Notes under the pieces: model-generated
Told to the model about the DNA's origin: nothing
The model's input: the letters and a program-made list of their open reading frames with translations, nothing else
The model's database searches: none
Program-made: the position numbers and the translations under genes
In this document: piece by piece, positions 1 through 64,000 of the stretch
How positions within the stretch are numbered: position 1 is the stretch's first letter
Layout: each line of letters opens with the position of its first letter
Assembly (NCBI RefSeq): GCF_025144665.1
Contig: NZ_CP102294.1
Location: 372,001 to 436,000, forward strand
Origin: Alistipes ihumii AP11
GTDB taxonomy: Bacteria; Bacteroidota; Bacteroidia; Bacteroidales; Rikenellaceae
DNA: 64,000 bases
Direction of reading: 5' to 3'

Positions 1-947
1 CAGAAATGGCGGAATCCCTGCCAACGCGGACGGATCGCGCGGCCGTTCTCTTTCCACCGGATACCGCTACCTTCGATTATCCGGCCGATCTCGTAAAGCG
101 GAGTCCCGAACCTCTGCGCGTACCGCTCGATCAGCGCGTCCGCTTCATCGGGATCGGTCGTCAACAGCAAACGGTAGTCCTCTCCGCCCGTTACGGCCAG
201 TTCGACCGTCGTACGGGTCGGTATGCGCTCGACGGAAATCTCCGCTCCGGCCCCCGAAGCCTTCAGTATATGTCCCAGATCCGAAGCCAACCCGTCGGAA
301 AGGTCCATCATCGCTCGGACGGCCCGCTGCTTTCCGAGCCAAACGCCTTCGCGCACGTACGGTTTCGGGTCGAGATGAGCCGCGACGAACTCCGTCCCGG
401 GCCTGCCTTCCCGAAGATCGGCCAGCCCCTGAGCCGAATCGCCCAGCGTACCCGTGACGAAAATCCGGTCTCCGGGACGAGCCGAAGCGCGGCGTTTGAT
501 CTCGCTGTCGGGCACGCGCCCGACAGCCGTCACGCTAATCGCGAGCTGCCCCGGCGAAGCGGTCGTGTCTCCTCCGAGCAACGGAACGAAAAACTCGGAC
601 GACAGGCTGCGATAGCCGTCCAAAAACCGCTCGACCCATTCGACCGCCGTGTCCGGAGGCAAGGCGATCGAAAGAAAAGAAGCCGCCGGAGCGGCCCCCA
701 TGGCCGCTATATCGCTCAGATTTACGGCAAGGGATTTGCGTCCCAAACGATAGGGATCGGTCGTGCACAGGCGGAAATGCACCTCTTCGATCAGCATGTC
801 GGTCGTCACGACCAGCGACGTGCCGTCGCCGCAGGGCATCACCGCGCAGTCGTCCCCGATACCCTCGTACCCGGCGGCGGAAACAGAAGCGAATTTTTCC
901 CGGATCAGGCCGATCAGGCCGAATTCGCCCAATTCGTTCAGTTGCAT
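1..947 (-). CDS. thiL: Thiamine-monophosphate kinase (partial, 3' end outside window)
   Basis: ThiL phosphorylates thiamine monophosphate to the active cofactor thiamine diphosphate in the cytosol. The start is the ATG at 947, giving MQLNELGEFGLIGLI. The AIRS/PurM-type N-terminal nucleotide and Mg site reads GIGDDCAV (about residues 30-37), followed by TTDMLIEEVHF and later LLGGDTTAS and MDLSDGLASDLG, which are family signatures. About 315 codons are present with no stop before the window edge. The family is usually about 320-350 residues, so only a few C-terminal codons should be missing. It is transcribed divergently from aroQ. No partner thiamine gene is visible in the window. Confidence 0.9.
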   Translation of the reverse strand, partial: MQLNELGEFGLIGLIREKFASVSAAGYEGIGDDCAVMPCGDGTSLVVTTDMLIEEVHFRLCTTDPYRLGRKSLAVNLSDIAAMGAAPAASFLSIALPPDTAVEWVERFLDGYRSLSSEFFVPLLGGDTTASPGQLAISVTAVGRVPDSEIKRRASARPGDRIFVTGTLGDSAQGLADLREGRPGTEFVAAHLDPKPYVREGVWLGKQRAVRAMMDLSDGLASDLGHILKASGAGAEISVERIPTRTTVELAVTGGEDYRLLLTTDPDEADALIERYAQRFGTPLYEIGRIIEGSGIRWKENGRAIRPRWQGFRHF

Positions 948-978
948 GGGCCCGTATTTTCAAATGGTTAATTTATCG

Positions 979-986
979 CAAAAATA
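979..986 (-). promoter_or_regulatory. Candidate -7 element for thiL
   Basis: The minus strand reads TATTTTTG here, matching the Bacteroidota -7 consensus TAnnTTTG, 32 nt before the thiL ATG. No TTTG lies 17-23 nt further upstream, so the -33 half is weak. Confidence 0.4.
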
Positions 987-1010
987 TGCTAATTATTCGA
1001 TTCGCTGATG

Positions 1011-1018
1011 TATTTTTG
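1011..1018 (+). promoter_or_regulatory. Candidate -7 element for aroQ
   Basis: TATTTTTG on the plus strand matches TAnnTTTG. It lies 24 nt from the divergent thiL element, so the two start regions are back to back. The aroQ ATG follows 45 nt downstream. The -33 half is not obvious. Confidence 0.4.
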
Positions 1019-1063
1019 CAATGAATTTCGCAAACGGCTCAGGCCGCCTAAAAAGAAGATCCC

Positions 1064-1480
1064 ATGAAACTGCTGATCATAAACGGTCCCAATCTGAATC
1101 TGCTCGGACAACGCGAAAAAGGCATCTACGGAGAACGGACGTTCGAGTCCTATCTGGAAGAACTGCGCGGACGATTCCCCGGGGTGACGATCGACTGCTA
1201 CCAGTCCAACATCGAAGGCGAGATCGTCGACCGGCTCCACGCCTCGCAGGACGTCTACGACGGAGTCGTGATCAATGCCGGAGCCTATACCCATACCTCG
1301 ATCGCAATCGCCGATGCGATCGGAGGCATCCGCACGCCGGTGGTCGAGGTGCACATTTCCTGTATTCTGGCCCGGGAGGAGTACCGCCACGTCTCGCTGA
1401 TCGCGCCCAAATGCAAGGGGTCGGTCATGGGCTTCGGACTCGACTCGTACCGGCTCGGTCTGCTCAGTTTCATGGAATGA
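1064..1480 (+). CDS. aroQ: 3-dehydroquinate dehydratase, type II
   Basis: This enzyme removes water from 3-dehydroquinate to give 3-dehydroshikimate, the third step of the shikimate pathway. The 138-residue protein is close to the usual length of about 145. Type II signatures are clear: NGPNLNLLG (7-15), catalytic Tyr22 in KGIYG, the NAGAYTHTS substrate loop (71-79), and His97 in EVHIS. The start is chosen because the first residues MKLLIINGP form the family's first strand. Pyruvate kinase follows 52 nt downstream on the same strand, so the two may be cotranscribed up to the terminator at 3033. Confidence 0.96.
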   Translation: MKLLIINGPNLNLLGQREKGIYGERTFESYLEELRGRFPGVTIDCYQSNIEGEIVDRLHASQDVYDGVVINAGAYTHTSIAIADAIGGIRTPVVEVHISCILAREEYRHVSLIAPKCKGSVMGFGLDSYRLGLLSFME

Positions 1481-1532
1481 ACCGTCTCCGGCCGCCGGCG
1501 CGCCCGGAACAGACAAACGGAAATCGAAAGCT

Positions 1533-3002
1533 ATGGATAAAAGAACCAAAATAATCGCCACGATCTCGGACAAGCGCTGCGAGGTAGAGTTCATCCGCTC
1601 CCTGTACGAGGCCGGCATGAACGCCGTGCGTATCAACACGGCTCACGTCACGACCCGCAGCGCGGCGACGATCGTCGAAAACGTCCGCCGCGTCTCCGAG
1701 AAGATCGCTATCATCATCGACACCAAAGGACCCGAAATCCGCCTGACCGGCATGGCCGCCGGCTTCGAGAGCGGCATTCCCATCGAAAAGGGACAGCTTG
1801 TCCGGATGAAGGGCACGGCCGAAGACCGTCCGTCGAGCGATCAAACGATATATCTGAACGACCCGACGATATACGATGCGGTTCCGACCGGATCGATCAT
1901 CCTGATAGACGACGGCGAACTCGAACTGCAAGTGGTCGACAAAGCCGATGACGAGCTGGTCTGCGAGGTGCATAACGGCGGCGTAATCAAACCCCGCAAG
2001 AGCGTGAACATTCCCGGCGTACCGATCGACCTTCCCTCGGTGACGGACAAGGACCACGAGTTCATCAATTGGGCGATCGACATGGATATCGACTTCATCG
2101 CCCACTCGTTCGTCCGGAAAAAGTCGGACGTTCTGGCCGTCAAGAAGATACTCAAGGACCGCAACAGCTCGATCAAAATCATCTCGAAAATCGAGAACAG
2201 CGAAGGCGTAGACAATATCGACGAGATACTCGACGAGACGTACGGTATTATGGTCGCCCGGGGCGATCTGGGCGTCGAGATTCCGGCCGAGCGGATTCCG
2301 GTCACGCAGCGGCTGCTCGTCAAGAAGTGCATCGAGAGCAAAAAGCCCGTCATCATCGCCACGCAGATGCTTCATACGATGATCGAGCATCCGAGGCCGA
2401 CCCGGGCCGAAATCAGCGACGTGGCCAATGCGATCTATCAGCGGGTGGACGCCGTGATGCTGAGCGGTGAAACGGCCAACGGGCTCTATCCGGTCGAGGC
2501 CGTCGCCACGATGGCCCGCGTAGCGCGAGAGATCGAGAACGACGAAGTGAACAACGGTCCGAACATCGATATGAATCTGGTGCGCATCAACAACGAAATC
2601 ACGGCTCAGCTCGCGCGCTCCGCCGTACGGGCTTCGATCAACCTGCGCGTCAAGGCGATCGTCATCGACACGCTGTCGGGCCGTACCGGACGCTACGTAG
2701 CGGCGTTCCGGGGGCAGATGCCGGTCTATGCCGTCTGCTACCGCAAGAGCACGATGCGTCAACTGGCTCTCTCGTACGGCGTCCATGCGATCTATTGCGA
2801 GCCTTCCGTCAGCCGCGAAGGCTTCTTGTTGAACATACTCTACTATCTCGAAGACCGGAAATGGCTCTCCAAGGAAGACCTGATCGTCGTATTGGGCGGC
2901 AGCTTCGGAGCGGCTACAGGCGCGTCTTTCCTCGAAATAGGAAACGTGCTGAATCTGGAGCACAAAGCCCTGAGTCAATACAATGCTTACAGAAAGGATT
3001 GA
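1533..3002 (+). CDS. pyk: Pyruvate kinase
   Basis: Converts phosphoenolpyruvate and ADP to pyruvate and ATP, the last glycolytic step. The 489-residue protein carries the expected signatures: the IDTKGPEIRL strand, SKIENSEG with the catalytic Lys (about 223), VARGDLGVEIP, TQMLHTMI and PRPTRAEISDVANA followed by DAVMLSGETANG. The substrate segment usually written RxNFSH reads RINTAH, a variant I recall from other Bacteroidota enzymes, so it is probably not a defect. The C-terminal regulatory domain is complete. A strong hairpin terminator follows 30 nt after the stop. Confidence 0.96.
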   Translation: MDKRTKIIATISDKRCEVEFIRSLYEAGMNAVRINTAHVTTRSAATIVENVRRVSEKIAIIIDTKGPEIRLTGMAAGFESGIPIEKGQLVRMKGTAEDRPSSDQTIYLNDPTIYDAVPTGSIILIDDGELELQVVDKADDELVCEVHNGGVIKPRKSVNIPGVPIDLPSVTDKDHEFINWAIDMDIDFIAHSFVRKKSDVLAVKKILKDRNSSIKIISKIENSEGVDNIDEILDETYGIMVARGDLGVEIPAERIPVTQRLLVKKCIESKKPVIIATQMLHTMIEHPRPTRAEISDVANAIYQRVDAVMLSGETANGLYPVEAVATMARVAREIENDEVNNGPNIDMNLVRINNEITAQLARSAVRASINLRVKAIVIDTLSGRTGRYVAAFRGQMPVYAVCYRKSTMRQLALSYGVHAIYCEPSVSREGFLLNILYYLEDRKWLSKEDLIVVLGGSFGAATGASFLEIGNVLNLEHKALSQYNAYRKD

Positions 3003-3032
3003 TTGCCGGAGGAAGATTCTGCGATACGAGCG

Positions 3033-3068
3033 AAGCGCGCCTCTGCCTCGAGCATAGGCGCGCTTTTT
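3033..3068 (+). terminator. Intrinsic terminator after pyk
   Basis: Perfect 10-bp stem AAGCGCGCCT / AGGCGCGCTT with a 13-nt loop, running into TTTTT. It separates pyk from the convergent butyrate kinase gene. Confidence 0.85.
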
Positions 3069-3181
3069 ATGGAAAATCATACGGAATAAGCGGTTCCGGT
3101 ATCGGACAGCCGAAACAGCGGAGCGACTCTTCGGGAGACTGCCCGACTTCAGACCGGCAAGCCGATTTCCGAAAGAGCCCT

Positions 3182-4261
3182 CTATTCATAAATTTTCGGA
3201 CGCTCCTCTCCGCGCAGCACGCGCAGCGCGTTCTCGGCCAATGCGCCCATCTCGTCCTCGCCCGGCATGACGACAACGGGCGCGACGAACGCCGTCCGCC
3301 GGCGGATCAGATCGCAGACCGTTTCGCTATAAGCGATACCGCCGGTCAGCAGCACCGCATCGACCCGGCCTTCGAGCACGGCAGCCATCGCGCCGATCTG
3401 CTTGGCCACCTGATAGGCCATAGCTTCGATCACTCGGCGGCAATCGTCGTCGCCGGCCTTCATCCGCTCGACGATCTCGCGCACGCTGTTCGAACCGACC
3501 CACGCAGACAATCCTCCCCGACCGCATATCATTCGGCGCACCTCTTCGGCCGAAAATTTCCCGCCGAAGCAAAGATCGGCCAACTGTCCGGCGGGAAGCG
3601 ATCCGGAACGATCCGGAGAGAGTGCGCCGTCGCCGTCCAGCGCATTGTTCACGTCGACGACCCGCCCCCGGCGATGAGCGCCGACCGATATACCGCCGCC
3701 CATGTGCGCGACGATCAGATTCATATCCTCGTATGCCCGGCCGTTTTCCCGTGCATAGCGCCGGCCTGTCGCCTTCTGATTCAGCGCATGGAAAATCGAC
3801 ACGCGCCGGAAAAGCGGATGGCCGGCCACGCGCGCCACGTCGTCCAGCTCGTCGACGACGACCGGGTCTGCGATGAATGCCCGCGCTCCGGGAATACGCG
3901 ATGCGATATCGGCCGCGATCAACCCGCCCAGATTCGAGGCATGCTCGCCCTGCGGAGCATGGCCCAAGTCGCGCCGCAGCGCGTCGTTTACCTCGTAGAC
4001 TCCCGACTCGATCGGCTTGACCAAGCCTCCCCGGCCGATCACGGCCGAGAGCGAAGCGAACTCGACGCCCTCCTCCCGCAGAGCCTCCAGAACCAGATCG
4101 CGCCGAAAGCCGAACTGGTCCGCAACGCACGCATAAGGCTTCAGCTCGTCGGCCGAGTGCCGTATCGTGCGGGACACGCGCTCGCGCAGATCGTCGTAAA
4201 CCGACACTTTGGTCGACGTGGCCCCCGGATTGACGACCAGTATGACATATTGCCTATCCAT
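3182..4261 (-). CDS. buk: Butyrate kinase family (short-chain acyl kinase)
   Basis: Catalyses acyl phosphate + ADP to free acid + ATP, with butyrate or a branched short-chain acid as product. The 359-residue protein is in the usual range for Buk (about 355). ASKHA-fold signatures: VNPGATSTKV at the N terminus, FHALNQKATGR, AHMGGGISVGAH, DGDGALSPDRSG and VLLTGGIAYS near the C terminus. The start is the ATG at 4261; the reading frame stays open further upstream into ptb, but that part is out of frame with the neighbour and has no family similarity. The gene lies 20 nt downstream of ptb, its usual partner. Whether the substrate is butyryl- or isobutyryl/isovaleryl-phosphate cannot be read from sequence. 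Confidence 0.92.
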   Translation of the reverse strand: MDRQYVILVVNPGATSTKVSVYDDLRERVSRTIRHSADELKPYACVADQFGFRRDLVLEALREEGVEFASLSAVIGRGGLVKPIESGVYEVNDALRRDLGHAPQGEHASNLGGLIAADIASRIPGARAFIADPVVVDELDDVARVAGHPLFRRVSIFHALNQKATGRRYARENGRAYEDMNLIVAHMGGGISVGAHRRGRVVDVNNALDGDGALSPDRSGSLPAGQLADLCFGGKFSAEEVRRMICGRGGLSAWVGSNSVREIVERMKAGDDDCRRVIEAMAYQVAKQIGAMAAVLEGRVDAVLLTGGIAYSETVCDLIRRRTAFVAPVVVMPGEDEMGALAENALRVLRGEERPKIYE

Positions 4262-4281
4262 TGCTTCTTTCTGCCGGGTAA

Positions 4282-5184
4282 TTAATCGGCGGACAAAGCG
4301 GCCAGCGCGATCGAATAGAGCTTCGACTCGGGCGAGTCGCCGCGCGAGGTCAATACGCACGGGCACCGCGTTCCTACGACCATACCGGCCAACCGGGCGC
4401 CGCACAGTTTGGTCGCCGCCTTGAAGAAGGCATTGGCCGCATCCAGATTCGGAAACAGCAGGCAGTCGGCATCGCCCGCGACGGAACTCGTCAGCCTTTT
4501 GGTCTCGGCCGCTTCGCGAACGAGCGCGACGTCGACCGCCAGCGGACCGTCGACCAACGCATCGCCCAGCTGTCCCCGGTCGCCCATTTTGGCGAGTATC
4601 GCCGCATCGACCGACGACTGTATGCCGGGCAACATCTGCTCGCTCGGTGCGATGACGGCCAATTTCGGAGCCCGGATGCCGAGCGTCCGGGACGTTCCGA
4701 TCAGATACTTGGCGATACGGATTTTCTGATTCATATCGGGGCAGGGTATCACCGCCACGTCCGACACGAGCAACAGCTTGTGATACATAGGCAATTCCAG
4801 TACGGCGACATGGCTCAGCACGCCTTTGGGCGGCAGCAGTCCGAAATCTTTGTTCAGAATACCGCGCATGTACTTGTCCGTCGACACGAGCCCTTTCATC
4901 AGCACGTCGGCCATCGAATCGCGTATCATTCGCACCGCGGTCTCGACGCAAACAGCATCATTTTTTTCGTCTACGATCGAAAACTTCTCCGGGTCGATCC
5001 CGTCGGCCATGCAGACTTTGACAATCTGCTCCCTGTCGCCGATCAGAATAGCTTCGACGATACCCATGTCCGTAGCGGCGTTCACGGCCTCGAGCGTGTG
5101 CGAATCTTGGGGGTAAGCCACTGCCAGCTTCTTCCTGCCCCGGCCCTGAACGGCCCGGACGATCTGATCGAGTTTCGTTATCAT
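4282..5184 (-). CDS. ptb: Phosphate butyryltransferase family
   Basis: Transfers the acyl group of butyryl-CoA (or a related short acyl-CoA) to phosphate, feeding the kinase encoded directly downstream. The 300-residue protein matches the family length. Signatures include AVAYPQDSHTLEAV at the N terminus, ADVLMKGLVSTDKYMRGILNK in the centre, VIPCPDMNQK, and a C-terminal GDADCLLFPNLDAANAF. It forms a two-gene operon with buk. The ackA terminator lies just upstream, and a promoter-like pair overlaps that hairpin. No butyryl-CoA-forming genes (thl, hbd, crt, bcd) are in the window. Confidence 0.92.
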   Translation of the reverse strand: MITKLDQIVRAVQGRGRKKLAVAYPQDSHTLEAVNAATDMGIVEAILIGDREQIVKVCMADGIDPEKFSIVDEKNDAVCVETAVRMIRDSMADVLMKGLVSTDKYMRGILNKDFGLLPPKGVLSHVAVLELPMYHKLLLVSDVAVIPCPDMNQKIRIAKYLIGTSRTLGIRAPKLAVIAPSEQMLPGIQSSVDAAILAKMGDRGQLGDALVDGPLAVDVALVREAAETKRLTSSVAGDADCLLFPNLDAANAFFKAATKLCGARLAGMVVGTRCPCVLTSRGDSPESKLYSIALAALSAD

Positions 5185-5204
5185 GATTTGCCTGTTTAAC
5201 GGAC

Positions 5205-5235
5205 GAAATGTAACGAAAAAAATTCTCCGGCCAAA
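5205..5235 (-). promoter_or_regulatory. Candidate ptb-buk promoter overlapping the ackA terminator
   Basis: On the minus strand TTTG (5232-5235) is followed after 19 nt by TACATTTC (5205-5212), one base from TAnnTTTG. The -33 TTTG sits in the loop of the ackA terminator hairpin. The ptb start is 20 nt downstream. Confidence 0.45.
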
Positions 5236-5246
5236 CGGCCGGAGAA
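5215..5246 (-). terminator. Intrinsic terminator after ackA
   Basis: Perfect 10-bp stem (5223-5232 with 5237-5246, TTCTCCGGCC and its complement) with a 4-nt loop, followed on the minus strand by a run of seven T. It ends the pta-ackA transcript before ptb. Confidence 0.85.
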
Positions 5247-5325
5247 CAATGACCGGACAGCGAACCGGCCCGGAAACTTATCTGCAAAGCCCTGCCAGCC
5301 CCGCAACGGAACGGCGGGCGGGAAA

Positions 5326-6543
5326 CTACTCGGAGCGCTTTTTCGTCAGTCGGAACGTGTCCGACGCGATCACGAGCTCCTCGTTGGTGGCTATCACGGC
5401 CACCTTCACTTTCGAATCGGGCGTCGACAGGAGCGTATCCTCGCCGTGCACCTGCTTGTTCAACTGGAAATCGAACCGGATACCCATGAATTCCAAGCCT
5501 TGGCATACCAGCTCGCGCGTGGTCGGATCGTTCTCGCCGATCCCCCCGGTAAAGACAAGCAGATCGATTCCCTCCATCAGCGCGGCATACGAGCCGACGA
5601 ACTTCTTGATCCGCGCGGCGAACATCTCGATCGCCAGCTGCGCACGGGCGTTCCCGTTCTCGGCGGCCGCGCGGATGTCGCGCATGTCGGACGAGACGTT
5701 CGTGATGCCCAACATACCCGACTCCTTGTTGATCATGCCGCTCAGACGATCCAGATTCAGTCCCTCCTTCTCGGCGATGTAGATCAGCGCTCCGGGATCG
5801 GTGCTGCCGCACCGGGTCCCCATAATCAGGCCGTCGACCGGAGTGAATCCCATCGACGTGTCGTAGGACTTGCCGTCCAGAATGGCCGTAACGGACGCGC
5901 CGCTGCCGATATGGCAGGTCACGATCTTGGAATGTCCGTAATCGACACCCGTCAGCCGGCAGGCCATCTGCGCGACGTACTTGTGGCTCGTACCGTGAAA
6001 TCCGTAGCGGCGCACGCGGTACTGGTCGTAATACCTGTAGGGAAGCGCGTACATGAAGTTCTTGGGCGGCATCGTCTGGTGGAACGAGGTGTCGAACACG
6101 GCGACCTGCGGGGTATTGGGCAAAATGTTCTCCATGGCCAAAATACCTTTCAGGTTGGCCGGATTGTGCAGCGGGGCCAGTTCGAAACATGCCTCGATCT
6201 TCTGCTTGACGGCCTTATCCACCACCGCGCTATCCTTAAAGTACTCGCCGCCGTGGGCCACCCGGTGGCCGACCGCCGCGATTTCGGAAATGCTTTCCAG
6301 CACGCCGTGCTCCGGATCGACGAGCGCGTCGAGAATCAGGCTGATTCCGGAAGTATGGTCGGGAATGCTCTTCACGATCTCATACTTGGACTTTCCGGTC
6401 GGCTTATGGGTCAGTATCGCGTCCAAAAGACCGATTCGCTCGACGATTCCCTTCACGAGCAGCGTATAATCGTCGGCGCTCTTCATGTCGATCACCTGAT
6501 ACTTGATCGACGAGCTGCCGCAATTCAGAACAAGGATTTTCAT
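5326..6543 (-). CDS. ackA: Acetate kinase
   Basis: Makes ATP and acetate from acetyl phosphate, the last step of the main fermentative ATP-yielding route. The 405-residue protein is full length. Signatures: MKILVLNCGSSSIKYQ at the start, GHRVAHGGE, FDTSFHQTMP, YGFHGTSHKYVA, CHIGSGAS, MGFTPVDGLIMGTR and VFTGGIGEND. It lies 49 nt downstream of pta on the same strand, the normal pairing. The transcript is closed by the hairpin at 5215-5246. It is distinct from the neighbouring buk, so the organism keeps two kinase/transacylase pairs side by side. Confidence 0.96.
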   Translation of the reverse strand: MKILVLNCGSSSIKYQVIDMKSADDYTLLVKGIVERIGLLDAILTHKPTGKSKYEIVKSIPDHTSGISLILDALVDPEHGVLESISEIAAVGHRVAHGGEYFKDSAVVDKAVKQKIEACFELAPLHNPANLKGILAMENILPNTPQVAVFDTSFHQTMPPKNFMYALPYRYYDQYRVRRYGFHGTSHKYVAQMACRLTGVDYGHSKIVTCHIGSGASVTAILDGKSYDTSMGFTPVDGLIMGTRCGSTDPGALIYIAEKEGLNLDRLSGMINKESGMLGITNVSSDMRDIRAAAENGNARAQLAIEMFAARIKKFVGSYAALMEGIDLLVFTGGIGENDPTTRELVCQGLEFMGIRFDFQLNKQVHGEDTLLSTPDSKVKVAVIATNEELVIASDTFRLTKKRSE

Positions 6544-6592
6544 CGCTTTATATAATCATGTATTAAATTCTGTCTGTCAAGGAAAAAACAAA

Positions 6593-7597
6593 TCACTCCA
6601 TTCCCCCGGCCTGACAAGCCGTAATGGCTACCAGCGACACGATGTCGTCGACCGAGCATCCGCGCGAAAGGTCGTTGATCGGAGCGGCCATTCCCTGCAG
6701 GATCGGGCCGATCGCCTCGGCATGCGCCATGCGCTGTACGAGCTTGTAGGCGATGTTGCCCACCTCGAGGGTAGGGAAGACGAGCACGTTCGCCTTGCCG
6801 GCGATCTTGCTGCCCGGTGCCTTGCTGGCCCCGATGCCCGGAACGATGGCCGCATCGGCCTGCAATTCGCCGTCGATCGCGAGCGACGGGTCCATCTGCT
6901 TGGCCAGTTCGGTAGCGCGGACCACCTTGTCGACCATTTCGTGCTTGGCCGATCCTTTCGTCGAAAAGCTCAGCATCGCGATACGAGGCTCGAACCCGGC
7001 AATCGCGCGGGTCGTGCGTCCGGTCATCACGGCGATCTGAGCCAGCTCCTCGGCCGTCGGATTCGGATGCACGGCGCAGTCGGCAAAAACCATCATGCCG
7101 TTCTCGCCGAACATCGTATCCGGAAGCATCATGATGAAAGCGCCCGACACGACGCTGATGCCCGGCAGCGTCTTCACGTACTGGAAAGCGGGCCGGAGCA
7201 CGTCGCCCGTCGGATTGTTCGCTCCGGCCACTTCGCCGTCGGCATCGCCGGCCTTGACCATCAGCGCACCCAGATAGAGCGGATTGACGATCAGCTTCTC
7301 GGCCTGCTCGGCGGTCAGGCCTTTCGAGGCGCGCAGCTTCAGCATCAGATCGACGTATTGCTGCTTTTTCGGATTGTCGTTGGGATCGACGATCTCCGCG
7401 CCGGCGATATTCTCGAGATACAGTTCGGAAGCCAGGTGATGCACCTTCTCGGGATTGCCGATCAGGATCAGCTTCGCGAAGCCTTCGCTGAGAATCCGGT
7501 CGGCAGCCTTCAGGTTTCTCTCTTCCTCGGCCTCGGGCAATACGATCGTCTTGAGATTGCTCTTGGCCTTTTGTTTGATTTTTTCAACAAATTCCAT
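6593..7597 (-). CDS. pta: Phosphate acetyltransferase, short single-domain type
   Basis: Converts acetyl-CoA and phosphate to acetyl phosphate for AckA. At 334 residues this is the short form made only of the catalytic PTA/PTB domain; the N-terminal P-loop and DRTGG domains of E. coli Pta are absent. Signatures: IVLPEAEEERNLKAADRI at the N terminus, GAMMVKAGDADGEVAGA-like segment (LYLGALMVKAGDADG), SFSTKGSAKHEMV, DGELQADAAIVP and NVLVFPTLEVGNIAYKLVQR. It lies 12 nt downstream of the fluoride channel gene, so cotranscription with it is plausible. Confidence 0.95.
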   Translation of the reverse strand: MEFVEKIKQKAKSNLKTIVLPEAEEERNLKAADRILSEGFAKLILIGNPEKVHHLASELYLENIAGAEIVDPNDNPKKQQYVDLMLKLRASKGLTAEQAEKLIVNPLYLGALMVKAGDADGEVAGANNPTGDVLRPAFQYVKTLPGISVVSGAFIMMLPDTMFGENGMMVFADCAVHPNPTAEELAQIAVMTGRTTRAIAGFEPRIAMLSFSTKGSAKHEMVDKVVRATELAKQMDPSLAIDGELQADAAIVPGIGASKAPGSKIAGKANVLVFPTLEVGNIAYKLVQRMAHAEAIGPILQGMAAPINDLSRGCSVDDIVSLVAITACQAGGME

Positions 7598-7609
7598 CGC
7601 TATTGTAAT

Positions 7610-7984
7610 TTATTCAAAGGTATTGAATTTAGTTCCCAGATAGTAGCCGCCGCAGACGGCCGCAATCGAAAGCACCATGCTCGACCACATATACAGCGCG
7701 GCCGGAAGATAGCTGCCCGCCCGAAGCAACGTGACGGTCTCGAGCGAAAAAGTCGAAAACGTCGTAAACCCTCCGCAAAAACCGACGATGCAAAGCAAGG
7801 CCCAACCGCCGGACAATCCGAGACCCATCAGCGCGCCGATCAGCAGCGAGCCCGCCACATTGACCGTCAACGTAGAAAACGGAAAGCCGGACGACACCGC
7901 CCAAGGCAGCATCAGCCGCGAAATGAGATATCTCAGCGCGCTTCCGGCGAAGCCGCCGGCACCGACCAGCAAAAGAGCTTTCAT
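7610..7984 (-). CDS. crcB: Fluoride ion channel CrcB/FluC
   Basis: Small four-helix inner-membrane protein that works as a dual-topology dimer and exports fluoride. Family signatures: GAGGFAGSALRY near the N terminus, NVAGSLLIGAL in the second helix, and GFCGGFTTFSTFS, which holds the TM3 break and fluoride-lining Phe residues. I take the ATG at 7984 (MKALLLVGAGG, 124 residues). An in-frame ATG at 8002 exists, but it lies just upstream of where transcription from the strong promoter at 8004-8032 should start. Bacteria often have two crcB copies; only one is here. Confidence 0.9.
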   Translation of the reverse strand: MKALLLVGAGGFAGSALRYLISRLMLPWAVSSGFPFSTLTVNVAGSLLIGALMGLGLSGGWALLCIVGFCGGFTTFSTFSLETVTLLRAGSYLPAALYMWSSMVLSIAAVCGGYYLGTKFNTFE

Positions 7985-8003
7985 ATTCGTCTGCAATATC
8001 ATA

Positions 8004-8032
8004 CAAAGGTAATGATTTGCCGACGAAACAAA
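8004..8032 (-). promoter_or_regulatory. Promoter for crcB (and possibly pta-ackA)
   Basis: Minus strand TTTG (8029-8032), 17 nt, then a perfect TACCTTTG (8004-8011). The expected transcription start, about 5-7 nt further, leaves a leader of only about 14 nt before the ATG at 7984. Confidence 0.6.
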
Positions 8033-8045
8033 AAGGTTTTCCTAA

Positions 8046-8702
8046 CTATTTTGTCTTCCTTCTTCCCCTGCGGGCCCGCCATACCTCGATGACGGCGGGC
8101 AACACGGAGAGAACGATGATCGCCACGATCAGCAGCTTCAGGTTGCGCTGTACGATATCCAGTCCCCCGAACAGATACCCGGCATAGATGAACAGCGCCA
8201 CCCACAGAATGCCTCCCGTCACGTTGAATGCCGCGAAGTGACGGTAGCTCATCCGCCCCATACCCGCGACGAACGGCGCGAAAGTCCGGACGACGGGCAC
8301 GAAGCGGGCGATGACGATCGTCTTCCCGCCGTACTTGTCATAGAAGGCATGCGTCTTTTCCAGATAGCTCTGCTTGAAAATCTTCGAGTTCGGATTACGG
8401 AAAAGTTTGGTTCCGAACAATCTCCCGATCTCATAGTTGGATGCATCGCCCAGCACGGCGGCAAAGGCCATCGCGAGCGCCAAAAGATGCACGTTCAGGC
8501 CGTTGGTCGGCAGGGCGGCCAAAGCCCCGGCTACGAACAGCAGCGAATCGCCAGGCAAAAAAGGAGTAACGACCAGCCCGGTCTCGCAAAATACGATGAC
8601 GAACAAAATCGCATAAACCCATATTCCGTACTGAGCCACCAGCGCGGCCAGATGCACGTCGATATGCAGAACGAAATCGATCAGATAATGAATGTATTCC
8701 AT
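8046..8702 (-). CDS. DedA family membrane protein
   Basis: DedA/SNARE-associated (VTT) family protein of the inner membrane. Family members are implicated in phospholipid or undecaprenyl-phosphate translocation and in membrane homeostasis; the exact substrate here is unknown. The 218-residue sequence has the conserved reentrant segment [23 protein letters not shown] (about 38-60, with the acidic residue and PGD), then [38 protein letters not shown] with the conserved Arg residues, and two C-terminal helices ending in a basic tail RRGRRKTK. It lies between the crcB promoter and an orphan response regulator on the same strand. Confidence 0.9.
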
Positions 8703-8747
8703 AACAAATATGCGCTACGGACGCCTCCGGCGACCCGCCTTCGCGTC

Positions 8748-9419
8748 TTAATCCTCGAACTTGTACCCTACGCCCTTGACCGTTACGATATGCCTGTCTC
8801 CGAGCTTCTCCCGCAGTTTGCGGACATGCACGTCGATCGTCCGGTCGCCCACGATCACGTCGCTGCCCCAAACGTTTGCGAAAATTTCCTCCCGCGAGAA
8901 TACCTTCTGAGGTTTCGAACAGAGCAGGCTCAACAGCTCGAACTCCTTGCGCGGAAGCGTCAACTGACGGCCCTCGCAAAAGACCAGATAGCGCTCCCGA
9001 TCGATCACGACGCCGCACGACTGCCCGTCGGCATCTCGGACCGTTGAGTCGAATCGTTTGAGCATGGCCCTGATCCGGCTGAGCAGCACCCTGACATGGA
9101 TCGGCTTGGCGATATAGTCGTCGGCGCCCGCATCGAACCCGGCAATCTGGGAATAGTCCTCGCCCCGAGCCGTCAGAAAGGCTATCAGCGTCCGGCGCAG
9201 CGAGTCGTGGGAGCGAATCTCGCGGCAGGTTTCGACCCCGTCCATCTCGGGCATCATCACGTCGAGCAGAATCAGATGAGGCACGACGCGCAGCGCCGTC
9301 TCGACCGCCTCGCGTCCGTTCGAGGCCGTAAATACCTCGTAGTCCTCCTTTTCCAGATTGTAGCGTATGAATTCAAGAATGTCGGCTTCGTCGTCGACAA
9401 GCAAGATGCGATAGGCCAT
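8748..9419 (-). CDS. OmpR/PhoB-type response regulator without adjacent kinase
   Basis: Two-component transcription factor with an N-terminal receiver and a C-terminal winged helix. The start at 9419 (MAYRILLVDDEAD) puts the acidic pocket at Asp9/Asp10, the phospho-acceptor at Asp53 in LLDVMMPEMDG, the switch Thr in FLTARGED and the conserved Lys in DDYIAKPI. The DNA-binding domain has the typical EFELLSLLCSKP and a recognition region ending HVRKLREKLGDRHIVTVKGVGYKFED. An in-frame upstream start at 9464 would add 15 residues unlike the family. No histidine kinase is encoded next to it, so its signal is unknown. Confidence 0.9.
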   Translation of the reverse strand: MAYRILLVDDEADILEFIRYNLEKEDYEVFTASNGREAVETALRVVPHLILLDVMMPEMDGVETCREIRSHDSLRRTLIAFLTARGEDYSQIAGFDAGADDYIAKPIHVRVLLSRIRAMLKRFDSTVRDADGQSCGVVIDRERYLVFCEGRQLTLPRKEFELLSLLCSKPQKVFSREEIFANVWGSDVIVGDRTIDVHVRKLREKLGDRHIVTVKGVGYKFED

Positions 9420-9560
9420 GGTTGTTTTTGTAGTATCGGCACATCGAGCCGCATACGGTTTCACGTTGCAATTTTAATCAATTAATGTGAACATAACGTT
9501 AAGAATCCCGGCGAATTTCGCGGGTTCGCTCCCATCCCTTAACTTTTTGGAGACGCCGTG

Positions 9561-9580
9561 TGATTTTTCCCGAAAAATCA
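9561..9580. promoter_or_regulatory. Inverted repeat, possible operator in the regulator/DUF349 intergenic region
   Basis: Perfect 8-bp inverted repeat TGATTTTT-N4-AAAAATCA placed directly before the -7 element of the DUF349 gene, in the stretch that would separate the -33 and -7 boxes. There is no following T-run beyond the repeat, so an operator is more likely than a terminator. Confidence 0.4.
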
Positions 9581-9582
9581 TG

Positions 9583-9590
9583 TACATTTG
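9583..9590 (+). promoter_or_regulatory. Candidate -7 element for the DUF349-pyrG-yidC operon
   Basis: TACATTTG matches TAnnTTTG and lies 52 nt before the chosen ATG at 9643. The -33 half is degenerate. Confidence 0.5.
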
Positions 9591-9642
9591 TCACTTTAGC
9601 CACAGGCTACGAAAAGAATACTCAACAATAAACAGCAAAGCG

Positions 9643-13345
<3,703 letters not shown>

Positions 13346-13360
13346 TCTCACGCACAGAAC

Positions 13361-15268
13361 ATGGACAAGAAATCGCTATTGGGTCTACTTATCATAGGCG
13401 TCATTCTTTTTGTATTCACATGGCATAGCAGCAAGCAGCAGGCGGAAATAGCAAGGCAGCAGGCTTCGATCGACTCGGCGGCCAGAGCCTCGCTGCCGGT
13501 CGAGACGGTCGCGTCCGAAATCGATCCCGCATCGCCTTCCCCGACGGCGGACAGCGCGGCTCTGCGGGAGAAACAACAGCGCGAGGAACATTTGGGCCGT
13601 TATCTGTACGCGGCGACCGAAGGCACTGAAACATTCTACACGATCGAGAACGACCTGCTGAAAATCCGCTTCTCGAATAAGGGAGGCCGCGTCGCGTCGG
13701 TCGAGCTGAAAGACTATAAGACCTACCGTCAAACTCCGCTCCTGCTGTTCGCCGACTCTACCTCGGTGTTCGATCTCTCCTTCTTCATCAAGAAAGGATA
13801 CAACAACACCCAGATCAACACGAGCGAGTACTATTTCGAACCGGTCGATGCGAACGGATTGGCTTTCGCGTCCGGCGAGGAACAGAAAAACTTCGCCATG
13901 CGGCTGAACGTCGATTCCGCATCGTATGTCGAATACCTCTATACGATCCGTCGGGACAACTACATGATCGACTTCGACGTCCGGTTCGTGGGAATGGACG
14001 ACCTGCTGGCGCCGAATCAGGGCGATCTGGAAATCAACTGGCAGAACGTGGGGCCTCAGAACGAGAAGGGCTTCGATAACGAGAACAACTACACGACGAT
14101 CGCCTATAATTTCCCGGGCGACAACACGATCGAGGAACTGGGCATGTCGAAGGAGACCAAGGACGAGACGGTCAACTCGAAGATCAAGTGGGTGGCCTTC
14201 AAGCAGCAGTTCTTCTCGTCGATCCTGATCGCCGGAAACGACTTCCAGAACGCCACGTTGCAATACGAAACATTCGCGTCGGGCAGCGGAAATATCAAGC
14301 AGTTCCATGCCCAGCTTTCGGTTCCGTACACTCCGCAGACCGACAGCTACGGCTTCAGTTTCTACTTCGGTCCGAACAAGTACTCGACGCTGAAAAAGTA
14401 CGACGACCTGCATTTGCAGCGACTCGTGCCGCTGGGCGGCTGGATTATCGGCTGGGTCAACCGCTGGCTCGTGATTCCGACGTTCGACTTTCTGGGTAAG
14501 TACATCGCAAACTACGGCCTGATCATTCTGCTGCTGACTATCTTCATCAAGATCATCATCTCGCCGCTGACCTACAAGTCCTACCTTTCGACGGCCAAGA
14601 TGCGGTTACTGAAACCCGAGATGGACAAGATCAACGAGAAATACCCGAAGCAGGAGGACGCGATGAAAAAGCAGCAGGCGATGATGGCGCTTTACAAGAG
14701 CGCCGGCGTCAATCCGATGGGCGGGTGCCTCCCGTTGCTGATCCAGTTCCCGATCCTGATCGCGATGTTCCGTTTCTTCCCGGCCTCGATCGAGTTGCGC
14801 GGCAAATCGTTCCTCTGGGCCGACGACCTGTCGTCCTACGACAGCATTCTGCATCTTCCGTTCGACATCCCGTTCTACGGCGACCACGTCAGCCTGTTCG
14901 CGTTGCTGATGGCCGTATCGGTTTTCATCACCTCGAAGATCAGCTACTCGCAGACCGCCCAAGCAGGTCCGCAGATGGCCGGCATGAAGTTCATGATGCT
15001 CTACCTGATGCCGCTGATGCTGCTTTTCTGGTTCAATAACTACTCGAGCGGCCTGAGCTACTACTATCTGGTCAGCAATATCATCACGATGGGGCAGACC
15101 TTCGGATTCCGCTATATCGTCAACGAGGACAAGCTTCACCAGCGGATGAAGGAGAACGCGAGAAAACCGAAAAAGATGAGCAAGTTCCAGCAACGCTACG
15201 AAGAGCTTATGAAGCAGCGCGAGCAACTGGCGCGACAGCAGGCCGCCGCCAGAAACAAGCGGAAATAG
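13361..15268 (+). CDS. yidC: Membrane protein insertase YidC
   Basis: Inserts and folds inner-membrane proteins, alone or with SecYEG. The 635-residue length is normal for Bacteroidota. Residues 4-22 form the N-terminal anchor, followed by a Gln/Ala/Pro-rich linker, a large periplasmic domain (about 85-365), and the conserved insertase core with five helices (about 370-590), including NYGLIILLLTIFIKIIISPL, NPMGGCLPLLIQFPILIAMF and FWFNNYSSGLSYYYLVSNI. The C-terminal tail is Lys/Arg/Gln-rich and fits ribosome contact. The operon ends at the hairpin directly downstream. Confidence 0.96.
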   Translation: MDKKSLLGLLIIGVILFVFTWHSSKQQAEIARQQASIDSAARASLPVETVASEIDPASPSPTADSAALREKQQREEHLGRYLYAATEGTETFYTIENDLLKIRFSNKGGRVASVELKDYKTYRQTPLLLFADSTSVFDLSFFIKKGYNNTQINTSEYYFEPVDANGLAFASGEEQKNFAMRLNVDSASYVEYLYTIRRDNYMIDFDVRFVGMDDLLAPNQGDLEINWQNVGPQNEKGFDNENNYTTIAYNFPGDNTIEELGMSKETKDETVNSKIKWVAFKQQFFSSILIAGNDFQNATLQYETFASGSGNIKQFHAQLSVPYTPQTDSYGFSFYFGPNKYSTLKKYDDLHLQRLVPLGGWIIGWVNRWLVIPTFDFLGKYIANYGLIILLLTIFIKIIISPLTYKSYLSTAKMRLLKPEMDKINEKYPKQEDAMKKQQAMMALYKSAGVNPMGGCLPLLIQFPILIAMFRFFPASIELRGKSFLWADDLSSYDSILHLPFDIPFYGDHVSLFALLMAVSVFITSKISYSQTAQAGPQMAGMKFMMLYLMPLMLLFWFNNYSSGLSYYYLVSNIITMGQTFGFRYIVNEDKLHQRMKENARKPKKMSKFQQRYEELMKQREQLARQQAAARNKRK

Positions 15269-15293
15269 AAACGGCAGGCCCGTTTCCTGCATC

Positions 15294-15334
15294 GAACCGC
15301 GTGCCTTTCAAACGGCACGCGGTTCGTCGTTTTC
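15294..15334 (+). terminator. Intrinsic terminator after yidC
   Basis: Perfect 12-bp stem GAACCGCGTGCC / GGCACGCGGTTC with an 8-nt loop, then a short TTTT within GTCGTTTTC. Confidence 0.75.
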
Positions 15335-15541
15335 AACGGGGGTAACAAGGAGTTCGGTCCACCCTCCGGTTTCCTGAACGGTATTAGAAAATATCCGATG
15401 ATACAAGTCTGTACCCGCCGCATATCGAACCCGTCTATGCGAATCGATTTCAGAAGCATGACAGAGAATGTCAGGAAAACAGCACGACGATCATCCGGCT
15501 TGGCCGAAAAAAAACGCTGCCTCTTTCTGCGTGAACGGCAT

Positions 15542-16495
15542 TTATGCCGAAGATTCTCCGGACGAAGGGTCTGATCGGCTTTCAGGGCAATCGAGCCAGG
15601 ATGTCATCGTTTCCAAGACTTTTTCCCGGACCGGAGCGGCCGAAAGCACCAGATCATGCAATCCTCCCTCGATCGTCACACTCGTCACGCAGGAGCCCAG
15701 ACAACCTGCATAACGCCTTATATCCGCAACGTTCAGCACGGCATCGGCCGAACGGAAGCAATCGTTCCATGTTTTGGCGCGACACGAATCCGCCGAAGAA
15801 AGAACGAGTACGGGAATACGCAGTCCGAGACCGCGCCGCAATCGTCGCTGCGCCTTGCGGATCGCGCCGAGCCAAATGAAATAGAGCGGTACGCCGTCGC
15901 GCGGTTTCCACTGCGTGTCGAAATCCCATTCCCCGCGCGCCCCCCGATAAACGCTGTCGAAATAGAACGGAGAGAGCTCGTTTTTCTTATGAGCATAGGG
16001 CCACAGCCGTCCGAGAACGGCGGCAACAGGAACGGCTACGCGCCTTTTGAACCATGACGCGTTGAACTCGAAAAAAGGACTGTTGAGAATCAGTCGCTCT
16101 ATGTCGGCACGACGCCGGCCGTCGGAAGCGTACAGCGAAGCGAGCAATCCTCCGGTCGAATGGCCCATCAGAACGATCCGTTCGATCCGGTCCTGACGCA
16201 TCCGCTCGATCGAACGGTCGATCTCGGGATAATACTCATGCAGATCGCGGCAATAATACGGAGTCTGGCCGGCCTCCAGCGAGCGGCCGTACTTGCGCAG
16301 ATCGAGCGCATAGAAGCTCCATCCGCGCGCGACGAACCATCGCGCCATGTGCGTCTGGAAAAAATAGTCGACATATCCGTGCAAATACAATACGGCCCGC
16401 GACGGAGCGCGCCCGGCCGCAAAGCGGACCAAAGTCGCCGCCACGCTACCTTCGTAATCATCGGGTAAAGGTATCCGGAAAATGCTTGCTTCCAT
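15542..16495 (-). CDS. Alpha/beta hydrolase, serine lipase-like
   Basis: A 317-residue alpha/beta hydrolase of the monoacylglycerol-lipase-like group (hydrolase_4 type). Evidence: LYLHGYVDYF oxyanion segment (about 37-46), the nucleophile elbow MGHSTGG (Ser about 112), a late strand LVLSSADS carrying the candidate acid, and a His in EGGLHDLVLSA. There is no signal peptide, so it is probably cytosolic. Neighbours do not indicate the substrate: it is alone between the yidC terminator and the divergent Gfo/Idh/MocA gene. The family assignment is firm, the substrate unknown. Confidence 0.8.
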   Translation of the reverse strand: MEASIFRIPLPDDYEGSVAATLVRFAAGRAPSRAVLYLHGYVDYFFQTHMARWFVARGWSFYALDLRKYGRSLEAGQTPYYCRDLHEYYPEIDRSIERMRQDRIERIVLMGHSTGGLLASLYASDGRRRADIERLILNSPFFEFNASWFKRRVAVPVAAVLGRLWPYAHKKNELSPFYFDSVYRGARGEWDFDTQWKPRDGVPLYFIWLGAIRKAQRRLRRGLGLRIPVLVLSSADSCRAKTWNDCFRSADAVLNVADIRRYAGCLGSCVTSVTIEGGLHDLVLSAAPVREKVLETMTSWLDCPESRSDPSSGESSA

Positions 16496-16517
16496 AATAT
16501 ATCCTATCGGCTCAAAT

Positions 16518-16525
16518 CAAAGATA
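16518..16525 (-). promoter_or_regulatory. Candidate -7 element for the hydrolase gene
   Basis: Minus-strand TATCTTTG, a perfect TAnnTTTG, 22 nt before the ATG at 16495. A TTTG lies 14 nt upstream, closer than ideal. Confidence 0.5.
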
Positions 16526-16578
16526 GTGCAAGTTCCCGGCAAAACGAGACGGAAAGGAACGGATTGTGAAGTTTTTTT

Positions 16579-16586
16579 TAACTTTG
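16579..16586 (+). promoter_or_regulatory. Candidate -7 element for the Gfo/Idh/MocA gene
   Basis: Plus-strand TAACTTTG, a perfect TAnnTTTG, 25 nt before the ATG at 16612. It is divergent from the hydrolase element 54 nt away. Confidence 0.5.
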
Positions 16587-16611
16587 TTAGAAATCATTAA
16601 TATTTCAGAAG

Positions 16612-17772
16612 ATGGACAGAAAACTGAGAATGGGCATGATCGGCGGCGGCAACGGCGCATTCATCGGAGCCATACACCGGGCGGCAGCCCTGATGGACAA
16701 CCAGATCGAGCTGGTCTGCGGCTGCTTCAGCAGCAGGCCCGACGTCTCGCTGGCTTCCGGGCGGGAATACTTTCTATCCGACGAGCGGATCTACGCCTCG
16801 TTCCGCGAGATGATCGAGCGCGAAGCCGCGCTGCCCGAAGGCGTGCGAATGGACTTCGTATCGATCGTAACGCCCAACTTTCTCCATTTCGATCCGGCTA
16901 TGGCCGCGCTCGACCGGGGTTTCGACGTCGTGCTTGACAAGCCGATGACATACAGTCTTGACGAAGCCTATCGGTTGCGGGAAAAAATCCGCGAAACGGG
17001 CCGCACGCTGGCGCTCACGCATACCTACTCGGGCTATCCGGCCGTCAAAGAGGCTCGGGAAAGAGTTGCAAGCGGCGTATTCGGGAAAATCAGGAAAATA
17101 TACGTAGAATATCCCCAAGGCTGGCTGTCCGACCGAGCGGAACTGCAACCCGGTTCGAATGCCGGATGGCGGACCGATCCGGCGAGAGCCGGAAAGGCGG
17201 GCTGCATGGGCGACATCGGCACGCATGCCCTTCAGTTGGCGGAATATGTTTCCGGACAGCGCTGCGCGAGCCTGTGCGCCGATCTGTCGGCCATTGTCGA
17301 GGGTCGCTCGCTGGACGACGACGGAGCGGCCCTGCTCCGCTTCGACGGCGGTGCAAGCGGCGTACTGATCGCCACACAGGTGGCTGCCGGCGAAGAAAAC
17401 GACATTTCGATCCGCCTATACGGAGAAAAAGGCGGCATGGAATGGCATCAGGCAGAGCCCAATTCGCTGTACGTCAAATGGCCCGACCGCCCGATGGAAG
17501 TCGTGCGCACGGGCAACGGCTATATGGGTGCTGCCGCGCGGGCCAATACTCGCACGCCGGGCGGTCACCCCGAAGGCTACATCGAAGCGTTCGCCAACAT
17601 CTACCGCAATTTCGCACGCACGGTCCGGGCTCGCCGGGAGGGTAGGGAGCCGCAGCCCGAATGGACCGATTTCCCGTCCGTCGAGGACGGTATCCGAGGC
17701 ATGCAGTTCATCGAAACCATGGTCCGCTCGGGCTCCGATCCGGACCGAAAATGGACGGACTGGGTCGGATAG
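16612..17772 (+). CDS. Gfo/Idh/MocA family NAD(P)-dependent oxidoreductase
   Basis: A 386-residue sugar or inositol dehydrogenase-like protein. The N-terminal Rossmann fold reads MGMIGGGNGAFIGAIHRAAA, with a long insertion typical of the subgroup. The conserved Lys-Pro motif is in DKPMTYSLDEA, and GCMGDIGTHAL carries the catalytic-type Asp/His in the C-terminal alpha/beta domain. There is no Tat or Sec signal, so it is cytosolic. Similar proteins act on inositol, glucose-6-phosphate-type or amino-sugar substrates. The gene stands alone and gives no context for its substrate. Confidence 0.88.
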   Translation: MDRKLRMGMIGGGNGAFIGAIHRAAALMDNQIELVCGCFSSRPDVSLASGREYFLSDERIYASFREMIEREAALPEGVRMDFVSIVTPNFLHFDPAMAALDRGFDVVLDKPMTYSLDEAYRLREKIRETGRTLALTHTYSGYPAVKEARERVASGVFGKIRKIYVEYPQGWLSDRAELQPGSNAGWRTDPARAGKAGCMGDIGTHALQLAEYVSGQRCASLCADLSAIVEGRSLDDDGAALLRFDGGASGVLIATQVAAGEENDISIRLYGEKGGMEWHQAEPNSLYVKWPDRPMEVVRTGNGYMGAAARANTRTPGGHPEGYIEAFANIYRNFARTVRARREGREPQPEWTDFPSVEDGIRGMQFIETMVRSGSDPDRKWTDWVG

Positions 17773-17801
17773 CATTCCGATCCGAGGGGGAATATACAGT
17801 A

Positions 17802-17847
17802 CCGAAAAGACCGGGCGCGTTCTTGCGAACGCGCCCGGTCTTTTCGG
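17802..17847. terminator. Bidirectional intrinsic terminator
   Basis: Two 21-base arms (17802-17822 and 17827-17847) are exactly complementary around a 4-nt loop; the arms contain AAAA and TTTT near the base. It lies between the converging Gfo/Idh/MocA and ompH genes and can end both transcripts. Confidence 0.9.
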
Positions 17848-17864
17848 CTTGATTACTATCGGCA

Positions 17865-18419
17865 CTACTGAGCGGGTGCCGTCGTCTGCTCGGCAGCCGG
17901 CTTATCCTTCAGATTGAGCTCCTTTTTCACCAGCGGAAGCACGTCCGTCACCGTAGCCGAATTGTAGTAGGCCAGAGGGTCGGAGGTAACGTTGAACACC
18001 AGCGTAAAGCCATTGTCCTTGCTCACCTTTTCAACGGCTTTCTGGGCCTTGTCGTAAATCGGAGTGAGCAGATCGCCCTGCGTCTTCTGGAACTGCTGGG
18101 AAGCCACTTGCTGCAATTCCTGATAACGGTTCTGCAGGTCGTTCAGTTCCTTGGTCTTGAGCTGATTGACGGCTTCGGAATAGGTCGCCTGATTCTTCTG
18201 GTATTCCTGATACTTGGTATTGAACTCTACCTGTACGGCATCCAGCTGGTCGCCCAGCTCTTTCTGCAATGCCTGCAGTTTCACGGAAGCGGAATCGCTC
18301 TCCGGCATCAGAGTCACCAACTCGGCCATGTTAATGTATCCGAATTTCTGAGCTGAAGCGGTCGAACCGCATACAGCGACAACAGCCAAGGCCAAAGTCA
18401 GCTTAAAAAGTGTTTTCAT
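17865..18419 (-). CDS. OmpH/Skp family periplasmic chaperone (copy 1)
   Basis: Skp-type chaperones hold unfolded outer-membrane proteins in the periplasm on their way to BamA. The start at 18419 gives a clean signal peptide, MKTLFKLTLALAVVAV ending at ASAQ. The mature part, KFGYINMAELVTLMPESDSASVKLQALQKEL, leads into a long Gln/Glu/Lys-rich helical hairpin (about 45-125), then DKAQKAVEKVSKDNGFTLVFN, which is the conserved end of the family. The tail is Pro/Ala/Thr-rich. It is last in the uppS-bamA-ompH-ompH run and shares strand and spacing with copy 2. Confidence 0.88.
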   Translation of the reverse strand: MKTLFKLTLALAVVAVCGSTASAQKFGYINMAELVTLMPESDSASVKLQALQKELGDQLDAVQVEFNTKYQEYQKNQATYSEAVNQLKTKELNDLQNRYQELQQVASQQFQKTQGDLLTPIYDKAQKAVEKVSKDNGFTLVFNVTSDPLAYYNSATVTDVLPLVKKELNLKDKPAAEQTTAPAQ

Positions 18420-18436
18420 AAATGACATTAAGTTAA

Positions 18437-18949
18437 TTATTGTTTCAGCAAGGTAATAATTGCATTCGTTTTATCCAAGGCCGGAGCGTAATAAAGAAGC
18501 GTTTGATTGTTCGCCCTATCGATCACCATCGTGATCTGGTTGGTCTCGGCATACTGGTTAATGGCGGCGAAGACGCGCTCCTGTATCGGCTTGATCAGCT
18601 CGAGGCGTTTCTTGATCAAATCGCCTTCGGGACCGAAAACTTCCTGCTGATACTTCTTGATATCCTTCTCGCGCTTGATGATCTCTTCCTCCCGCGCATT
18701 ACGGTTGATCTCGGACAGATAGCCCTTCTGAGACTGGTAGGTCTCGTACATCTGGTCGAGCGTAGCATACGCCTCGTCGATATTCTTCTGGTATTGGGCC
18801 GACAGGTCGTCCAGCTGCTTGATAGCCGCGTTGTAATCGTCCAGCGACTTGAAAATCGCTTCCGAATCGACGAATACGTAACTACTCTGTGCCAGTGCGC
18901 TGCCCGTAGCAGCCACGGCCAAAACAAACAAAACAATGAGCTTTTTCAT
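18437..18949 (-). CDS. OmpH/Skp family periplasmic chaperone (copy 2)
   Basis: Second Skp-like chaperone, 170 residues, directly downstream of bamA. It has a signal peptide (MKKLIVLFVLAVAATGSALAQ), a conserved YVFVDSEAIFKSLDDYN segment, a central coiled-coil hairpin (about 45-120) and an end region ERVFAAINQYAETNQITMVIDRA. Sequence identity with copy 1 is low outside the fold pattern, so the pair is an old duplication with likely division of labour. The two-copy arrangement after bamA is common in Bacteroidales as I recall it. Confidence 0.88.
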   Translation of the reverse strand: MKKLIVLFVLAVAATGSALAQSSYVFVDSEAIFKSLDDYNAAIKQLDDLSAQYQKNIDEAYATLDQMYETYQSQKGYLSEINRNAREEEIIKREKDIKKYQQEVFGPEGDLIKKRLELIKPIQERVFAAINQYAETNQITMVIDRANNQTLLYYAPALDKTNAIITLLKQ

Positions 18950-18966
18950 AGCCGTATCCCGTTAAG

Positions 18967-21504
18967 TTAGAACTGTGTACCGATAATGAAATGGACTTGG
19001 CTGCCGCTACGTTCGGTCTGTCCGACCGCCTTGTCGAACCCGTATCCCCAGTCGATTCCGAGCATGCCGACGATCGGCAGATAAATCCGCGCGCCGACGC
19101 CGATCGACCGCTTGATCAGGAACGGATCGAACTCCTTCCACGACTTGAATGCGTTACCGCCTTCCGCAAATACCAGACCATAGATCGTGGACGACGGCTT
19201 CAGGATAAACGGGTAGCGTATCTCCATCGTGTACTTGTTATAGGCGCGAGCATAGTCCGCACGACCGTCGGCCGTATAGGTATAGGGAGTCAGCGCGCTG
19301 TTCTCGTAGCCTCTCAGGCCGACGATCTCCACGCCGTATACATTGTATCCCGACATGCCGTCGCCGCCCACGTCGAATCCCTCGAAAGGCGACGGCTTGT
19401 TCTTGTTGTAAGAGCCCAGATATCCCATTTCGGCACGGGCCATCAGCACCAGCTTGTTGTTGTTGGTCAGCGGGTAGTACCACTGGGCCTTGAACTGCCA
19501 CTTGTGATATTCGATCCACTTGTACCGCTTGTAGTCCGGAAGGTTCGGGTCGGCATAGTCGACATTCTTCTGGAACAGCGAGTAGGGCGGCGTCAGCGTC
19601 AGCGACAGCGAGAACTCGGAACCCGTACGCGGATAGATCGGCGAGTCGACCGAATTGCGGGCGAGCACCGTCTTCAGCGCGAAAATGTTCGACGTACCGT
19701 TGGTTACCAGAAAGCTCGACCAGTCTTTCAGATTGTATGCCTGATAACTGATCTCGTTATATATGGTGAAATAGCGGTCGGGCCACGACAGCCGGCGGCC
19801 GATACCCACCGACACGCCGATCGTGCGGAAGTGCCGGTTTCCGGACTGCCATGCGTAATAGGCGTCCGTCTCGTCCGAGTAGTACAGGCCGACGGTCAGC
19901 GAGTTGGGCTTCTTGCCGCCGAGCCACGGCTCGGTGAAGTTCAGAGAAATAGCCTTGTAGTAAGAACCGTTGGTCTGTCCCCGGATAGCCAGCTGCTGGT
20001 TCTGCCCGTGAGGGTAGGGACGCCACTCGCTTCCCTTAAAGAAGTTTTTCAGCGACACGTTGTTCAGCTGCACGCCGACCGAGCCGACGAACATGTTGGA
20101 GCCCCAACCGCCCGATATCTCGAACTTGTCGCTGGCCACCTCCTCGAGCGGGAACGAAATATCGACCAGCTCGTTGGAATTGGGAACCAAATCGATGCCA
20201 GGACTCGTCTTCTCCGGGTCGAAGTGCTGCATCTGGTTCAGCTGACGGATCGTCTGCATCAGCAGCGCACGGTTGTACAATTCGCCGGGCCGCACGTACA
20301 GTTCGCGACGAATCACCCGGTCGTTGACCCGGTGATTTCCGGAAATCCTGACCTCGTTGATTTTGGCTTGCTTGCCCTCGAATATCTTCACGTTGATATC
20401 GATCGAGTCCTCTCCGACGACCACCTCTCCGGGATCGATGCTGGAGAACAGATAGCCGTTGTTCTGATACAGCGAGCTGATCGAGGACATGTCCTCGTAA
20501 TCGGCATGCTTGCCGATACCCAGTCTCTTGTGGAGCGTCTTCTTGTCGTAAGTCTCGCCCTTGCTGATTCCGAGCATGTCGTTCAGCTGCCGCGTCTCGT
20601 AGACGCTGTTGCCGGTCCACGACACGTTCCGGTAATAGAACTTATTCCCCTCGTCGACTTTCAGGGCGATTCCGAGCCGCTTGTCGTTGATCCGGTACAC
20701 GGAGTCGCTGAGAATCGTCGCATTGCGGTAACCCCGCGAGTTGTAGAAGTCGATCAGGTTCTCCTTGTCCTCTTCGTAGTCCTTTTCCTTATATTTGGCC
20801 CCTTTGAATATGTTGACGCTCTTTTGGTGCGTTTTCTTGAACGAGCGGCGCAACTGCCGGTCGGAGAGCGCCGTGTTGCCCTCGAAATCGATCTTGCCGA
20901 TCTTGACCTTGTTCTTGCGGTCGACGACGAAAAATACGTTCACGACGTTTTCGAGCGTCGTATCGTTCTCGAGCCGCACGCTGACGTCCGCATTGTAAAA
21001 CCCTTTCTCGGCGAAATACTTGCGAATGGCGTCTTTCGAGCTGTTCAGGACAAAATCGGAAAGCTCGCCGCCTTTCTTCAGCTTGAGCGTTTCGAGCAAC
21101 TCGCTCATCTGTCCCTTGCGGACTCCCTCGATCTTCCAGTCGTAAACCCGGGGTCTCTCCCTGAGGACGATCTCGATATTGACGCTGTCGCCTACGGGCT
21201 CCGTAAGTATCTGCACGTCGGAATAGATCCGCTGGTTCCACATTGTTTTCAGCGTAGACGACAGATAGTCGCTCGGTATCATGATCGTATCGCCCTTGGT
21301 AAGGCCCGATATCGAAGCCACGACCTCCGGATCGAGATACTTGATCCCACTGACTTTCACCTTATTGATAATATATTGCTTGGGGTGTTCGTAATCGAGC
21401 ATCGGAGCATTCCGAACCTGAGCCGTCGAGTCTATCTGAGCCGCTGCGGGAACGCTTGCCAGTGAAAACAAAGCGATCGTCAGAATCCTTAGTCTGTTTC
21501 TCAT
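18967..21504 (-). CDS. bamA: Outer membrane protein assembly factor BamA
   Basis: Omp85-family core of the BAM machine, inserting beta-barrel proteins into the outer membrane. The 845-residue protein has a signal peptide (MRNRLRILTIALFSLASVPAAAQ), several POTRA-type domains over about residues 45-430 (for example VSGIKYLDPEVVASISGL, KIGKIDFEGNTALSDRQLRRSF and EVRISGNHRVNDRVIRREL) and a 16-strand-type barrel from about 450 to the end. It ends IGTQF with the terminal Phe expected of the beta-signal. uppS lies upstream and two ompH genes downstream on the same strand. Confidence 0.96.
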   Translation of the reverse strand: MRNRLRILTIALFSLASVPAAAQIDSTAQVRNAPMLDYEHPKQYIINKVKVSGIKYLDPEVVASISGLTKGDTIMIPSDYLSSTLKTMWNQRIYSDVQILTEPVGDSVNIEIVLRERPRVYDWKIEGVRKGQMSELLETLKLKKGGELSDFVLNSSKDAIRKYFAEKGFYNADVSVRLENDTTLENVVNVFFVVDRKNKVKIGKIDFEGNTALSDRQLRRSFKKTHQKSVNIFKGAKYKEKDYEEDKENLIDFYNSRGYRNATILSDSVYRINDKRLGIALKVDEGNKFYYRNVSWTGNSVYETRQLNDMLGISKGETYDKKTLHKRLGIGKHADYEDMSSISSLYQNNGYLFSSIDPGEVVVGEDSIDINVKIFEGKQAKINEVRISGNHRVNDRVIRRELYVRPGELYNRALLMQTIRQLNQMQHFDPEKTSPGIDLVPNSNELVDISFPLEEVASDKFEISGGWGSNMFVGSVGVQLNNVSLKNFFKGSEWRPYPHGQNQQLAIRGQTNGSYYKAISLNFTEPWLGGKKPNSLTVGLYYSDETDAYYAWQSGNRHFRTIGVSVGIGRRLSWPDRYFTIYNEISYQAYNLKDWSSFLVTNGTSNIFALKTVLARNSVDSPIYPRTGSEFSLSLTLTPPYSLFQKNVDYADPNLPDYKRYKWIEYHKWQFKAQWYYPLTNNNKLVLMARAEMGYLGSYNKNKPSPFEGFDVGGDGMSGYNVYGVEIVGLRGYENSALTPYTYTADGRADYARAYNKYTMEIRYPFILKPSSTIYGLVFAEGGNAFKSWKEFDPFLIKRSIGVGARIYLPIVGMLGIDWGYGFDKAVGQTERSGSQVHFIIGTQF

Positions 21505-21528
21505 TTGCTACGCTGAATGTAATGTACA

Positions 21529-22251
21529 CTATTTGGTTAATACTCCGTACCGGCGCTCTCTTTTCCGATACTCCTCGATCGCCCGGTCGAACTGAGCCTC
21601 ATCGAAATCGGGCCAGTAAGTCTCCGTAAAATAAAGCTCGCTATACGAAAGCTGCCACAGCAGGAAATTGCTCAGTCGCAATTCTCCGCTCGTTCGGATC
21701 AGCAGATCGGGATCGGGAATACCGGCCGTCTCGAGATTGCGCGAAACGACCTCGGCATCGATGTCGCAAACCTGCAAGTCGCCGTCGCGCACCTGCGCCG
21801 CGACACGCTGCGCCATACGCACGATCTCCCAGCGGGAACTGTAATTGAGCGCGATGATCAAGTGGAGCTTGTCGTTGTGCTTCGTACTCCGCTCGCTGCG
21901 CGAGATCGACTCCCGCACGACGTCCGACAGCACGTCCGTCTGTCCGATAAAGCGTATCCGCACGCCGTTGGCATCCAGCTCGTCGGTCTCATCGGCAATC
22001 GTCCTGCACAGCAACTCCATCAACGCATCGACTTCCTCTCGGGGACGCCCCCAATTCTCGGTCGAGAAGGCATAGGCCGTCAGATACTTCACTCCCCACT
22101 TCATGGCGGCGCGAATCACTTTTCGCATGCTCTCCACCCCGTTGACATGACCGTAGACCCTTTCCTGTCCGCGTTCTTTGGCCCATCGGCCGTTGCCGTC
22201 CATGATGACGGCTACGTGTCGGGGAATATTTTCGGGGTCTGCCTGATTCAT
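21529..22251 (-). CDS. uppS: Isoprenyl transferase (undecaprenyl diphosphate synthase)
   Basis: Cis-prenyltransferase making undecaprenyl diphosphate, the lipid carrier for peptidoglycan and surface glycans. The 240-residue protein shows the catalytic Asp18 in VAVIMDGNGRWAKERG, the basic GHVNGVESMRKVI, AYAFSTENWGRP, and the C-terminal RTSGELRLSNFLLWQLSYSEL and FTETYWPDF. It starts the uppS-bamA-ompH-ompH run and has its own -7 element 22 nt upstream. nadK lies 76 nt upstream on the same strand. Confidence 0.96.
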   Translation of the reverse strand: MNQADPENIPRHVAVIMDGNGRWAKERGQERVYGHVNGVESMRKVIRAAMKWGVKYLTAYAFSTENWGRPREEVDALMELLCRTIADETDELDANGVRIRFIGQTDVLSDVVRESISRSERSTKHNDKLHLIIALNYSSRWEIVRMAQRVAAQVRDGDLQVCDIDAEVVSRNLETAGIPDPDLLIRTSGELRLSNFLLWQLSYSELYFTETYWPDFDEAQFDRAIEEYRKRERRYGVLTK

Positions 22252-22273
22252 TCGGTTACGTTCGATTAAAGTG

Positions 22274-22281
22274 CAAATATA
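22274..22281 (-). promoter_or_regulatory. Candidate -7 element for uppS-bamA-ompH-ompH
   Basis: Minus-strand TATATTTG, a perfect TAnnTTTG, 22 nt before the uppS ATG. The -33 half is weak. Confidence 0.5.
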
Positions 22282-22327
22282 GCATTATTACCGTGAAATA
22301 TCCTATACGTCCGGGAGATTCGTCCGA

Positions 22328-23224
22328 TTACCTCCCGGTTCGACACGGTTCCCTGCTGTCGATTCCCCACATCATTTTATTCCTTAACGTATCGTAGAAC
22401 GATATATTTTGAAGACGGACCAAAAAAATCGACTTATCGGCCTTGACGATGCGAAAGGAAGCCCCGTCCGCGGCCGAATAGGTCTGATTGTCGAGCGAGA
22501 CGGAGAAATCGGTACCCCGCGTCGCCACGCAGATTCGGATGACGGCCGTATCGGGAATGACGACGGGCCGCATCGTCAGATTGTGCGGAGCGATCGGCGA
22601 GATCAGAAAGCAACGGCAGTCCGGCGCGACGACCGGGCCGCCGACGCTGAGCGAATAAGCCGTCGACCCGGCAGGAGTGGAGACCAGCACCCCGTCGCCC
22701 CAGTAGGTGGCTATCATCTCATCGTTGACGAAAACCGTGGTCGAAATCATGTTCGGACTTTGACGCTGAATAGCCAACTCGTTGAATGCGAACGGATATT
22801 CCGGGCTGCTTCCGAAATCGCCCTCGGCCCGGATCAGCGTCCGGGACACCACGGAATAGTTCCCCTCCCTCAAGTCCCGGAATGCGGTCTCCAAATGCCT
22901 TTTCGACACGTTAGCCAAAAAGCCCAACCGTCCTGAGTTGATCCCGATGATCGGCACGGGACGGCCGCCGAGCATCCGGACGCAATCGAGAAACGTTCCG
23001 TCTCCGCCATAGCTGACCATGACCTGAGCCCGGTCGTCGATCTGCGAGGCGTCGTCATACAATCCGTCCGGAGCGAACGACCGGCCGGCGAGCGATTCGG
23101 CCAGCGAGGCAAAGTCCCTGTTGACCCGCCAGCCCATGCCGCTGCGGTCCAGCGCATCGAAAAGCGCGGCGACATCCTCCGCCGTATAGGAGGACTGCGG
23201 ACGACTGTACAAAACGATATCCAT
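22328..23224 (-). CDS. nadK: NAD kinase
   Basis: Phosphorylates NAD to NADP in the cytosol. I choose the ATG at 23224 (MDIVLYSRPQSS, 298 residues), since the longer in-frame reading adds 13 residues that overlap the divergent pdxJ promoter region. Signatures: the GGDG motif in MVSYGGDGTFLDCVRML, GINSGRLGFLANV, the NE segment PFAFNELAIQR, and WGDGVLVSTPAGSTAYSLSVGGPVVAPD. It is divergent from pdxJ and followed by uppS. Confidence 0.95.
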   Translation of the reverse strand: MDIVLYSRPQSSYTAEDVAALFDALDRSGMGWRVNRDFASLAESLAGRSFAPDGLYDDASQIDDRAQVMVSYGGDGTFLDCVRMLGGRPVPIIGINSGRLGFLANVSKRHLETAFRDLREGNYSVVSRTLIRAEGDFGSSPEYPFAFNELAIQRQSPNMISTTVFVNDEMIATYWGDGVLVSTPAGSTAYSLSVGGPVVAPDCRCFLISPIAPHNLTMRPVVIPDTAVIRICVATRGTDFSVSLDNQTYSAADGASFRIVKADKSIFLVRLQNISFYDTLRNKMMWGIDSREPCRTGR

Positions 23225-23250
23225 AAAACGCCGATTAATTAAAAAGTGTG

Positions 23251-23258
23251 TAACTTTA
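23251..23258 (+). promoter_or_regulatory. Candidate -7 element for the pdxJ operon
   Basis: TAACTTTA, one base from TAnnTTTG, 23 nt before the pdxJ ATG. It should drive the three overlapping genes pdxJ, the CCA-adding-type gene and the dehydrogenase. Confidence 0.4.
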
Positions 23259-23281
23259 CCCACGCAAAATTAAGGAAAAAT

Positions 23282-24007
23282 ATGACAAAGCTGAGTGTGA
23301 ACATAAATAAGATCGCCACGCTGCGCAATTCCCGGGGAGGCGATCTGCCGAACGTCGTCAAGGCGGCTCTCGACGCGGAGCGTTTCGGAGCGCAAGGCAT
23401 TACGGTCCACCCGAGACCCGACGAGCGGCATATCCGCTACGCGGACGTACGCAATATCAAGCGCGCGATCGCCACCGAGCTCAATATCGAGGGAAATCCG
23501 ATCGGCCCTTTCGTCGATCTGGTGCTCGAGGTCCGTCCGACGCAGGTCACGCTCGTACCCGATGCCCACGATGCAATCACGTCGAACGCCGGATGGGACA
23601 CCGTGAAGCATAAGAGCTTCCTGCGCGAGGTGATCGGCCGGTTCCGGAGCGCCGGTATCCGGACATCCGTCTTTCTGGACCCGCGTCCCGAGCTGGTCGC
23701 AGCCGCGGCCGAAACCGGAGCCGACCGCATCGAACTCTACACCGAGGCGTATGCCAAAGGCTACGCAGCCGACCGCGAAGCGGCCATCGCCCCGTATGTC
23801 GAGACGGCCCGCGAGGCGGTACGCTGCGGGCTGGGAGTCAACGGCGGGCACGACCTGAGTCTCGAGAATCTGCGCTTTTTCGCCGAGCGAATCCCGAACC
23901 TGCTCGAGGTATCGATCGGGCACGCGCTGATATGCGACGCGATCTATCTCGGATTCGAGAACACGATCCAGCTTTACCTCAAACAGCTGAAAGCCGACGC
24001 CCGATGA
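23282..24007 (+). CDS. pdxJ: Pyridoxine 5'-phosphate synthase
   Basis: Condenses 1-deoxyxylulose 5-phosphate with 3-amino-2-oxopropyl phosphate to pyridoxine 5'-phosphate. The start at 23282 ([20 protein letters not shown], 241 residues) matches the family. Signatures: [18 protein letters not shown] with the catalytic His and Arg residues, [40 protein letters not shown], and [14 protein letters not shown] with the phosphate-binding loop, then [16 protein letters not shown]. Its stop overlaps the next start by ATGA. Confidence 0.96.
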
Positions 24008-25455
24008 ACGCAGCCCTCCGAGACCCGCTTTTCCGCCGCATCGGCGAAATCGCCGATGCGAAAGGCGTGCAGGCATTCGTCATCGGCGGCTACGTGCGCG
24101 ACTGGTTCCTGCACCGGCCGTGCACCGACATCGACGTCGTCGTCGCAGGCAGCGGAATCGAAGTGGCCGAAGCGATGGGCCGCCGTACGGGCAGCCGCGT
24201 GTCGGTGTTCAAGAACTTCGGCACGGCCATGCTGCGCTGCGGAGCGTGGGAAGTGGAGTTCGTCGGAGCGCGCAAGGAGTCGTACCGGGCCGACTCGCGC
24301 AAGCCGATCGTCGAGGACGGCACGATCGAGGACGACCAGCTCCGCAGGGACTTCACGATCAACGCGATGGCTTTTTCCCTGAACGCCGCGACGTTCGGCG
24401 AGCTGGTAGATCCGTTCGACGGCACGGGCGATCTGGAGCGCCGGCTGATCCGCACTCCCTGCGATCCGGACGTCACGTTCTCGGACGATCCGCTGCGGAT
24501 GATCCGGGCGGTGCGTTTCGCCGCCCAGCTTGGCTTCGACATCCACTCCGAAACGTTCGACGCGATCGGGCGCAACAAGGAGCGGATCGCTATCGTATCG
24601 AAAGAGCGGATCGCCACGGAGCTGAACAAGATCATGCTCTCGCCCGTGCCGTCCGTCGGGTTCGATCTGTTCGACCGCACGGGGCTTCTTCCGCTGATTT
24701 TCCCGGAACTCGCCCGGCTCAAAGGCGTCGAGAGAATCGGAGGACGGTCGCACAAAGACAATTTCGTTCACACGCTGAAAGTCCTCGACAACGTCGCCCG
24801 TCGCAGCGACGACCTGTGGCTGAGGTGGGCCGCCCTGTTGCACGACATAGGCAAGCCCCGTACGAAAGCTTTCGACCCCAAGGCCGGCTGGACCTTTCAC
24901 GGCCACGAGGTCGTCGGGTCCAAAATGGTTCCTTCCGTCTTCCGCTCGCTGAGGCTGCCGATGAACGAAAAGATGAAATACGTCCAGAAGCTGGTTTTCC
25001 TGCATCTGCGACCGATCATTCTCTCCGAGGAGATCGTGACCGATTCGGCCGTCCGGCGACTGCTTTTCGAAGCCGGAAACGACATCGACGACCTGATGAC
25101 GCTTTGCGAGGCCGACATCACTTCGGCCAACGACGCCAAAGTCAGGCGCTATCTGCGGAATTTCAAGCTCGTGCGAACCAAACTGCGCGAAATCGAAGAA
25201 AAAGACCGCATACGCAACTTCCAGCCGCCGATCACCGGGGAGCTGATCATGCAGCTATACGGCCTCCCGCCATGCCGGGAAGTAGGGGAGATCAAAAGCG
25301 CGATCAAGGACGCGATCCTCGACGGCGCGATCGCCAACGACTACGACGAGGCGTTCGCTTTCATGGAACGCCTCGCCGCCGAGCGCGGACTGGTCCGACG
25401 CGCAGAGCGACCGGCAGACTTTTTGCACGAAACGGACGATATGCAAACCGAATGA
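24004..25455 (+). CDS. CCA-adding-type tRNA nucleotidyltransferase with HD domain
   Basis: Class II nucleotidyltransferase of the CCA-adding/poly(A) polymerase family, 483 residues, that likely matures or repairs tRNA 3' ends. The head domain has [20 protein letters not shown] (catalytic Asp-x-Asp), then the [13 protein letters not shown] and [17 protein letters not shown] motifs. The HD domain follows with [12 protein letters not shown] (about residues 280-292). The start at 24004 overlaps the pdxJ stop (ATGA), implying translational coupling. From sequence I cannot distinguish CCA addition from A-only or CC-only addition. Confidence 0.9.
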
Positions 25456-26762
25456 CACCGATCATGGCACTCAATATTCCGCACACAAGCAAAAAACGCA
25501 TCGTCGTCGTAGGCGGCGGATTCGCAGGTCTCGCGGTCATCCGGGCCCTGCGCCGTACCCGCTGTCAGGTCGTACTGATCGACAAGCACAATTACCACAT
25601 GTTCAAGCCGCTGCTTTACCAGGTGGCCAGCTCGCAGCTCAATGTGGGGGATATCGCCTTTCCGTTCCGCAAGATATTCAACGGCTGGAAGGATTTCTAT
25701 TTCCGGATGGCCTACATCGAAAGCGTCGATCCGACCCGCAAAATACTGCTGACTACCGCCGGAGAGGTCGAATACGACTATCTGATCCTGGCCACGGGCT
25801 GCGTGCCGAACTTTTTCGGTATCGACGCGGTCAAGCGGGAAGCGCTGGCCATGTCGAACATCACCGACGCGCTGAACATCCGCAACCGGGTCTTGCGCAA
25901 TTTCGAGCTGGCCGTGACGGCCGCCACGGACGCCGAGCGCGTATCGAGACTCAACGTCGTGATCGTCGGGGGCGGCGCCTCGGGCGTCGAGATCGCCGGG
26001 GCGCTGGCCGAAATGCGCCGGTACGTCATGCCGCGCGACTATCCGCGCCTCGATATGTCTCACATGCACATCTATCTGGTGGAAGGTCAGGACCGCATTT
26101 TAGCCGCCATGTCGGAAAAAACCTCGACCGAGGCGCTCGATACGCTGAAACGCAAGGGAGTCGAAGTGCTGCTGAACAAGAAGATGACCGACTACAGGGA
26201 AGGCCAGGCCGTTTTCGACGACGGCGAGCGCATTCCGACGTGCAACCTGGTCTGGACCAGCGGCATCAAGTGCAGTACGATCGAAGGGATCGATCAAGAG
26301 AAGCCCGAGCGAGGAAACCGCATCGGCGTCGATGCCTTCAACCGGGTCAGGGGATACGACGATATTTTCGCTATCGGCGATCTGTCCATCATGCACGACG
26401 ATCTGTCGTACGAAAACGGACATCCGCAGCTGGCGAGAGTCGCCATCTCGCAAGGAAAGCACTTGGCCAAAAACCTGATGTCCTCTTTCAGGGGGAAAGA
26501 GATGAAACCGTATCGCTATCGCAACATGGGCGTCATGGCGACGGTGGGGCGCAATCGCGCGTTCGTCGAATGGAAAAACATTCAGTTCGGCGGTTTCGTC
26601 GCATGGCTTACGTGGAGTTTCGTACATATCATGTTCCTGCTCGGAATACAAGGCAAGGTCAAGGTTTTCTGGGGATGGGTATGGAATTATCTCGGCCACG
26701 ATCTGCCGATCCGGCTGATCATCGGCTCATACGAGCGCTCCAAACGAAGCGACGCCCGATAA
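25452..26762 (+). CDS. NDH-2-type NADH dehydrogenase (FAD pyridine nucleotide oxidoreductase)
   Basis: A 436-residue type II NADH:quinone oxidoreductase-like flavoprotein, a non-proton-pumping membrane-associated dehydrogenase. FAD-binding motif [18 protein letters not shown] is at about 17-34, the second Rossmann motif [17 protein letters not shown] at about 173-190, then [11 protein letters not shown] for FAD. The C-terminal segment [18 protein letters not shown] with [12 protein letters not shown] is the membrane-anchoring region of the group. The start at 25452 overlaps the previous stop by ATGA; ATG at 25464 is an alternative. Being third in a coupled operon with pdxJ and a tRNA enzyme gives no extra functional hint. 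Confidence 0.88.
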
Positions 26763-26928
26763 CGAAGAAACCGGCAGCACGGAGCATCGCACACTCGTTC
26801 GCCCCGAATGGAAAGCGGATGCTTTCCGTCCGCTACCGCAAGAAGAACGCGTTTCGGAACCGAGCGACTCTCCGCATGTCGCACACGGACGGCCCGAGCC
26901 GACACGCCACCGCACGCGCATCCGCTGC

Positions 26929-28962
26929 CTACCGATCGCCCGAATCGGCATGAACCAACAAGACGGCATCGGCCACCACCGTTCCGTCGGCCCCTTTATT
27001 GGACACCTCCACATAGCCCCGGTTCCCGGCGGAGAATCTGTATCGGCCGACCCGGACCCATTCGCCTCCGGTTTGTCCCGTCACGACGATTTCACCCGCC
27101 CGAATGCATGTCCGACTCGATTCCTTGCCGTCGTATACGGTGACAGGAAGCAGGGAAGAGCCGCCCGGTATTTTAGGAACGTACAGGTATACGTCGTACA
27201 GCCCTTCCGACACGATCTCCGGTACGTAGCGCACCGATTTCGGAAGCGCGCCGGCCGATCGGTCCGAAAGATAATCGGGACCGTACGCCCTCCATGGATT
27301 CGCGACCGTTTCCCATTCGCCGTTCACGACAACCGACGACGCATCGCGGTTATCGACGAAAATATCGGGCAGGCTCCCGTCTGCGAGAGGATCGCGGAGT
27401 AATCTTTCCAAGACGGTCGCGACATCGACATCCTGAACGCATCCATCGTGCCGGTCGATCGCAAGGCAGGCCGCAATGGCAGCGGACTGAGACAAAACCA
27501 TGAAAACGGGTTCCATCCGGATTGATCCGTACGCGATATGGGATGCGGACAAGCACACGGGAACCAACAAATTCCCGACCTCGTCGCGCTTCGGCGTGAT
27601 AGCGCGGTAGGAAATGGGGTAGGGAGCGGTGAGCCCTATCTCCACGTTCCCTTCATTCTTAACCATACCGCCGACCACATGGCGATCGCAATTGTGCGAA
27701 TCCATTCCGTAAGCGGCCCAACCGACCGGATCCGGCACGACCTGCCTTCCCTCGCAATGATGCTGCGTCATGACGAGTTCGCCGACCATGCGCCGCGCTT
27801 CGCGGACATACAACTGATGAGACCAGTACCCGTTGTCGGCATACTCGTCGGCCGGATAGCCCCACCGTTGCATTTCGTGCCGAACGGAATCGGGAATACG
27901 CGGATCGTGACCGATAAAATAGAGCAGTCCTTTGGTGTAATCTTCGTGAAACTTCCTGATACGCTCCCTCTCGGAATATCCGGCCTCGGGATAATTCCAG
28001 TTCTCGCCGATCACATCCGTCGAGAACCCTCCGAAGTTATTTATGTCCGTCTTGCCGTTCGGCATTTCGTTCCAGATGAAAACATCGCGAAGCGACTGCC
28101 ACGGCTGATGCCGCTTGAGCCGCAGAAGCAACTCGTATCGCTGCGGATCATAATGGTCCGGCTTGGTGATCTCCACCCTGTTTTCGGGCCGGTCGGTCAA
28201 CGTAATACGGTAATTGTACGCCTGCACTTTCCGGTCGGCCGTTCCGTTGGCTTCGACCGGTTCCGGGCTGATTCCGTACAACAGTCCGCTGGACGAATCG
28301 CCCTCGATCACATAAGGGTCTATTCCGTCGGGAAACTGATGTCTGTCCATCAGCTGAACTCCATTGTAAGTCTCGCCGTAACGCCCGTTGTCCTCCCGAC
28401 CGACGGAATAGCCGACTCCTGCCCGGGCCATCAGGTCGCCCTCGTAACTGCAATCGATATATACCTTTGCGCGCACTTCGCGCCGGAGTCGCCGGCTCGG
28501 CGAAACGGAATTCTCCAACCGGATGCTACGGATCATCCCGTCCGTAACGGCGGCGCTCAGGATCCGGCTCTCGTACCAAACCTCGACTCCCGCTCTCTCG
28601 ATATACTCGTTGAAAACCGCCTCTGCCGCCTTAGGTTCGAAAATCCATTGCTCGAACTTGCCGTAATGCCGGCCCAGACGACGATAGAAATCGAGGGCAA
28701 GGCCCCGGACCACATATTTGTTTCCTATATCGGTATAGCCGAGCCCGCCGGAACTCATGCCTCCCAAATGCCTCCCCGGCTCGATCAACAATACGCTTTT
28801 GCCGGATTGCCGGGCCGCGTACGCGGCAATAACTCCGGCCGACGTTCCCCCGTATACGCATACGTCCACAGACTTCGATACCTTTCCTTCCAAACGCAAA
28901 GGCTCGAACAGGGCCACCGACGCCGTCAGCCAGCCGAACAACAGAACTCCGATCCGTCTCAT
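26929..28962 (-). CDS. Exported FAD-dependent oxidoreductase with golvesin-like C-terminal domain
   Basis: A 677-residue protein starting with a signal-like segment (MRRIGVLLFGWLTASVALF). Residues about 30-500 form an FAD-dependent oxidoreductase of the PF12831 type: CVYGGTSAGVIAAYAARQSGKSVLLIE, HLGGMSSGGLGYTDIGNK, YIDCSYEGDLMARAGV and VPVCLSASHIAYGSIRMEP. Residues about 535-675 look like the golvesin/xanthan-lyase-type beta domain (SVRYVPEIVSEGLYDVYLYVP, then GNRGYVEVSNKG and VVADAVLLV), which is often fused to enzymes acting on extracellular polymers. The substrate is unknown. It stands alone, converging on the NDH-2 gene. Confidence 0.82.
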   Translation of the reverse strand: MRRIGVLLFGWLTASVALFEPLRLEGKVSKSVDVCVYGGTSAGVIAAYAARQSGKSVLLIEPGRHLGGMSSGGLGYTDIGNKYVVRGLALDFYRRLGRHYGKFEQWIFEPKAAEAVFNEYIERAGVEVWYESRILSAAVTDGMIRSIRLENSVSPSRRLRREVRAKVYIDCSYEGDLMARAGVGYSVGREDNGRYGETYNGVQLMDRHQFPDGIDPYVIEGDSSSGLLYGISPEPVEANGTADRKVQAYNYRITLTDRPENRVEITKPDHYDPQRYELLLRLKRHQPWQSLRDVFIWNEMPNGKTDINNFGGFSTDVIGENWNYPEAGYSERERIRKFHEDYTKGLLYFIGHDPRIPDSVRHEMQRWGYPADEYADNGYWSHQLYVREARRMVGELVMTQHHCEGRQVVPDPVGWAAYGMDSHNCDRHVVGGMVKNEGNVEIGLTAPYPISYRAITPKRDEVGNLLVPVCLSASHIAYGSIRMEPVFMVLSQSAAIAACLAIDRHDGCVQDVDVATVLERLLRDPLADGSLPDIFVDNRDASSVVVNGEWETVANPWRAYGPDYLSDRSAGALPKSVRYVPEIVSEGLYDVYLYVPKIPGGSSLLPVTVYDGKESSRTCIRAGEIVVTGQTGGEWVRVGRYRFSAGNRGYVEVSNKGADGTVVADAVLLVHADSGDR

Positions 28963-29022
28963 GCGGTATTTTCTTTCGATTTATCGGTTAAGCGCCGGCT
29001 TTTCCTCCGCACGGCGACAATA

Positions 29023-29053
29023 CAAAGTTGGCAAAAAAACGGAACGTGGCAAT
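29023..29053 (-). promoter_or_regulatory. Candidate promoter for the FAD-golvesin gene
   Basis: Minus-strand ATTG (29050-29053), 19 nt, then CAACTTTG (29023-29030), one base from TAnnTTTG. The gene starts 60 nt downstream. Confidence 0.4.
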
Positions 29054-29242
29054 AACAGCCCGACAGCACGCGATTTTTCGCCGAGAAACGGAGCCGATAC
29101 AGCCTTTCGCCGCAACCCTACGCCCACATACGTCGCCGACAGGACCAAACGTACGCACGGCACGAACCGAAAAACAGCCGGAAAACAAGAAGCGGAAGAT
29201 ATGACCGTATCTCCCGCTCTCCTTGAGTTCACACACGAGGGC

Positions 29243-29971
29243 TTACTCCTCGCTCTCGGCTTCTTTCATATTATGGAACACGTTGGTCACGTCCTCGTCT
29301 TCCTCGAACTTCTCGATCAGCTTCTCGATCGACTCGCGCTGCTCGGGCGTCACTTCCTTCGTATCGAGCGGAATGCGCTCGAACTCACCGCTGATCAGAT
29401 CGTAACCGTGATCCTCGATGTATTTCTGAATCGCGCCGTAGGCCTCGAACGGGCCGTATATGACGATCTCCTCGCCGTCGGCGAACACTTCGTCCACCCC
29501 GCAGTCGATCAGTTCCAGCTCCAGCTCGTCCAGATCGATACCGTCCTGCTTGGTCATCTTGAAAACGCACTTATGATCGAACAGAAAATCCACCGATCCT
29601 GTCGTGCCGAGCGAGCCCCCGGCCTTGTTGAAATAGCTCCGCACGTTGGCCACCGTGCGGGTCGTATTGTCGGTTGCCGTCTCGATCACCATCGCGATGC
29701 CGAACGGAGCATACCCTTCGTACACCATCTCCTTGTAGTCGCCCATCTCCTTCGAGGTGGCCCGCTTGATCGCCCGCTCGACGTTCTCCTTGGGCATGTT
29801 GGCGGCCTTGGCATTCTGAATCAGAACCCGCAAGCGCGTATTACCCGCCGGGTCGGGACCGGCCGCCTTGACGGCTATGGCGATCTCCTTGCCGAGTTTG
29901 GTGAACGTACGGGCCATGTTGCCCCATCTTTTCAACTTGCGCGCCTTACGATATTCAAATGCTCTTCCCAT
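29243..29971 (-). CDS. YebC/PmpR family protein
   Basis: A 242-residue member of the YebC/TACO1 family, known as a DNA-binding regulator in some bacteria and more recently as a translation factor for difficult (proline-rich) sequences. Signatures: MGRAFEYRKARKLKRWGNMARTF at the N terminus (the common form is MxGHSKWxxI; this variant starts like other Bacteroidota members), ARNAN-like NAKAANMPKENVERAIKRA, YEGYAPFGIAMVIETATDN, FNKAGGSLGTTGSVDFLF. The C terminus is acidic. It is divergent from tsaC with a compact shared promoter region. Confidence 0.92.
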   Translation of the reverse strand: MGRAFEYRKARKLKRWGNMARTFTKLGKEIAIAVKAAGPDPAGNTRLRVLIQNAKAANMPKENVERAIKRATSKEMGDYKEMVYEGYAPFGIAMVIETATDNTTRTVANVRSYFNKAGGSLGTTGSVDFLFDHKCVFKMTKQDGIDLDELELELIDCGVDEVFADGEEIVIYGPFEAYGAIQKYIEDHGYDLISGEFERIPLDTKEVTPEQRESIEKLIEKFEEDEDVTNVFHNMKEAESEE

Positions 29972-30007
29972 AGTGTGTTCCGGTTCGTTTTTTGTTTTTC
30001 AGGAGTA

Positions 30008-30039
30008 CAAAGCTAAGCCCTTTTTTAAAAATAGACAAA
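30008..30039 (-). promoter_or_regulatory. Promoter of the YebC-family gene
   Basis: Minus-strand TTTG (30036-30039), 20 nt, then a perfect TAGCTTTG (30008-30015), 36 nt before the ATG. This is one of the best Bacteroidota-type promoter matches in the window. Confidence 0.7.
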
Positions 30040-30047
30040 AAAAAGCG

Positions 30048-30055
30048 TACTTTTG
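30048..30055 (+). promoter_or_regulatory. Candidate -7 element for tsaC
   Basis: TACTTTTG, a perfect TAnnTTTG, 24 nt before the tsaC ATG. Its -33 region would overlap the divergent YebC promoter. Confidence 0.5.
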
Positions 30056-30079
30056 TGCGGCTCAAACCGATGTGAGAAT

Positions 30080-30646
30080 ATGACTGACGAACCGATTTAT
30101 CAGGCTCTCGAAGTGTTGCGCAAAGGCGGTATCATCCTCTATCCGACGGACACGGTCTGGGGCATCGGATGCGACGCGACCAACGACGAAGCCGTCGAGC
30201 GCATCTACCGGCTCAAGCGAAGCGGCGAGAAAAAAAGCATGCTCGTACTGCTGGATCACCCCGACAAAGTGTCGCTTTATATCAGGAAAGTCCCCGATAT
30301 CGCATGGCAGTTGTACGAAGTGGCCGACAAGCCGCTGACGCTGATCCTGCCGGGAGCCTGCGCCGTCGCCGAGAATCTGATTCCCGAGGAGGGTACGCTC
30401 GGCATCCGGATTCCCGAGCACGAGTTCTGCAAGAAGCTGATCCGCAAGCTGAACCGGCCGCTGGTATCCACCTCGGCCAACATCTCGGGCCAGCCCGCTC
30501 CGCGCACGTACAGTGAAATTTCGCAAGATATCAGGCAGGGAGTAGACCTGATCGTCGACCCTTCGCTCGAAGGACATCCTACGCGCAAAGCCTCCTCGAT
30601 CATCCGCGTAGGCCTCTCCGGCGAAGTGAACGTAATCCGCCCGTAA
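30080..30646 (+). CDS. tsaC: L-threonylcarbamoyladenylate synthase (Sua5/YciO/YrdC)
   Basis: Makes threonylcarbamoyl-AMP from threonine, bicarbonate and ATP for the universal t6A tRNA modification. The start at 30080 (MTDEPIYQALEVLRKGG) follows a -7 element; 188 residues is the short single-domain form. Signatures: GGIILYPTDTVWGIGCDATN, IYRLKRSGEKKSMLVLL with the Lys/Arg nucleotide site, LTLILPGA, LGIRIPEHEF, and RPLVSTSANISGQPAP. The thioesterase gene follows after 3 nt. YciO-type paralogues are similar, so TsaC is likely but not certain. Confidence 0.88.
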   Translation: MTDEPIYQALEVLRKGGIILYPTDTVWGIGCDATNDEAVERIYRLKRSGEKKSMLVLLDHPDKVSLYIRKVPDIAWQLYEVADKPLTLILPGACAVAENLIPEEGTLGIRIPEHEFCKKLIRKLNRPLVSTSANISGQPAPRTYSEISQDIRQGVDLIVDPSLEGHPTRKASSIIRVGLSGEVNVIRP

Positions 30647-30649
30647 GCG

Positions 30650-31054
30650 ATGATCGAAACGAAAATCCAAATGCGCTTTGCCGACGTCGATATGCTGGGA
30701 CACGTCAATAACGTCAACCAGCAGCACTATTTCGACCTGGGCAAAAGCGACTTTTTCCGCCGCGTGCTCGGCATGAAGCCCGTATGGAAATCCGAGGGAC
30801 TGATCATGGTCTCGACCCGCACAGATTACCGGGGACAGATTCGGATGGAAGACCCGATCGTCGTCACGACATGCGTCGACCGGATCGGTCATAAGAGCTT
30901 TACGCTCAGGCAACAGATCGTCGACACCCGCACTCGCGAAGTGAGAACCGAGTGCACGACGGTCTTAGTCGCATTCGATTTCGAACGTCAGGAATCGATC
31001 GAAATCCCTGCCCCTTGGCGCGAGAAGCTCGCTTCGTCTCTGCACGAACAATAA
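30650..31054 (+). CDS. Hotdog-fold acyl-CoA thioesterase (YbgC/4-HBT-like)
   Basis: A 134-residue single hotdog-fold protein. The N-terminal motif MRFADVDMLGHVNNVNQQHYF carries the Asp of the 4-hydroxybenzoyl-CoA thioesterase type active site and the helix start GHVNN. The later strands, IVVTTCVDRIGHKSFTLRQQIVD and RTECTTVLVAFDF, complete the fold. Family members hydrolyse acyl-CoA thioesters in the cytosol; the acyl chain is unknown. It follows tsaC by 3 nt and is probably cotranscribed. Confidence 0.85.
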   Translation: MIETKIQMRFADVDMLGHVNNVNQQHYFDLGKSDFFRRVLGMKPVWKSEGLIMVSTRTDYRGQIRMEDPIVVTTCVDRIGHKSFTLRQQIVDTRTREVRTECTTVLVAFDFERQESIEIPAPWREKLASSLHEQ

Positions 31055-31400
31055 GGACACGGCACGAGCGAAACCTCTACCATATCCGACAGGGATTCCG
31101 GGATCGGCACATTTCATCCCCCGGAAGCGTTCCTCATTGCATAGCCTGGTACGGAATCATGATTACGACATCCGTCCGGTCGGTTAGCGACAACACACGA
31201 CGATATTCATTCTTTATTCAGAATCGGCCGGTTACCCCCATGCCGGCAACCGTTCTTTCATCGATTCCTCTGTTTCCCAACGACAAGGAGCCCTGCGCCA
31301 GCCGGCCGCGACGCATCCGGTCACGCGAAAAACCGGCAAGCCCCGATTACGAAACGAGGCGGGATTCCCGCCTCGCACGCATGTGTCTCCGCTCGGAGGA
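31055..31400. other. Intergenic region between convergent genes
   Basis: 346 nt between the thioesterase and the arginine decarboxylase genes. Apart from the terminator hairpin at 31355-31375 I see no supported gene, tRNA or repeat; the open frames crossing it do not resemble known proteins. Confidence 0.6.
31355..31375 (-). terminator. Terminator hairpin after the arginine decarboxylase gene
   Basis: Perfect 9-bp stem CGAGGCGGG / CCCGCCTCG with a 3-nt loop; the minus strand continues with TTTCGT, a short T-run. It lies 26 nt beyond the stop of the minus-strand gene. Confidence 0.6.
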
Positions 31401-32792
31401 TCAATAGCCCAAAATCCGCATCATCGACCGGTAGCTCTGCTCTTTGGCGAACAACCGGGTATAATACTCGTTGTCGCCTTTGTCGCGGTCGATGATGATG
31501 TGCTTCGGCGCAGGGATCAGGCAATGCTGAATGCCGCCGTAGCCGCCGACGGATTCCTGATAGGCCCCCGTGTGGAAAAAACCGATATACTGCGGTCCTC
31601 CCCCCAGTTTCGGCAAAAAGATCGCATTCGAGTGCGACTCCCCGTTGTAATAGTCCTCGCTGTCGCAGGTCAGCCCTCCGAGGAAAACCCGCTGGTACTC
31701 GCGGTCCCAGTTATTGACGGCGAGCAGAATGTACCGCTGGTTTATCCCCCAGATGTCGGGCAGCGTCGTCATGAACGAGCTGTCGATCATATACCAGCAC
31801 TCGCGATCGTTCTGCTGCTTCTGGTTGATGATCGAGAAAAGCGTCGCGCCGCTCTCGCCGACGGTAAACGATCCGAACTCGGTGAAGATGTTCGGCTCGT
31901 CGATTCCGGCCTGATTGCATATGTTCTTGATCTGGGCGACGATCTCCTCGGTAATGTACTCGTAGTCGTAGTCGAAAGCGAGCGAGTTCTTGATCGGGAA
32001 ACCGCCTCCGATATTCAGCGAGTCGAGCTCCGGGCAGATTTTCTTCAGCTCGCAATAAACGTTCAGACACTTGCTCAGCTCATTCCAGTAGTACGCGGTA
32101 TCCTTGATTCCGGTATTGATGAAAAAGTGCAGCATCTTGAGCCGGAATTTCTTGTTCCCCTTGATTTTCGCACGATAATACTCGACGATATCGTTATAAC
32201 GGATACCCAGCCGCGACGTATAGAAATCGAACTTCGGCTCCTCCTCCGAGGCGATCCGGATACCGATTTTGCACCGGGTATCGATCGCCGCGTCGAGCAA
32301 CTCGAGCTCCTCCTTATTATCGATGATCGGAATCGTATTCTCAAAGCCGCCGTTGACCAAAGAGGCGATGTTTTCGACATACTGCGGACGCTTGAATCCG
32401 TTGCATACGATGTAAATGCCCTTATCGATCACGCCGCCGTCGTACAGCGCATTGATGATATGGATATCGTAGGCCGACGACGTTTCGAGATTGATGTCGT
32501 TCTTGAGCGCCTCCTCCAGCACGAACGAGAAGTGCGAGCTCTTGGTGCAATAGCAATAGTTATAGCTGCCTTTATAGTCAACCTTGGCCATCGCCACATT
32601 GAACAGGCGTTTGGCGCGTTGAATCTGCGAAGTAATCTTCGGCAGATAGGTTATCTTCAGCGGCGTTCCGTATTGCTTGATTACGTCCATCAGCGGAACC
32701 TCGTGAAAATTCAGTTCGTTGTCCGTCACCGAAAACTCATCCTGAGGAAACTCGAAAGTCTGCTCGATCAGATCGATATACTTGTTCTTCAT
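31401..32792 (-). CDS. Arginine decarboxylase, Bacteroidota PLP type III
   Basis: A 463-residue PLP-dependent decarboxylase of the alanine racemase-fold (type III) group. The sequence closely follows the Bacteroidota proteins annotated as arginine decarboxylase that I recall, beginning MKNKYIDLIEQTF. The PLP Lys is in YCYCTKSSHFSF (about residue 83). Other conserved stretches are KMLHFFINTGIKD, LNIGGGFPIKNSLAF, FTEFGSFTVGESG, FLGGLTCDSEDYYN with the catalytic Cys-Asp segment, and IGFFHTGAYQESVGG. Product would be agmatine for polyamine synthesis. No agmatinase or agmatine deiminase gene is adjacent. Ornithine or another basic amino acid remains possible as substrate. Confidence 0.85.
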   Translation of the reverse strand: MKNKYIDLIEQTFEFPQDEFSVTDNELNFHEVPLMDVIKQYGTPLKITYLPKITSQIQRAKRLFNVAMAKVDYKGSYNYCYCTKSSHFSFVLEEALKNDINLETSSAYDIHIINALYDGGVIDKGIYIVCNGFKRPQYVENIASLVNGGFENTIPIIDNKEELELLDAAIDTRCKIGIRIASEEEPKFDFYTSRLGIRYNDIVEYYRAKIKGNKKFRLKMLHFFINTGIKDTAYYWNELSKCLNVYCELKKICPELDSLNIGGGFPIKNSLAFDYDYEYITEEIVAQIKNICNQAGIDEPNIFTEFGSFTVGESGATLFSIINQKQQNDRECWYMIDSSFMTTLPDIWGINQRYILLAVNNWDREYQRVFLGGLTCDSEDYYNGESHSNAIFLPKLGGGPQYIGFFHTGAYQESVGGYGGIQHCLIPAPKHIIIDRDKGDNEYYTRLFAKEQSYRSMMRILGY

Positions 32793-33008
32793 CAGTCAAT
32801 TCGATTTGCTCGAACCGATCCGGATCAGCTACATCCCCAACTAAAAGCCGATCCGACTCGATTACATTGACAATATAATTAATGATGCAAAGAAGATAAT
32901 TCCTTACGACAAAAACAACAATCCGACCGAAAATCCGACCGAAATAATCCGATCCGCGCGCTTCGCGCTTTTTCCGCAAGGATTTTGCGTTCCGAATTTG
33001 CAGAGCCG

Positions 33009-33040
33009 TTTGCTACTGTAATGAAAAAAGCATATTTTTG
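33009..33040 (+). promoter_or_regulatory. Promoter of the HU-CCDC81-like gene and possibly its downstream run
   Basis: TTTG (33009-33012), 20 nt, then a perfect TATTTTTG (33033-33040), 25 nt before the ATG. Confidence 0.7.
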
Positions 33041-33065
33041 AAAACAATTTTAATACCTCCGAAAC

Positions 33066-33977
33066 ATGATCAACAAAATCATAGCAGAATACCTGCAAAC
33101 CAACAAGCGACTGGTTGTTCCTCACTTCGGAGCGTTCATCCGAAAAGAGAACAGCGAGGCGATCGTGTTCGTGCCTTTTCTGAAAAAGGACGACGGCGTG
33201 CTCCAACAACTGCTCGTTTCCGAATACGGTATGGACTCGGCCGACGCACAGGCGGTCATAGACGAATATATCGCAGAGATCAAGGAAAGCATAGCCGCGC
33301 GGGGCGCGTACGTTATCGAAGGCGTCGGCAGGCTGATGACCGACTCCAACGGAATATGCTATTTGGAACTCGGCGCCGCGCCGGCGCAAGCAGCAGCCGT
33401 CCGGCCCGCCGATACGGCATCCCCGGTCGGCCCGGCCTCGTTCCCGGCACCATCGGCCGAGCCGGCACGGCATACGAAGATTCAGCAGCAGGCGCGTCCG
33501 ACGGAAAAAACCGACAAACTCGGCGCAGCAGCAGCCTCCCCGCAATCGCCCGCCCGCAAGCCGGAGGCGCAATATCCGCCCGATACCCGCCCGAGCAACC
33601 CGGTCACTTCCCGGTCGGTGCAAGACGCCCTTTACGGCAATCCCCGTCCTACCCCCATGCAAGCTCCGGCAGACCGGCAAGAACAGACTTTCCGAACACC
33701 CATGCCGAATGTCCGCCCCGGAATCCAGCCGCCCCGGCCGCCTATGCCGCCCCAAGGACGGCCCGCCGGCACGGGATACCGTCCGTCGCGCCCGGTGGGC
33801 AGACAAGCCCCCAAGTCCAAAGCCGACGGATTCATCGTCATAGCCATTCTGGCCGCCGTAGCGGCTTTGGCCGCCATCATATTCGGGCTGACGGTCACTC
33901 ACGGCGGACCCGATATCCTGCCGCTGATCGAATCCTCGTCGCCCGACACGACGCAGGTTCAGCCGATAGCGGAATAA
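33066..33977 (+). CDS. HU-CCDC81-like domain membrane protein
   Basis: A 303-residue protein with three parts. Residues 1-110 look like the prokaryotic HU-CCDC81 tandem: IIAEYLQTNKRLVVPHFGAFIRK and VIEGVGRLMTDSNGICYLEL. Residues 110-265 are a Pro/Ala/Arg-rich linker. Residues about 268-287 form one transmembrane helix (FIVIAILAAVAALAAIIFGL), followed by a short tail. This organisation, cytosolic HU-like head and a single anchor, is known in Bacteroidota, where the longer versions end in a SPOR domain; no SPOR domain is visible here. Function is unknown. It lies 27 nt before the sigma-54 activator. Confidence 0.78.
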   Translation: MINKIIAEYLQTNKRLVVPHFGAFIRKENSEAIVFVPFLKKDDGVLQQLLVSEYGMDSADAQAVIDEYIAEIKESIAARGAYVIEGVGRLMTDSNGICYLELGAAPAQAAAVRPADTASPVGPASFPAPSAEPARHTKIQQQARPTEKTDKLGAAAASPQSPARKPEAQYPPDTRPSNPVTSRSVQDALYGNPRPTPMQAPADRQEQTFRTPMPNVRPGIQPPRPPMPPQGRPAGTGYRPSRPVGRQAPKSKADGFIVIAILAAVAALAAIIFGLTVTHGGPDILPLIESSSPDTTQVQPIAE

Positions 33978-34004
33978 CCGTACCGAACACGTAGATTACG
34001 ACCC

Positions 34005-35228
34005 ATGGATCTGACCATAGTAAAGCAGCGTTTCGGAATCATAGGCAACAACGACGCACTGAACAGGGCACTGGAGGTGGCTTTGCGGGTGGCTCCTACC
34101 GATTTGTCGGTCCTCGTGACGGGCGAAAGCGGGGTAGGAAAGGAGTTTTTCCCTCAAATAATCCACGCCAACAGCAGCCGCAAGCACGGCAACTACATCG
34201 CGGTCAACTGCGGAGCCATTCCCGACGGGACGATCGACTCGGAGCTTTTCGGACACGAGAAGGGAGCGTTCACGGGCGCGACGGAAAGCCGCAAGGGCTA
34301 TTTCGAAGTAGCGGACGGAGGCACGATCTTCCTCGACGAAGTGGCCGAGCTGCCGCACACGACCCAAGTCCGGCTGCTGCGCGTGCTGCAAACCGGCGAG
34401 TTCATCCGCGTCGGATCGTCGAAAGCGCAGAAGACCAACGTTCGGGTCGTCGCGGCGACCAACATCAATCTGCGCAATGCCATAGCCGAAGGGCGCTTCA
34501 GGGAGGACCTCTATTATCGGCTCAATACGGTCCCCATACTCATTCCTCCTCTGCGGGAGCGCAAAGGAGACATCCATCTGCTTTTCCGAAAGTTCGCCGT
34601 CGATATCGCAACGCAGTACCGCATGCCGGCCATTTCGCTGGACGAGCAGGCAAGAGAAATGCTCGAAAGCTACGGTTGGCCCGGCAATATCCGCCAGCTC
34701 AAAAACGTAGCCGAGCAGATTTCGGCTATCGAGCCGACCCGAACGATCACCGGAGAGATTCTGCGCCGCTACCTGCCCGCCGAAACCGAGCGCAGCGGCG
34801 TGCCCATGCTGACGGAGCCGTCCGCAGCCAAGGACCGCAGCGACGAGCGGGAGCTGCTGTATAAAGTGCTTTTCGACTTGCGAAGCGACATGAACGACGT
34901 CAAGCGGATGCTCGCCGAACTGATCGCCGAGCGCAAGTACGAGGCCCCGAAAAGCGACATCGCGGCTCTGCTTCCGCGCAGCAACTATCCGGTAACCTCG
35001 CCTGTCAGGCCGGCCGAAGAAATATTCACCGATACGGAAGAAGTGATCGACGAGCCTCCGCACGAGGAAATGACCAAGGAAAAAGCCCAGCGCGAAGCGA
35101 TCGTCCGCGCGTTGCGTCACCACGGCGGCAAGCGCAGGGACGCGGCCCGCGAGCTTTTCATATCCGAAAGAACGCTGTACAGAAAAATGAAAGAGCTGGG
35201 AATCGACGATTCCTGCATCAAGCCATGA
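34005..35228 (+). CDS. Sigma-54-dependent transcriptional activator without receiver domain
   Basis: A 407-residue enhancer-binding protein made of only the AAA+ domain and a Fis-type HTH. Walker A is GESGVGKE (about 40-47), the sigma-54 contact loop is intact as GAFTGA (about 88-93), Walker B is GGTIFLDE, and REDLYYRLNTVPILIPPLRER and YGWPGNIRQLKN follow. The C-terminal HTH reads GGKRRDAARELFISERTLYRKMKELGI. No input domain precedes the AAA+ part, so activity may be set by expression or partner proteins. A Pro/Glu-rich linker (about 265-360) is longer than usual. It heads the lptE-secG run. Confidence 0.92.
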   Translation: MDLTIVKQRFGIIGNNDALNRALEVALRVAPTDLSVLVTGESGVGKEFFPQIIHANSSRKHGNYIAVNCGAIPDGTIDSELFGHEKGAFTGATESRKGYFEVADGGTIFLDEVAELPHTTQVRLLRVLQTGEFIRVGSSKAQKTNVRVVAATNINLRNAIAEGRFREDLYYRLNTVPILIPPLRERKGDIHLLFRKFAVDIATQYRMPAISLDEQAREMLESYGWPGNIRQLKNVAEQISAIEPTRTITGEILRRYLPAETERSGVPMLTEPSAAKDRSDERELLYKVLFDLRSDMNDVKRMLAELIAERKYEAPKSDIAALLPRSNYPVTSPVRPAEEIFTDTEEVIDEPPHEEMTKEKAQREAIVRALRHHGGKRRDAARELFISERTLYRKMKELGIDDSCIKP

Positions 35229-35289
35229 AATAAGCGGCCTTTCCAAAACGTTTCTCCGTCGTAACCCATCACTCGACAAAACGAAAGCG

Positions 35290-35799
35290 ATGATCAATAT
35301 AAAGAAATCGATATTGTTGATACCTTGCACTTTGCTCTTTGCGGGATGCAAGGTGACCTATTCCTTTTCCGGGGCATCCATTTCGCCCGAGGTCAAGACC
35401 GTCAGCATCCCCCGCTTCCCGAATAACGCGCTGCTGGTCGCACCCATACTCAGTTCCACGCTGACGGAGGCGCTGCAGGACCGCTTTTCGCGCCAGACCC
35501 GGCTGACGCTGGTTCCCGAAGGCGGAGACCTGAACTTCGAAGGCGAGATCACGAACTACACATCGACGCCGGCCGCCATATCGGGCAACGAGTACGCCGT
35601 CCGGAACAACCTGACGATCACCGTACGCGTCCGTTTCACCAACACGATCGATCCGTCGCAAAACTACGACAAGACGTTCTCCGCCTTCGCCCCTTACAAC
35701 AGCGATCAGTTGCTCCAGAACGCCGAGCCTACGCTGATACCCGAAATCGTCGAACAACTGGTCGAAGACATATTCAACGCAGCCGTATCTCAATGGTAA
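35290..35799 (+). CDS. lptE: LptE-family outer membrane lipoprotein
   Basis: Lipoprotein of the LPS transport complex that plugs LptD in the outer membrane. The signal peptide ends at a lipobox LFAG-Cys20. The 169-residue protein has the Bacteroidota LptE pattern: CKVTYSFSGASISPEVKTVSIPRFPN, LTEALQDRFSRQTRLTLV, DLNFEGEITNYTSTPAAISGNE, LTITVRVRFTNTIDP and a C-terminal VEQLVEDIFNAAVSQW. Its position between a sigma-54 activator and secG is a recurring Bacteroidota arrangement. Assignment rests on sequence pattern plus context. Confidence 0.85.
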   Translation: MINIKKSILLIPCTLLFAGCKVTYSFSGASISPEVKTVSIPRFPNNALLVAPILSSTLTEALQDRFSRQTRLTLVPEGGDLNFEGEITNYTSTPAAISGNEYAVRNNLTITVRVRFTNTIDPSQNYDKTFSAFAPYNSDQLLQNAEPTLIPEIVEQLVEDIFNAAVSQW

Positions 35800-36287
35800 C
35801 ACGTATAATGAAACGCCCTGTCGTTCAGCCGGCCCGGCTCGAGCGGCTGACAGACGACCAACTGGCCGACGTCCTGAAGCGTTACCCTTGGTTCGACACG
35901 GCCCGGCTGATATTGCAAAGCAGGACGACGGCCGAGGACCCGCAGCTGCGCTTGCGCCTGCAAATCGCCGGATGGCCGGAAATTCTGCTCGCCCGCCCCG
36001 ACACCGCCCGGAGCGAAGCCGACGTGATCGACCGGTTTCTGTCGCGCGAATTCCGCCGCATCGTCCCCGACCCGGCGTCTTTCCCGGCGGGTGAGGACCT
36101 CGCCCGCGAATCGGTCCGCGAAGATCCCGAGCTCATCTCGGAAGAGCTGGCCGACATCTATGCGCGGCAGGGGCTTTACGCCAAAGCGAAAGAGATTTAT
36201 GCCCGATTAAGTTTGCTATATCCGGAAAAAAGTGTTTATTTTGCCGAGATTATTGCCGGGCTGGACACGAAAAAGTCCGGAAAGTGA
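35793..36287 (+). CDS. Small hypothetical protein, TPR-like C terminus
   Basis: 164 residues, not recognised as a named family. The start overlaps lptE by 7 nt (ATG at 35793); an in-frame ATG at 35808 (MKRPVVQ) is an alternative. The N-terminal part reads LTDDQLADVLKRYPWFDTARLILQ, similar in layout to small Bacteroidota proteins found between lptE and secG. The C terminus EELADIYARQGLYAKAKEIYARLSLLYPEKSVYFAEII looks like one TPR-type helical pair. No signal peptide. Context suggests an envelope-related role, but that is inference. Confidence 0.7.
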   Translation: MVTRIMKRPVVQPARLERLTDDQLADVLKRYPWFDTARLILQSRTTAEDPQLRLRLQIAGWPEILLARPDTARSEADVIDRFLSREFRRIVPDPASFPAGEDLARESVREDPELISEELADIYARQGLYAKAKEIYARLSLLYPEKSVYFAEIIAGLDTKKSGK

Positions 36288-36326
36288 ATGGGAAGAAAAT
36301 TACAAACGTTTAAATAACCTTACAGG

Positions 36327-36683
36327 ATGTATATTTTTTGCATAGTACTGATTCTGATAGCGAGTGTTCTGATTATACTTGCGGTTTTGGCCCAAAGTCC
36401 CAAAAGCGGCATGGCGGCTAATTTCGGCGCGTCGAACCAAGTGATGGGAGTCCGTCAGACGGCGGATTTTCTCGAGAAGTTCACATGGGGACTGGCCATC
36501 GCGATCGTCATCCTCAGCCTGCTGGCCACGATGACCATGCCGTCGGCCAATATCAGTTCGAGCAAAAGCGGTGTAGAGAAGGCATTGGAGCAGGCTATCG
36601 AAAGCAATCAGAATCTGCTGCCCTCGTCTCTCCCGTCCGCAGAGCCGGCAGCGAACCCTGCACCCGCAGACTCTGCAAAATAA
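36327..36683 (+). CDS. secG: Preprotein translocase subunit SecG
   Basis: Small accessory subunit of the SecYEG channel. The 118-residue protein has two transmembrane helices (about 2-21 and 50-70) separated by the conserved loop QSPKSGMAANFGASNQVMGVRQTADFLEK. The C-terminal tail (about 75-118) is polar and Pro/Ala-rich, as in other Bacteroidota SecG proteins. It is the last gene before a strong terminator. Confidence 0.93.
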   Translation: MYIFCIVLILIASVLIILAVLAQSPKSGMAANFGASNQVMGVRQTADFLEKFTWGLAIAIVILSLLATMTMPSANISSSKSGVEKALEQAIESNQNLLPSSLPSAEPAANPAPADSAK

Positions 36684-36700
36684 TACGAGCGAATCTCCGT

Positions 36701-36746
36701 AAAAAAGCATGCAGACACGCGCGTCGTGTCTGCATGCTTTTTTTTA
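36701..36746 (+). terminator. Intrinsic terminator after secG
   Basis: Stem of 13 bp GCATGCAGACACG with its complement around a 5-nt loop, flanked by A6 before and a run of eight or more T after, so the paired stem extends further. Ends the operon. Confidence 0.9.
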
Positions 36747-37193
36747 TCACCCCGTTTCGAAAGACGGAGGTACTTTTCAGAACCGCATCGCCGCATCAGA
36801 AAGCTCTGCCTTTAGCAGTCATGGCAAGCATCGGATTCCCGCAAACGCCCTGTCCCCAATACGCCGCGAACGGACCGCGGCATCGATATCGAGCCGTGGA
36901 GTCGTCCGGCATTTTCCTGCGCACCCTGTAACGCTTCTCAACAATCCGAGTTGCCGGCCGAGCTCGAAGCCTCTTTTGCCCATACCGCTATACATCAACG
37001 CCTATACGCACGACTGGATTCCGTCGCGTCCGCCATATTCACGGATCAGCGCACAGAAAAAGCCGGGGAGTCCGAAAAGCAGCTCCCCGGCTTCGTTGTA
37101 TTAGGTTTTTCGCCGGATCTCACCCCGGCCGAGTACGAAAAAATTCTGTCGGCAGCCGAATCACGGCATGATCGTACCCATCGTAAAAGCCGG
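36747..37193. other. Intergenic region without supported gene
   Basis: About 450 nt between the secG terminator and the stop of the CBM9-PKD gene. Only the minus-strand hairpin at 37056-37092 is recognisable; no tRNA or conserved protein is seen. Confidence 0.55.
37056..37092 (-). terminator. Terminator of the glycan-gene operon
   Basis: Perfect 10-bp stem AGCCGGGGAG / CTCCCCGGCT with a 12-nt loop, followed on the minus strand by a T-run (AAAAA at 37057-37061 on the plus strand). It lies about 100 nt beyond the last gene of the cluster. Confidence 0.75.
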
Positions 37194-38285
37194 CTACTTG
37201 GTAACGACTTCCCAGACTTTGATCCTTCGATCCGAGCCGTCGGGGCCCTCTACATACAAGGTAACGGTCCATTCGCCGGCCTTCGGATAGCGGTGAACGG
37301 GGCAGGGTTCGTCGGCTCCGGTCCCGTCGCCGAAATTCCAGCGCCGCTTCTCGATCTTTCCTCGTGAACGGTCCTCGAAACGGATAAGCCTTCGGTCTCG
37401 GTCGATTTCCTCGAAAGACCAATCGGCCTCGATCACGGGACACAGCGAATCTTCCAGCGGCATGAGCCGGAAAGCGTTCAGAAACGACCCGTCGCGAATC
37501 ATGCGGAAATCGTGCGACAGACACATGACCGGGTCGGCCTGAGGCTTATCCGTATCGAAATCGATCATGCACCACGACAGGCCGATCAGCTCGTTCTCTT
37601 CCAGCCGCGACACGACCGAACGCGAAATGCCCTCTACAGCCGCATAATCGAACGGGGTGATCCAAAACTCCATGCGAAGCGTACCGCTCTCGCCTTGCGC
37701 GAAATCGTAATCGTACGCCACGTTCGCATAGGGGAAGTCCTTGATCCACGGAGTCGAGCCCCACACCATAGCCCAATCCTTGCCGGGCTGTACCGGAGTG
37801 AAGATATGGTAATTCTGCGCATGCGCTCCGTGTCCTTTGAAATGAAGGTCCGAGACCGGCAGCTTGTTCCGATTGCCGTTGTCCTCCTTGATGAACGGCC
37901 CTCCGGACAGGTCGGCATCGACCACCAATTCGAAAATATCCTGCCGCAGCCCCTCATCGGCAAAGTCCCAGCAGTCGTCGTAGGCCTCCACGTAGAAATA
38001 GAGACGATTCTCGCCGGCCACCCAGCCGACCTTCACCGTCAGGTCGAACTCGCGCGGATCGAGTCGAGCTCCCCGCCCGCCGTGCGTATCGTACAGCTCA
38101 GACAATCCGACCGAATAAGAGTCGGGCACGATTTCCCAGTCCGAGAAATCGCCGTCGATGCGCGGAATCGCCGTACGCGGAAACTGGAAAACCTTGTACT
38201 CCTTATCGGGACGGGCGAACGCCCATGCACGAGGCGAGACGACGCAAGCCAATACAATAAAAAACAAACAATTAATCCTTTTCAT
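37194..38285 (-). CDS. Exported CBM9-like and PKD domain protein
   Basis: A 363-residue protein with a signal peptide (MKRINCLFFIVLACVVSPRAWA). Residues about 30-240 look like a CBM9/DOMON-type beta-sandwich: IPRIDGDFSDWEIVPDSYSVG and AGENRLYFYVEAYDDCWDF, with DIFELVVDADLSGG. The C-terminal 85 residues form a PKD-like domain with the typical RRWNFGDGTG and HRYPKAGEWTVTLYV. No catalytic domain is recognised, so it may bind glycan and keep enzymes or substrate at the surface. It is the last gene of the five-gene minus-strand run. Confidence 0.78.
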   Translation of the reverse strand: MKRINCLFFIVLACVVSPRAWAFARPDKEYKVFQFPRTAIPRIDGDFSDWEIVPDSYSVGLSELYDTHGGRGARLDPREFDLTVKVGWVAGENRLYFYVEAYDDCWDFADEGLRQDIFELVVDADLSGGPFIKEDNGNRNKLPVSDLHFKGHGAHAQNYHIFTPVQPGKDWAMVWGSTPWIKDFPYANVAYDYDFAQGESGTLRMEFWITPFDYAAVEGISRSVVSRLEENELIGLSWCMIDFDTDKPQADPVMCLSHDFRMIRDGSFLNAFRLMPLEDSLCPVIEADWSFEEIDRDRRLIRFEDRSRGKIEKRRWNFGDGTGADEPCPVHRYPKAGEWTVTLYVEGPDGSDRRIKVWEVVTK

Positions 38286-38382
38286 CGAATCATTTTATTC
38301 AGATAATCCACGTTCTGTTCGCGAAAACGCCGAAAGGGCCTCGCGAAAACTCCGGCCGCCGAACAGGCGACGATTCCGGAAC

Positions 38383-40692
38383 TCATTCCGCAAAAGCCTC
38401 GTCGCACATCGACTGAGGCAGATCGCCGGGCGAGCTTCCCCAATCGCGGTTCGGCCGAGCTCCCATTTCGAAAGTCAGGGTCGCATCGCCGCCGAAAAGC
38501 TCCTCGTGGCTCAGCCAGTTTTTCGTGAAGGGCCGTCCGTTGAGCGAAGCCGACCGGATATAGCGGTTCTCGCGCGAAACGCCGTTCGCTCGGACCGTCA
38601 GCACGCCCCGCCCGTGACGAAGCTTCACCTCGGGGAAAATGGGCGTGCCGACGAAATAGACCGCCCGCCCGTGCGTTACCGGGTAGAAGCCCATCGAGCT
38701 CATCACGTACCAAGCCGACATCTGCCCCGTATCGTCATTGCCGCAGATTCCTTCGGGCGAAGCATCGTACAGCGTGTAAAGCACGTCGGCGATCCGCCGC
38801 TGGGCTTTCCACGGCTCGCCGGCATAATTGTACATGTACAGCGTGTGGTGACCGGGCTCGTTCCCTTGGGCGTACTGTCCGATCAGGCCCGTAATGTCCG
38901 GCGCCGGATTGTCGCCGTGTATCTCGGAGCTGACCGTGAAGAGCGAGTCGAGTTTGGCTACGAAAAGCTCCCGTCCGCCGAACAAATCGATCAGTCCCTT
39001 TCCATCGTGCGGCACGAAAAACGTCCACTGCCACGAGGTCCCCTCGCAGAAGTCGTCCCCCTCGCGGTAATGATTCGACAGAAACGGGTCGAACGGCGTG
39101 CGCCAGCTTCCGTCGGAAAGCCTGCCTCGCATGAAGCGCAGCGAACTGTCGAACAGATTGCGGTAACGGCCGGCGCGCTCGATGTAGCGCTCGTAATCCT
39201 CCTCGCGACCCAGCATGCGCGCCATCTGCGCGATGCACCAGTCGTCGTAGCAGTATTCGAGCGTCTTCGACACGGAAGTGATCTCCAGATCGCAGGGCAC
39301 ATAGCCGTAGCGGTTGTAATGACGCGCGCCGCGGAACGCTTTCAGGAAATAGCCGAAGGTATCGCGGTCGGACGATGCTTTCATCGCCTCGTACAGGGCC
39401 TCTACATCGAAATCGCGGATTCCCTTGCTATAGGCATCGGCTATCACCGGCATCGAATGGTACCCGATCATGCACATATTCTCGACTCCCGCAAGCGTCC
39501 AGATAGGCAACTGGCCGCAATGGCGATAGTGCTCGAGCATCGTTTTCATCAAATCGCGCGTGACGTCGGGCCGCAGAATAGCGATCAACGGATTCTGCGC
39601 CCGGAACGTATCCCACAGACTCAACACGCCTGCGAAATAGCGGAAGTCGCCCCGGTACACTTTCGAGTCGGAGCTCCGATACTCTCCCGTCACGTCGGAA
39701 TAGAGCATAGGGTAGAGCATAGCGTAATAAAGGCTGGTATAGAAAACTTCCCGGCGGGACGGTTCCCCGCCCTCGATCCGAACGGCTGACAGCTGCTCGT
39801 TCCACGCACTATAGGCGGAGGAGCGCACCCGGTCGAAGTTCCAGCCTTTGATTTCGGCCGACAGATTTTCCCGGGCCCCTTCCATGCTGACCGGAGAAAT
39901 CCCGACACGCGCCACGAGCGGTCGTCCGTCCCGGCCACCGAAATTCAGCACGGCCCGGACATCCGTTCCCTCGAGCTCGCGAATCCCTTCGACCGACCGC
40001 CCATGGTCGAAAAAGCGGCACGAACGGATCGGCTCCGAAAACTCCGCATAGAAATAGACATGCTGCTCGGGCGCCCAGCCGTTCGAGATGCGGAACCCGC
40101 GCACGGTGCGCTCGTCGACCCACTCGAGCCTCGAGACCTTCACCGTATCGAAATCCTCGTCGGCGAATATCGTCGTCGAGTGCTGACAACCGTGCTTCAG
40201 GTCGACGATCAGCTGCCGCGCCGCGCCGTCCGGATAAGCATACCGGTGCATGCCACAGCGGGAAGTCGCCGTCAGCTCGGCCTCGATGTCCGAGTCGAGC
40301 AGCCTGACCCGGTAATACCCGGGCTCGACATGCTCCTGCTCATGCGAGAAACGGCTGCCGACACGATCGGGATAAACCTCCAGCCGCTGCCATGCGCTAT
40401 CCGCCACCGGGAAAAACATAATGTCCTGAAAATCGGTTCCGCCGCCGCCCGACTTGTGCGTATGGCTGAAGCCATAGATCACATCGTGGTCGTAGTGGTA
40501 GCCCGACGAGGTGAAATAGGTGTCGGGACCGAGCTGCACCATCCCGAACGGAGCAGCCGCCACCGGCACGACGCAGCCGGCCGCCCCGGTTCCCATCATC
40601 GGACGGACGAGGGAAGCGGGCTCCGCCCCGGCGGCAAGCGTCGCCGCATACAGCGGCATCGCAGCCGCCAGAATCATTTTATGGTAATCCAT
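38383..40692 (-). CDS. GH92 alpha-mannosidase, exported
   Basis: Calcium-dependent exo-alpha-mannosidase family; members cleave alpha-1,2, -1,3, -1,4 or -1,6 mannosyl links or mannose phosphate. The start at 40692 gives a signal peptide (MDYHKMILAAAMPLYAATLAAGA) and 768 residues, the normal GH92 length. Signatures: RPMMGTG near the N terminus, AAPFGMVQLGPDT, YGFSHTHKSGGGG, SLWDTFRAQNPL, YAQGNEPGHHTLYMYNYAG and GNDDTGQMSAWYVMSSMGFYPV. The linkage cannot be read with certainty. It is fourth in the cluster, after the unassigned 712-residue gene, with a 73-nt gap containing a hairpin. Confidence 0.93.
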   Translation of the reverse strand: MDYHKMILAAAMPLYAATLAAGAEPASLVRPMMGTGAAGCVVPVAAAPFGMVQLGPDTYFTSSGYHYDHDVIYGFSHTHKSGGGGTDFQDIMFFPVADSAWQRLEVYPDRVGSRFSHEQEHVEPGYYRVRLLDSDIEAELTATSRCGMHRYAYPDGAARQLIVDLKHGCQHSTTIFADEDFDTVKVSRLEWVDERTVRGFRISNGWAPEQHVYFYAEFSEPIRSCRFFDHGRSVEGIRELEGTDVRAVLNFGGRDGRPLVARVGISPVSMEGARENLSAEIKGWNFDRVRSSAYSAWNEQLSAVRIEGGEPSRREVFYTSLYYAMLYPMLYSDVTGEYRSSDSKVYRGDFRYFAGVLSLWDTFRAQNPLIAILRPDVTRDLMKTMLEHYRHCGQLPIWTLAGVENMCMIGYHSMPVIADAYSKGIRDFDVEALYEAMKASSDRDTFGYFLKAFRGARHYNRYGYVPCDLEITSVSKTLEYCYDDWCIAQMARMLGREEDYERYIERAGRYRNLFDSSLRFMRGRLSDGSWRTPFDPFLSNHYREGDDFCEGTSWQWTFFVPHDGKGLIDLFGGRELFVAKLDSLFTVSSEIHGDNPAPDITGLIGQYAQGNEPGHHTLYMYNYAGEPWKAQRRIADVLYTLYDASPEGICGNDDTGQMSAWYVMSSMGFYPVTHGRAVYFVGTPIFPEVKLRHGRGVLTVRANGVSRENRYIRSASLNGRPFTKNWLSHEELFGGDATLTFEMGARPNRDWGSSPGDLPQSMCDEAFAE

Positions 40693-40716
40693 ACTGGTAT
40701 CTCGTTTCAAAGGAAC

Positions 40717-40741
40717 GGGGCCCGCCCGCAAGGCAGGCCCC
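40717..40741 (-). other. mRNA hairpin between the 712-residue gene and the GH92 gene
   Basis: A 10-bp GC-rich stem (40717-40726 with 40732-40741, one G-U pair on the minus strand) and a 5-nt loop. There is no clear T-run after it, so RNA processing or stability is as likely as partial termination. Confidence 0.45.
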
Positions 40742-40765
40742 GCCCGTTTCGGTCCGTAACGGCTA

Positions 40766-42904
40766 TTATTTCCTGCTTTTGGCAGCCTCGGCCTCGCGGT
40801 CGAGCAGATAGTAGATGTTGTCGGCAATCGGCCCCGGGGCGATGAACATGCCGCCGAAAAGACCCGTCACCGAATTGTGCGTATCGGGGAAGCAATAGTC
40901 GAACTCGCCCTGCCGGTAACGCTCGTAAGTCTCAGGAATGTTGTGCGGACGCCAGTTGTCATCCGTGTGCACGCTCATCCACTGGAGCGCCGCGTTCGTG
41001 ATACCGCGCTGAAACTTGAGCCAGTCGATCTCGGGATCGATCTCGTCCCAGCGGATGTTCTCGCGGGCCGACTGGGCGAATACGCCCAGCACTTCCCATT
41101 GCACATGGTCGCGCACCCAGTTGGCGAAATACCAGTCGCTCGAACTGAGCACCGGCTTCGTGTAATAGAGCGACGGCATGTCCTCGGGCTCCCACAGGTG
41201 CGTGAACGGCAGAATCGTGCGAATCCAGTAGACGGCTTTTTGCTTGTACTTTTCGTCGCCGAACTGCTCGTAAGCCTGATAGTTCGCAATGGCGGCATGG
41301 CCGGCGGCGAACAGGTTGGCCGCATGGAGAGGGGTCTCCCAGAAATCGCCGCCCTCCGGCCGGGTCATCGGAAGGCAATAGTCGAGCGCCTTGCGCGCGG
41401 CATCCAAGAAGCGCCGCTCGCCGGTTTCCCGCCCGATGCGGAGCAGATCCATCGCGGGCAGAATCGTGATGTCGAGCGCCGTCGCTCCGTCGAGACCCAT
41501 CGGCTCGACGAACGACGTGGCCACCTTGAAATCGTCCTTACGGAAATGGCGGCCGTCGGGCTCGAATGCGAACGAGCCGTCGGCACGCTGAATCGCCAGA
41601 ATCTCGTCACCCTGTTTTTCGAGACGTTTCTTCCGAGCCTCGTCCGTCTCGGGCTGCGAACCGCCTTTCGGTCTCACGGACTCGATCTTGGCCTGCAACT
41701 GCTTGACGACTTCCGACTTCTTATTCTCCTGCATGTAACGAACCAGAAAACCCGGCACGTTCGGGCCCGCTTCCTCGATCGAGCGTTGCACGACGCCGAA
41801 ACCGCGCCCCTCGTGCCACAGGTTCGTGTTGTATGCCTCGGCCATCCGGTCGAGCGCATCGCGATAGTCCCATCTCGGAGCGGCGGGCTCGGGCAGTCCG
41901 TTGCGCAGCACCCATTCGGTCACCACGTCGACGCTGTTGCCTTTCGTAAGCCAGAGCTCGGCATTGAAAACAATTTTCTGACCGATGCGCAGTTCGAGCG
42001 CATTTTCGGCCCAAAGCTCGTTCTCGTGTCCTTCGGTCGAGGCATCGGGTATCATCAGGCCCATCAGCTGGTTGTTCATCCGGTCGACGAAGTTCGGCGA
42101 GGCGAATACCGGCTGCGGATGCTGCGTACGATAGTTGAACCAGCGAGCGGCCACCTCATTCGGATTCCATGAGAGACCGATCGCGTCGCCGTCATGGCTG
42201 ATCGCCATGACCGGTACGGAAACCTTGTTGGGGTGGGGAGCCACCCGCAATGCCCACGGGTCCTTGAAAAAGTCCGTTCCGCTCGTCCATTCGTCGCCTA
42301 CGGCCCAGTCGACTCCCGGCAGGATCGCGTCGTCTTTGGCCGTGCCGAACGACGACTCGCCGACCTTGAGCCACGGGCCGCGCAGATAGCGCACATGATA
42401 GTTGCCCGTAGCGGTGAGGTCGTAATTCAACTTGACGAAAGGCGAGTCGTCCTCGAGCGCAATCGTCACGACGCCGGTAATGGCCGGCTCGGCAAGCGGG
42501 TAGTGCATCCAGTTGTCGAACGAGGTCCCCTTCAGCATGTCGCGCACGACGACCGACTTGACCCGAAACACCAGACTCTCGCCTTCGGGAGTGCTGACAC
42601 GGGACACCGAATCGGCCTCGAGGCGCATCGGAATGTCCTGATCGCGGATCATCAGCTCGCCCAAATGATCCATCACGGCCATCAACTTGCCCGAGGGAGT
42701 CTCGATCTCGGCCCAGCCCCAGCCCTTAATCCGCTTGAAGAAATGAAGCGTAACGTAGCGGTTTTTCAGCGTAACCGACTCGTTCACATAGCTGCTCTGC
42801 TTGAACTTCGGCTCCAAACCGTTGTCGGCCGCACGAACCTGCCGTACGCCCCACAGACCCGCGCAAAGCGAGGCGAGTCCTATCGAAATAATCAGTTTTT
42901 TCAT
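40766..42904 (-). CDS. Unassigned exported protein of the glycan cluster, candidate alpha/alpha-barrel enzyme
   Basis: I do not recognise a family. The 712-residue protein has a signal peptide (MKKLIISIGLASLCAGLWGVRQVRA). Residues about 30-330 are strand-rich with Trp and aromatic motifs such as WGWAEIETPSGKLMAV, GVDWAVGDEWTSGTDFF and IGLSWNPNEVAARWF. Residues about 345-700 are helical repeats of toroid type: LDRMAEAYNTNLWHEGRGFG, LLRIGRETGERRFLDAARKALDY, WETPLHAANLFAAGHAAIANYQAYEQFG and WYFANWVRDHVQWEVLG. A beta-sandwich followed by an (alpha/alpha) barrel is typical of several hydrolase and lyase families. The gene lies 17 nt after the GH71/GH99-like gene, so a role in the same glycan pathway is likely. 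Confidence 0.7.
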   Translation of the reverse strand: MKKLIISIGLASLCAGLWGVRQVRAADNGLEPKFKQSSYVNESVTLKNRYVTLHFFKRIKGWGWAEIETPSGKLMAVMDHLGELMIRDQDIPMRLEADSVSRVSTPEGESLVFRVKSVVVRDMLKGTSFDNWMHYPLAEPAITGVVTIALEDDSPFVKLNYDLTATGNYHVRYLRGPWLKVGESSFGTAKDDAILPGVDWAVGDEWTSGTDFFKDPWALRVAPHPNKVSVPVMAISHDGDAIGLSWNPNEVAARWFNYRTQHPQPVFASPNFVDRMNNQLMGLMIPDASTEGHENELWAENALELRIGQKIVFNAELWLTKGNSVDVVTEWVLRNGLPEPAAPRWDYRDALDRMAEAYNTNLWHEGRGFGVVQRSIEEAGPNVPGFLVRYMQENKKSEVVKQLQAKIESVRPKGGSQPETDEARKKRLEKQGDEILAIQRADGSFAFEPDGRHFRKDDFKVATSFVEPMGLDGATALDITILPAMDLLRIGRETGERRFLDAARKALDYCLPMTRPEGGDFWETPLHAANLFAAGHAAIANYQAYEQFGDEKYKQKAVYWIRTILPFTHLWEPEDMPSLYYTKPVLSSSDWYFANWVRDHVQWEVLGVFAQSARENIRWDEIDPEIDWLKFQRGITNAALQWMSVHTDDNWRPHNIPETYERYRQGEFDYCFPDTHNSVTGLFGGMFIAPGPIADNIYYLLDREAEAAKSRK

Positions 42905-42921
42905 CGTTCGTTCGGTTTATC

Positions 42922-44772
42922 CTATTCTTCGAAATGGTAGTTGGCCCGGCGCGAAGGAGCCTGATCGCCGTTGAGCAGGAACTCGTCGATATCGCCCAAC
43001 TTCTGAATGCCGTCGGCCCAGTGGAAGTCGAACGACAGCTTGCCTGAGCCGAAAAATTTTCTCGGCACGGCCACCATCAGCTCGTTCCCCTCATAGCGAT
43101 AATCGATCGTCGCAGGCTTCCCCCAGTCGTCGCGTCCATAGGTTCTCACGCCCGTGCGGCGGCCGTCGTGCAACGACTCGTTGACCAGCAGGTCGTAGCC
43201 TTCCCAACCGGTCGAGTGATCGCCGTCGGCATCGATGAACAGCAGCATCCACAACGGATCGGTATGCGGCGTGAGCGGATCGGCCGTTCGGACATAGAAA
43301 TAGACGAAGCGGTCGTCCCGGGCCACCTTCGATTCGACGATATCGTTGCGTCCGGTCCGGTTCACATAGGGCCCGGCCGCGAAATTGCCCGGGCTGTCGC
43401 GGTGATACGTGTCGCCCACATGATCGAAATAGGAATTCTCCACCTGCTTCCACTGGTCGAATCCGCCGTTCAGGTCGATCGTCCGCTCCGGTCCCGCCGC
43501 GACCGGCTCGGCTACACCCTTGTACCTGCGGACGGCCGCCATCAGCTGATAGTAGTAATTGTCGCCGTGACCGCCTTTCATCGGCTCGATGTCGCGGCTG
43601 TACTCCTGATTGTACTGGTCGATGAAATAGGATTCGCCCATTTCGATCTTCCGTCCCCCCTTGCCGCAGTTCGCCCCCGGAAAGAAGTCCCATTGACGCA
43701 TTTCCTCGTCGTAGTCTTCATGACGGCGGGTCATCTGGCCGGCCGTCCACTCGTTCCAGCCCGTCACGAAAACGAACTCGGGATCGACTTCCAAAGCCCG
43801 GCTCCACTGCTCGGCGAAATAGAGTCCCTTGTCGGTATCGGGCGTCACGTCGTAACGGTCGGTTTCGGGCTGCACGCCGTCATGGAAGCTGCGGCCGATG
43901 TTCGACAGCGGATGCTCGGCTACGGCCACAGGTACGTATTCGGCCCGGTCGGGCGACTCGCTCCAGCCGACCGACTGAGGATAATGGTCGACCCAAGGCC
44001 ATTCGTCGTGACCGTCGTCGTACCAGCGGAGCGTCGTCCATGCCCAGCTTTGGCGAATAGTGAAGAAATCGGTAATCGCTTTCGGGAAACGCACGTCGTT
44101 CACTTGCTGGCGATTCCCTGTGACATGCTGCCCGAACAACAGCAGCGGCTTGCCTTTCCATCGGAACCACAAGTCGGCGTAAAGGCCCCGGCTGTAAATT
44201 TTGTCCCAAAGCAATTCGACCGATTTCTGACTGGCCAGACACGCGATCTGCGGCGTCGGCTCGCCTTCGGCGCGCATCCGCCGGAACACGTCGGCGATAA
44301 AACAGAACACGTCCTCGTAAATATGGTCGTTCGTATTGTCCAGCACGATCAGATCGACGCCCGCATCGCACAACTGGCGCGCATGACGTCGAACGATCCA
44401 CTCGTCTTTCATAATATAGTAGCCGGCCTCGGGCTCGCCCCAATAGTGCGTGCCGCCTCCCCATTTCGGATGCTCCGGATCGGCCGCCAGAATCTTCGTC
44501 ACGTCGAACGGCCCCTGCTTGGCGCCGTTGTTATTGTGCGTAACGAAATAGAACATGCCGACCACCCGGTTCCCCTTGCGCGGTCCGCACTCGTCGAAGC
44601 CGGGCAACGCGCGGCCCAGCGCGTCGGTCGCCGTCCACGTATCGGACCGAAGATCCTTCGCTGGTGTCGAAAGCGGCTCGGGAGAAACCGCCCGCAAAGC
44701 AAGCGACCCCAAGCTGCAAGCGACCGACAATATGCCTATTTTCAGAAAATTCGACTTACTCATCTCTATCAA
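42922..44772 (-). CDS. GH71/GH99-like exported hydrolase with CBM9-like C terminus
   Basis: A 616-residue protein; in-frame starts at 44772 and 44763 (MSKSNF) are both possible, each leading into a hydrophobic signal segment. Residues about 60-420 fit the GH71/GH99/WbsX-like TIM-barrel group: GMFYFVTHNNNGAKQGP, RHARQLCDAGVDLIVLDNTN, FRWKGKPLLLFG and the diagnostic WNEW motif in VFVTGWNEWTAGQM (Glu341). Residues about 430-616 form a CBM9-like domain (FDQWKQVENSYFDHVGDTYH, DDRFVYFYVRTADPLT, LLFIDADGDHSTGWEGYDLL). Assignment to GH99 proper (endo-alpha-mannosidase) is not certain. It lies 9 nt after the DUF5722-like gene. Confidence 0.75.
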   Translation of the reverse strand: MIEMSKSNFLKIGILSVACSLGSLALRAVSPEPLSTPAKDLRSDTWTATDALGRALPGFDECGPRKGNRVVGMFYFVTHNNNGAKQGPFDVTKILAADPEHPKWGGGTHYWGEPEAGYYIMKDEWIVRRHARQLCDAGVDLIVLDNTNDHIYEDVFCFIADVFRRMRAEGEPTPQIACLASQKSVELLWDKIYSRGLYADLWFRWKGKPLLLFGQHVTGNRQQVNDVRFPKAITDFFTIRQSWAWTTLRWYDDGHDEWPWVDHYPQSVGWSESPDRAEYVPVAVAEHPLSNIGRSFHDGVQPETDRYDVTPDTDKGLYFAEQWSRALEVDPEFVFVTGWNEWTAGQMTRRHEDYDEEMRQWDFFPGANCGKGGRKIEMGESYFIDQYNQEYSRDIEPMKGGHGDNYYYQLMAAVRRYKGVAEPVAAGPERTIDLNGGFDQWKQVENSYFDHVGDTYHRDSPGNFAAGPYVNRTGRNDIVESKVARDDRFVYFYVRTADPLTPHTDPLWMLLFIDADGDHSTGWEGYDLLVNESLHDGRRTGVRTYGRDDWGKPATIDYRYEGNELMVAVPRKFFGSGKLSFDFHWADGIQKLGDIDEFLLNGDQAPSRRANYHFEE

Positions 44773-44781
44773 AAGTTCGGT

Positions 44782-46920
44782 TCAATCGTTCAGTTCGGGC
44801 CTCATCGGAATAGGCGCCTTGTAGATCACCTGATCCCAATCGTCGATGCCGATAATGTCCTTGGCGAACTCGAATACTTCGTCCTCTCGATCCGTCCCGA
44901 AAGCCTGAAATACGAACCATGCCGGCTTGCGTCCGCCCGGATCGGTCTCGTCGTCCATGAAGCGCCGCACGCCGATCCGCAGGCCGCCCTCGGCCCGCTG
45001 GTCGAACCAGCCGTGCATCTGGTAAGCATCGATTCCGTCGCACGCCTCGAGCTTCTTCATCGCGTAGGCCATACCGGCGGCCTGTTCCCGGAGAGCCTCC
45101 TCGGAGTAGTCCTTCGAGTTGGGATTCTGCTCGGAAAGGAAAACCGTTCTCTTGATCTTGCCCTGATACAGCGCGCGGGGCTGCTTGATCCATGCGTCGA
45201 GCACCTCCAGATTCTTGAACGTAATCTGAGGCGTGTCGTAATCGAACGTCGCCTGATCGTCAAGCCACGATTTGGGCTCGAACAACGACTGGGGGTAGGG
45301 GTGATGAGCGACACCCCATTTGAAATCGCCCTCGGCCTGCGTATAGTCCACGAGCAGCTCGAGCAACTGAGCCGACGGATAGCAGTACTCGTTGTGGCGC
45401 GACTGCCAGTAGTGCGTCAGCGTGATGAACACTTCCGGATGAGGGCTGTACTTGCGGGCCGTATAGTACAACAGGCGCATCGACTTGATATAAATATCCA
45501 TGAAGCGCAGCGGCGTCTTGATACCCGCGTTGGTCCACACCCAACCCGCATCGACCTCGTTGTGGGCGATCCAGTGATGCACGCGGCCGTACTTCTTGTC
45601 GGGACGGCTGTAGCGCTCGGCCAGAAAATCGATCGCGGCGGCATACAGGTTCAGCGACTCGAGCGTCGTCATGTTCGGCATCGTATAGATACCCGCCGGA
45701 TCGAAGTCGGGATGCTCGAACAGCCGTCCGGCCGTTTTGTCGGCGAACGAGCGTTCGGGAGCGATCAGAACGATCGCGTTGACGATTACGTCTCGGGCGG
45801 CCGTATACTGCAACGTCTTGTCGAAACCTTCGATCGCCTTGCGGTCGGCATAATACGTCCGACCGTTATAGTCGAACGGAATCGCATCGTCCGAGGGCGT
45901 CAGGCTCATGAAGCCGAGCCACATGTTGACCGTGACGCTGGTAATGTCCAGACTGTCGAGGTCGGAAGCGAAACGATTCGCTCCGAAACCGCCGATTCCC
46001 TTCTTGCTGGCGGGAACCTCATGGGGCAGATCGTACTTGGCCTTCACGTCGTCGGCATAATGGCCGTGCGAGCAGATCAGCATGCCGTTCTGCGATTTCT
46101 GGGCCAGCACCCAGCGCGAGTACAGCCGGTCGTAGCGCTGGCCGTCCACCTCCGCATAGCGGTCGAAATCGGCCTTGAACTTCTTCGGCCCTTTCACACG
46201 CTGAACAGTCAGAAAGTCTTTTTCGGTCAGTTCGCGGAACATCGGCACCTCGCACAGGTAGACCTCGCCGGACATTCCCTTGATATCTCCGCTGACCTCT
46301 ACGCGGTCGTCGTTCACCGTGACGCGAGACACCTCGCACGGGTAGTTTTTCTTCAGATAGACCTCGATATCGGCATTGAGTTGTTTCTCGCGCCGCTCCC
46401 GCTCGGTCTTCAGCCGGGCCTGCTCCCGTTCTTTCTCCGTATAGGCTCTCAGCCGGGCATTGCGGATACGCATCGTCGTCGGCCGCGCCGCATTCGGAAC
46501 GATCAGCAGGCTCAGATAATCGTCAGGACCTTGCAGCCTCTTCAGCTTGTCGGTCACGTCGACCGAGAAGGTGCTCCATCCTTCGGCTATCGGCAGCCGG
46601 ATCATGTTCTCCTCGATACGCGAACGGTCGTCGTTGACCATCACGACCATGAACTCCATGCCGCTGGCGCAGAAATAGTCGAAGCTGAGCACCGAAATAC
46701 CCTCTGCCAAAGAACCTTTGACCGGCTCGAAGCGGATGACCGCGCTGCCGGGCGCGGTCGTCACCTCGTAGACATCGCGGTCGACTTGCTTGAATGTAAA
46801 TTCCTTCGATTCGGTGGGACGAACGGTCAATGCGACCGGTTCCGGAGTCTGGGCGCCGAGCCTGTACAGACCCGACAGCGCACCCGCCAGCAACAGGCTG
46901 GCAAGAATCTTCCTTCGCAT
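44782..46920 (-). CDS. Exported clan GH-A-like protein (DUF5722-type)
   Basis: A 712-residue protein, first in the cluster, with a signal peptide (MRRKILASLLLAGALSGLYRLGA). Residues about 30-160 are a beta-sandwich of CBM type, followed by a Glu/Arg-rich linker helix. Residues about 280-700 form a TIM-barrel-like domain resembling DUF5722. Two Glu residues fit a retaining clan GH-A active site: Glu455 in HHWIAHNEVDAGW (the Asn-Glu acid/base pattern) and Glu597 in VFLSEQNPN (nucleophile-like). Substrate unknown. The DUF5722 name is from memory of the pattern and should be confirmed by profile search. Confidence 0.72.
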   Translation of the reverse strand: MRRKILASLLLAGALSGLYRLGAQTPEPVALTVRPTESKEFTFKQVDRDVYEVTTAPGSAVIRFEPVKGSLAEGISVLSFDYFCASGMEFMVVMVNDDRSRIEENMIRLPIAEGWSTFSVDVTDKLKRLQGPDDYLSLLIVPNAARPTTMRIRNARLRAYTEKEREQARLKTERERREKQLNADIEVYLKKNYPCEVSRVTVNDDRVEVSGDIKGMSGEVYLCEVPMFRELTEKDFLTVQRVKGPKKFKADFDRYAEVDGQRYDRLYSRWVLAQKSQNGMLICSHGHYADDVKAKYDLPHEVPASKKGIGGFGANRFASDLDSLDITSVTVNMWLGFMSLTPSDDAIPFDYNGRTYYADRKAIEGFDKTLQYTAARDVIVNAIVLIAPERSFADKTAGRLFEHPDFDPAGIYTMPNMTTLESLNLYAAAIDFLAERYSRPDKKYGRVHHWIAHNEVDAGWVWTNAGIKTPLRFMDIYIKSMRLLYYTARKYSPHPEVFITLTHYWQSRHNEYCYPSAQLLELLVDYTQAEGDFKWGVAHHPYPQSLFEPKSWLDDQATFDYDTPQITFKNLEVLDAWIKQPRALYQGKIKRTVFLSEQNPNSKDYSEEALREQAAGMAYAMKKLEACDGIDAYQMHGWFDQRAEGGLRIGVRRFMDDETDPGGRKPAWFVFQAFGTDREDEVFEFAKDIIGIDDWDQVIYKAPIPMRPELND

Positions 46921-46997
46921 AGAATATTAAAAGTTTAGGTTAAGTAATACTTGTCTCGCCTCTCGAGGCGCAGCAACTCTAAAATACAATAATACGG

Positions 46998-47013
46998 TTT
47001 TTTCCGGAAAAAA
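46998..47013. promoter_or_regulatory. Perfect 16-bp palindrome, possible operator of the glycan cluster
   Basis: TTTTTTCCGGAAAAAA lies 78 nt before the DUF5722-like start and next to its weak -7 candidate. It has no loop and so is a protein-binding-type palindrome rather than a terminator. Confidence 0.4.
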
Positions 47014-47114
47014 TTCGCATTCCGGCCCCTCCTTCGTGAATTTTCCGGACGGAAACCGTCCATCTGCCGGACATTTTTTTCTGCGACGGATGCGGCCGAT
47101 TCGCGATACTGTTC

Positions 47115-47122
47115 TATCTTTG
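47115..47122 (+). promoter_or_regulatory. Distal -7 element for feoAB
   Basis: TATCTTTG, a perfect TAnnTTTG, 125 nt before the feoAB ATG. Its -33 region has no TTTG. Confidence 0.45.
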
Positions 47123-47209
47123 CACGGCAATGACCAGATAACCGTTTGTAGGTATTTCCGGACGGAACTCTCCCCATATGCAGGTATTCCGACCGGCGTG
47201 CGGACGAAC

Positions 47210-47217
47210 TATCTTTG
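47210..47217 (+). promoter_or_regulatory. Proximal -7 element for feoAB
   Basis: A second TATCTTTG, 30 nt before the feoAB ATG, identical to the distal one. Confidence 0.5.
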
Positions 47218-47247
47218 CCCTCGAAAACTGACCGGAAGCTGACACGC

Positions 47248-49725
47248 ATGGAAAAACCGATCCTATATAAACGCTTGTCCGAACTGAAGACTTCCGAACA
47301 AGGAGTCATTACGAAGGTATTCGGACACGGGTCGTTCCGAAACCGCATCACCGAAATGGGATTCGTAAGGGGCAAGGCCGTCAAGGTCATCAAGAACGCC
47401 CCGCTGCTCGACCCGATCGAATACGAGATCATGGGCTACCGCATCGCGCTCCGCAAGAGCGAGGCGGAGCTTATCGAAGTCACGGTGGCAGAGAACGCCT
47501 TCGGGCCTTCGAGCCGACACGGCGACGCCACATTCCGAGACGAGTCGGTCAACCGTTTTCTGCATGAAGCAGGGAAAACGATCAACGTCGCGCTCGTAGG
47601 CAACCCCAACTGCGGCAAGACCTCGCTGTTCAACACGGCCTCGGGCTCGCACGAACGGGTAGGGAATTACAGCGGCGTCACGGTCGACGCCAAGGAGGCC
47701 CATTTCCGACAGGACGGTTACACGATCCGCCTGTTCGATCTGCCGGGGACCTACTCGATTACCGAGTACACGCCCGAGGAACTGTACGTGCGCGCCCATC
47801 TGCTGAACGAAATGCCCGACGTGGTAGTCAACGTCGTCGACGCATCGAACCTCGAGCGCAACCTGCTGCTGACCACTCAGCTGATCGACATGAACCTGAA
47901 AGTGGTCATCGCGCTGAACATGTACGACGAGCTGGAACGCTCGGGAGATACGCTGAATTACCGCGATCTGGGCCGCATGATCGGCATACCCATTATCCCG
48001 ACCGTCGCCAACCGGAAAGAAGGGATCGACGCCCTGTTCAAGACGGTCATCGACGTATTCGAGGACAACGAACCCGTCGTGCGCCATATCCATATCAACT
48101 ACGGCGCCGACATAGAGCAAAGCATCCGGACCCTGCAGGCCAAAATATGGGAAAACAAGGATCTGGTGGCACGCTACTCGTCTCGCTATCTGGCGATCAG
48201 GCTGCTGGGCGACGACAAGAACATTCGCGAGATCGTCGCCTCCCGGGCCGCCAACTCCGACGAGATAGACGCCACGGCCGCCCGGCTCCGCGAAAAGCTC
48301 GAGCACCGCTACGGAGAACCCGCCGAAACGATCATCACGGATGCCAAGTACGGATTTATCGCCGGCGCCCTCGAAGAAACCTATCGCTCCCGAAATGCAG
48401 GGAAGAAGCATGTCCCGGCCGACCGAATCGACCGCGTGATGACGCACCGGATCTGGGGACTGCCCATTTTTCTGCTGCTGATGTGGATCACTTTCCAGAC
48501 CACGTTCTCGCTGGGAGGCATACCGGCCGAATGGATGGAAGCGGGCGTGCAATGGCTCGGCGACCGGGTGACCGACCTTATGCCCGAGGGTTCCCTGCGC
48601 GAATTGCTCGTAGGAGGGATCATCAGCGGAGTGGGGGGCGTCATCGTCTTTCTGCCGAACATACTGATCCTCTTTTTCTTCATTTCGCTGATGGAGGATA
48701 CGGGCTACATGGCGCGCGCCGCCTTCATCATGGATAAGCTGATGCACAAGATCGGCTTGCACGGCAAGTCGTTCATCCCGCTGCTGATGGGATTCGGCTG
48801 CAACGTTCCGGCCATTATGGCCACGCGGACGCTCGAAAGCAGGAAGGACCGCGTGATGACCATGCTGATCATTCCTTTCATGTCGTGCAGCGCGCGTCTG
48901 CCCGTGTACGTACTGCTGATTTCGGCCTTTTTTCCGCATAATCAGGGACTCGTGCTGTTCTCGATCTATCTGATCGGCATCCTGATCGCCGTACTCTCGT
49001 CCGTTCTGTTCAAGAAACTGCTGTTCGCCAAGCAAGAAGCTCCGTTCGTCATGGAGCTTCCGCCGTACCGCATCCCGACCGTACACAACGTCGTAAGGCA
49101 TATGTGGGACAAAGGCGCGCAGTACCTGAAAAAGATGGGAACCGTGATCCTGCTCGCCTCGATCATCATCTGGGCGCTGGGACACTACCCGCGAAATGTC
49201 GAATACTCGACCGACTACGCGGCCGAGAAAGCTCTGGTCGCCGCCTCGGACCAAAGCGCCGAGGAGAAACAGGCGCAGATACAGCACCTCGACAACAGCC
49301 AATACGCCGAACATCAGGAAAAATCGTACATCGGCCGGATCGGGCACTTCATCGAGCCGGCTATCCGACCGCTCGGTTTCGACTGGCGGATCGGAGTCAG
49401 TCTGGCCAGCGGACTGGCAGCCAAGGAAGTCATTGTCAGTACGATGGCCGTACTGAACAACAGCGGCGACGACGAAACGATGCTCGCGCGGAATCTGCAA
49501 AAGCAGACCTACGCATCGGGCCCAAAAGCAGGAGAGCATGTCTACACACCACTGGTCGCTTACACGCTGATGATTTTCATCCTGCTCTACTTCCCCTGCA
49601 TCGCCGCCATGGCGGCGATCCGCAGAGAGGCAGGCGGACGTTGGGCGCTGTTTACCCTGTTTTACACAACGGCCTTAGCATGGTTATTGTCTCTGCTCGT
49701 CTATCAGATAGGAAGCCTTTTCTAA
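47248..49725 (+). CDS. feoB: Ferrous iron transporter FeoB with fused N-terminal FeoA domain
   Basis: GTPase-driven Fe(II) importer of the inner membrane. The start at 47248 (MEKPILYKRLSELKT) gives 825 residues. Residues about 1-80 are a FeoA SH3-like domain (ITEMGFVRGKAVKVIKNAPLLDPIEYEIMGYRIALRKSEAELI). The G domain follows with G1 GNPNCGKTS, G2 YSGVTVDAKE, G3 DLPGTYS and G4 ALNMYDE. The membrane part shows IFLLLMWITFQTTFSLGG, GYMARAAFIMDKLMHKIGLHGKSFIPLLMGFGCNVPAIMATR and MSCSARLPVYVLLISAFF, including the conserved Cys residues. A Cys-rich partner gene follows 13 nt downstream. Confidence 0.96.
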   Translation: MEKPILYKRLSELKTSEQGVITKVFGHGSFRNRITEMGFVRGKAVKVIKNAPLLDPIEYEIMGYRIALRKSEAELIEVTVAENAFGPSSRHGDATFRDESVNRFLHEAGKTINVALVGNPNCGKTSLFNTASGSHERVGNYSGVTVDAKEAHFRQDGYTIRLFDLPGTYSITEYTPEELYVRAHLLNEMPDVVVNVVDASNLERNLLLTTQLIDMNLKVVIALNMYDELERSGDTLNYRDLGRMIGIPIIPTVANRKEGIDALFKTVIDVFEDNEPVVRHIHINYGADIEQSIRTLQAKIWENKDLVARYSSRYLAIRLLGDDKNIREIVASRAANSDEIDATAARLREKLEHRYGEPAETIITDAKYGFIAGALEETYRSRNAGKKHVPADRIDRVMTHRIWGLPIFLLLMWITFQTTFSLGGIPAEWMEAGVQWLGDRVTDLMPEGSLRELLVGGIISGVGGVIVFLPNILILFFFISLMEDTGYMARAAFIMDKLMHKIGLHGKSFIPLLMGFGCNVPAIMATRTLESRKDRVMTMLIIPFMSCSARLPVYVLLISAFFPHNQGLVLFSIYLIGILIAVLSSVLFKKLLFAKQEAPFVMELPPYRIPTVHNVVRHMWDKGAQYLKKMGTVILLASIIIWALGHYPRNVEYSTDYAAEKALVAASDQSAEEKQAQIQHLDNSQYAEHQEKSYIGRIGHFIEPAIRPLGFDWRIGVSLASGLAAKEVIVSTMAVLNNSGDDETMLARNLQKQTYASGPKAGEHVYTPLVAYTLMIFILLYFPCIAAMAAIRREAGGRWALFTLFYTTALAWLLSLLVYQIGSLF

Positions 49726-49738
49726 CGGGAGCGACGAC

Positions 49739-49939
49739 ATGCAGGAAATCATAACAAAAATCATTATCGGAGCAGCGGCGGCATGGGCGATCTACCGAAT
49801 ATTCAGACGGTTCGGTCGTCGCAGAAAATCGCAGTGCGGCTGCGGGGCATGCGGCTGCGGAGGATGCGACGGATGCGCGCGGCGTTCGGCCTGCGAAAAA
49901 GAAAAGCAATCGGATGAGATCGCTGATAATCAACGGTAG
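49739..49939 (+). CDS. FeoB-associated Cys-rich membrane protein
   Basis: A 66-residue protein: one N-terminal transmembrane helix (about 5-21), a basic stretch RRFGRRRK, then a dense Cys/Gly cluster CGCGACGCGGCDGC and a Cys further on, ending in a charged tail. This matches the small Cys-rich proteins that follow feoB in many Gram-negatives and anaerobes. It may bind iron or sense redox at the transporter; the role is not established. Its 3' end overlaps the flavodoxin-like gene by 26 nt. Confidence 0.85.
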   Translation: MQEIITKIIIGAAAAWAIYRIFRRFGRRRKSQCGCGACGCGGCDGCARRSACEKEKQSDEIADNQR

Positions 49940-50501
49940 CCCTCGCCGAAACGGGACGATCGGCACGATGATGCGAGTCGCTTCGGAAACTCTCGGGCCG
50001 GACGCCGAGCTGGTCCATATCGACGACTGCCGGATCGCTCCCTGCACGGCTTGCATGCGATGCCGCGAAACGGGCGAGTGCTCGCTGCCGCACGACGACG
50101 GACACGATCTGGCCGACAAGATCCGTAATGCGGACTTGCTCGTCATCGGATCGCCGACCCATTGGGGAGGCATGAGCGCGCCGCTGAAAAACCTGTTCGA
50201 CCGGAACGTTCCCGTCTTCATGGGCGAAAGCGCCCGGGGCATTCCCGTAGCCCGTCAGAAAGGGAAGCGAGCCCTGATCGTCGCCGCTTGCACCACGCCA
50301 TACCCGTTCAACATCTGGATGAAGCAAAGCAGAGGCACTGTCCGCGCCCTACGCGAAATACTCCGTACGGGCGGCTACCGGATCGAGAGCATCGAAATCG
50401 GAGGAACGAAAAGATTCGGAACTCTGCCACTCCGATACCCCGAACGCCTGAAAAGTAAATTGCGGAAAATACTCCGAAAAACGGCGGGCAAAGCCCGTTA
50501 A
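49914..50501 (+). CDS. Flavodoxin-fold NAD(P)H-dependent reductase
   Basis: A 195-residue FMN reductase-type protein. The N terminus MRSLIINGSPRRNGTIGTMM is the flavin phosphate loop of the family, followed by CRIAPCTACMRCRETGECS with a Cys-rich insertion like that of iron-sulfur flavoproteins (without a full cluster set), and VIGSPTHWGGMSAPLKNLFDR. It overlaps the preceding Cys-rich gene by 26 nt, so it is coupled to the iron locus. It could supply electrons for Fe(III) reduction or flavin chemistry; that is inference. Confidence 0.85.
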   Translation: MRSLIINGSPRRNGTIGTMMRVASETLGPDAELVHIDDCRIAPCTACMRCRETGECSLPHDDGHDLADKIRNADLLVIGSPTHWGGMSAPLKNLFDRNVPVFMGESARGIPVARQKGKRALIVAACTTPYPFNIWMKQSRGTVRALREILRTGGYRIESIEIGGTKRFGTLPLRYPERLKSKLRKILRKTAGKAR

Positions 50502-50703
50502 CGGTCAGCCCGGGATAACCGGACATGCGCGACTCCTGCCGGCAAAGCGTCTCCCGCCCTCCGAACTATAAGGCACTTTATCATACGAATAACCGTAAAC
50601 GCCGTCTTGCCGCGCTATCCGAATGTCCTCAGGCGAATCGCCGACCGTTTCGCCCGACAGGCATACGACGGACATGTGAGGGCTCCCTGCACACAGGAGG
50701 CCG

Positions 50704-50964
50704 TCATTTTCCCGCGAGCATCTCGATCGCACGGGCCAGCTGATCGGGACAGGAAGTGCCCTTGCCCCTGCAATCGATGCCCTTCAGTCTCCGGACCGCC
50801 TCGCCGGCGTCCATTCCCCGAACCAGAGAGGCGACGCCCTGCGTATTTCCGTGACAACCGCCCGTAAAGACGACTTCGGCGATCCGGCCGTCCTTCACCG
50901 TCACGCGGATCGATTTCGTACATACGCCTCCGACAGGGACGTATTCGATCGTTTTCATTGCCAT
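50704..50964 (-). CDS. TSCPD domain protein
   Basis: A small protein of 86 residues if it starts at 50964 (MAMKTIEYVPVGGVCTK); ATG at 50958 is two codons in. It matches the TIGR03905-like TSCPD family related to the C-terminal segment of some ribonucleotide reductases: GGVCTKSIRVTVKDGRIAEVVFTGGCHGNTQGVASLV and the name motif in GTSCPDQLARAIEML. The conserved Cys residues suggest a metal or redox site. Function is unknown. A good promoter lies just upstream on the minus strand. Confidence 0.85.
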   Translation of the reverse strand: MAMKTIEYVPVGGVCTKSIRVTVKDGRIAEVVFTGGCHGNTQGVASLVRGMDAGEAVRRLKGIDCRGKGTSCPDQLARAIEMLAGK

Positions 50965-50985
50965 ATCCTTGCCATTTGACGACGG

Positions 50986-51016
50986 CAAAGATACGGAAGC
51001 CGCCCGGCCTTTCAAA
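50986..51016 (-). promoter_or_regulatory. Promoter of the TSCPD gene
   Basis: Minus-strand TTTG (51013-51016), 19 nt, then a perfect TATCTTTG (50986-50993), 21 nt before the start at 50964. This also argues against the longer reading that would start at 51015. Confidence 0.68.
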
Positions 51017-51192
51017 ACCGCAGCCAGCGAACCGGCACTTTCCCGAACGTCTCGACCGGTACGGGAACAAACGGATCGTCCTTCCGGCTGCGCTCCGGTT
51101 CCGCGCGTCGGGGCAAAGCGCCTTCCGCATGCGAGCGCCGGTCGGAAGAAAACCCGTCTCGGTCGGCAAAATCGGCCGATTCGTCTATTTCA

Positions 51193-51224
51193 ATTGTCCG
51201 GAAAGCACGGCCGCCTTAAGTTTG
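51193..51224 (+). promoter_or_regulatory. Promoter of the efflux operon
   Basis: ATTG (51193-51196), 20 nt, then a perfect TAAGTTTG (51217-51224), 24 nt before the TolC-family ATG. Confidence 0.6.
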
Positions 51225-51248
51225 CCTGCAAGAAAAATTGCAGACCCT

Positions 51249-52574
51249 ATGAAACGAACAATCGGAACGGCTCTGATCTGCCTGCTCGGCCTGATGTCGG
51301 CCTTGTCCGCCGCAGGGCAGACCTCCGGACAGGGCTGGACGCTCAGACAGTGCATCGACTACGCCCGCGAGAACAACATTCAGGTACAGTCTTCGCAGAT
51401 TTCGCTGCAAAGCGCCCGGGTCGACCTGCAACAGGCCAAGGCAGACCGGACGCCCACGCTCGGATTCACGACCTCGCAGAACGTCATTCATCAGAAAAAG
51501 GAGAACGAGAACTTCAGTTCCGACGGCACCTACTCGGGCAACTACGCGCTCAATGCCGGCCTGACGCTTTACAACGGAGGCAAGCTGAAACACTCGCTGC
51601 GCCAGCAGCAGATCGTCAACCGCAGCAGGGAATACGAGGTGGAAGTCGCCCGCAACGACATCGAAATCGCCGTCACGCAGGCCTATCTCGAAATTCTGTA
51701 TGCGAACGAGACGGTCAAGACGAACGCCCAGACCGTCGAGTCGTCGGCGGCCCAGATGGAACGGTCGAAAGCGCTGCTCGAAGCCGGCTCGATCGCCCGC
51801 AGCGACTACGCGCAAATGGAGGCTCAGTACAGCAGCGACTGCTACCAGCTAACCGTCAGCGAGAACGATCTGGCGCAAGCACGGCTGCAGCTCAAGCAGC
51901 TGCTCGAGCTGGGAATCGACAGTACGTTCGACGTCGTATTTCCCGAAATAGACAGCTCGACCGTACTGGCCGAGGTTCCCCGCATGGAAGAGGTGTATCG
52001 GACGGCGCTGGAAGTCATGCCGCAAATGGAAAGCGGCCGGTTGAACATCCAGTCGGCTCTGGCCGGCGAGCGGGTGGCCAAGGCCGACGGCCTGCCTACC
52101 GTTACCGCCAGCGCGGCCATCGGGACCGGAAACACCTCGGGGACCAACTACTCGTTCTACAACCAACTGAACAACAAGCTCAACGAAAGCGCCGGCATCA
52201 CCGTCAGCGTACCGATCTTCAACAACCGCCAAGCCCGCACGTCCCGCGCCAAGGCGAGGCTCGAAACCCGTCAGGCCGAACTGAATTATGCCGATGCGGA
52301 AAAGAGCCTGCTGACGACCGTCGAGTCGCTTTATCAAGATGCCGTCTCGGCTCAGAGTCGCTACCGGGCCGCGACGGACAAAGTCCGCTCGGCGGGCCTG
52401 AGCTATTCGCTCGTACTCGGGCAATTCGAAGCCGGCATGAAAAACACCGTCGAACTGCTGACCGAGAAGAACAACTATCTGGCGGCCCAGCAGGAGCAGA
52501 TACAGGCCAAGTATCAGGCCGTCCTGTCGATCCGCCTGCTCGACTTCTATCGCAACGTACCCATCGAATTGTAA
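51249..52574 (+). CDS. TolC-family outer membrane efflux protein
   Basis: Outer-membrane channel for a tripartite exporter. The start at 51249 (MKRTIGTALICLLGLMSALSAAGQ) supplies a signal peptide, giving 441 residues. The first repeat begins WTLRQCIDYARENNIQVQSSQI, with long coiled-coil helices, the barrel strands TLGFTTSQNVIH and NYALNAGLTLYNGGKLKHSL, and a second repeat after about 240 containing ITVSVPIFNNRQ and QFEAGMKNTVELLTEKNNYLAAQQEQIQAKYQAVL. It is first in an operon with a MacA-type adaptor and MacB-type ABC parts. Confidence 0.93.
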   Translation: MKRTIGTALICLLGLMSALSAAGQTSGQGWTLRQCIDYARENNIQVQSSQISLQSARVDLQQAKADRTPTLGFTTSQNVIHQKKENENFSSDGTYSGNYALNAGLTLYNGGKLKHSLRQQQIVNRSREYEVEVARNDIEIAVTQAYLEILYANETVKTNAQTVESSAAQMERSKALLEAGSIARSDYAQMEAQYSSDCYQLTVSENDLAQARLQLKQLLELGIDSTFDVVFPEIDSSTVLAEVPRMEEVYRTALEVMPQMESGRLNIQSALAGERVAKADGLPTVTASAAIGTGNTSGTNYSFYNQLNNKLNESAGITVSVPIFNNRQARTSRAKARLETRQAELNYADAEKSLLTTVESLYQDAVSAQSRYRAATDKVRSAGLSYSLVLGQFEAGMKNTVELLTEKNNYLAAQQEQIQAKYQAVLSIRLLDFYRNVPIEL

Positions 52575-52595
52575 TCAAAAAACACGCATATCGCC

Positions 52596-53765
52596 ATGAA
52601 AAAAGGAATGAAAACCGGAATCGTCCTTCTGCTCGTAGCCGTCGCGGTCGTCGCCGCCTTCCGGCTTTTGCGGAAAGACTCGAAGCCCCAAACGGCATAC
52701 AACAGCGCGACCGTGCGTCGGGGAACGCTCGTTCACAGCGTGACCGCCACCGGTACGATCGAGCCGATCATCCAGGTCGAGGTAGGTACGCAGGTATCGG
52801 GCATCATCGACCGCATTTACGTCGACTACAACTCGATCGTCAAGAAGGGCGAAGTGATCGCCGAGATAGACCGTTCGACGCTGGAGGCAGAGCTGGAGTC
52901 GAGCACGGCCACGCTGGAATCGAACAAGACCGAATACGAGTATCAGGAGAAAAACTTCGCCCGGATCAAGGGGCTGCATGACAAGGGCATGGTCAGCGAT
53001 ACGGACTTCGAAACGGCGGAGTACAACTATAACAAGGCCAAAAGCGCTTACGACAAGTCGAAGGCCGATATGTTCAAGGTACGGCAGAACCTGGGCTATG
53101 CGACGATCACCGCTCCGATCGACGGAGTCGTGATCGGCCGCGAGGTCGAGGAAGGTCAGACCGTGGCGGCGAGCTTCGAGACCCCGACGCTCTTCACGAT
53201 TGCCAACGATCTGAGCCGGATGCGCGTGATCGCCGACGTGGACGAGGCCGACATCGGCAGCGTGCAGGACGGGCAGCGGGCGACCTTCACCGTAGACGCC
53301 TATCCGGACGACGTGTTCGAAGGGACCGTGACGCAGGTCCGGCTGCAAGCCACCACCGAATCGAACGTCGTGACGTATGAAGTGGTCGTGAACGCTCCGA
53401 ATCCCGACCTGAAACTGAAGCCGGGTCTGACAGCCAACATCACGATCTACACGCTCCAAAAAGACGGCGTGCTGCTCGTTCCTTCGAAAGCCCTCCGTTT
53501 CACACCCGACGGCGCGACCGCGGCGATGTCCGACTCTTCAAGCCGCCGCTCCAAAACCCTGTGGGTCGAAACGGGCAGCGGAATCGAGCCGGTCGGCGTG
53601 ACGATAGGCGAAACGGACGGCATCTATACCGAAGTGACCGGCCCGATCAAGGAGGGGGACCGGGTCGTCACGTCGGAAAGTTTGGGAATTCCGGCAGCGG
53701 AAGGCGATATGAACGGCCAGTCGAATCCGTTCATGCCGTCGCCTCCCGGACAAAAGAAGAAGTAG
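52596..53765 (+). CDS. MacA-type periplasmic adaptor (HlyD/RND family)
   Basis: Membrane-fusion protein linking the inner-membrane ABC transporter to TolC. The 389-residue protein has an N-terminal anchor (about 6-22), a barrel-sandwich/lipoyl half TVRRGTLVHSVTATGTIEPIIQVEVGTQVSGII, a coiled-coil hairpin (about 90-165), the second lipoyl half ATITAPIDGVVIGREVEEGQTVAASFETPTLFTIA, and a beta-barrel domain. The tail NPFMPSPPGQKKK is basic. The next gene, the ABC ATPase, follows after a 227-nt gap in which I see no gene. Confidence 0.92.
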   Translation: MKKGMKTGIVLLLVAVAVVAAFRLLRKDSKPQTAYNSATVRRGTLVHSVTATGTIEPIIQVEVGTQVSGIIDRIYVDYNSIVKKGEVIAEIDRSTLEAELESSTATLESNKTEYEYQEKNFARIKGLHDKGMVSDTDFETAEYNYNKAKSAYDKSKADMFKVRQNLGYATITAPIDGVVIGREVEEGQTVAASFETPTLFTIANDLSRMRVIADVDEADIGSVQDGQRATFTVDAYPDDVFEGTVTQVRLQATTESNVVTYEVVVNAPNPDLKLKPGLTANITIYTLQKDGVLLVPSKALRFTPDGATAAMSDSSSRRSKTLWVETGSGIEPVGVTIGETDGIYTEVTGPIKEGDRVVTSESLGIPAAEGDMNGQSNPFMPSPPGQKKK

Positions 53766-53992
53766 CAAGTCGCGCCGGTCTCCCCCGAAAGGCGGCCCTC
53801 TTCCGCCCGGCAGAGAATGCCGGCAACCGTGCCCCGCTTTTCTCCGGAACGATCATTCAAACCGAGCCGGTATCGACGAGTGACTCCGGCACCCACGAAC
53901 AGAGACGCCGCGCTACGGCGCAACTACACCGGCGGTCCTGCCGCCGGACACACGAAAGTTTCAGAACCACGAAACCGAATCAACGCAAAACC

Positions 53993-54739
53993 ATGGACAA
54001 TCATATCATACGAGTCGAGAATCTGCGCCGGGACTTTCAGGTCGGCGGCGAGACGGTTCACGCGCTGCGGGGCGTAACGTTCTCGGTCGCGAAGGGCGAG
54101 TTCGTGACGATCATGGGCACGAGCGGCTCGGGAAAATCGACGTTGCTGAACATTTTGGGCTGCCTCGACACGCCGACCTCGGGCGAATACTGGCTCGACG
54201 GCGTCTCGGTCCGCGAGATGGGGCGCAACGACCGCGCGACGCTCCGCAACCGCAAAATCGGATTCGTGTTCCAGTCGTACAATCTGCTGCCCAAAACCAC
54301 GGCGCTCGAGAACGTCGAACTCCCGCTGTTCTACAATCCGGACGTATCGGCCCGCGAGCGGCGCGAACGGGCGACCGAAGCCCTGAAAGAGGTAGGACTG
54401 TCGGACCGCATCCACCACCGCTCGAACCAGATGTCCGGCGGACAGCAGCAGCGCGTGGCGATCGCGCGGGCGCTCGTTAACAATCCGGTGATGATTCTGG
54501 CCGACGAAGCGACCGGCAACCTCGATACGCGGACCTCGTTCGAGATTCTGACGCTGTTCCAGCGTCTGCACGCCGAGGGGAGCACGATCGTATTCGTCAC
54601 GCACAACCCGGAGATCGCGCAGTTCAGCAGCCGGAATATCGTGCTGCGCGACGGGCACATTACCGACGACGTCCGTAACGGGAACATCCGGTCGGCCCAA
54701 GCGGTACTCGACACGATTCCGGTGGACAACGGCATGTAA
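53993..54739 (+). CDS. ABC transporter ATP-binding protein, MacB/LolD type
   Basis: A 248-residue ATPase of the MacB/LolD/FtsE group. The start at 53993 (MDNHIIRVENLRRDFQVGGETV) fits the family. Walker A is GTSGSGKST (about 42-50), Q-loop FVFQSYNLLP, signature MSGGQQQRVAIARAL, Walker B ILADEATGNLD and the H-loop VFVTHNPE. It pairs with the permease gene 12 nt downstream. A single separate ATPase and permease, rather than a fused MacB, is normal in Bacteroidota. Confidence 0.93.
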   Translation: MDNHIIRVENLRRDFQVGGETVHALRGVTFSVAKGEFVTIMGTSGSGKSTLLNILGCLDTPTSGEYWLDGVSVREMGRNDRATLRNRKIGFVFQSYNLLPKTTALENVELPLFYNPDVSARERRERATEALKEVGLSDRIHHRSNQMSGGQQQRVAIARALVNNPVMILADEATGNLDTRTSFEILTLFQRLHAEGSTIVFVTHNPEIAQFSSRNIVLRDGHITDDVRNGNIRSAQAVLDTIPVDNGM

Positions 54740-54751
54740 ACGACCAAGGAG

Positions 54752-55972
54752 ATGAACTACAAGAATCTGATAAAAATCGCACTGAAAGCCCTTGCCAACA
54801 ACAAGTTCAGAGGGTTCCTGACGATGTTGGGCATCATCATCGGCGTCGCTTCGGTCATCGCGATGCTGGCCATCGGCCAAGGATCGAAGCGGAGCATCCG
54901 CGAGCAGATCTCGGAAATGGGCTCGAACATGATCATGGTACACCCCGGCAACGGCCGCTTCGGCGGAGTGCGGCAGAGCGCCAGCAGCATGCAGACGCTC
55001 AAGCTGGAGGACTACCGGACGATCGAGCGCGAGGCATCGTACATCAGCGCCTGCTCGCCCACGGTCAGCAGCAGCGGTCAGGCGATCTACGGCGCCAACA
55101 ACGCGCCGACCACGCTGTACGGCGTGAACGGCGACTACATGACGATCCGCAAGTACTCGGTCGGCGAAGGCGAGATGTTTACCGATCACGACGTGAAAAC
55201 GGCCGCCAAGGTCTGCGTCGTAGGCAAGACGGTCGTCGACAATCTGTTCGTTTCGGGCGAGGACCCGCTCGGCAAGACGATCCGTTTCGACAAAATCCCG
55301 CTGAAAATCGTCGGAGTGCTGTCGTCCAAAGGCTACAATTCGATGGGGCAGGACCAGGACGACCTGATCATCGCACCCTACACGACCGTACAGAAACGGG
55401 TGCTAGCGATCACCTACCTGCACGGCATCTTCCTCTCGGCCCTGACCGAGGAGGCGTCGGACAAGGCGATCGACGAAATCGCCGAAATTCTGAGGCAGAA
55501 CCACAAGATCAAGCCCGGCGACGAGGACGATTTCGAGATTCGCTCGCAGGAAGAGCTCAGTTCGATGCTCAGCTCGACCACCGACCTGATGACGGTGCTG
55601 CTGGCCTGCATAGCGGGCATCTCCCTGCTGGTGGGCGGTATCGGCATCATGAACATCATGTACGTCTCGGTAACCGAGCGCACGCGCGAAATCGGCCTGA
55701 GAATGTCGATCGGCGCGAAAGGGCGGCACATCCTGTGGCAATTCCTGATCGAGGCGGTCATCATCAGCGTGACCGGAGGAGTGATCGGCGTCGTGCTCGG
55801 AATCACGGCTTCGGCCGTCATCAAGTACTGGATCGGATGGCCCGTCTACGTCCAGCTGTATTCGGTCGTGCTGTCGTTCGCCGTATGTACCGTGACCGGC
55901 ATATTTTTCGGCTGGTACCCGGCCCGCAAGGCCTCCAATCTGGACCCGATCGAAGCGATCCGCTACGAGTAG
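54752..55972 (+). CDS. ABC transporter permease, MacB type
   Basis: A 406-residue permease with a cytosolic start, a first helix (about 21-45, FRGFLTMLGIIIGVASVIAML), a large periplasmic MacB-PCD domain (about 50-275), and three C-terminal helices of the FtsX domain (about 283-395) with the conserved ERTREIGLRMSIGAKGRHILWQFLIEAVIISVTGG and WYPARKASNLDPIEAIRYE. MacB-type exporters act by mechanotransmission to push substrates already in the periplasm out through TolC. The substrate is unknown; macrolides, peptides and lipoprotein-like molecules are known for relatives. Confidence 0.93.
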   Translation: MNYKNLIKIALKALANNKFRGFLTMLGIIIGVASVIAMLAIGQGSKRSIREQISEMGSNMIMVHPGNGRFGGVRQSASSMQTLKLEDYRTIEREASYISACSPTVSSSGQAIYGANNAPTTLYGVNGDYMTIRKYSVGEGEMFTDHDVKTAAKVCVVGKTVVDNLFVSGEDPLGKTIRFDKIPLKIVGVLSSKGYNSMGQDQDDLIIAPYTTVQKRVLAITYLHGIFLSALTEEASDKAIDEIAEILRQNHKIKPGDEDDFEIRSQEELSSMLSSTTDLMTVLLACIAGISLLVGGIGIMNIMYVSVTERTREIGLRMSIGAKGRHILWQFLIEAVIISVTGGVIGVVLGITASAVIKYWIGWPVYVQLYSVVLSFAVCTVTGIFFGWYPARKASNLDPIEAIRYE

Positions 55973-56191
55973 AGCGCCTGCAAGCCGTGCAGACCGCCTT
56001 CGCCCCGAAACAATCGAGCGCACCCTGCGAGCGTTTTTAGGTACGCGCCGAGCCTCGTCCCCCGCTTTTCGCGCCGGACGGCAACTCGCAACCTCGGACC
56101 TCGCCCGCCTCGGCGCATAAATCCCGATTCGGGACGCACGGCAAAGCCGGCATACAGTCGCACAAAAAAAACATATAATCGCGTTTTTCAT

Positions 56192-56199
56192 TATCTTTA
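56192..56199 (+). promoter_or_regulatory. Candidate -7 element for the LytS-LytTR pair
   Basis: TATCTTTA, one base from TAnnTTTG, 12 nt before the kinase ATG. No clear -33. The preceding 220 nt after the permease show no gene or strong hairpin, so read-through from the efflux operon is also possible. Confidence 0.35.
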
Positions 56200-56211
56200 C
56201 ATGGAACAATC

Positions 56212-57267
56212 ATGGAAGTAGCCGGTCTGACCAAAGAGAAAATATTCGGGATCGTCATTCACACGATCGCATGGGGGTTGCTGTTCTGCTCCCCGTTCCT
56301 GTTCGCGTACGGCGACAACGCGTCCGTATCGCTCGAACGGTACGTCGGCTTCGTCATCATGCCGCTGACTTTCATGACGGTCTTCTACGTCAACTACGGC
56401 ATACTGACCCCGCGACTGCTGTTCCGCAAACGACTGGGGCGCTTCATTCTGGCCAATCTGCTGCTGATCGCGACGGTCCTGCTCATACAGCATATCTGGC
56501 ACGAGATGTGCCGCTTCTATATCGAGACCGAACCGCCGCGCGAGAACCGGGGCGATCCGCCGCCCGTCTACTTTTTCATCGCATGGAACGCCATGCTGAT
56601 GGCCCTGACGGTCGGGCTGGCCGTCGCTATCAGGATGACGGGCAACTGGTATCGCATCGAAGCCGAGAAGCAGCAAATCGAGAAGGAGAGAACGCAGGCC
56701 GAGCTGAAGAACCTGAAGAGCCAGCTGAATCCCCATTTCCTGTTCAACACGCTGAACAATATCTATGCGCTGATTCCCATCGACCGGACGAAAGCCCAGT
56801 TCGCCGTGCATAGCCTCAGCCACATGCTGCGCTATGTGCTTTACGAGAACAACCAGAACTACATTCCGCTCGAAAAGGAAATTCAGTTCGTCCGCAACTA
56901 CGTCGAATTGATGGAGCTGCGCCTGCCCGATCGCGTGGAAACGACCGTCGATCTGCCCGAACAGGCGGACGGGTACACGATCGCACCGCTGCTGTTCATT
57001 ACGCTGGTCGAGAATGCGTTCAAACACGGTGTCAGCCCGTCGCAGCCGTCGTTCGTGCACATTTCGATCCGCATGGTCAAGGAAGGGACATTGGTCTGCA
57101 CGATCGAAAACAGCGACTTCCCGAAAACCGACGCAGACCGAAACGGTTCGGGCATCGGCCTGCAGAACTTGCGCAAGCGGCTGAATCTGCTCTATCCGAA
57201 CCGCCATATCCTGCGGACCGAAAACCTGAACGGGAGTTTCGTGGCACAACTCATTATCGACCTATGA
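56212..57267 (+). CDS. LytS-type sensor histidine kinase
   Basis: A 351-residue membrane kinase. Four transmembrane helices (about 12-32, 42-66, 75-100, 118-142) have short loops and no large sensor domain, so the signal is probably sensed within the membrane. The His_kinase domain (PF06580 type) reads LKSQLNPHFLFNTLNNIYALI, with the phospho-acceptor His in NPHFLFN. The ATPase domain has PLLFITLVENAFKHGV (N box) and NRNGSGIGLQNLRKRLNLLY (G box). Its stop overlaps the response regulator start by ATGA. Confidence 0.93.
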   Translation: MEVAGLTKEKIFGIVIHTIAWGLLFCSPFLFAYGDNASVSLERYVGFVIMPLTFMTVFYVNYGILTPRLLFRKRLGRFILANLLLIATVLLIQHIWHEMCRFYIETEPPRENRGDPPPVYFFIAWNAMLMALTVGLAVAIRMTGNWYRIEAEKQQIEKERTQAELKNLKSQLNPHFLFNTLNNIYALIPIDRTKAQFAVHSLSHMLRYVLYENNQNYIPLEKEIQFVRNYVELMELRLPDRVETTVDLPEQADGYTIAPLLFITLVENAFKHGVSPSQPSFVHISIRMVKEGTLVCTIENSDFPKTDADRNGSGIGLQNLRKRLNLLYPNRHILRTENLNGSFVAQLIIDL

Positions 57268-57998
57268 ACCGAATCAGCACGATGGTAGTCGACGACGAGC
57301 CTCTGGCAGCGCAACTGCTGGGCGATTACGTGCGGCAGACGCCGTTTCTCTCGCTCGAAGGCATCTGTTCGAGCGCCGTCGAAGCGTTTTCCATGTGGCA
57401 GGAGCACCCGGCAGACCTGCTTTTCCTCGACATCCAGATGCCGCAGATGAACGGCCTTGAACTGTCCCGTACGCTCGGCGAGCGGTCGCGCGTAATTTTC
57501 ACGACCGCCTTCGAACAGTACGCGCTCGAAGGGTTCCGCGCCGATGCGCTGGACTACCTGCTCAAGCCGATCAGCTACGCCGAGTTCCTCCGGGCGGCCG
57601 GCAAGGCCCGCCGCTGGTTCGAGGCCGGAACGACCGGTACTGCTCCGGCCTCGCCCGAGGCGATTCCGGCCGCCCGTAACCTGTTCGTGCGGACCGACTA
57701 CAAAATGCAGCAAATCCGGCTCGACGACATTCTGTATATCGAGGGTATGAAAGACTACGTCCGCATCCATACGGCCGAGGGAGGCAGCCTCGTGACGCAG
57801 ACGAGCATGAAAGCGATCGAGCAGTCGCTGCCTCCGGACCGTTTCGTGCGGGTACACCGCTCGTATATCGTTCAGATCGACCGGGTGAAAACGATCGAGC
57901 GCAACCGCATCGTCTTCGGCAAGACATATATCCCGGTCTCGGAATCGTACAAGGAACGCTTCATGGAGGCCCTTTCCCGACGGTCGCTTCTGCTGTAA
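57264..57998 (+). CDS. LytTR-type response regulator
   Basis: A 244-residue regulator. The receiver has Asp10/Asp11 and the phospho-acceptor Asp56 in LFLDIQMPQMNG, the switch Thr in IFTTAFEQYALEGF and the Lys in DYLLKPISYAEFL. A short Ala/Pro linker leads to the LytTR DNA-binding domain: FVRTDYKMQQIRLDDILYIEGMKDYVRIH and RFVRVHRSYIVQIDRVKTIERNRIVFGKTYIPVSESYKERF. It starts inside the kinase stop codon (ATGA). Being directly downstream of the efflux genes suggests it controls them. Confidence 0.94.
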   Translation: MNRISTMVVDDEPLAAQLLGDYVRQTPFLSLEGICSSAVEAFSMWQEHPADLLFLDIQMPQMNGLELSRTLGERSRVIFTTAFEQYALEGFRADALDYLLKPISYAEFLRAAGKARRWFEAGTTGTAPASPEAIPAARNLFVRTDYKMQQIRLDDILYIEGMKDYVRIHTAEGGSLVTQTSMKAIEQSLPPDRFVRVHRSYIVQIDRVKTIERNRIVFGKTYIPVSESYKERFMEALSRRSLLL

Positions 57999-58153
57999 CT
58001 GAAACCGTACAAAAATAAGCCTTTCCTCTATCGCTACGCGCTCACTGCTTAGCGGCTTTTTCCCAATTTCCCCCACATGCAATTCATTGAACGGTCTGGC
58101 ATAGAAACGACCGTTCGATTCCATGGAAAAACCACCGGCAATCGATTTATATT

Positions 58154-58915
58154 TCAAATTTCGATATAATCCGACATGCAGTTCGCCAACCCGTCCAGAT
58201 CTTTATGATAGTCGATAAGCTCGTTTATCACATCGCCCATATCATAGATATTCAAGGCTTTGATCGAATCGTACTCACTGACTGCACCTCTTTTCACAGC
58301 GTCTAACATACTTTCACCCGAACGACACGGAATCGTCAGAAAATGTACGTGTTTCCTATTTGACAACTCCCTGTATCGAATCATTCTACGGTGTTTCAGG
58401 GTATTTGCCCAAAACGATACGGTCGGTTTATAATTACGGGAAAATTCAAGCAACCGGTTATGCAATTGCTCACCTATAACGGACTTGTCAATATTTTCTA
58501 ATTTACATTTCGCCAATATCGAGTCGAAATTTTCCGAATTCAGGGTGAGCGGCCGTTTCAAATTTTCATATAGTTTAAAATATATCCAAATTGACTGCAA
58601 CAATATGTCAAAAGCGGCATCATACCATAAGATAGCTGTATTGACAAATTGAGACTGTATCCATAAATGCCCGCCCCCGTTATCCTCGGATGATATATAT
58701 TCGGGATATTTGGATTGACAAGCGGTAATTAGAGCAAAGCGAGCAGCGCATATTTCATCGTACAGATCTTGCAACCGACGACACGTTTCTATCAATATCG
58801 GTTTCTCCTTATCAGACTTCATAAGACGTAACCGTCGACATTCTAACCCATTCAAATATTCAGGAAGTTCCAAAATACCGAATGCTTTTTCGAATGTCGG
58901 TATTTGTTTGCCCAT
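58154..58915 (-). CDS. AT-rich orphan protein of unknown function
   Basis: A 253-residue protein if it starts at 58915 (MGKQIPTFEKAFGILE); the frame stays open to 59053 but the extra residues are not convincing. It has no signal peptide and looks all-helical. I do not recognise the family. The stretch WANTLKHRRMIRYREL is reminiscent of HEPN-like proteins (Cthe_2314 type), a weak inference. Base composition differs sharply from the neighbours: two 60-nt lines inside it are 27% and 35% GC against roughly 55-65% nearby. This suggests recent acquisition. Confidence 0.7.
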   Translation of the reverse strand: MGKQIPTFEKAFGILELPEYLNGLECRRLRLMKSDKEKPILIETCRRLQDLYDEICAARFALITACQSKYPEYISSEDNGGGHLWIQSQFVNTAILWYDAAFDILLQSIWIYFKLYENLKRPLTLNSENFDSILAKCKLENIDKSVIGEQLHNRLLEFSRNYKPTVSFWANTLKHRRMIRYRELSNRKHVHFLTIPCRSGESMLDAVKRGAVSEYDSIKALNIYDMGDVINELIDYHKDLDGLANCMSDYIEI

Positions 58916-59077
58916 CGTTCTGTTACGATATGTCTTTAAAATTCGCCTGCTAAAACGCAGGAAATACAAAAGCGAATTCCGACTGCAACCGAAACTCGCT
59001 TTCACACCGATCAAATTTTTCCAAAATCCCGGCCCGTAAGAAAGAGAAGGCATCGGAAACGCTCCCGCAGACCACCG

Positions 59078-59527
59078 CTATTCGGAAGTGCTGCTCTGCA
59101 TGATCTTGGAAGCGACTTTCTGTCCGATCTCGGCGGCCCATTGCTGGGCTACGGACATGCTTTCGAGCGTAATCTGAGGCTGAACGGTCGACAGCTTCTT
59201 ACCCAGCGGCGTATCGTAAAAAGCGATCAGATCGTCCATATCCTGTTGCGTATAATACTTGGCGTAGATCGGAACCATCCGGTCCATCAGCGACAAAAGC
59301 GCTTCCTCGCTGAACATCGCCTGTATCTCGGCCTTGACCGATTCGGGCAGTGCGGGTGCCTGCTGCTCGATCATCGAGAGTATTTGCTCGGGAATCATTT
59401 TAAGCGTGGCGTCGCTGCCCGAAACCGCCATCAGTTTGCGGACCGAAGCCTTGAATTCGGCACTCTGTGCCTGCGCGCCGAATGTCAACAGAACAAACGC
59501 CGCCAGAAATAGCAATCCTTTTTTCAT
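59078..59527 (-). CDS. DUF2059 domain protein, exported
   Basis: A 149-residue protein with a signal peptide (MKKGLLFLAAFVLLTFGAQAQ). The mature part matches DUF2059: FKASVRKLMAVSGSDATLKMIPEQILSMIEQQAP, VKAEIQAMFSEEALLSLMDRMVPIYAKYYTQQDMDDLIAFYDTPLGKKLSTVQPQI. The phrase with aspartate-rich turn and FYDTPLGKK is diagnostic. Members are periplasmic and of unknown function. It has its own good promoter and is followed by the AT-rich orphan on the same strand. Confidence 0.88.
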   Translation of the reverse strand: MKKGLLFLAAFVLLTFGAQAQSAEFKASVRKLMAVSGSDATLKMIPEQILSMIEQQAPALPESVKAEIQAMFSEEALLSLMDRMVPIYAKYYTQQDMDDLIAFYDTPLGKKLSTVQPQITLESMSVAQQWAAEIGQKVASKIMQSSTSE

Positions 59528-59582
59528 CGATTATAATTTTTCATGCGTCGGCCGAGCGCGTCCGGCCCGGCCCATTTCTCGC

Positions 59583-59614
59583 TAAAGGTAAACGTTTGCG
59601 GCCGAATATCCAAA
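59583..59614 (-). promoter_or_regulatory. Promoter of the DUF2059 gene
   Basis: Minus-strand TTTG (59611-59614), 20 nt, then TACCTTTA (59583-59590), one base from TAnnTTTG, 55 nt before the ATG. Confidence 0.55.
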
Positions 59615-59752
59615 CGATATCTGTTTCAGGAGACCCGACCGAACAGGCCGAGCCCCGCCGTTCGGTCCCCCAAGAAAAAACACCGGATTTCCGCTCCGGA
59701 GTTCAGGCGCAATTTTTGAAAGGGCAGCAGACGGATCACGAACGTTCAACGC

Positions 59753-59923
59753 TTAAAACCGACCGACGAATGCCTCCGAACCGCGCAAACGCTCCACGAG
59801 CAGATACTCCCGATGATCGCTCCGCTCTTCGGCACGAAAAGCGCGCTCGACCACCCGGCCGATCGTCCGGCGATCCTCCGGATTTTCCTCTCTGATCGAT
59901 ATCCCCTTTTCCCTCAACATCAT
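59753..59923 (-). pseudogene. Truncated GNAT N-acetyltransferase fragment
   Basis: Starting at the paired ATGs at 59920-59923, 56 codons read MMLREKGISIREENPEDRRT and continue with RVVERAFRAEERSDHREYLLVERLRGSEAFV, which looks like the first 45-50 residues of a GNAT acetyltransferase (N-terminal strand, first helix, and the start of strand 2). It then runs into a stop where the family normally continues PELSLVAE. The acetyl-CoA-binding core is missing in all frames I checked downstream, so this is probably a decayed gene. Confidence 0.5.
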
Positions 59924-60148
59924 CGCGTATTCGATTCGTTTTCGCACTTCGCCGGACCGGAACCCGGACTGCTCGTCGCCTCTCCGCCCGGCCTCCGCCG
60001 AGAGATTCCGCCGACGGCCTCGGACATCCGCCCGCGCCACGCATGCACGGCTCCGGCAAACGCTGCCGGTTTTCCGTCCTAAACATACTCCGATTATCCG
60101 AAACGACACAAACGTCCCGTCGTTTCCCCCGAAATTCCGCCTCCTCCC

Positions 60149-61207
60149 TTATCGATCCTGCGACGGGACGGGAGGTTCCGAACGACCCTGCGGAGCATCG
60201 CTCCGTCCCCTTTCTCCGTCTGCCGGCGGCGGGACGGAAACTCCGGGTACGGACACCGGTTCCGAACGGTCTCCGCCGGACGTTTTTCCCGCGCCGGGAG
60301 CGGGAAATCTGAATTTCACGTAAGTAATGATAACTAGAACGATGCCGACGAAAATCAGAATCGCCGCGACCAGGTTGTCATATCCGAGCTCGATCTGATG
60401 CCGGTACAGACCGAGCGCCGTAGCCGCTATCGGCTGAAGATAAGCATACAGTCCCGTATGGACGGACGTGAGCTTTTCCGTCCCGTAATAAAGCAGGTAA
60501 TTGGGCAGCGTAGTCCCGAGAACCAGCACGTAAACGATCTCCGCAACGGCAAGCGGCGGCAGCGAGCCGTAGTCGAACTCGAAAACGTCGCGCCCGAAGA
60601 AAGGCCCGGCGATCAGCACGCCGATCACGTAGTACCAGCCCGTGACGGTCATCGTGCCGAGCCGCACGAGTTCGGGCTTGATGAACACCGTGTTCGTTGC
60701 GGCGGCGACGACGCTGACCAGCATGAACAGGTTGCCCAACTCCTCGCTCTGCATTTTCGGCCATCCGTTGCCCAGAATCAGTACGGCCGAGCCTGCTATA
60801 CCCATCCCGATACCGACGATCTTGGCCCAGTGGAGCCGTTCCCGGAAAATCAGCGACGACACGACGAGCGTAACGATCGGCGCCATCGTAGCCAGCGTCG
60901 AGGCATCGAGCGGATTGGTGTATTTCGCGCCCCACAGCATCATGAATTCATGCCCGTAAATGACCAGCACCGTCGGAATCAGAATCCCGATGAAATCCCT
61001 TCGCGTAATCCGGAAGCGCTTATAGAGAAACGTCAGCGGGATGAAACAAACCGCCGAAAAAAGGACTCTTGCGAAAAAAAGGGTCTCGAACGCCATATAG
61101 TGCCGGATGATCGATACGAAAAACGAAAAGTTCATCCCGAACAGCACGTTCGCGACGACCAGCGCCAGATGAGCCGAAAATGAGTGCGGATGAGTCGGAC
61201 GATTCAT
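60149..61207 (-). CDS. EamA/DMT-family transporter
   Basis: A 352-residue inner-membrane protein of the drug/metabolite transporter superfamily. About ten transmembrane helices form two EamA repeats: HLALVVANVLFGMNFSFFV to VTLVVSSLIFRERLHWAKIVGIGMGIAGSAVLIL, and GNLFMLVSVVAAATNTVFI to LVAAILIFVGIVLVIITYV. The charged ends of helix 4 and 9 are typical. A C-terminal tail of about 50 residues (after residue 300) is Pro/Gly/Arg-rich and not part of the family. Substrate unknown; relatives export amino acids or metabolites. It is separated from glsA by a terminator. Confidence 0.9.
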   Translation of the reverse strand: MNRPTHPHSFSAHLALVVANVLFGMNFSFFVSIIRHYMAFETLFFARVLFSAVCFIPLTFLYKRFRITRRDFIGILIPTVLVIYGHEFMMLWGAKYTNPLDASTLATMAPIVTLVVSSLIFRERLHWAKIVGIGMGIAGSAVLILGNGWPKMQSEELGNLFMLVSVVAAATNTVFIKPELVRLGTMTVTGWYYVIGVLIAGPFFGRDVFEFDYGSLPPLAVAEIVYVLVLGTTLPNYLLYYGTEKLTSVHTGLYAYLQPIAATALGLYRHQIELGYDNLVAAILIFVGIVLVIITYVKFRFPAPGAGKTSGGDRSEPVSVPGVSVPPPADGERGRSDAPQGRSEPPVPSQDR

Positions 61208-61253
61208 TTCTCAGGGTCAAAACGATCCGGACGGGGGAGAGGAAAGACCCCAT

Positions 61254-61308
61254 AAAAAGCGGCTCCGGAAAGAATGCGCTCCGAAAAACGCCTTCCGTCC
61301 GGAACCGC
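61254..61308 (-). terminator. Candidate terminator after the gadC-glsA operon
   Basis: On the minus strand an 11-bp stem (61298-61308 with 61259-61269, one G-U pair) with a 28-nt loop that may fold internally, followed by TTTTT. It lies 27 nt after the glsA stop. Confidence 0.55.
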
Positions 61309-61335
61309 CGAATACTTGCCGATAGATAAGAGGCA

Positions 61336-62274
61336 TCAGCCGAACAGGTTCAATCCGAGCTTGTTCGTGATATACTTGATCGCATGCTGAGCCCGCACGG
61401 AGTTGCCCGAGCCGTCGAGCTTGGGAGAAAACGCCGCGATACCCATCACGCCGGGCAGCACGCCGACGATCCCGCCGCCCACGCCGGTCTTGGCCGGAAT
61501 GCCGGACGAGAAGATCCAGTCTCCCGTATGCTCGTAGAAGCCCACCGTAGCGATCATCGAGACGATCTTCGGCGTAATCGCCGCATCGAACACCCGCTCG
61601 TGCGTTACCGGATTGACCCCGCGGTTGGCGATCGTGCCGCCGCAGATCGACAGTTGGCGGGCCGTCACGCCCATGGAGCACTGACGGGTATAAATATCGA
61701 GCGACATGTCCGGGTCGTCGTAGATGCGATCGTAATTCTTCAGCAGCCATGCGATCGAACGGTTGTTGAAGTTCGTTTCCGACTCCGACTTGTAAAGCTC
61801 GTCCTGCAACACGAGCGGACTGCCGCACAGCTTTTCAAGAAAGTCCGTGATCGCTTTCCATTTGCCGCTCGCGTCGCCCACCGGCTTCACCATGCTGCAC
61901 GCCGCGATGGCGCCCGCATTGACGAGCGGAGTCGAAGGGTGGTCGTTCTCGAGCAGGATGGCCATGATCGAGTTGAAAGGCAACCCGGTCGCATCGGCGC
62001 CGATCTGGTCGAGCACCGTATCGGGCCCGTATTGCTCCATGGCCAGGATAGCCGTCGGAACCTTCGACACCGATTCGACGCCGAACACGTAATCCGTATC
62101 GCCGGCCTCGACGATCTCTCCGTCGGGCAGGCAGACCGAAATGCCGAAAAGTTGCGACGGGACATTGGCCAGAAAAGGTATGTAATCGGCATTCTTACCG
62201 CCGTCGTCTCCTCTGAATTTCTCGTAAGCCTCGTTGACGGCCTCGTTCATTTGTTGAGTATCGAACTGTTGCAT
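61336..62274 (-). CDS. glsA: Glutaminase A
   Basis: Hydrolyses glutamine to glutamate and ammonia. From the ATG at 62274 (MQQFDTQQMNEAVNE) the protein has 312 residues, the usual size for the serine-dependent GlsA family; a TTG at 62280 would add two residues. Signatures: VFGVESVSKVPTAILAME with the catalytic Ser-x-x-Lys, NDHPSTPLVNAGAIA, NNRSIAWLLKNYDRI with the conserved Tyr, YTRQCSMGVTARQLS, and SGIPAKTGVGGGIVGVLPG. It starts 2 nt after the antiporter stop, so the two are translated from one message. The ammonia released would neutralise protons. Confidence 0.95.
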   Translation of the reverse strand: MQQFDTQQMNEAVNEAYEKFRGDDGGKNADYIPFLANVPSQLFGISVCLPDGEIVEAGDTDYVFGVESVSKVPTAILAMEQYGPDTVLDQIGADATGLPFNSIMAILLENDHPSTPLVNAGAIAACSMVKPVGDASGKWKAITDFLEKLCGSPLVLQDELYKSESETNFNNRSIAWLLKNYDRIYDDPDMSLDIYTRQCSMGVTARQLSICGGTIANRGVNPVTHERVFDAAITPKIVSMIATVGFYEHTGDWIFSSGIPAKTGVGGGIVGVLPGVMGIAAFSPKLDGSGNSVRAQHAIKYITNKLGLNLFG

Positions 62275-62276
62275 GA

Positions 62277-63926
62277 TCAAATTTTTTTATCGTTTTCGCT
62301 CCGGTTGGTCGCCGTCGAACCGGTTGCCGTGGGCGATACCGGCTTGGCGGCAGAGGCTGCACCGGACGGAGCCGTTCCGGTAGCCGTCGGAGTCACGGGC
62401 ACGCCTGCGGAACTCGTGCCGGCCGGAACCGCAGCCGGCTGTACGTCCTGAGCGCCTTTTTCCCAATGGAAGGGCTGAAACTCCTTGGCGGCTTCGGGGT
62501 CCTGCCACGAGGGCTTGCGCGAAGCGTAGATGATGAAAGGCGCCACGACGACTACGACGCACCCGATGATCAGCACCGAGAACCATACGGCATTGCTGCC
62601 GGTCGAAATCTGGCTGGGCGGAATAAAGCTCAGAATGAATGCCAGCAAAGCGCCGCAGAAGCCCAGTCCGGCGATGAACCAGATCAGTCCGTTGCCCTTG
62701 CCGACACGGAACGGGCGCTCGGCTTTGGGCATCTTGTAGCGGAGCATGATCGCCGCCGTGAACATCAGCAGATACATGATCAGGTAGAGCAGCACGGTGA
62801 GCTGCGAAAGAATCTGATAGAAAGACTGGACCGAAGGCATCACGACGAACAGCAGGCTCAGCACCGTCACGACGCAACCCTGAATAATCAGAATGTTACG
62901 CTGCACGCCGGCCTTGTTGGCCTTCTGAAAAAACGGAGGCAGATAGCCCGCCTTGCCGACGGTGAAAATACCTTTGGAGGGACCGGCGACCCAAGTCAGC
63001 ACGCCGGCCAGCACGCCGAACATCAGCGCAACGGCAATGATCGGAGAGGCCCAGCTCATATGCAGATACTGGAAATAATTGTCGAAGCCGATCAGCAGGC
63101 TTTGCGTCAGGTTGATGTCCTTGGCCGGAATGATGAAGCCCAGCGAGAAAGTGCCCAGAACGAAAATGCAGACCGTAATCAGCGAGCCGATGAAAATGGC
63201 CTTCGGATAGTTCTTGCTCGGATTCTTGACGTCCATCACATGAATACCCATCATCTCCATGCCCGCGTAAAACAGGAAGATTCCGGAAGCCAGCACCAGG
63301 TTGTCGAACTTGGTCAGATCGGGAAAGAACCCTTGGCTCATATCCATGTTGTTGTGGCCTCCCGTACTCAGATAGACGATGCCCAGAACGATCAGCAGAC
63401 CCGCCGGAATGATCGTTCCGATCATACCCCCGATCTTGGAAATCTTGCCGACCCACGTCAGTCCCTTCAGCGCGATGAACGTAGCCAGCCAGTAGATGAC
63501 GAGCACGACGATCAGCGTGAAAATCTTGTTCGAGGCCAGCATCATGTCGTGCTGCGGATGAATGCCGATAAAGGCGATCGCCACGGCCCCGAACGTCAGC
63601 ACGGTCGGATACCAGATCGTGCTCTCGATCCACTGGAGCCAAATAGCGAGAAAGCCCGTCCGGGCGCCCATCGCCTCGCCGACCCAGCGGAACACGCCTC
63701 CCTGCTTGTCCGAGAACATCGCCGCCAGCTCGGCGGCGACCAGAGCCGTCGGAATGAGGAAAACGATGGCCGCGAACAGATAGTAAAACGCCGAAGACGG
63801 CCCGTAAACGGCTTCCGAGGGCAGTCCCCGAAGGCTTACGACGGCCGTCACGTTCATAATCGCGAGTGTCATCACACTCAATTTGAACCCTGTACCCGTA
63901 GCTGTGGTACTTTTACTTGTTGCCAT
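62277..63926 (-). CDS. gadC: Glutamate/glutamine:GABA antiporter family (GadC-type) with long C-terminal tail
   Basis: A 549-residue APC-superfamily transporter with 12 predicted helices. The GadC-group pattern is clear: FKLSVMTLAIMNVTAVVSLRGLPSEAVYG in helix 1, AAMFSDKQGGVFRWVGEAMG, LASGIFLFYAGMEMMGIHVMDVKNPSKNYPKA, VAGPSKGIFTVGKAGYLPPFFQKANKAGVQ. The soluble tail (about 468-549) contains a 50-residue Ala/Thr/Pro/Gly-rich stretch before NRSENDKKI; in E. coli GadC the C terminus plugs the pore at neutral pH. With glsA it fits glutamine-dependent acid resistance. The gene symbol is by family; transport of other amino acids is possible. Confidence 0.88.
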   Translation of the reverse strand: MATSKSTTATGTGFKLSVMTLAIMNVTAVVSLRGLPSEAVYGPSSAFYYLFAAIVFLIPTALVAAELAAMFSDKQGGVFRWVGEAMGARTGFLAIWLQWIESTIWYPTVLTFGAVAIAFIGIHPQHDMMLASNKIFTLIVVLVIYWLATFIALKGLTWVGKISKIGGMIGTIIPAGLLIVLGIVYLSTGGHNNMDMSQGFFPDLTKFDNLVLASGIFLFYAGMEMMGIHVMDVKNPSKNYPKAIFIGSLITVCIFVLGTFSLGFIIPAKDINLTQSLLIGFDNYFQYLHMSWASPIIAVALMFGVLAGVLTWVAGPSKGIFTVGKAGYLPPFFQKANKAGVQRNILIIQGCVVTVLSLLFVVMPSVQSFYQILSQLTVLLYLIMYLLMFTAAIMLRYKMPKAERPFRVGKGNGLIWFIAGLGFCGALLAFILSFIPPSQISTGSNAVWFSVLIIGCVVVVVAPFIIYASRKPSWQDPEAAKEFQPFHWEKGAQDVQPAAVPAGTSSAGVPVTPTATGTAPSGAASAAKPVSPTATGSTATNRSENDKKI

Positions 63927-64000
63927 ACGATAATTCTATTAAGCTTTTGATTAACAGTGCATAACGAACAACGAGAGGCTATCCGTACGCACGATGCGCA

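Follow-up and report, generated by a model that had tools for sequence, protein, structure and literature searches.

A block of five consecutive minus-strand genes at 37194-46920 of the window (the whole 64-kb stretch of NZ_CP102294.1 analysed here) is best explained, with a probability of about 0.4, as a set of exported proteins that would finish rhamnose- and uronate-containing oligosaccharides and that carries an added alpha-mannosidase; substrate and activities are both putative. The features are as follows:

Gene A: 44782..46920, minus strand, 712 aa; DUF5722 (PF18989) protein with a clan GH-A-like residue pattern and a signal-like N-terminus
Gene B: 42922..44763, minus strand, 613 aa from ATG (a TTG start at 44772 is possible); GH99-like, extended by another domain at the C-terminus
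Gene C: 40766..42904, minus strand, 712 aa; no sequence match in Pfam, NCBIfam or PDB; predicted beta-sandwich and (alpha/alpha) barrel
C-D gap hairpin: 40715..40743, minus strand; G+C-rich, possible partial terminator
Gene D: 38383..40692, minus strand, 769 aa; GH92 alpha-mannosidase that retains the catalytic Glu and Asp
Gene E: 37194..38285, minus strand, 363 aa; unassigned N-terminal domain and C-terminal PKD domain

Re-checking the open reading frames reproduced the strand, the order A-B-C-D-E and three of the four gaps of the initial annotation (17, 73 and 97 nt); the remaining gap, between A and B, is 9 nt as claimed with the TTG start of B, but 18 nt with the ATG. A to E are real genes, because their orthologues (73-81% protein identity) are arranged identically in three more genomes of the genus, where the block is whole and collinear and occupies the same site beside feoB. 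Conservation as a unit, the check proposed at the outset, thus holds for four of the nine genus genomes examined, at one chromosomal site. An empty feoB site, as expected in genomes without the block, was seen in none of L155, L156, L157 and L158, compared over about 9-17 kb on the 5' side of feoB, so that the comparison does not distinguish gain of the block from its loss; this flank holds no other gene among the window queries except a GH92 homologue (34% identity) in L158.

The block would be a conserved, presumably co-transcribed operon whose five products are exported, for the most part to the periplasm, and complete the degradation of small imported oligosaccharides, the transporter for which would be encoded elsewhere. 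C would act from L-rhamnose or uronic-acid ends, either in the manner of a PL27 lyase or as a hydrolase built from the same two domains; A, which is clan GH-A-like, and B, which is GH99-like with an altered acid, would cut the next linkages, E would hold the substrate, and D would remove alpha-mannose, probably in a linkage other than alpha-1,2. Such oligosaccharides would most likely come from a plant gum or arabinogalactan-type side chain, or else from a bacterial exopolysaccharide with rhamnose and mannose; GH92 is not known to have a place in arabinogalactan side chains. All five proteins have signal-like N-termini (read by eye), and an exported set for small glycans, as the initial annotation had it, is likely: 13 of the 21 non-Bacteroidota homologues of C examined leave no space for a signal peptide, as would suit proteins that act on imported glycans.

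The rhamnose part of this reading comes from the neighbourhoods of C, which was found in 56 loci across several phyla. A GH78- or GH106-type gene lies in the DNA of 22 of 49 testable loci (11 of 18 in Bacteroidota), against a background of about 12-14% of random 20-22 kb stretches in the home genome, itself rich in rhamnosidases; the DNA examined at the other 27 loci contains none, nor is there one within 91 kb of the block in its own genome. GH78 counts differ between seven genomes with a C match and 94 without (p = 1.3e-5, kinship ignored), and inside the genus there are 13-18 per genome with a match and 7-12 without. Three C loci have a rhamnose-mutarotase cluster (one member checked in Pfam), and elsewhere C is repeatedly accompanied by rhamnosidases, sulfatases and GH43. 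A, B, C and E are found as a group again and again, usually with no SusC/SusD; A and E are absent from all tested C loci of rumen Clostridia. The gene order at the Prolixibacteraceae locus L100 is GH78-A-C-E-B-GH106-B; relatives of both of its B types are present elsewhere in the home genome, one of them adjoining a GH106 gene. As two of the proteins belong to little-known families that other bacteria often encode near rhamnose-removing enzymes, the set probably finishes small rhamnose-/mannose-containing glycans. A literature search for this module found no paper among the matches listed.

C itself matches nothing in Pfam, NCBIfam or a profile search of PDB chains. Its predicted fold (pLDDT 87) bears out the earlier description of a beta-sandwich plus an alpha/alpha part, with the sandwich at the N-terminus and an (alpha/alpha) barrel at the C-terminus. 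The model was made from a 43-row alignment, from which rows with stops inside the match (L082, L084, L086, L090, L097, L112, L120), incomplete matches (L102, L118, L123, L124, L126, L128), the repeats L075, L077 and L078, and the near-identical L048 were left out; a model from five rows (pLDDT 49) was discarded. The same order of domains is described for PL27 rhamnose-glucuronate lyases in PMC8377490. C resembles the PL27 L-rhamnose-alpha-1,4-D-glucuronate lyase BACCELL_00875 (5NO8/5NOK) in length, domain order and the presence of loci near rhamnosidases, and Foldseek gives PL27 a probability of 1.00, with the highest query-normalised TM-score among the 50 matches listed; however, this whole-chain score is weak (0.31, at an rmsd of 13). 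PL27 is absent from the 50 VIA-align matches listed, which include PL26, GH36-type, GH174, GH88 and GH76 chains, and this weakens its likeness to the predicted fold. The best domain match is the PL26 exo-rhamnogalacturonan lyase 5XQG (Z 18.8, rmsd 3.3 over 243 residues); this and other PL26 chains resemble the N-terminal half of C, but at 14% identity and over residues 23-336 only, and GH36-type chains tie with them (Z 18.5). On the modelled fold, PL27 is one among many matches of C, and neighbourhood and fold do not show activity.

The same matches leave a real, if less than even, chance that C is not a lyase but a glycoside hydrolase, such as a uronidase or a rhamnosidase with a beta-sandwich plus (alpha/alpha) barrel; its substrates would be these same oligosaccharides, and the reading is compatible with the preferred explanation. 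Matches of its barrel at Z of about 15 include GH88 unsaturated glucuronyl hydrolases and GH76, cellobiose phosphorylases have the best Foldseek E-values, ahead of PL27, and many acidic residues are invariant (D457, D458, E523, D590, D599, E604, D623 and D627); against this, the invariant residues of C also include numerous His, Arg, Tyr and Asn, of the kind that lyases use, and the model revealed no catalytic site. Cellobiose phosphorylases likewise have a beta-sandwich followed by an (alpha/alpha) barrel. Two homologues of C give matches to C5-epim_C (E 0.012 and 0.014) that lie below the cut-off and serve as a hint only.

A matches DUF5722 with 383 bits, well above the gathering cut-off of 30.5. 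In clan GH-A enzymes, which are TIM barrels, the acid/base Glu follows an Asn and a second Glu is the nucleophile; A keeps N454-E455 in 22/22 and E597 in 21/21 homologues, a tentative likeness, read from the sequence. A PDB sequence search with A gave nothing useful, and a literature search for DUF5722 and PF18989 found no paper. A and B are linked: in Marinoscillum furvescens (L122) they form a single fusion protein (1282 aa), with C and E as neighbours.

B was initially labelled GH71/GH99-like, of which a distant kinship to GH99 stands: it scores 17.9 bits against Pfam Glyco_hydro_99 (22.3 for its L051 homologue), in both cases below the cut-off of 33, and a profile match with the GH99 chain 4ACY (E 0.0042) falls on the Asn-Glu-Trp strand. 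The catalytic dyad of GH71/GH99 is given as D/E-x-x-E in PMC12394665. In B, the first dyad residue, E335 (numbered from the 610-residue reading 42922-44754), is kept in 59/59 homologue rows, as are D134, D139, E272 and D379, whereas the second position (Ala338) is Ala in 57, Met in one and Ser in one; it is therefore not an ordinary GH71/GH99, having neither the Glu-x-x-Glu of GH99 nor the Asp-x-x-Glu of GH71 (Glu in first place, Ala in second), and it further differs by its extra C-terminal region. Exchange of the second dyad Glu for Ala lowers the activity of AnGH71B and AnGH71C 1,596- and 15,427-fold, according to the same paper. This, together with an E for which PKD is the only match, raises the possibility, on balance unlikely, that B and E bind glycans but do not catalyse, leaving A, C and D as the enzymes; the invariant acidic residues of B would seem to go beyond the needs of simple binding, and in L122 B is fused to the enzyme-like A.

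The GH92 label of D is well supported: both GH92 domains exceed their cut-offs (PF07971, 580 bits; PF17678, 225 bits), as does TIGR01180 (655 bits), and 6F8Z is matched over the full length with 594 bits. D resembles the GH92 exo-alpha-mannosidases BT3130 and BT3965 (activity in this family is Ca2+-dependent) with both catalytic residues aligned, its Glu and Asp falling on Glu535 (general acid) and Asp637 (general base) of BT3130 (numbering by hand); it differs from the alpha-1,2 enzymes in lacking their His-Glu pair at the +1 subsite. The claim that the block acts on an alpha-mannose glycan draws on D and on the distant kinship of B to GH99, a family of endo-alpha-mannosidases/mannanases, and is only partly supported. 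In its fuller form, as degradation of alpha-mannan or N-glycans in which D trims mannose, B is endo-alpha-mannosidase-like and A, C and E help, it can further invoke the GH76 alpha-mannanases among the fold matches for the barrel of C. It is nevertheless rather improbable: B lacks the second dyad residue, and a GH92 homologue was found near C in none of the 49 other testable loci, only in the four genomes with the block, whereas the wider B/C/E/A module tracks alpha-L-rhamnosidases, and C elsewhere has sulfatases and GH43 as further recurrent neighbours. It is very improbable that the five genes adjoin one another by chance and belong to separate pathways. The C-D hairpin, found in two of the four genomes (here and in L047, but not in L048 or L049), could split A-B-C from D-E, five genomes of the family have E but no C, and no module outside the genus was found to include D; yet four genomes share order and site, and in other genera A and B are fused and B, C and E cluster.

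Within the preferred explanation it is tentatively proposed that C founds an uncharacterised carbohydrate-active family, spread over several bacterial phyla, that acts on rhamnose/uronate linkages with a PL27-like two-domain architecture, that B represents a GH99-like family whose hydrolysis relies on a displaced general acid or on none, and that with A and E they make up a rhamnose module without SusC/SusD, exported in Bacteroidota and elsewhere largely without signal peptides. Novelty of C is judged against Pfam, NCBIfam and PDB sequences, and A, B or C may have a CAZy family number. If true, two widespread families of no known function gain candidate roles in rhamnose-glycan breakdown, Bacteroidota keep a recurrent glycan module that pair-based rules for finding polysaccharide utilization loci miss, and B becomes a test case for a GH71/GH99-like barrel after loss of its second catalytic glutamate.

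The block resembles Sus-type polysaccharide utilization loci in its Bacteroidota host and its clustered, exported, carbohydrate-related proteins, but differs in having no adjacent SusC/SusD pair, by which such loci are recognised. The absence of SusC/SusD from the 64-kb window, noted earlier, was borne out by a search of the genome, in which the nearest to the block of six SusD and 14 TonB plug places are 192 kb (SusD) and 156 kb (plug) away. Profiles made here from five SusC and five SusD of the home genome found SusD in none and a SusC-like frame in one of 50 C loci elsewhere; the lack is thus usual for C loci and not peculiar to the Alistipes block. All 19 genomes behind the Bacteroidota C loci carry SusD somewhere. 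A regulator had also been reported missing; two regulator-like genes, named by eye from their N-termini, do lie in the window (34005 and 57264), and neither adjoins the block. Matches to sigma-70-type promoters (6 against 3.7 expected) and terminator-like matches (5 against 10.2) in the window are uninformative; the terminator scan does not list the C-D gap hairpin, and a TTTG/TANNTTTG promoter is absent upstream of A, its four places in the window all being elsewhere.

The domain labels of E fared unequally: PKD was upheld by a Pfam match at the C-terminus, and CBM9, assigned to the N-terminus of E and the C-terminus of B, was not confirmed, with no Pfam match up to E 0.1; hhalign gives a probability of 3% between the B and E profiles (shallow, five rows each). 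Relatives of E, read at loci other than the A+T-richer L179 and L183, adjoin GH2 genes, at one locus together with GH28, BNR_4 and GH35-like genes.

The cluster predicted in the initial annotation is indeed present as five consecutive open reading frames on the minus strand, whose domain families were taken from Pfam and NCBIfam searches:

37194-46920, minus strand: five-gene block, transcribed in the order A, B, C, D, E
First in the block, minus strand: A, DUF5722 protein, 712 aa
Second in the block, minus strand: B, GH99-like protein, 613 aa counted from ATG
Third in the block, minus strand: C, 712 aa, no family
Fourth in the block, minus strand: D, GH92 protein, 769 aa
Fifth in the block, minus strand: E, 363 aa, PKD domain at the C-terminus

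Judged from sequence, A, B, D and E each belong to, or distantly resemble, a known kind of protein, and C has no named family in the Pfam and NCBIfam libraries used; no published description of the five-gene combination was found in those parts of the literature that were searched. The gap of 9 nt previously given between A and B holds for a TTG start of B and becomes 18 nt with ATG; the others (B-C, C-D, D-E) are 17, 73 and 97 nt, as annotated. All five proteins have N-termini that look signal-like by eye and, again judged by eye, a convincing lipobox is absent from A to D of the window and weak in E; the proteins are thus likelier to be released into the periplasm than to be surface lipoproteins. 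A lipobox-like stretch is present in the D orthologues of two other block loci (L048, L049), so that the location given here is tentative.

The block is a single conserved unit, which answers the question, raised with the initial annotation, whether it holds together in Alistipes and relatives. Of 101 related genomes, 13 have a B homologue and 7 a C homologue; the whole block is complete and collinear in G005, G002, G006 and the home genome, i.e. in four of the nine genomes of the genus (Alistipes sp. dk3624 being one of the relatives that have it), always between feoB and a gene row starting with a secG-like gene (named by eye). C was not found in the remaining five, two of which are less than 80% complete; in the four of these five that were compared, the 5' side of feoB has other neighbors within the flanking DNA examined. 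In two loci, a large exported protein of about 1000 aa, absent in the window, stands between block and feoB (L048:13411-16344, with an MG2 match below cut-off, and L049:13693-16725). B-type genes have also multiplied: clusters contain three to five copies each, and one Alistipes genome has about a dozen (L052, G005:C1:2955001-2975000; L055, G005:C1:1885001-1905000; L053; L054).

A module of B, C, E and A recurs outside the block, and in it A and B are linked: in Marinoscillum furvescens (L122), C and E stand beside a single 1282-aa frame in which A (48% identity) precedes B (55%). The gene row of a Prolixibacteraceae MAG (L100) reads GH78 cluster, A, C, E, B, GH106 cluster, B. In a tree of 59 B proteins, given without support values, the window B groups with those of L047-L049, L079, L087, L051, L080 and L122, and the two B proteins of L100 fall into the clades of the home genome's two other clear B genes, which suggests that the genes united at one place in L100 are spread over three in the home genome. 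The module recurs without SusC/SusD: searched with profiles made from five home-genome pairs, 50 C loci yield no SusD and a single SusC-like frame (in L130), while next to B paralogues in L060 and L061 the same profiles did detect genes of this kind. Absence of the pair is therefore usual for C loci; SusD is present somewhere in all 19 genomes behind the Bacteroidota ones. The annotated lack of SusC/SusD within the window likewise stands, as none of the 6 SusD and 14 plug places of the home genome (2.78 Mb, single contig, with the window at 372001-436000) lies there, the nearest being 192 kb and 156 kb from the block, respectively.

C is associated with rhamnosidases. A scan of the C alignment against a collection of 84,980 species yields 56 loci among 122 pattern matches, in Bacteroidota, Paenibacillus, Bacillus, rumen Clostridia, Chloroflexi, Planctomycetes, Hydrogenedentota and, with a single MAG apiece, what is labelled Deinococcales and Chthonomonadaceae; many of these genomes are MAGs, whose individual taxon labels may be wrong. 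Three loci belong to the block genomes G005, G002 and G006, and 49 of the other 53 are testable for neighbors, L112, L116 and L123 being too short and the C piece of L128, which has a GH78-type gene, falling under the ORF limit. In the flanking DNA examined, a GH78- or GH106-type gene occurs near C in 22 of the 49 (11 of the 18 from Bacteroidota), B in 14, E in 6, A and sulfatase in 5 each, and D in none; cluster names were checked by Pfam on one member each of GH78, GH106, sulfatase, GH43 and rhamnose-mutarotase. For comparison, when 20-22 kb stretches are drawn at random from the home genome, which is rich in rhamnosidases, 12-14% of them contain one. GH78 genes, counted over up to 18 candidates per genome, are more numerous in the 7 genomes that match C than in 94 others (p 1.3e-5, kinship ignored), although for G067, one of the 7, the match is just a fragment of C and the GH78 count is 3; within the genus they number 13 to at least 18 with C and 7-12 without, two of the lower genomes being incomplete. 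The home genome has 13 GH78-type places, one strong GH106 match and several weaker ones; the strong GH106 gene adjoins another gene of type B, two GH43-like genes (by eye) are close by, and no rhamnosidase-type place lies nearer to the block than 91 kb. Near C, a family of about 960 aa occurs in 5 of the 49 loci (L103:12004-14886, L083, L081, L093, L127); the single member searched against Pfam has no match. In rumen Clostridia (L111, L115, L117, L126), C is preceded by a GH78-cluster gene and two further proteins, one of about 580-670 aa and one nucleosidase-like of about 230-245 aa, all named by eye.

GH71 and GH99 have a D/E-x-x-E catalytic dyad in common, and exchange of its second Glu for Ala lowered the activity of two GH71 enzymes 1,596- and 15,427-fold (PMC12394665). 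The annotated GH71/GH99 likeness of B is upheld as kinship to GH99, but B lacks the defining dyad: in 59 aligned rows (60 matches, one repeat removed) the first position is always Glu and the second Ala in 57, Met in one and Ser in one. A 2026 paper remarks on the scant knowledge of 71/99-like proteins and describes a Prevotella enzyme of this kind that retains the GH71-type motif, leaving its preferred substrate open (PMC13421300). D134, D139, E272 and D379 are invariant in all 59 rows; either a different acid would have taken over the role of the second Glu, or B solely binds.

In A, N454-E455 is invariant in 22/22 and E597 in 21/21 (23 rows, including 4 in which the same genes recur), a pattern like that of clan GH-A retaining enzymes. 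Another DUF5722 gene, whose start resembles that of a lipoprotein (L062:8161-10452, home genome near 2295656), stands shortly after kdpABC-like genes (named by eye). For D, the nearest solved GH92 chain is BT3130, with BT3965 third, from a clade described as mostly alpha-1,3-active, BT3965 being alpha-1,4-active (PMC5930347); D has Pro-Asp aligned with BT3130 His581 and the next residue, and thus lacks the alpha-1,2 His-Glu pair. E shows no enzyme signature in Pfam or NCBIfam. Five genomes of the family in which C was not found have full-length relatives of E (52-55% identity); in three of these loci (L180, L181, L182; the other two are poorly readable) E comes after a GH2-type gene, either immediately or with one gene between them, GH2 being checked in L181 and L182 and assigned by likeness in L180. 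L182, from another genus, also has GH28, GH35-like and BNR_4 genes nearby (BNR_4 and GH28 at 1163-4544); the rhamnose-glucuronate lyase FoRham1, for which family PL42 was announced, belongs to Pfam family BNR_4 (PMC8377490).

The fold class of C emerges from an AlphaFold model based on a 43-row alignment (pLDDT 87.1, pTM 0.89). In the model, residues 23-336 match beta-sandwich domains, with the best score for PL26 exo-rhamnogalacturonan lyase (Z 18.8; rmsd 3.3 over 243 aligned residues), which GH36-type and other chains equal among the matches listed, and residues ~341-707 match GH88 unsaturated glucuronyl hydrolases, sugar epimerases and GH76 (Z ~15, rmsd ~5). Among the 50 Foldseek matches listed, cellobiose phosphorylases have the top E-values, followed by PL26 and PL27; the query-normalised TM-score is highest for the PL27 chains 5NOK and 5NO8, yet only 0.31 at rmsd 13. 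A beta-sandwich at the N-terminus and an (alpha/alpha) barrel at the C-terminus is also the domain order reported for PL27 (PMC8377490). A PDB sequence search found no link. In 13 of 21 non-Bacteroidota homologues examined, the conserved start is preceded by a stop at a distance of no more than 12 codons, too short for a signal peptide, which fits an enzyme for small imported oligosaccharides.

In the working proposed here, oligosaccharides would enter through a transporter encoded elsewhere, C would open their rhamnose/uronate end in the periplasm, A and B would cleave the next linkages, E would hold the chain, and D would remove alpha-mannose. Expression of D and E may be reduced by a strong G+C-rich hairpin in the C-D gap, possibly a partial terminator, found in two of the four block genomes (window 40715-40743, minus strand, z -2.5; L047 ~12581-12611, z -2.9, followed by six U). 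On the opposite strand, an open frame of 1256 aa (43168-46938) is regarded as a by-product of high G+C.
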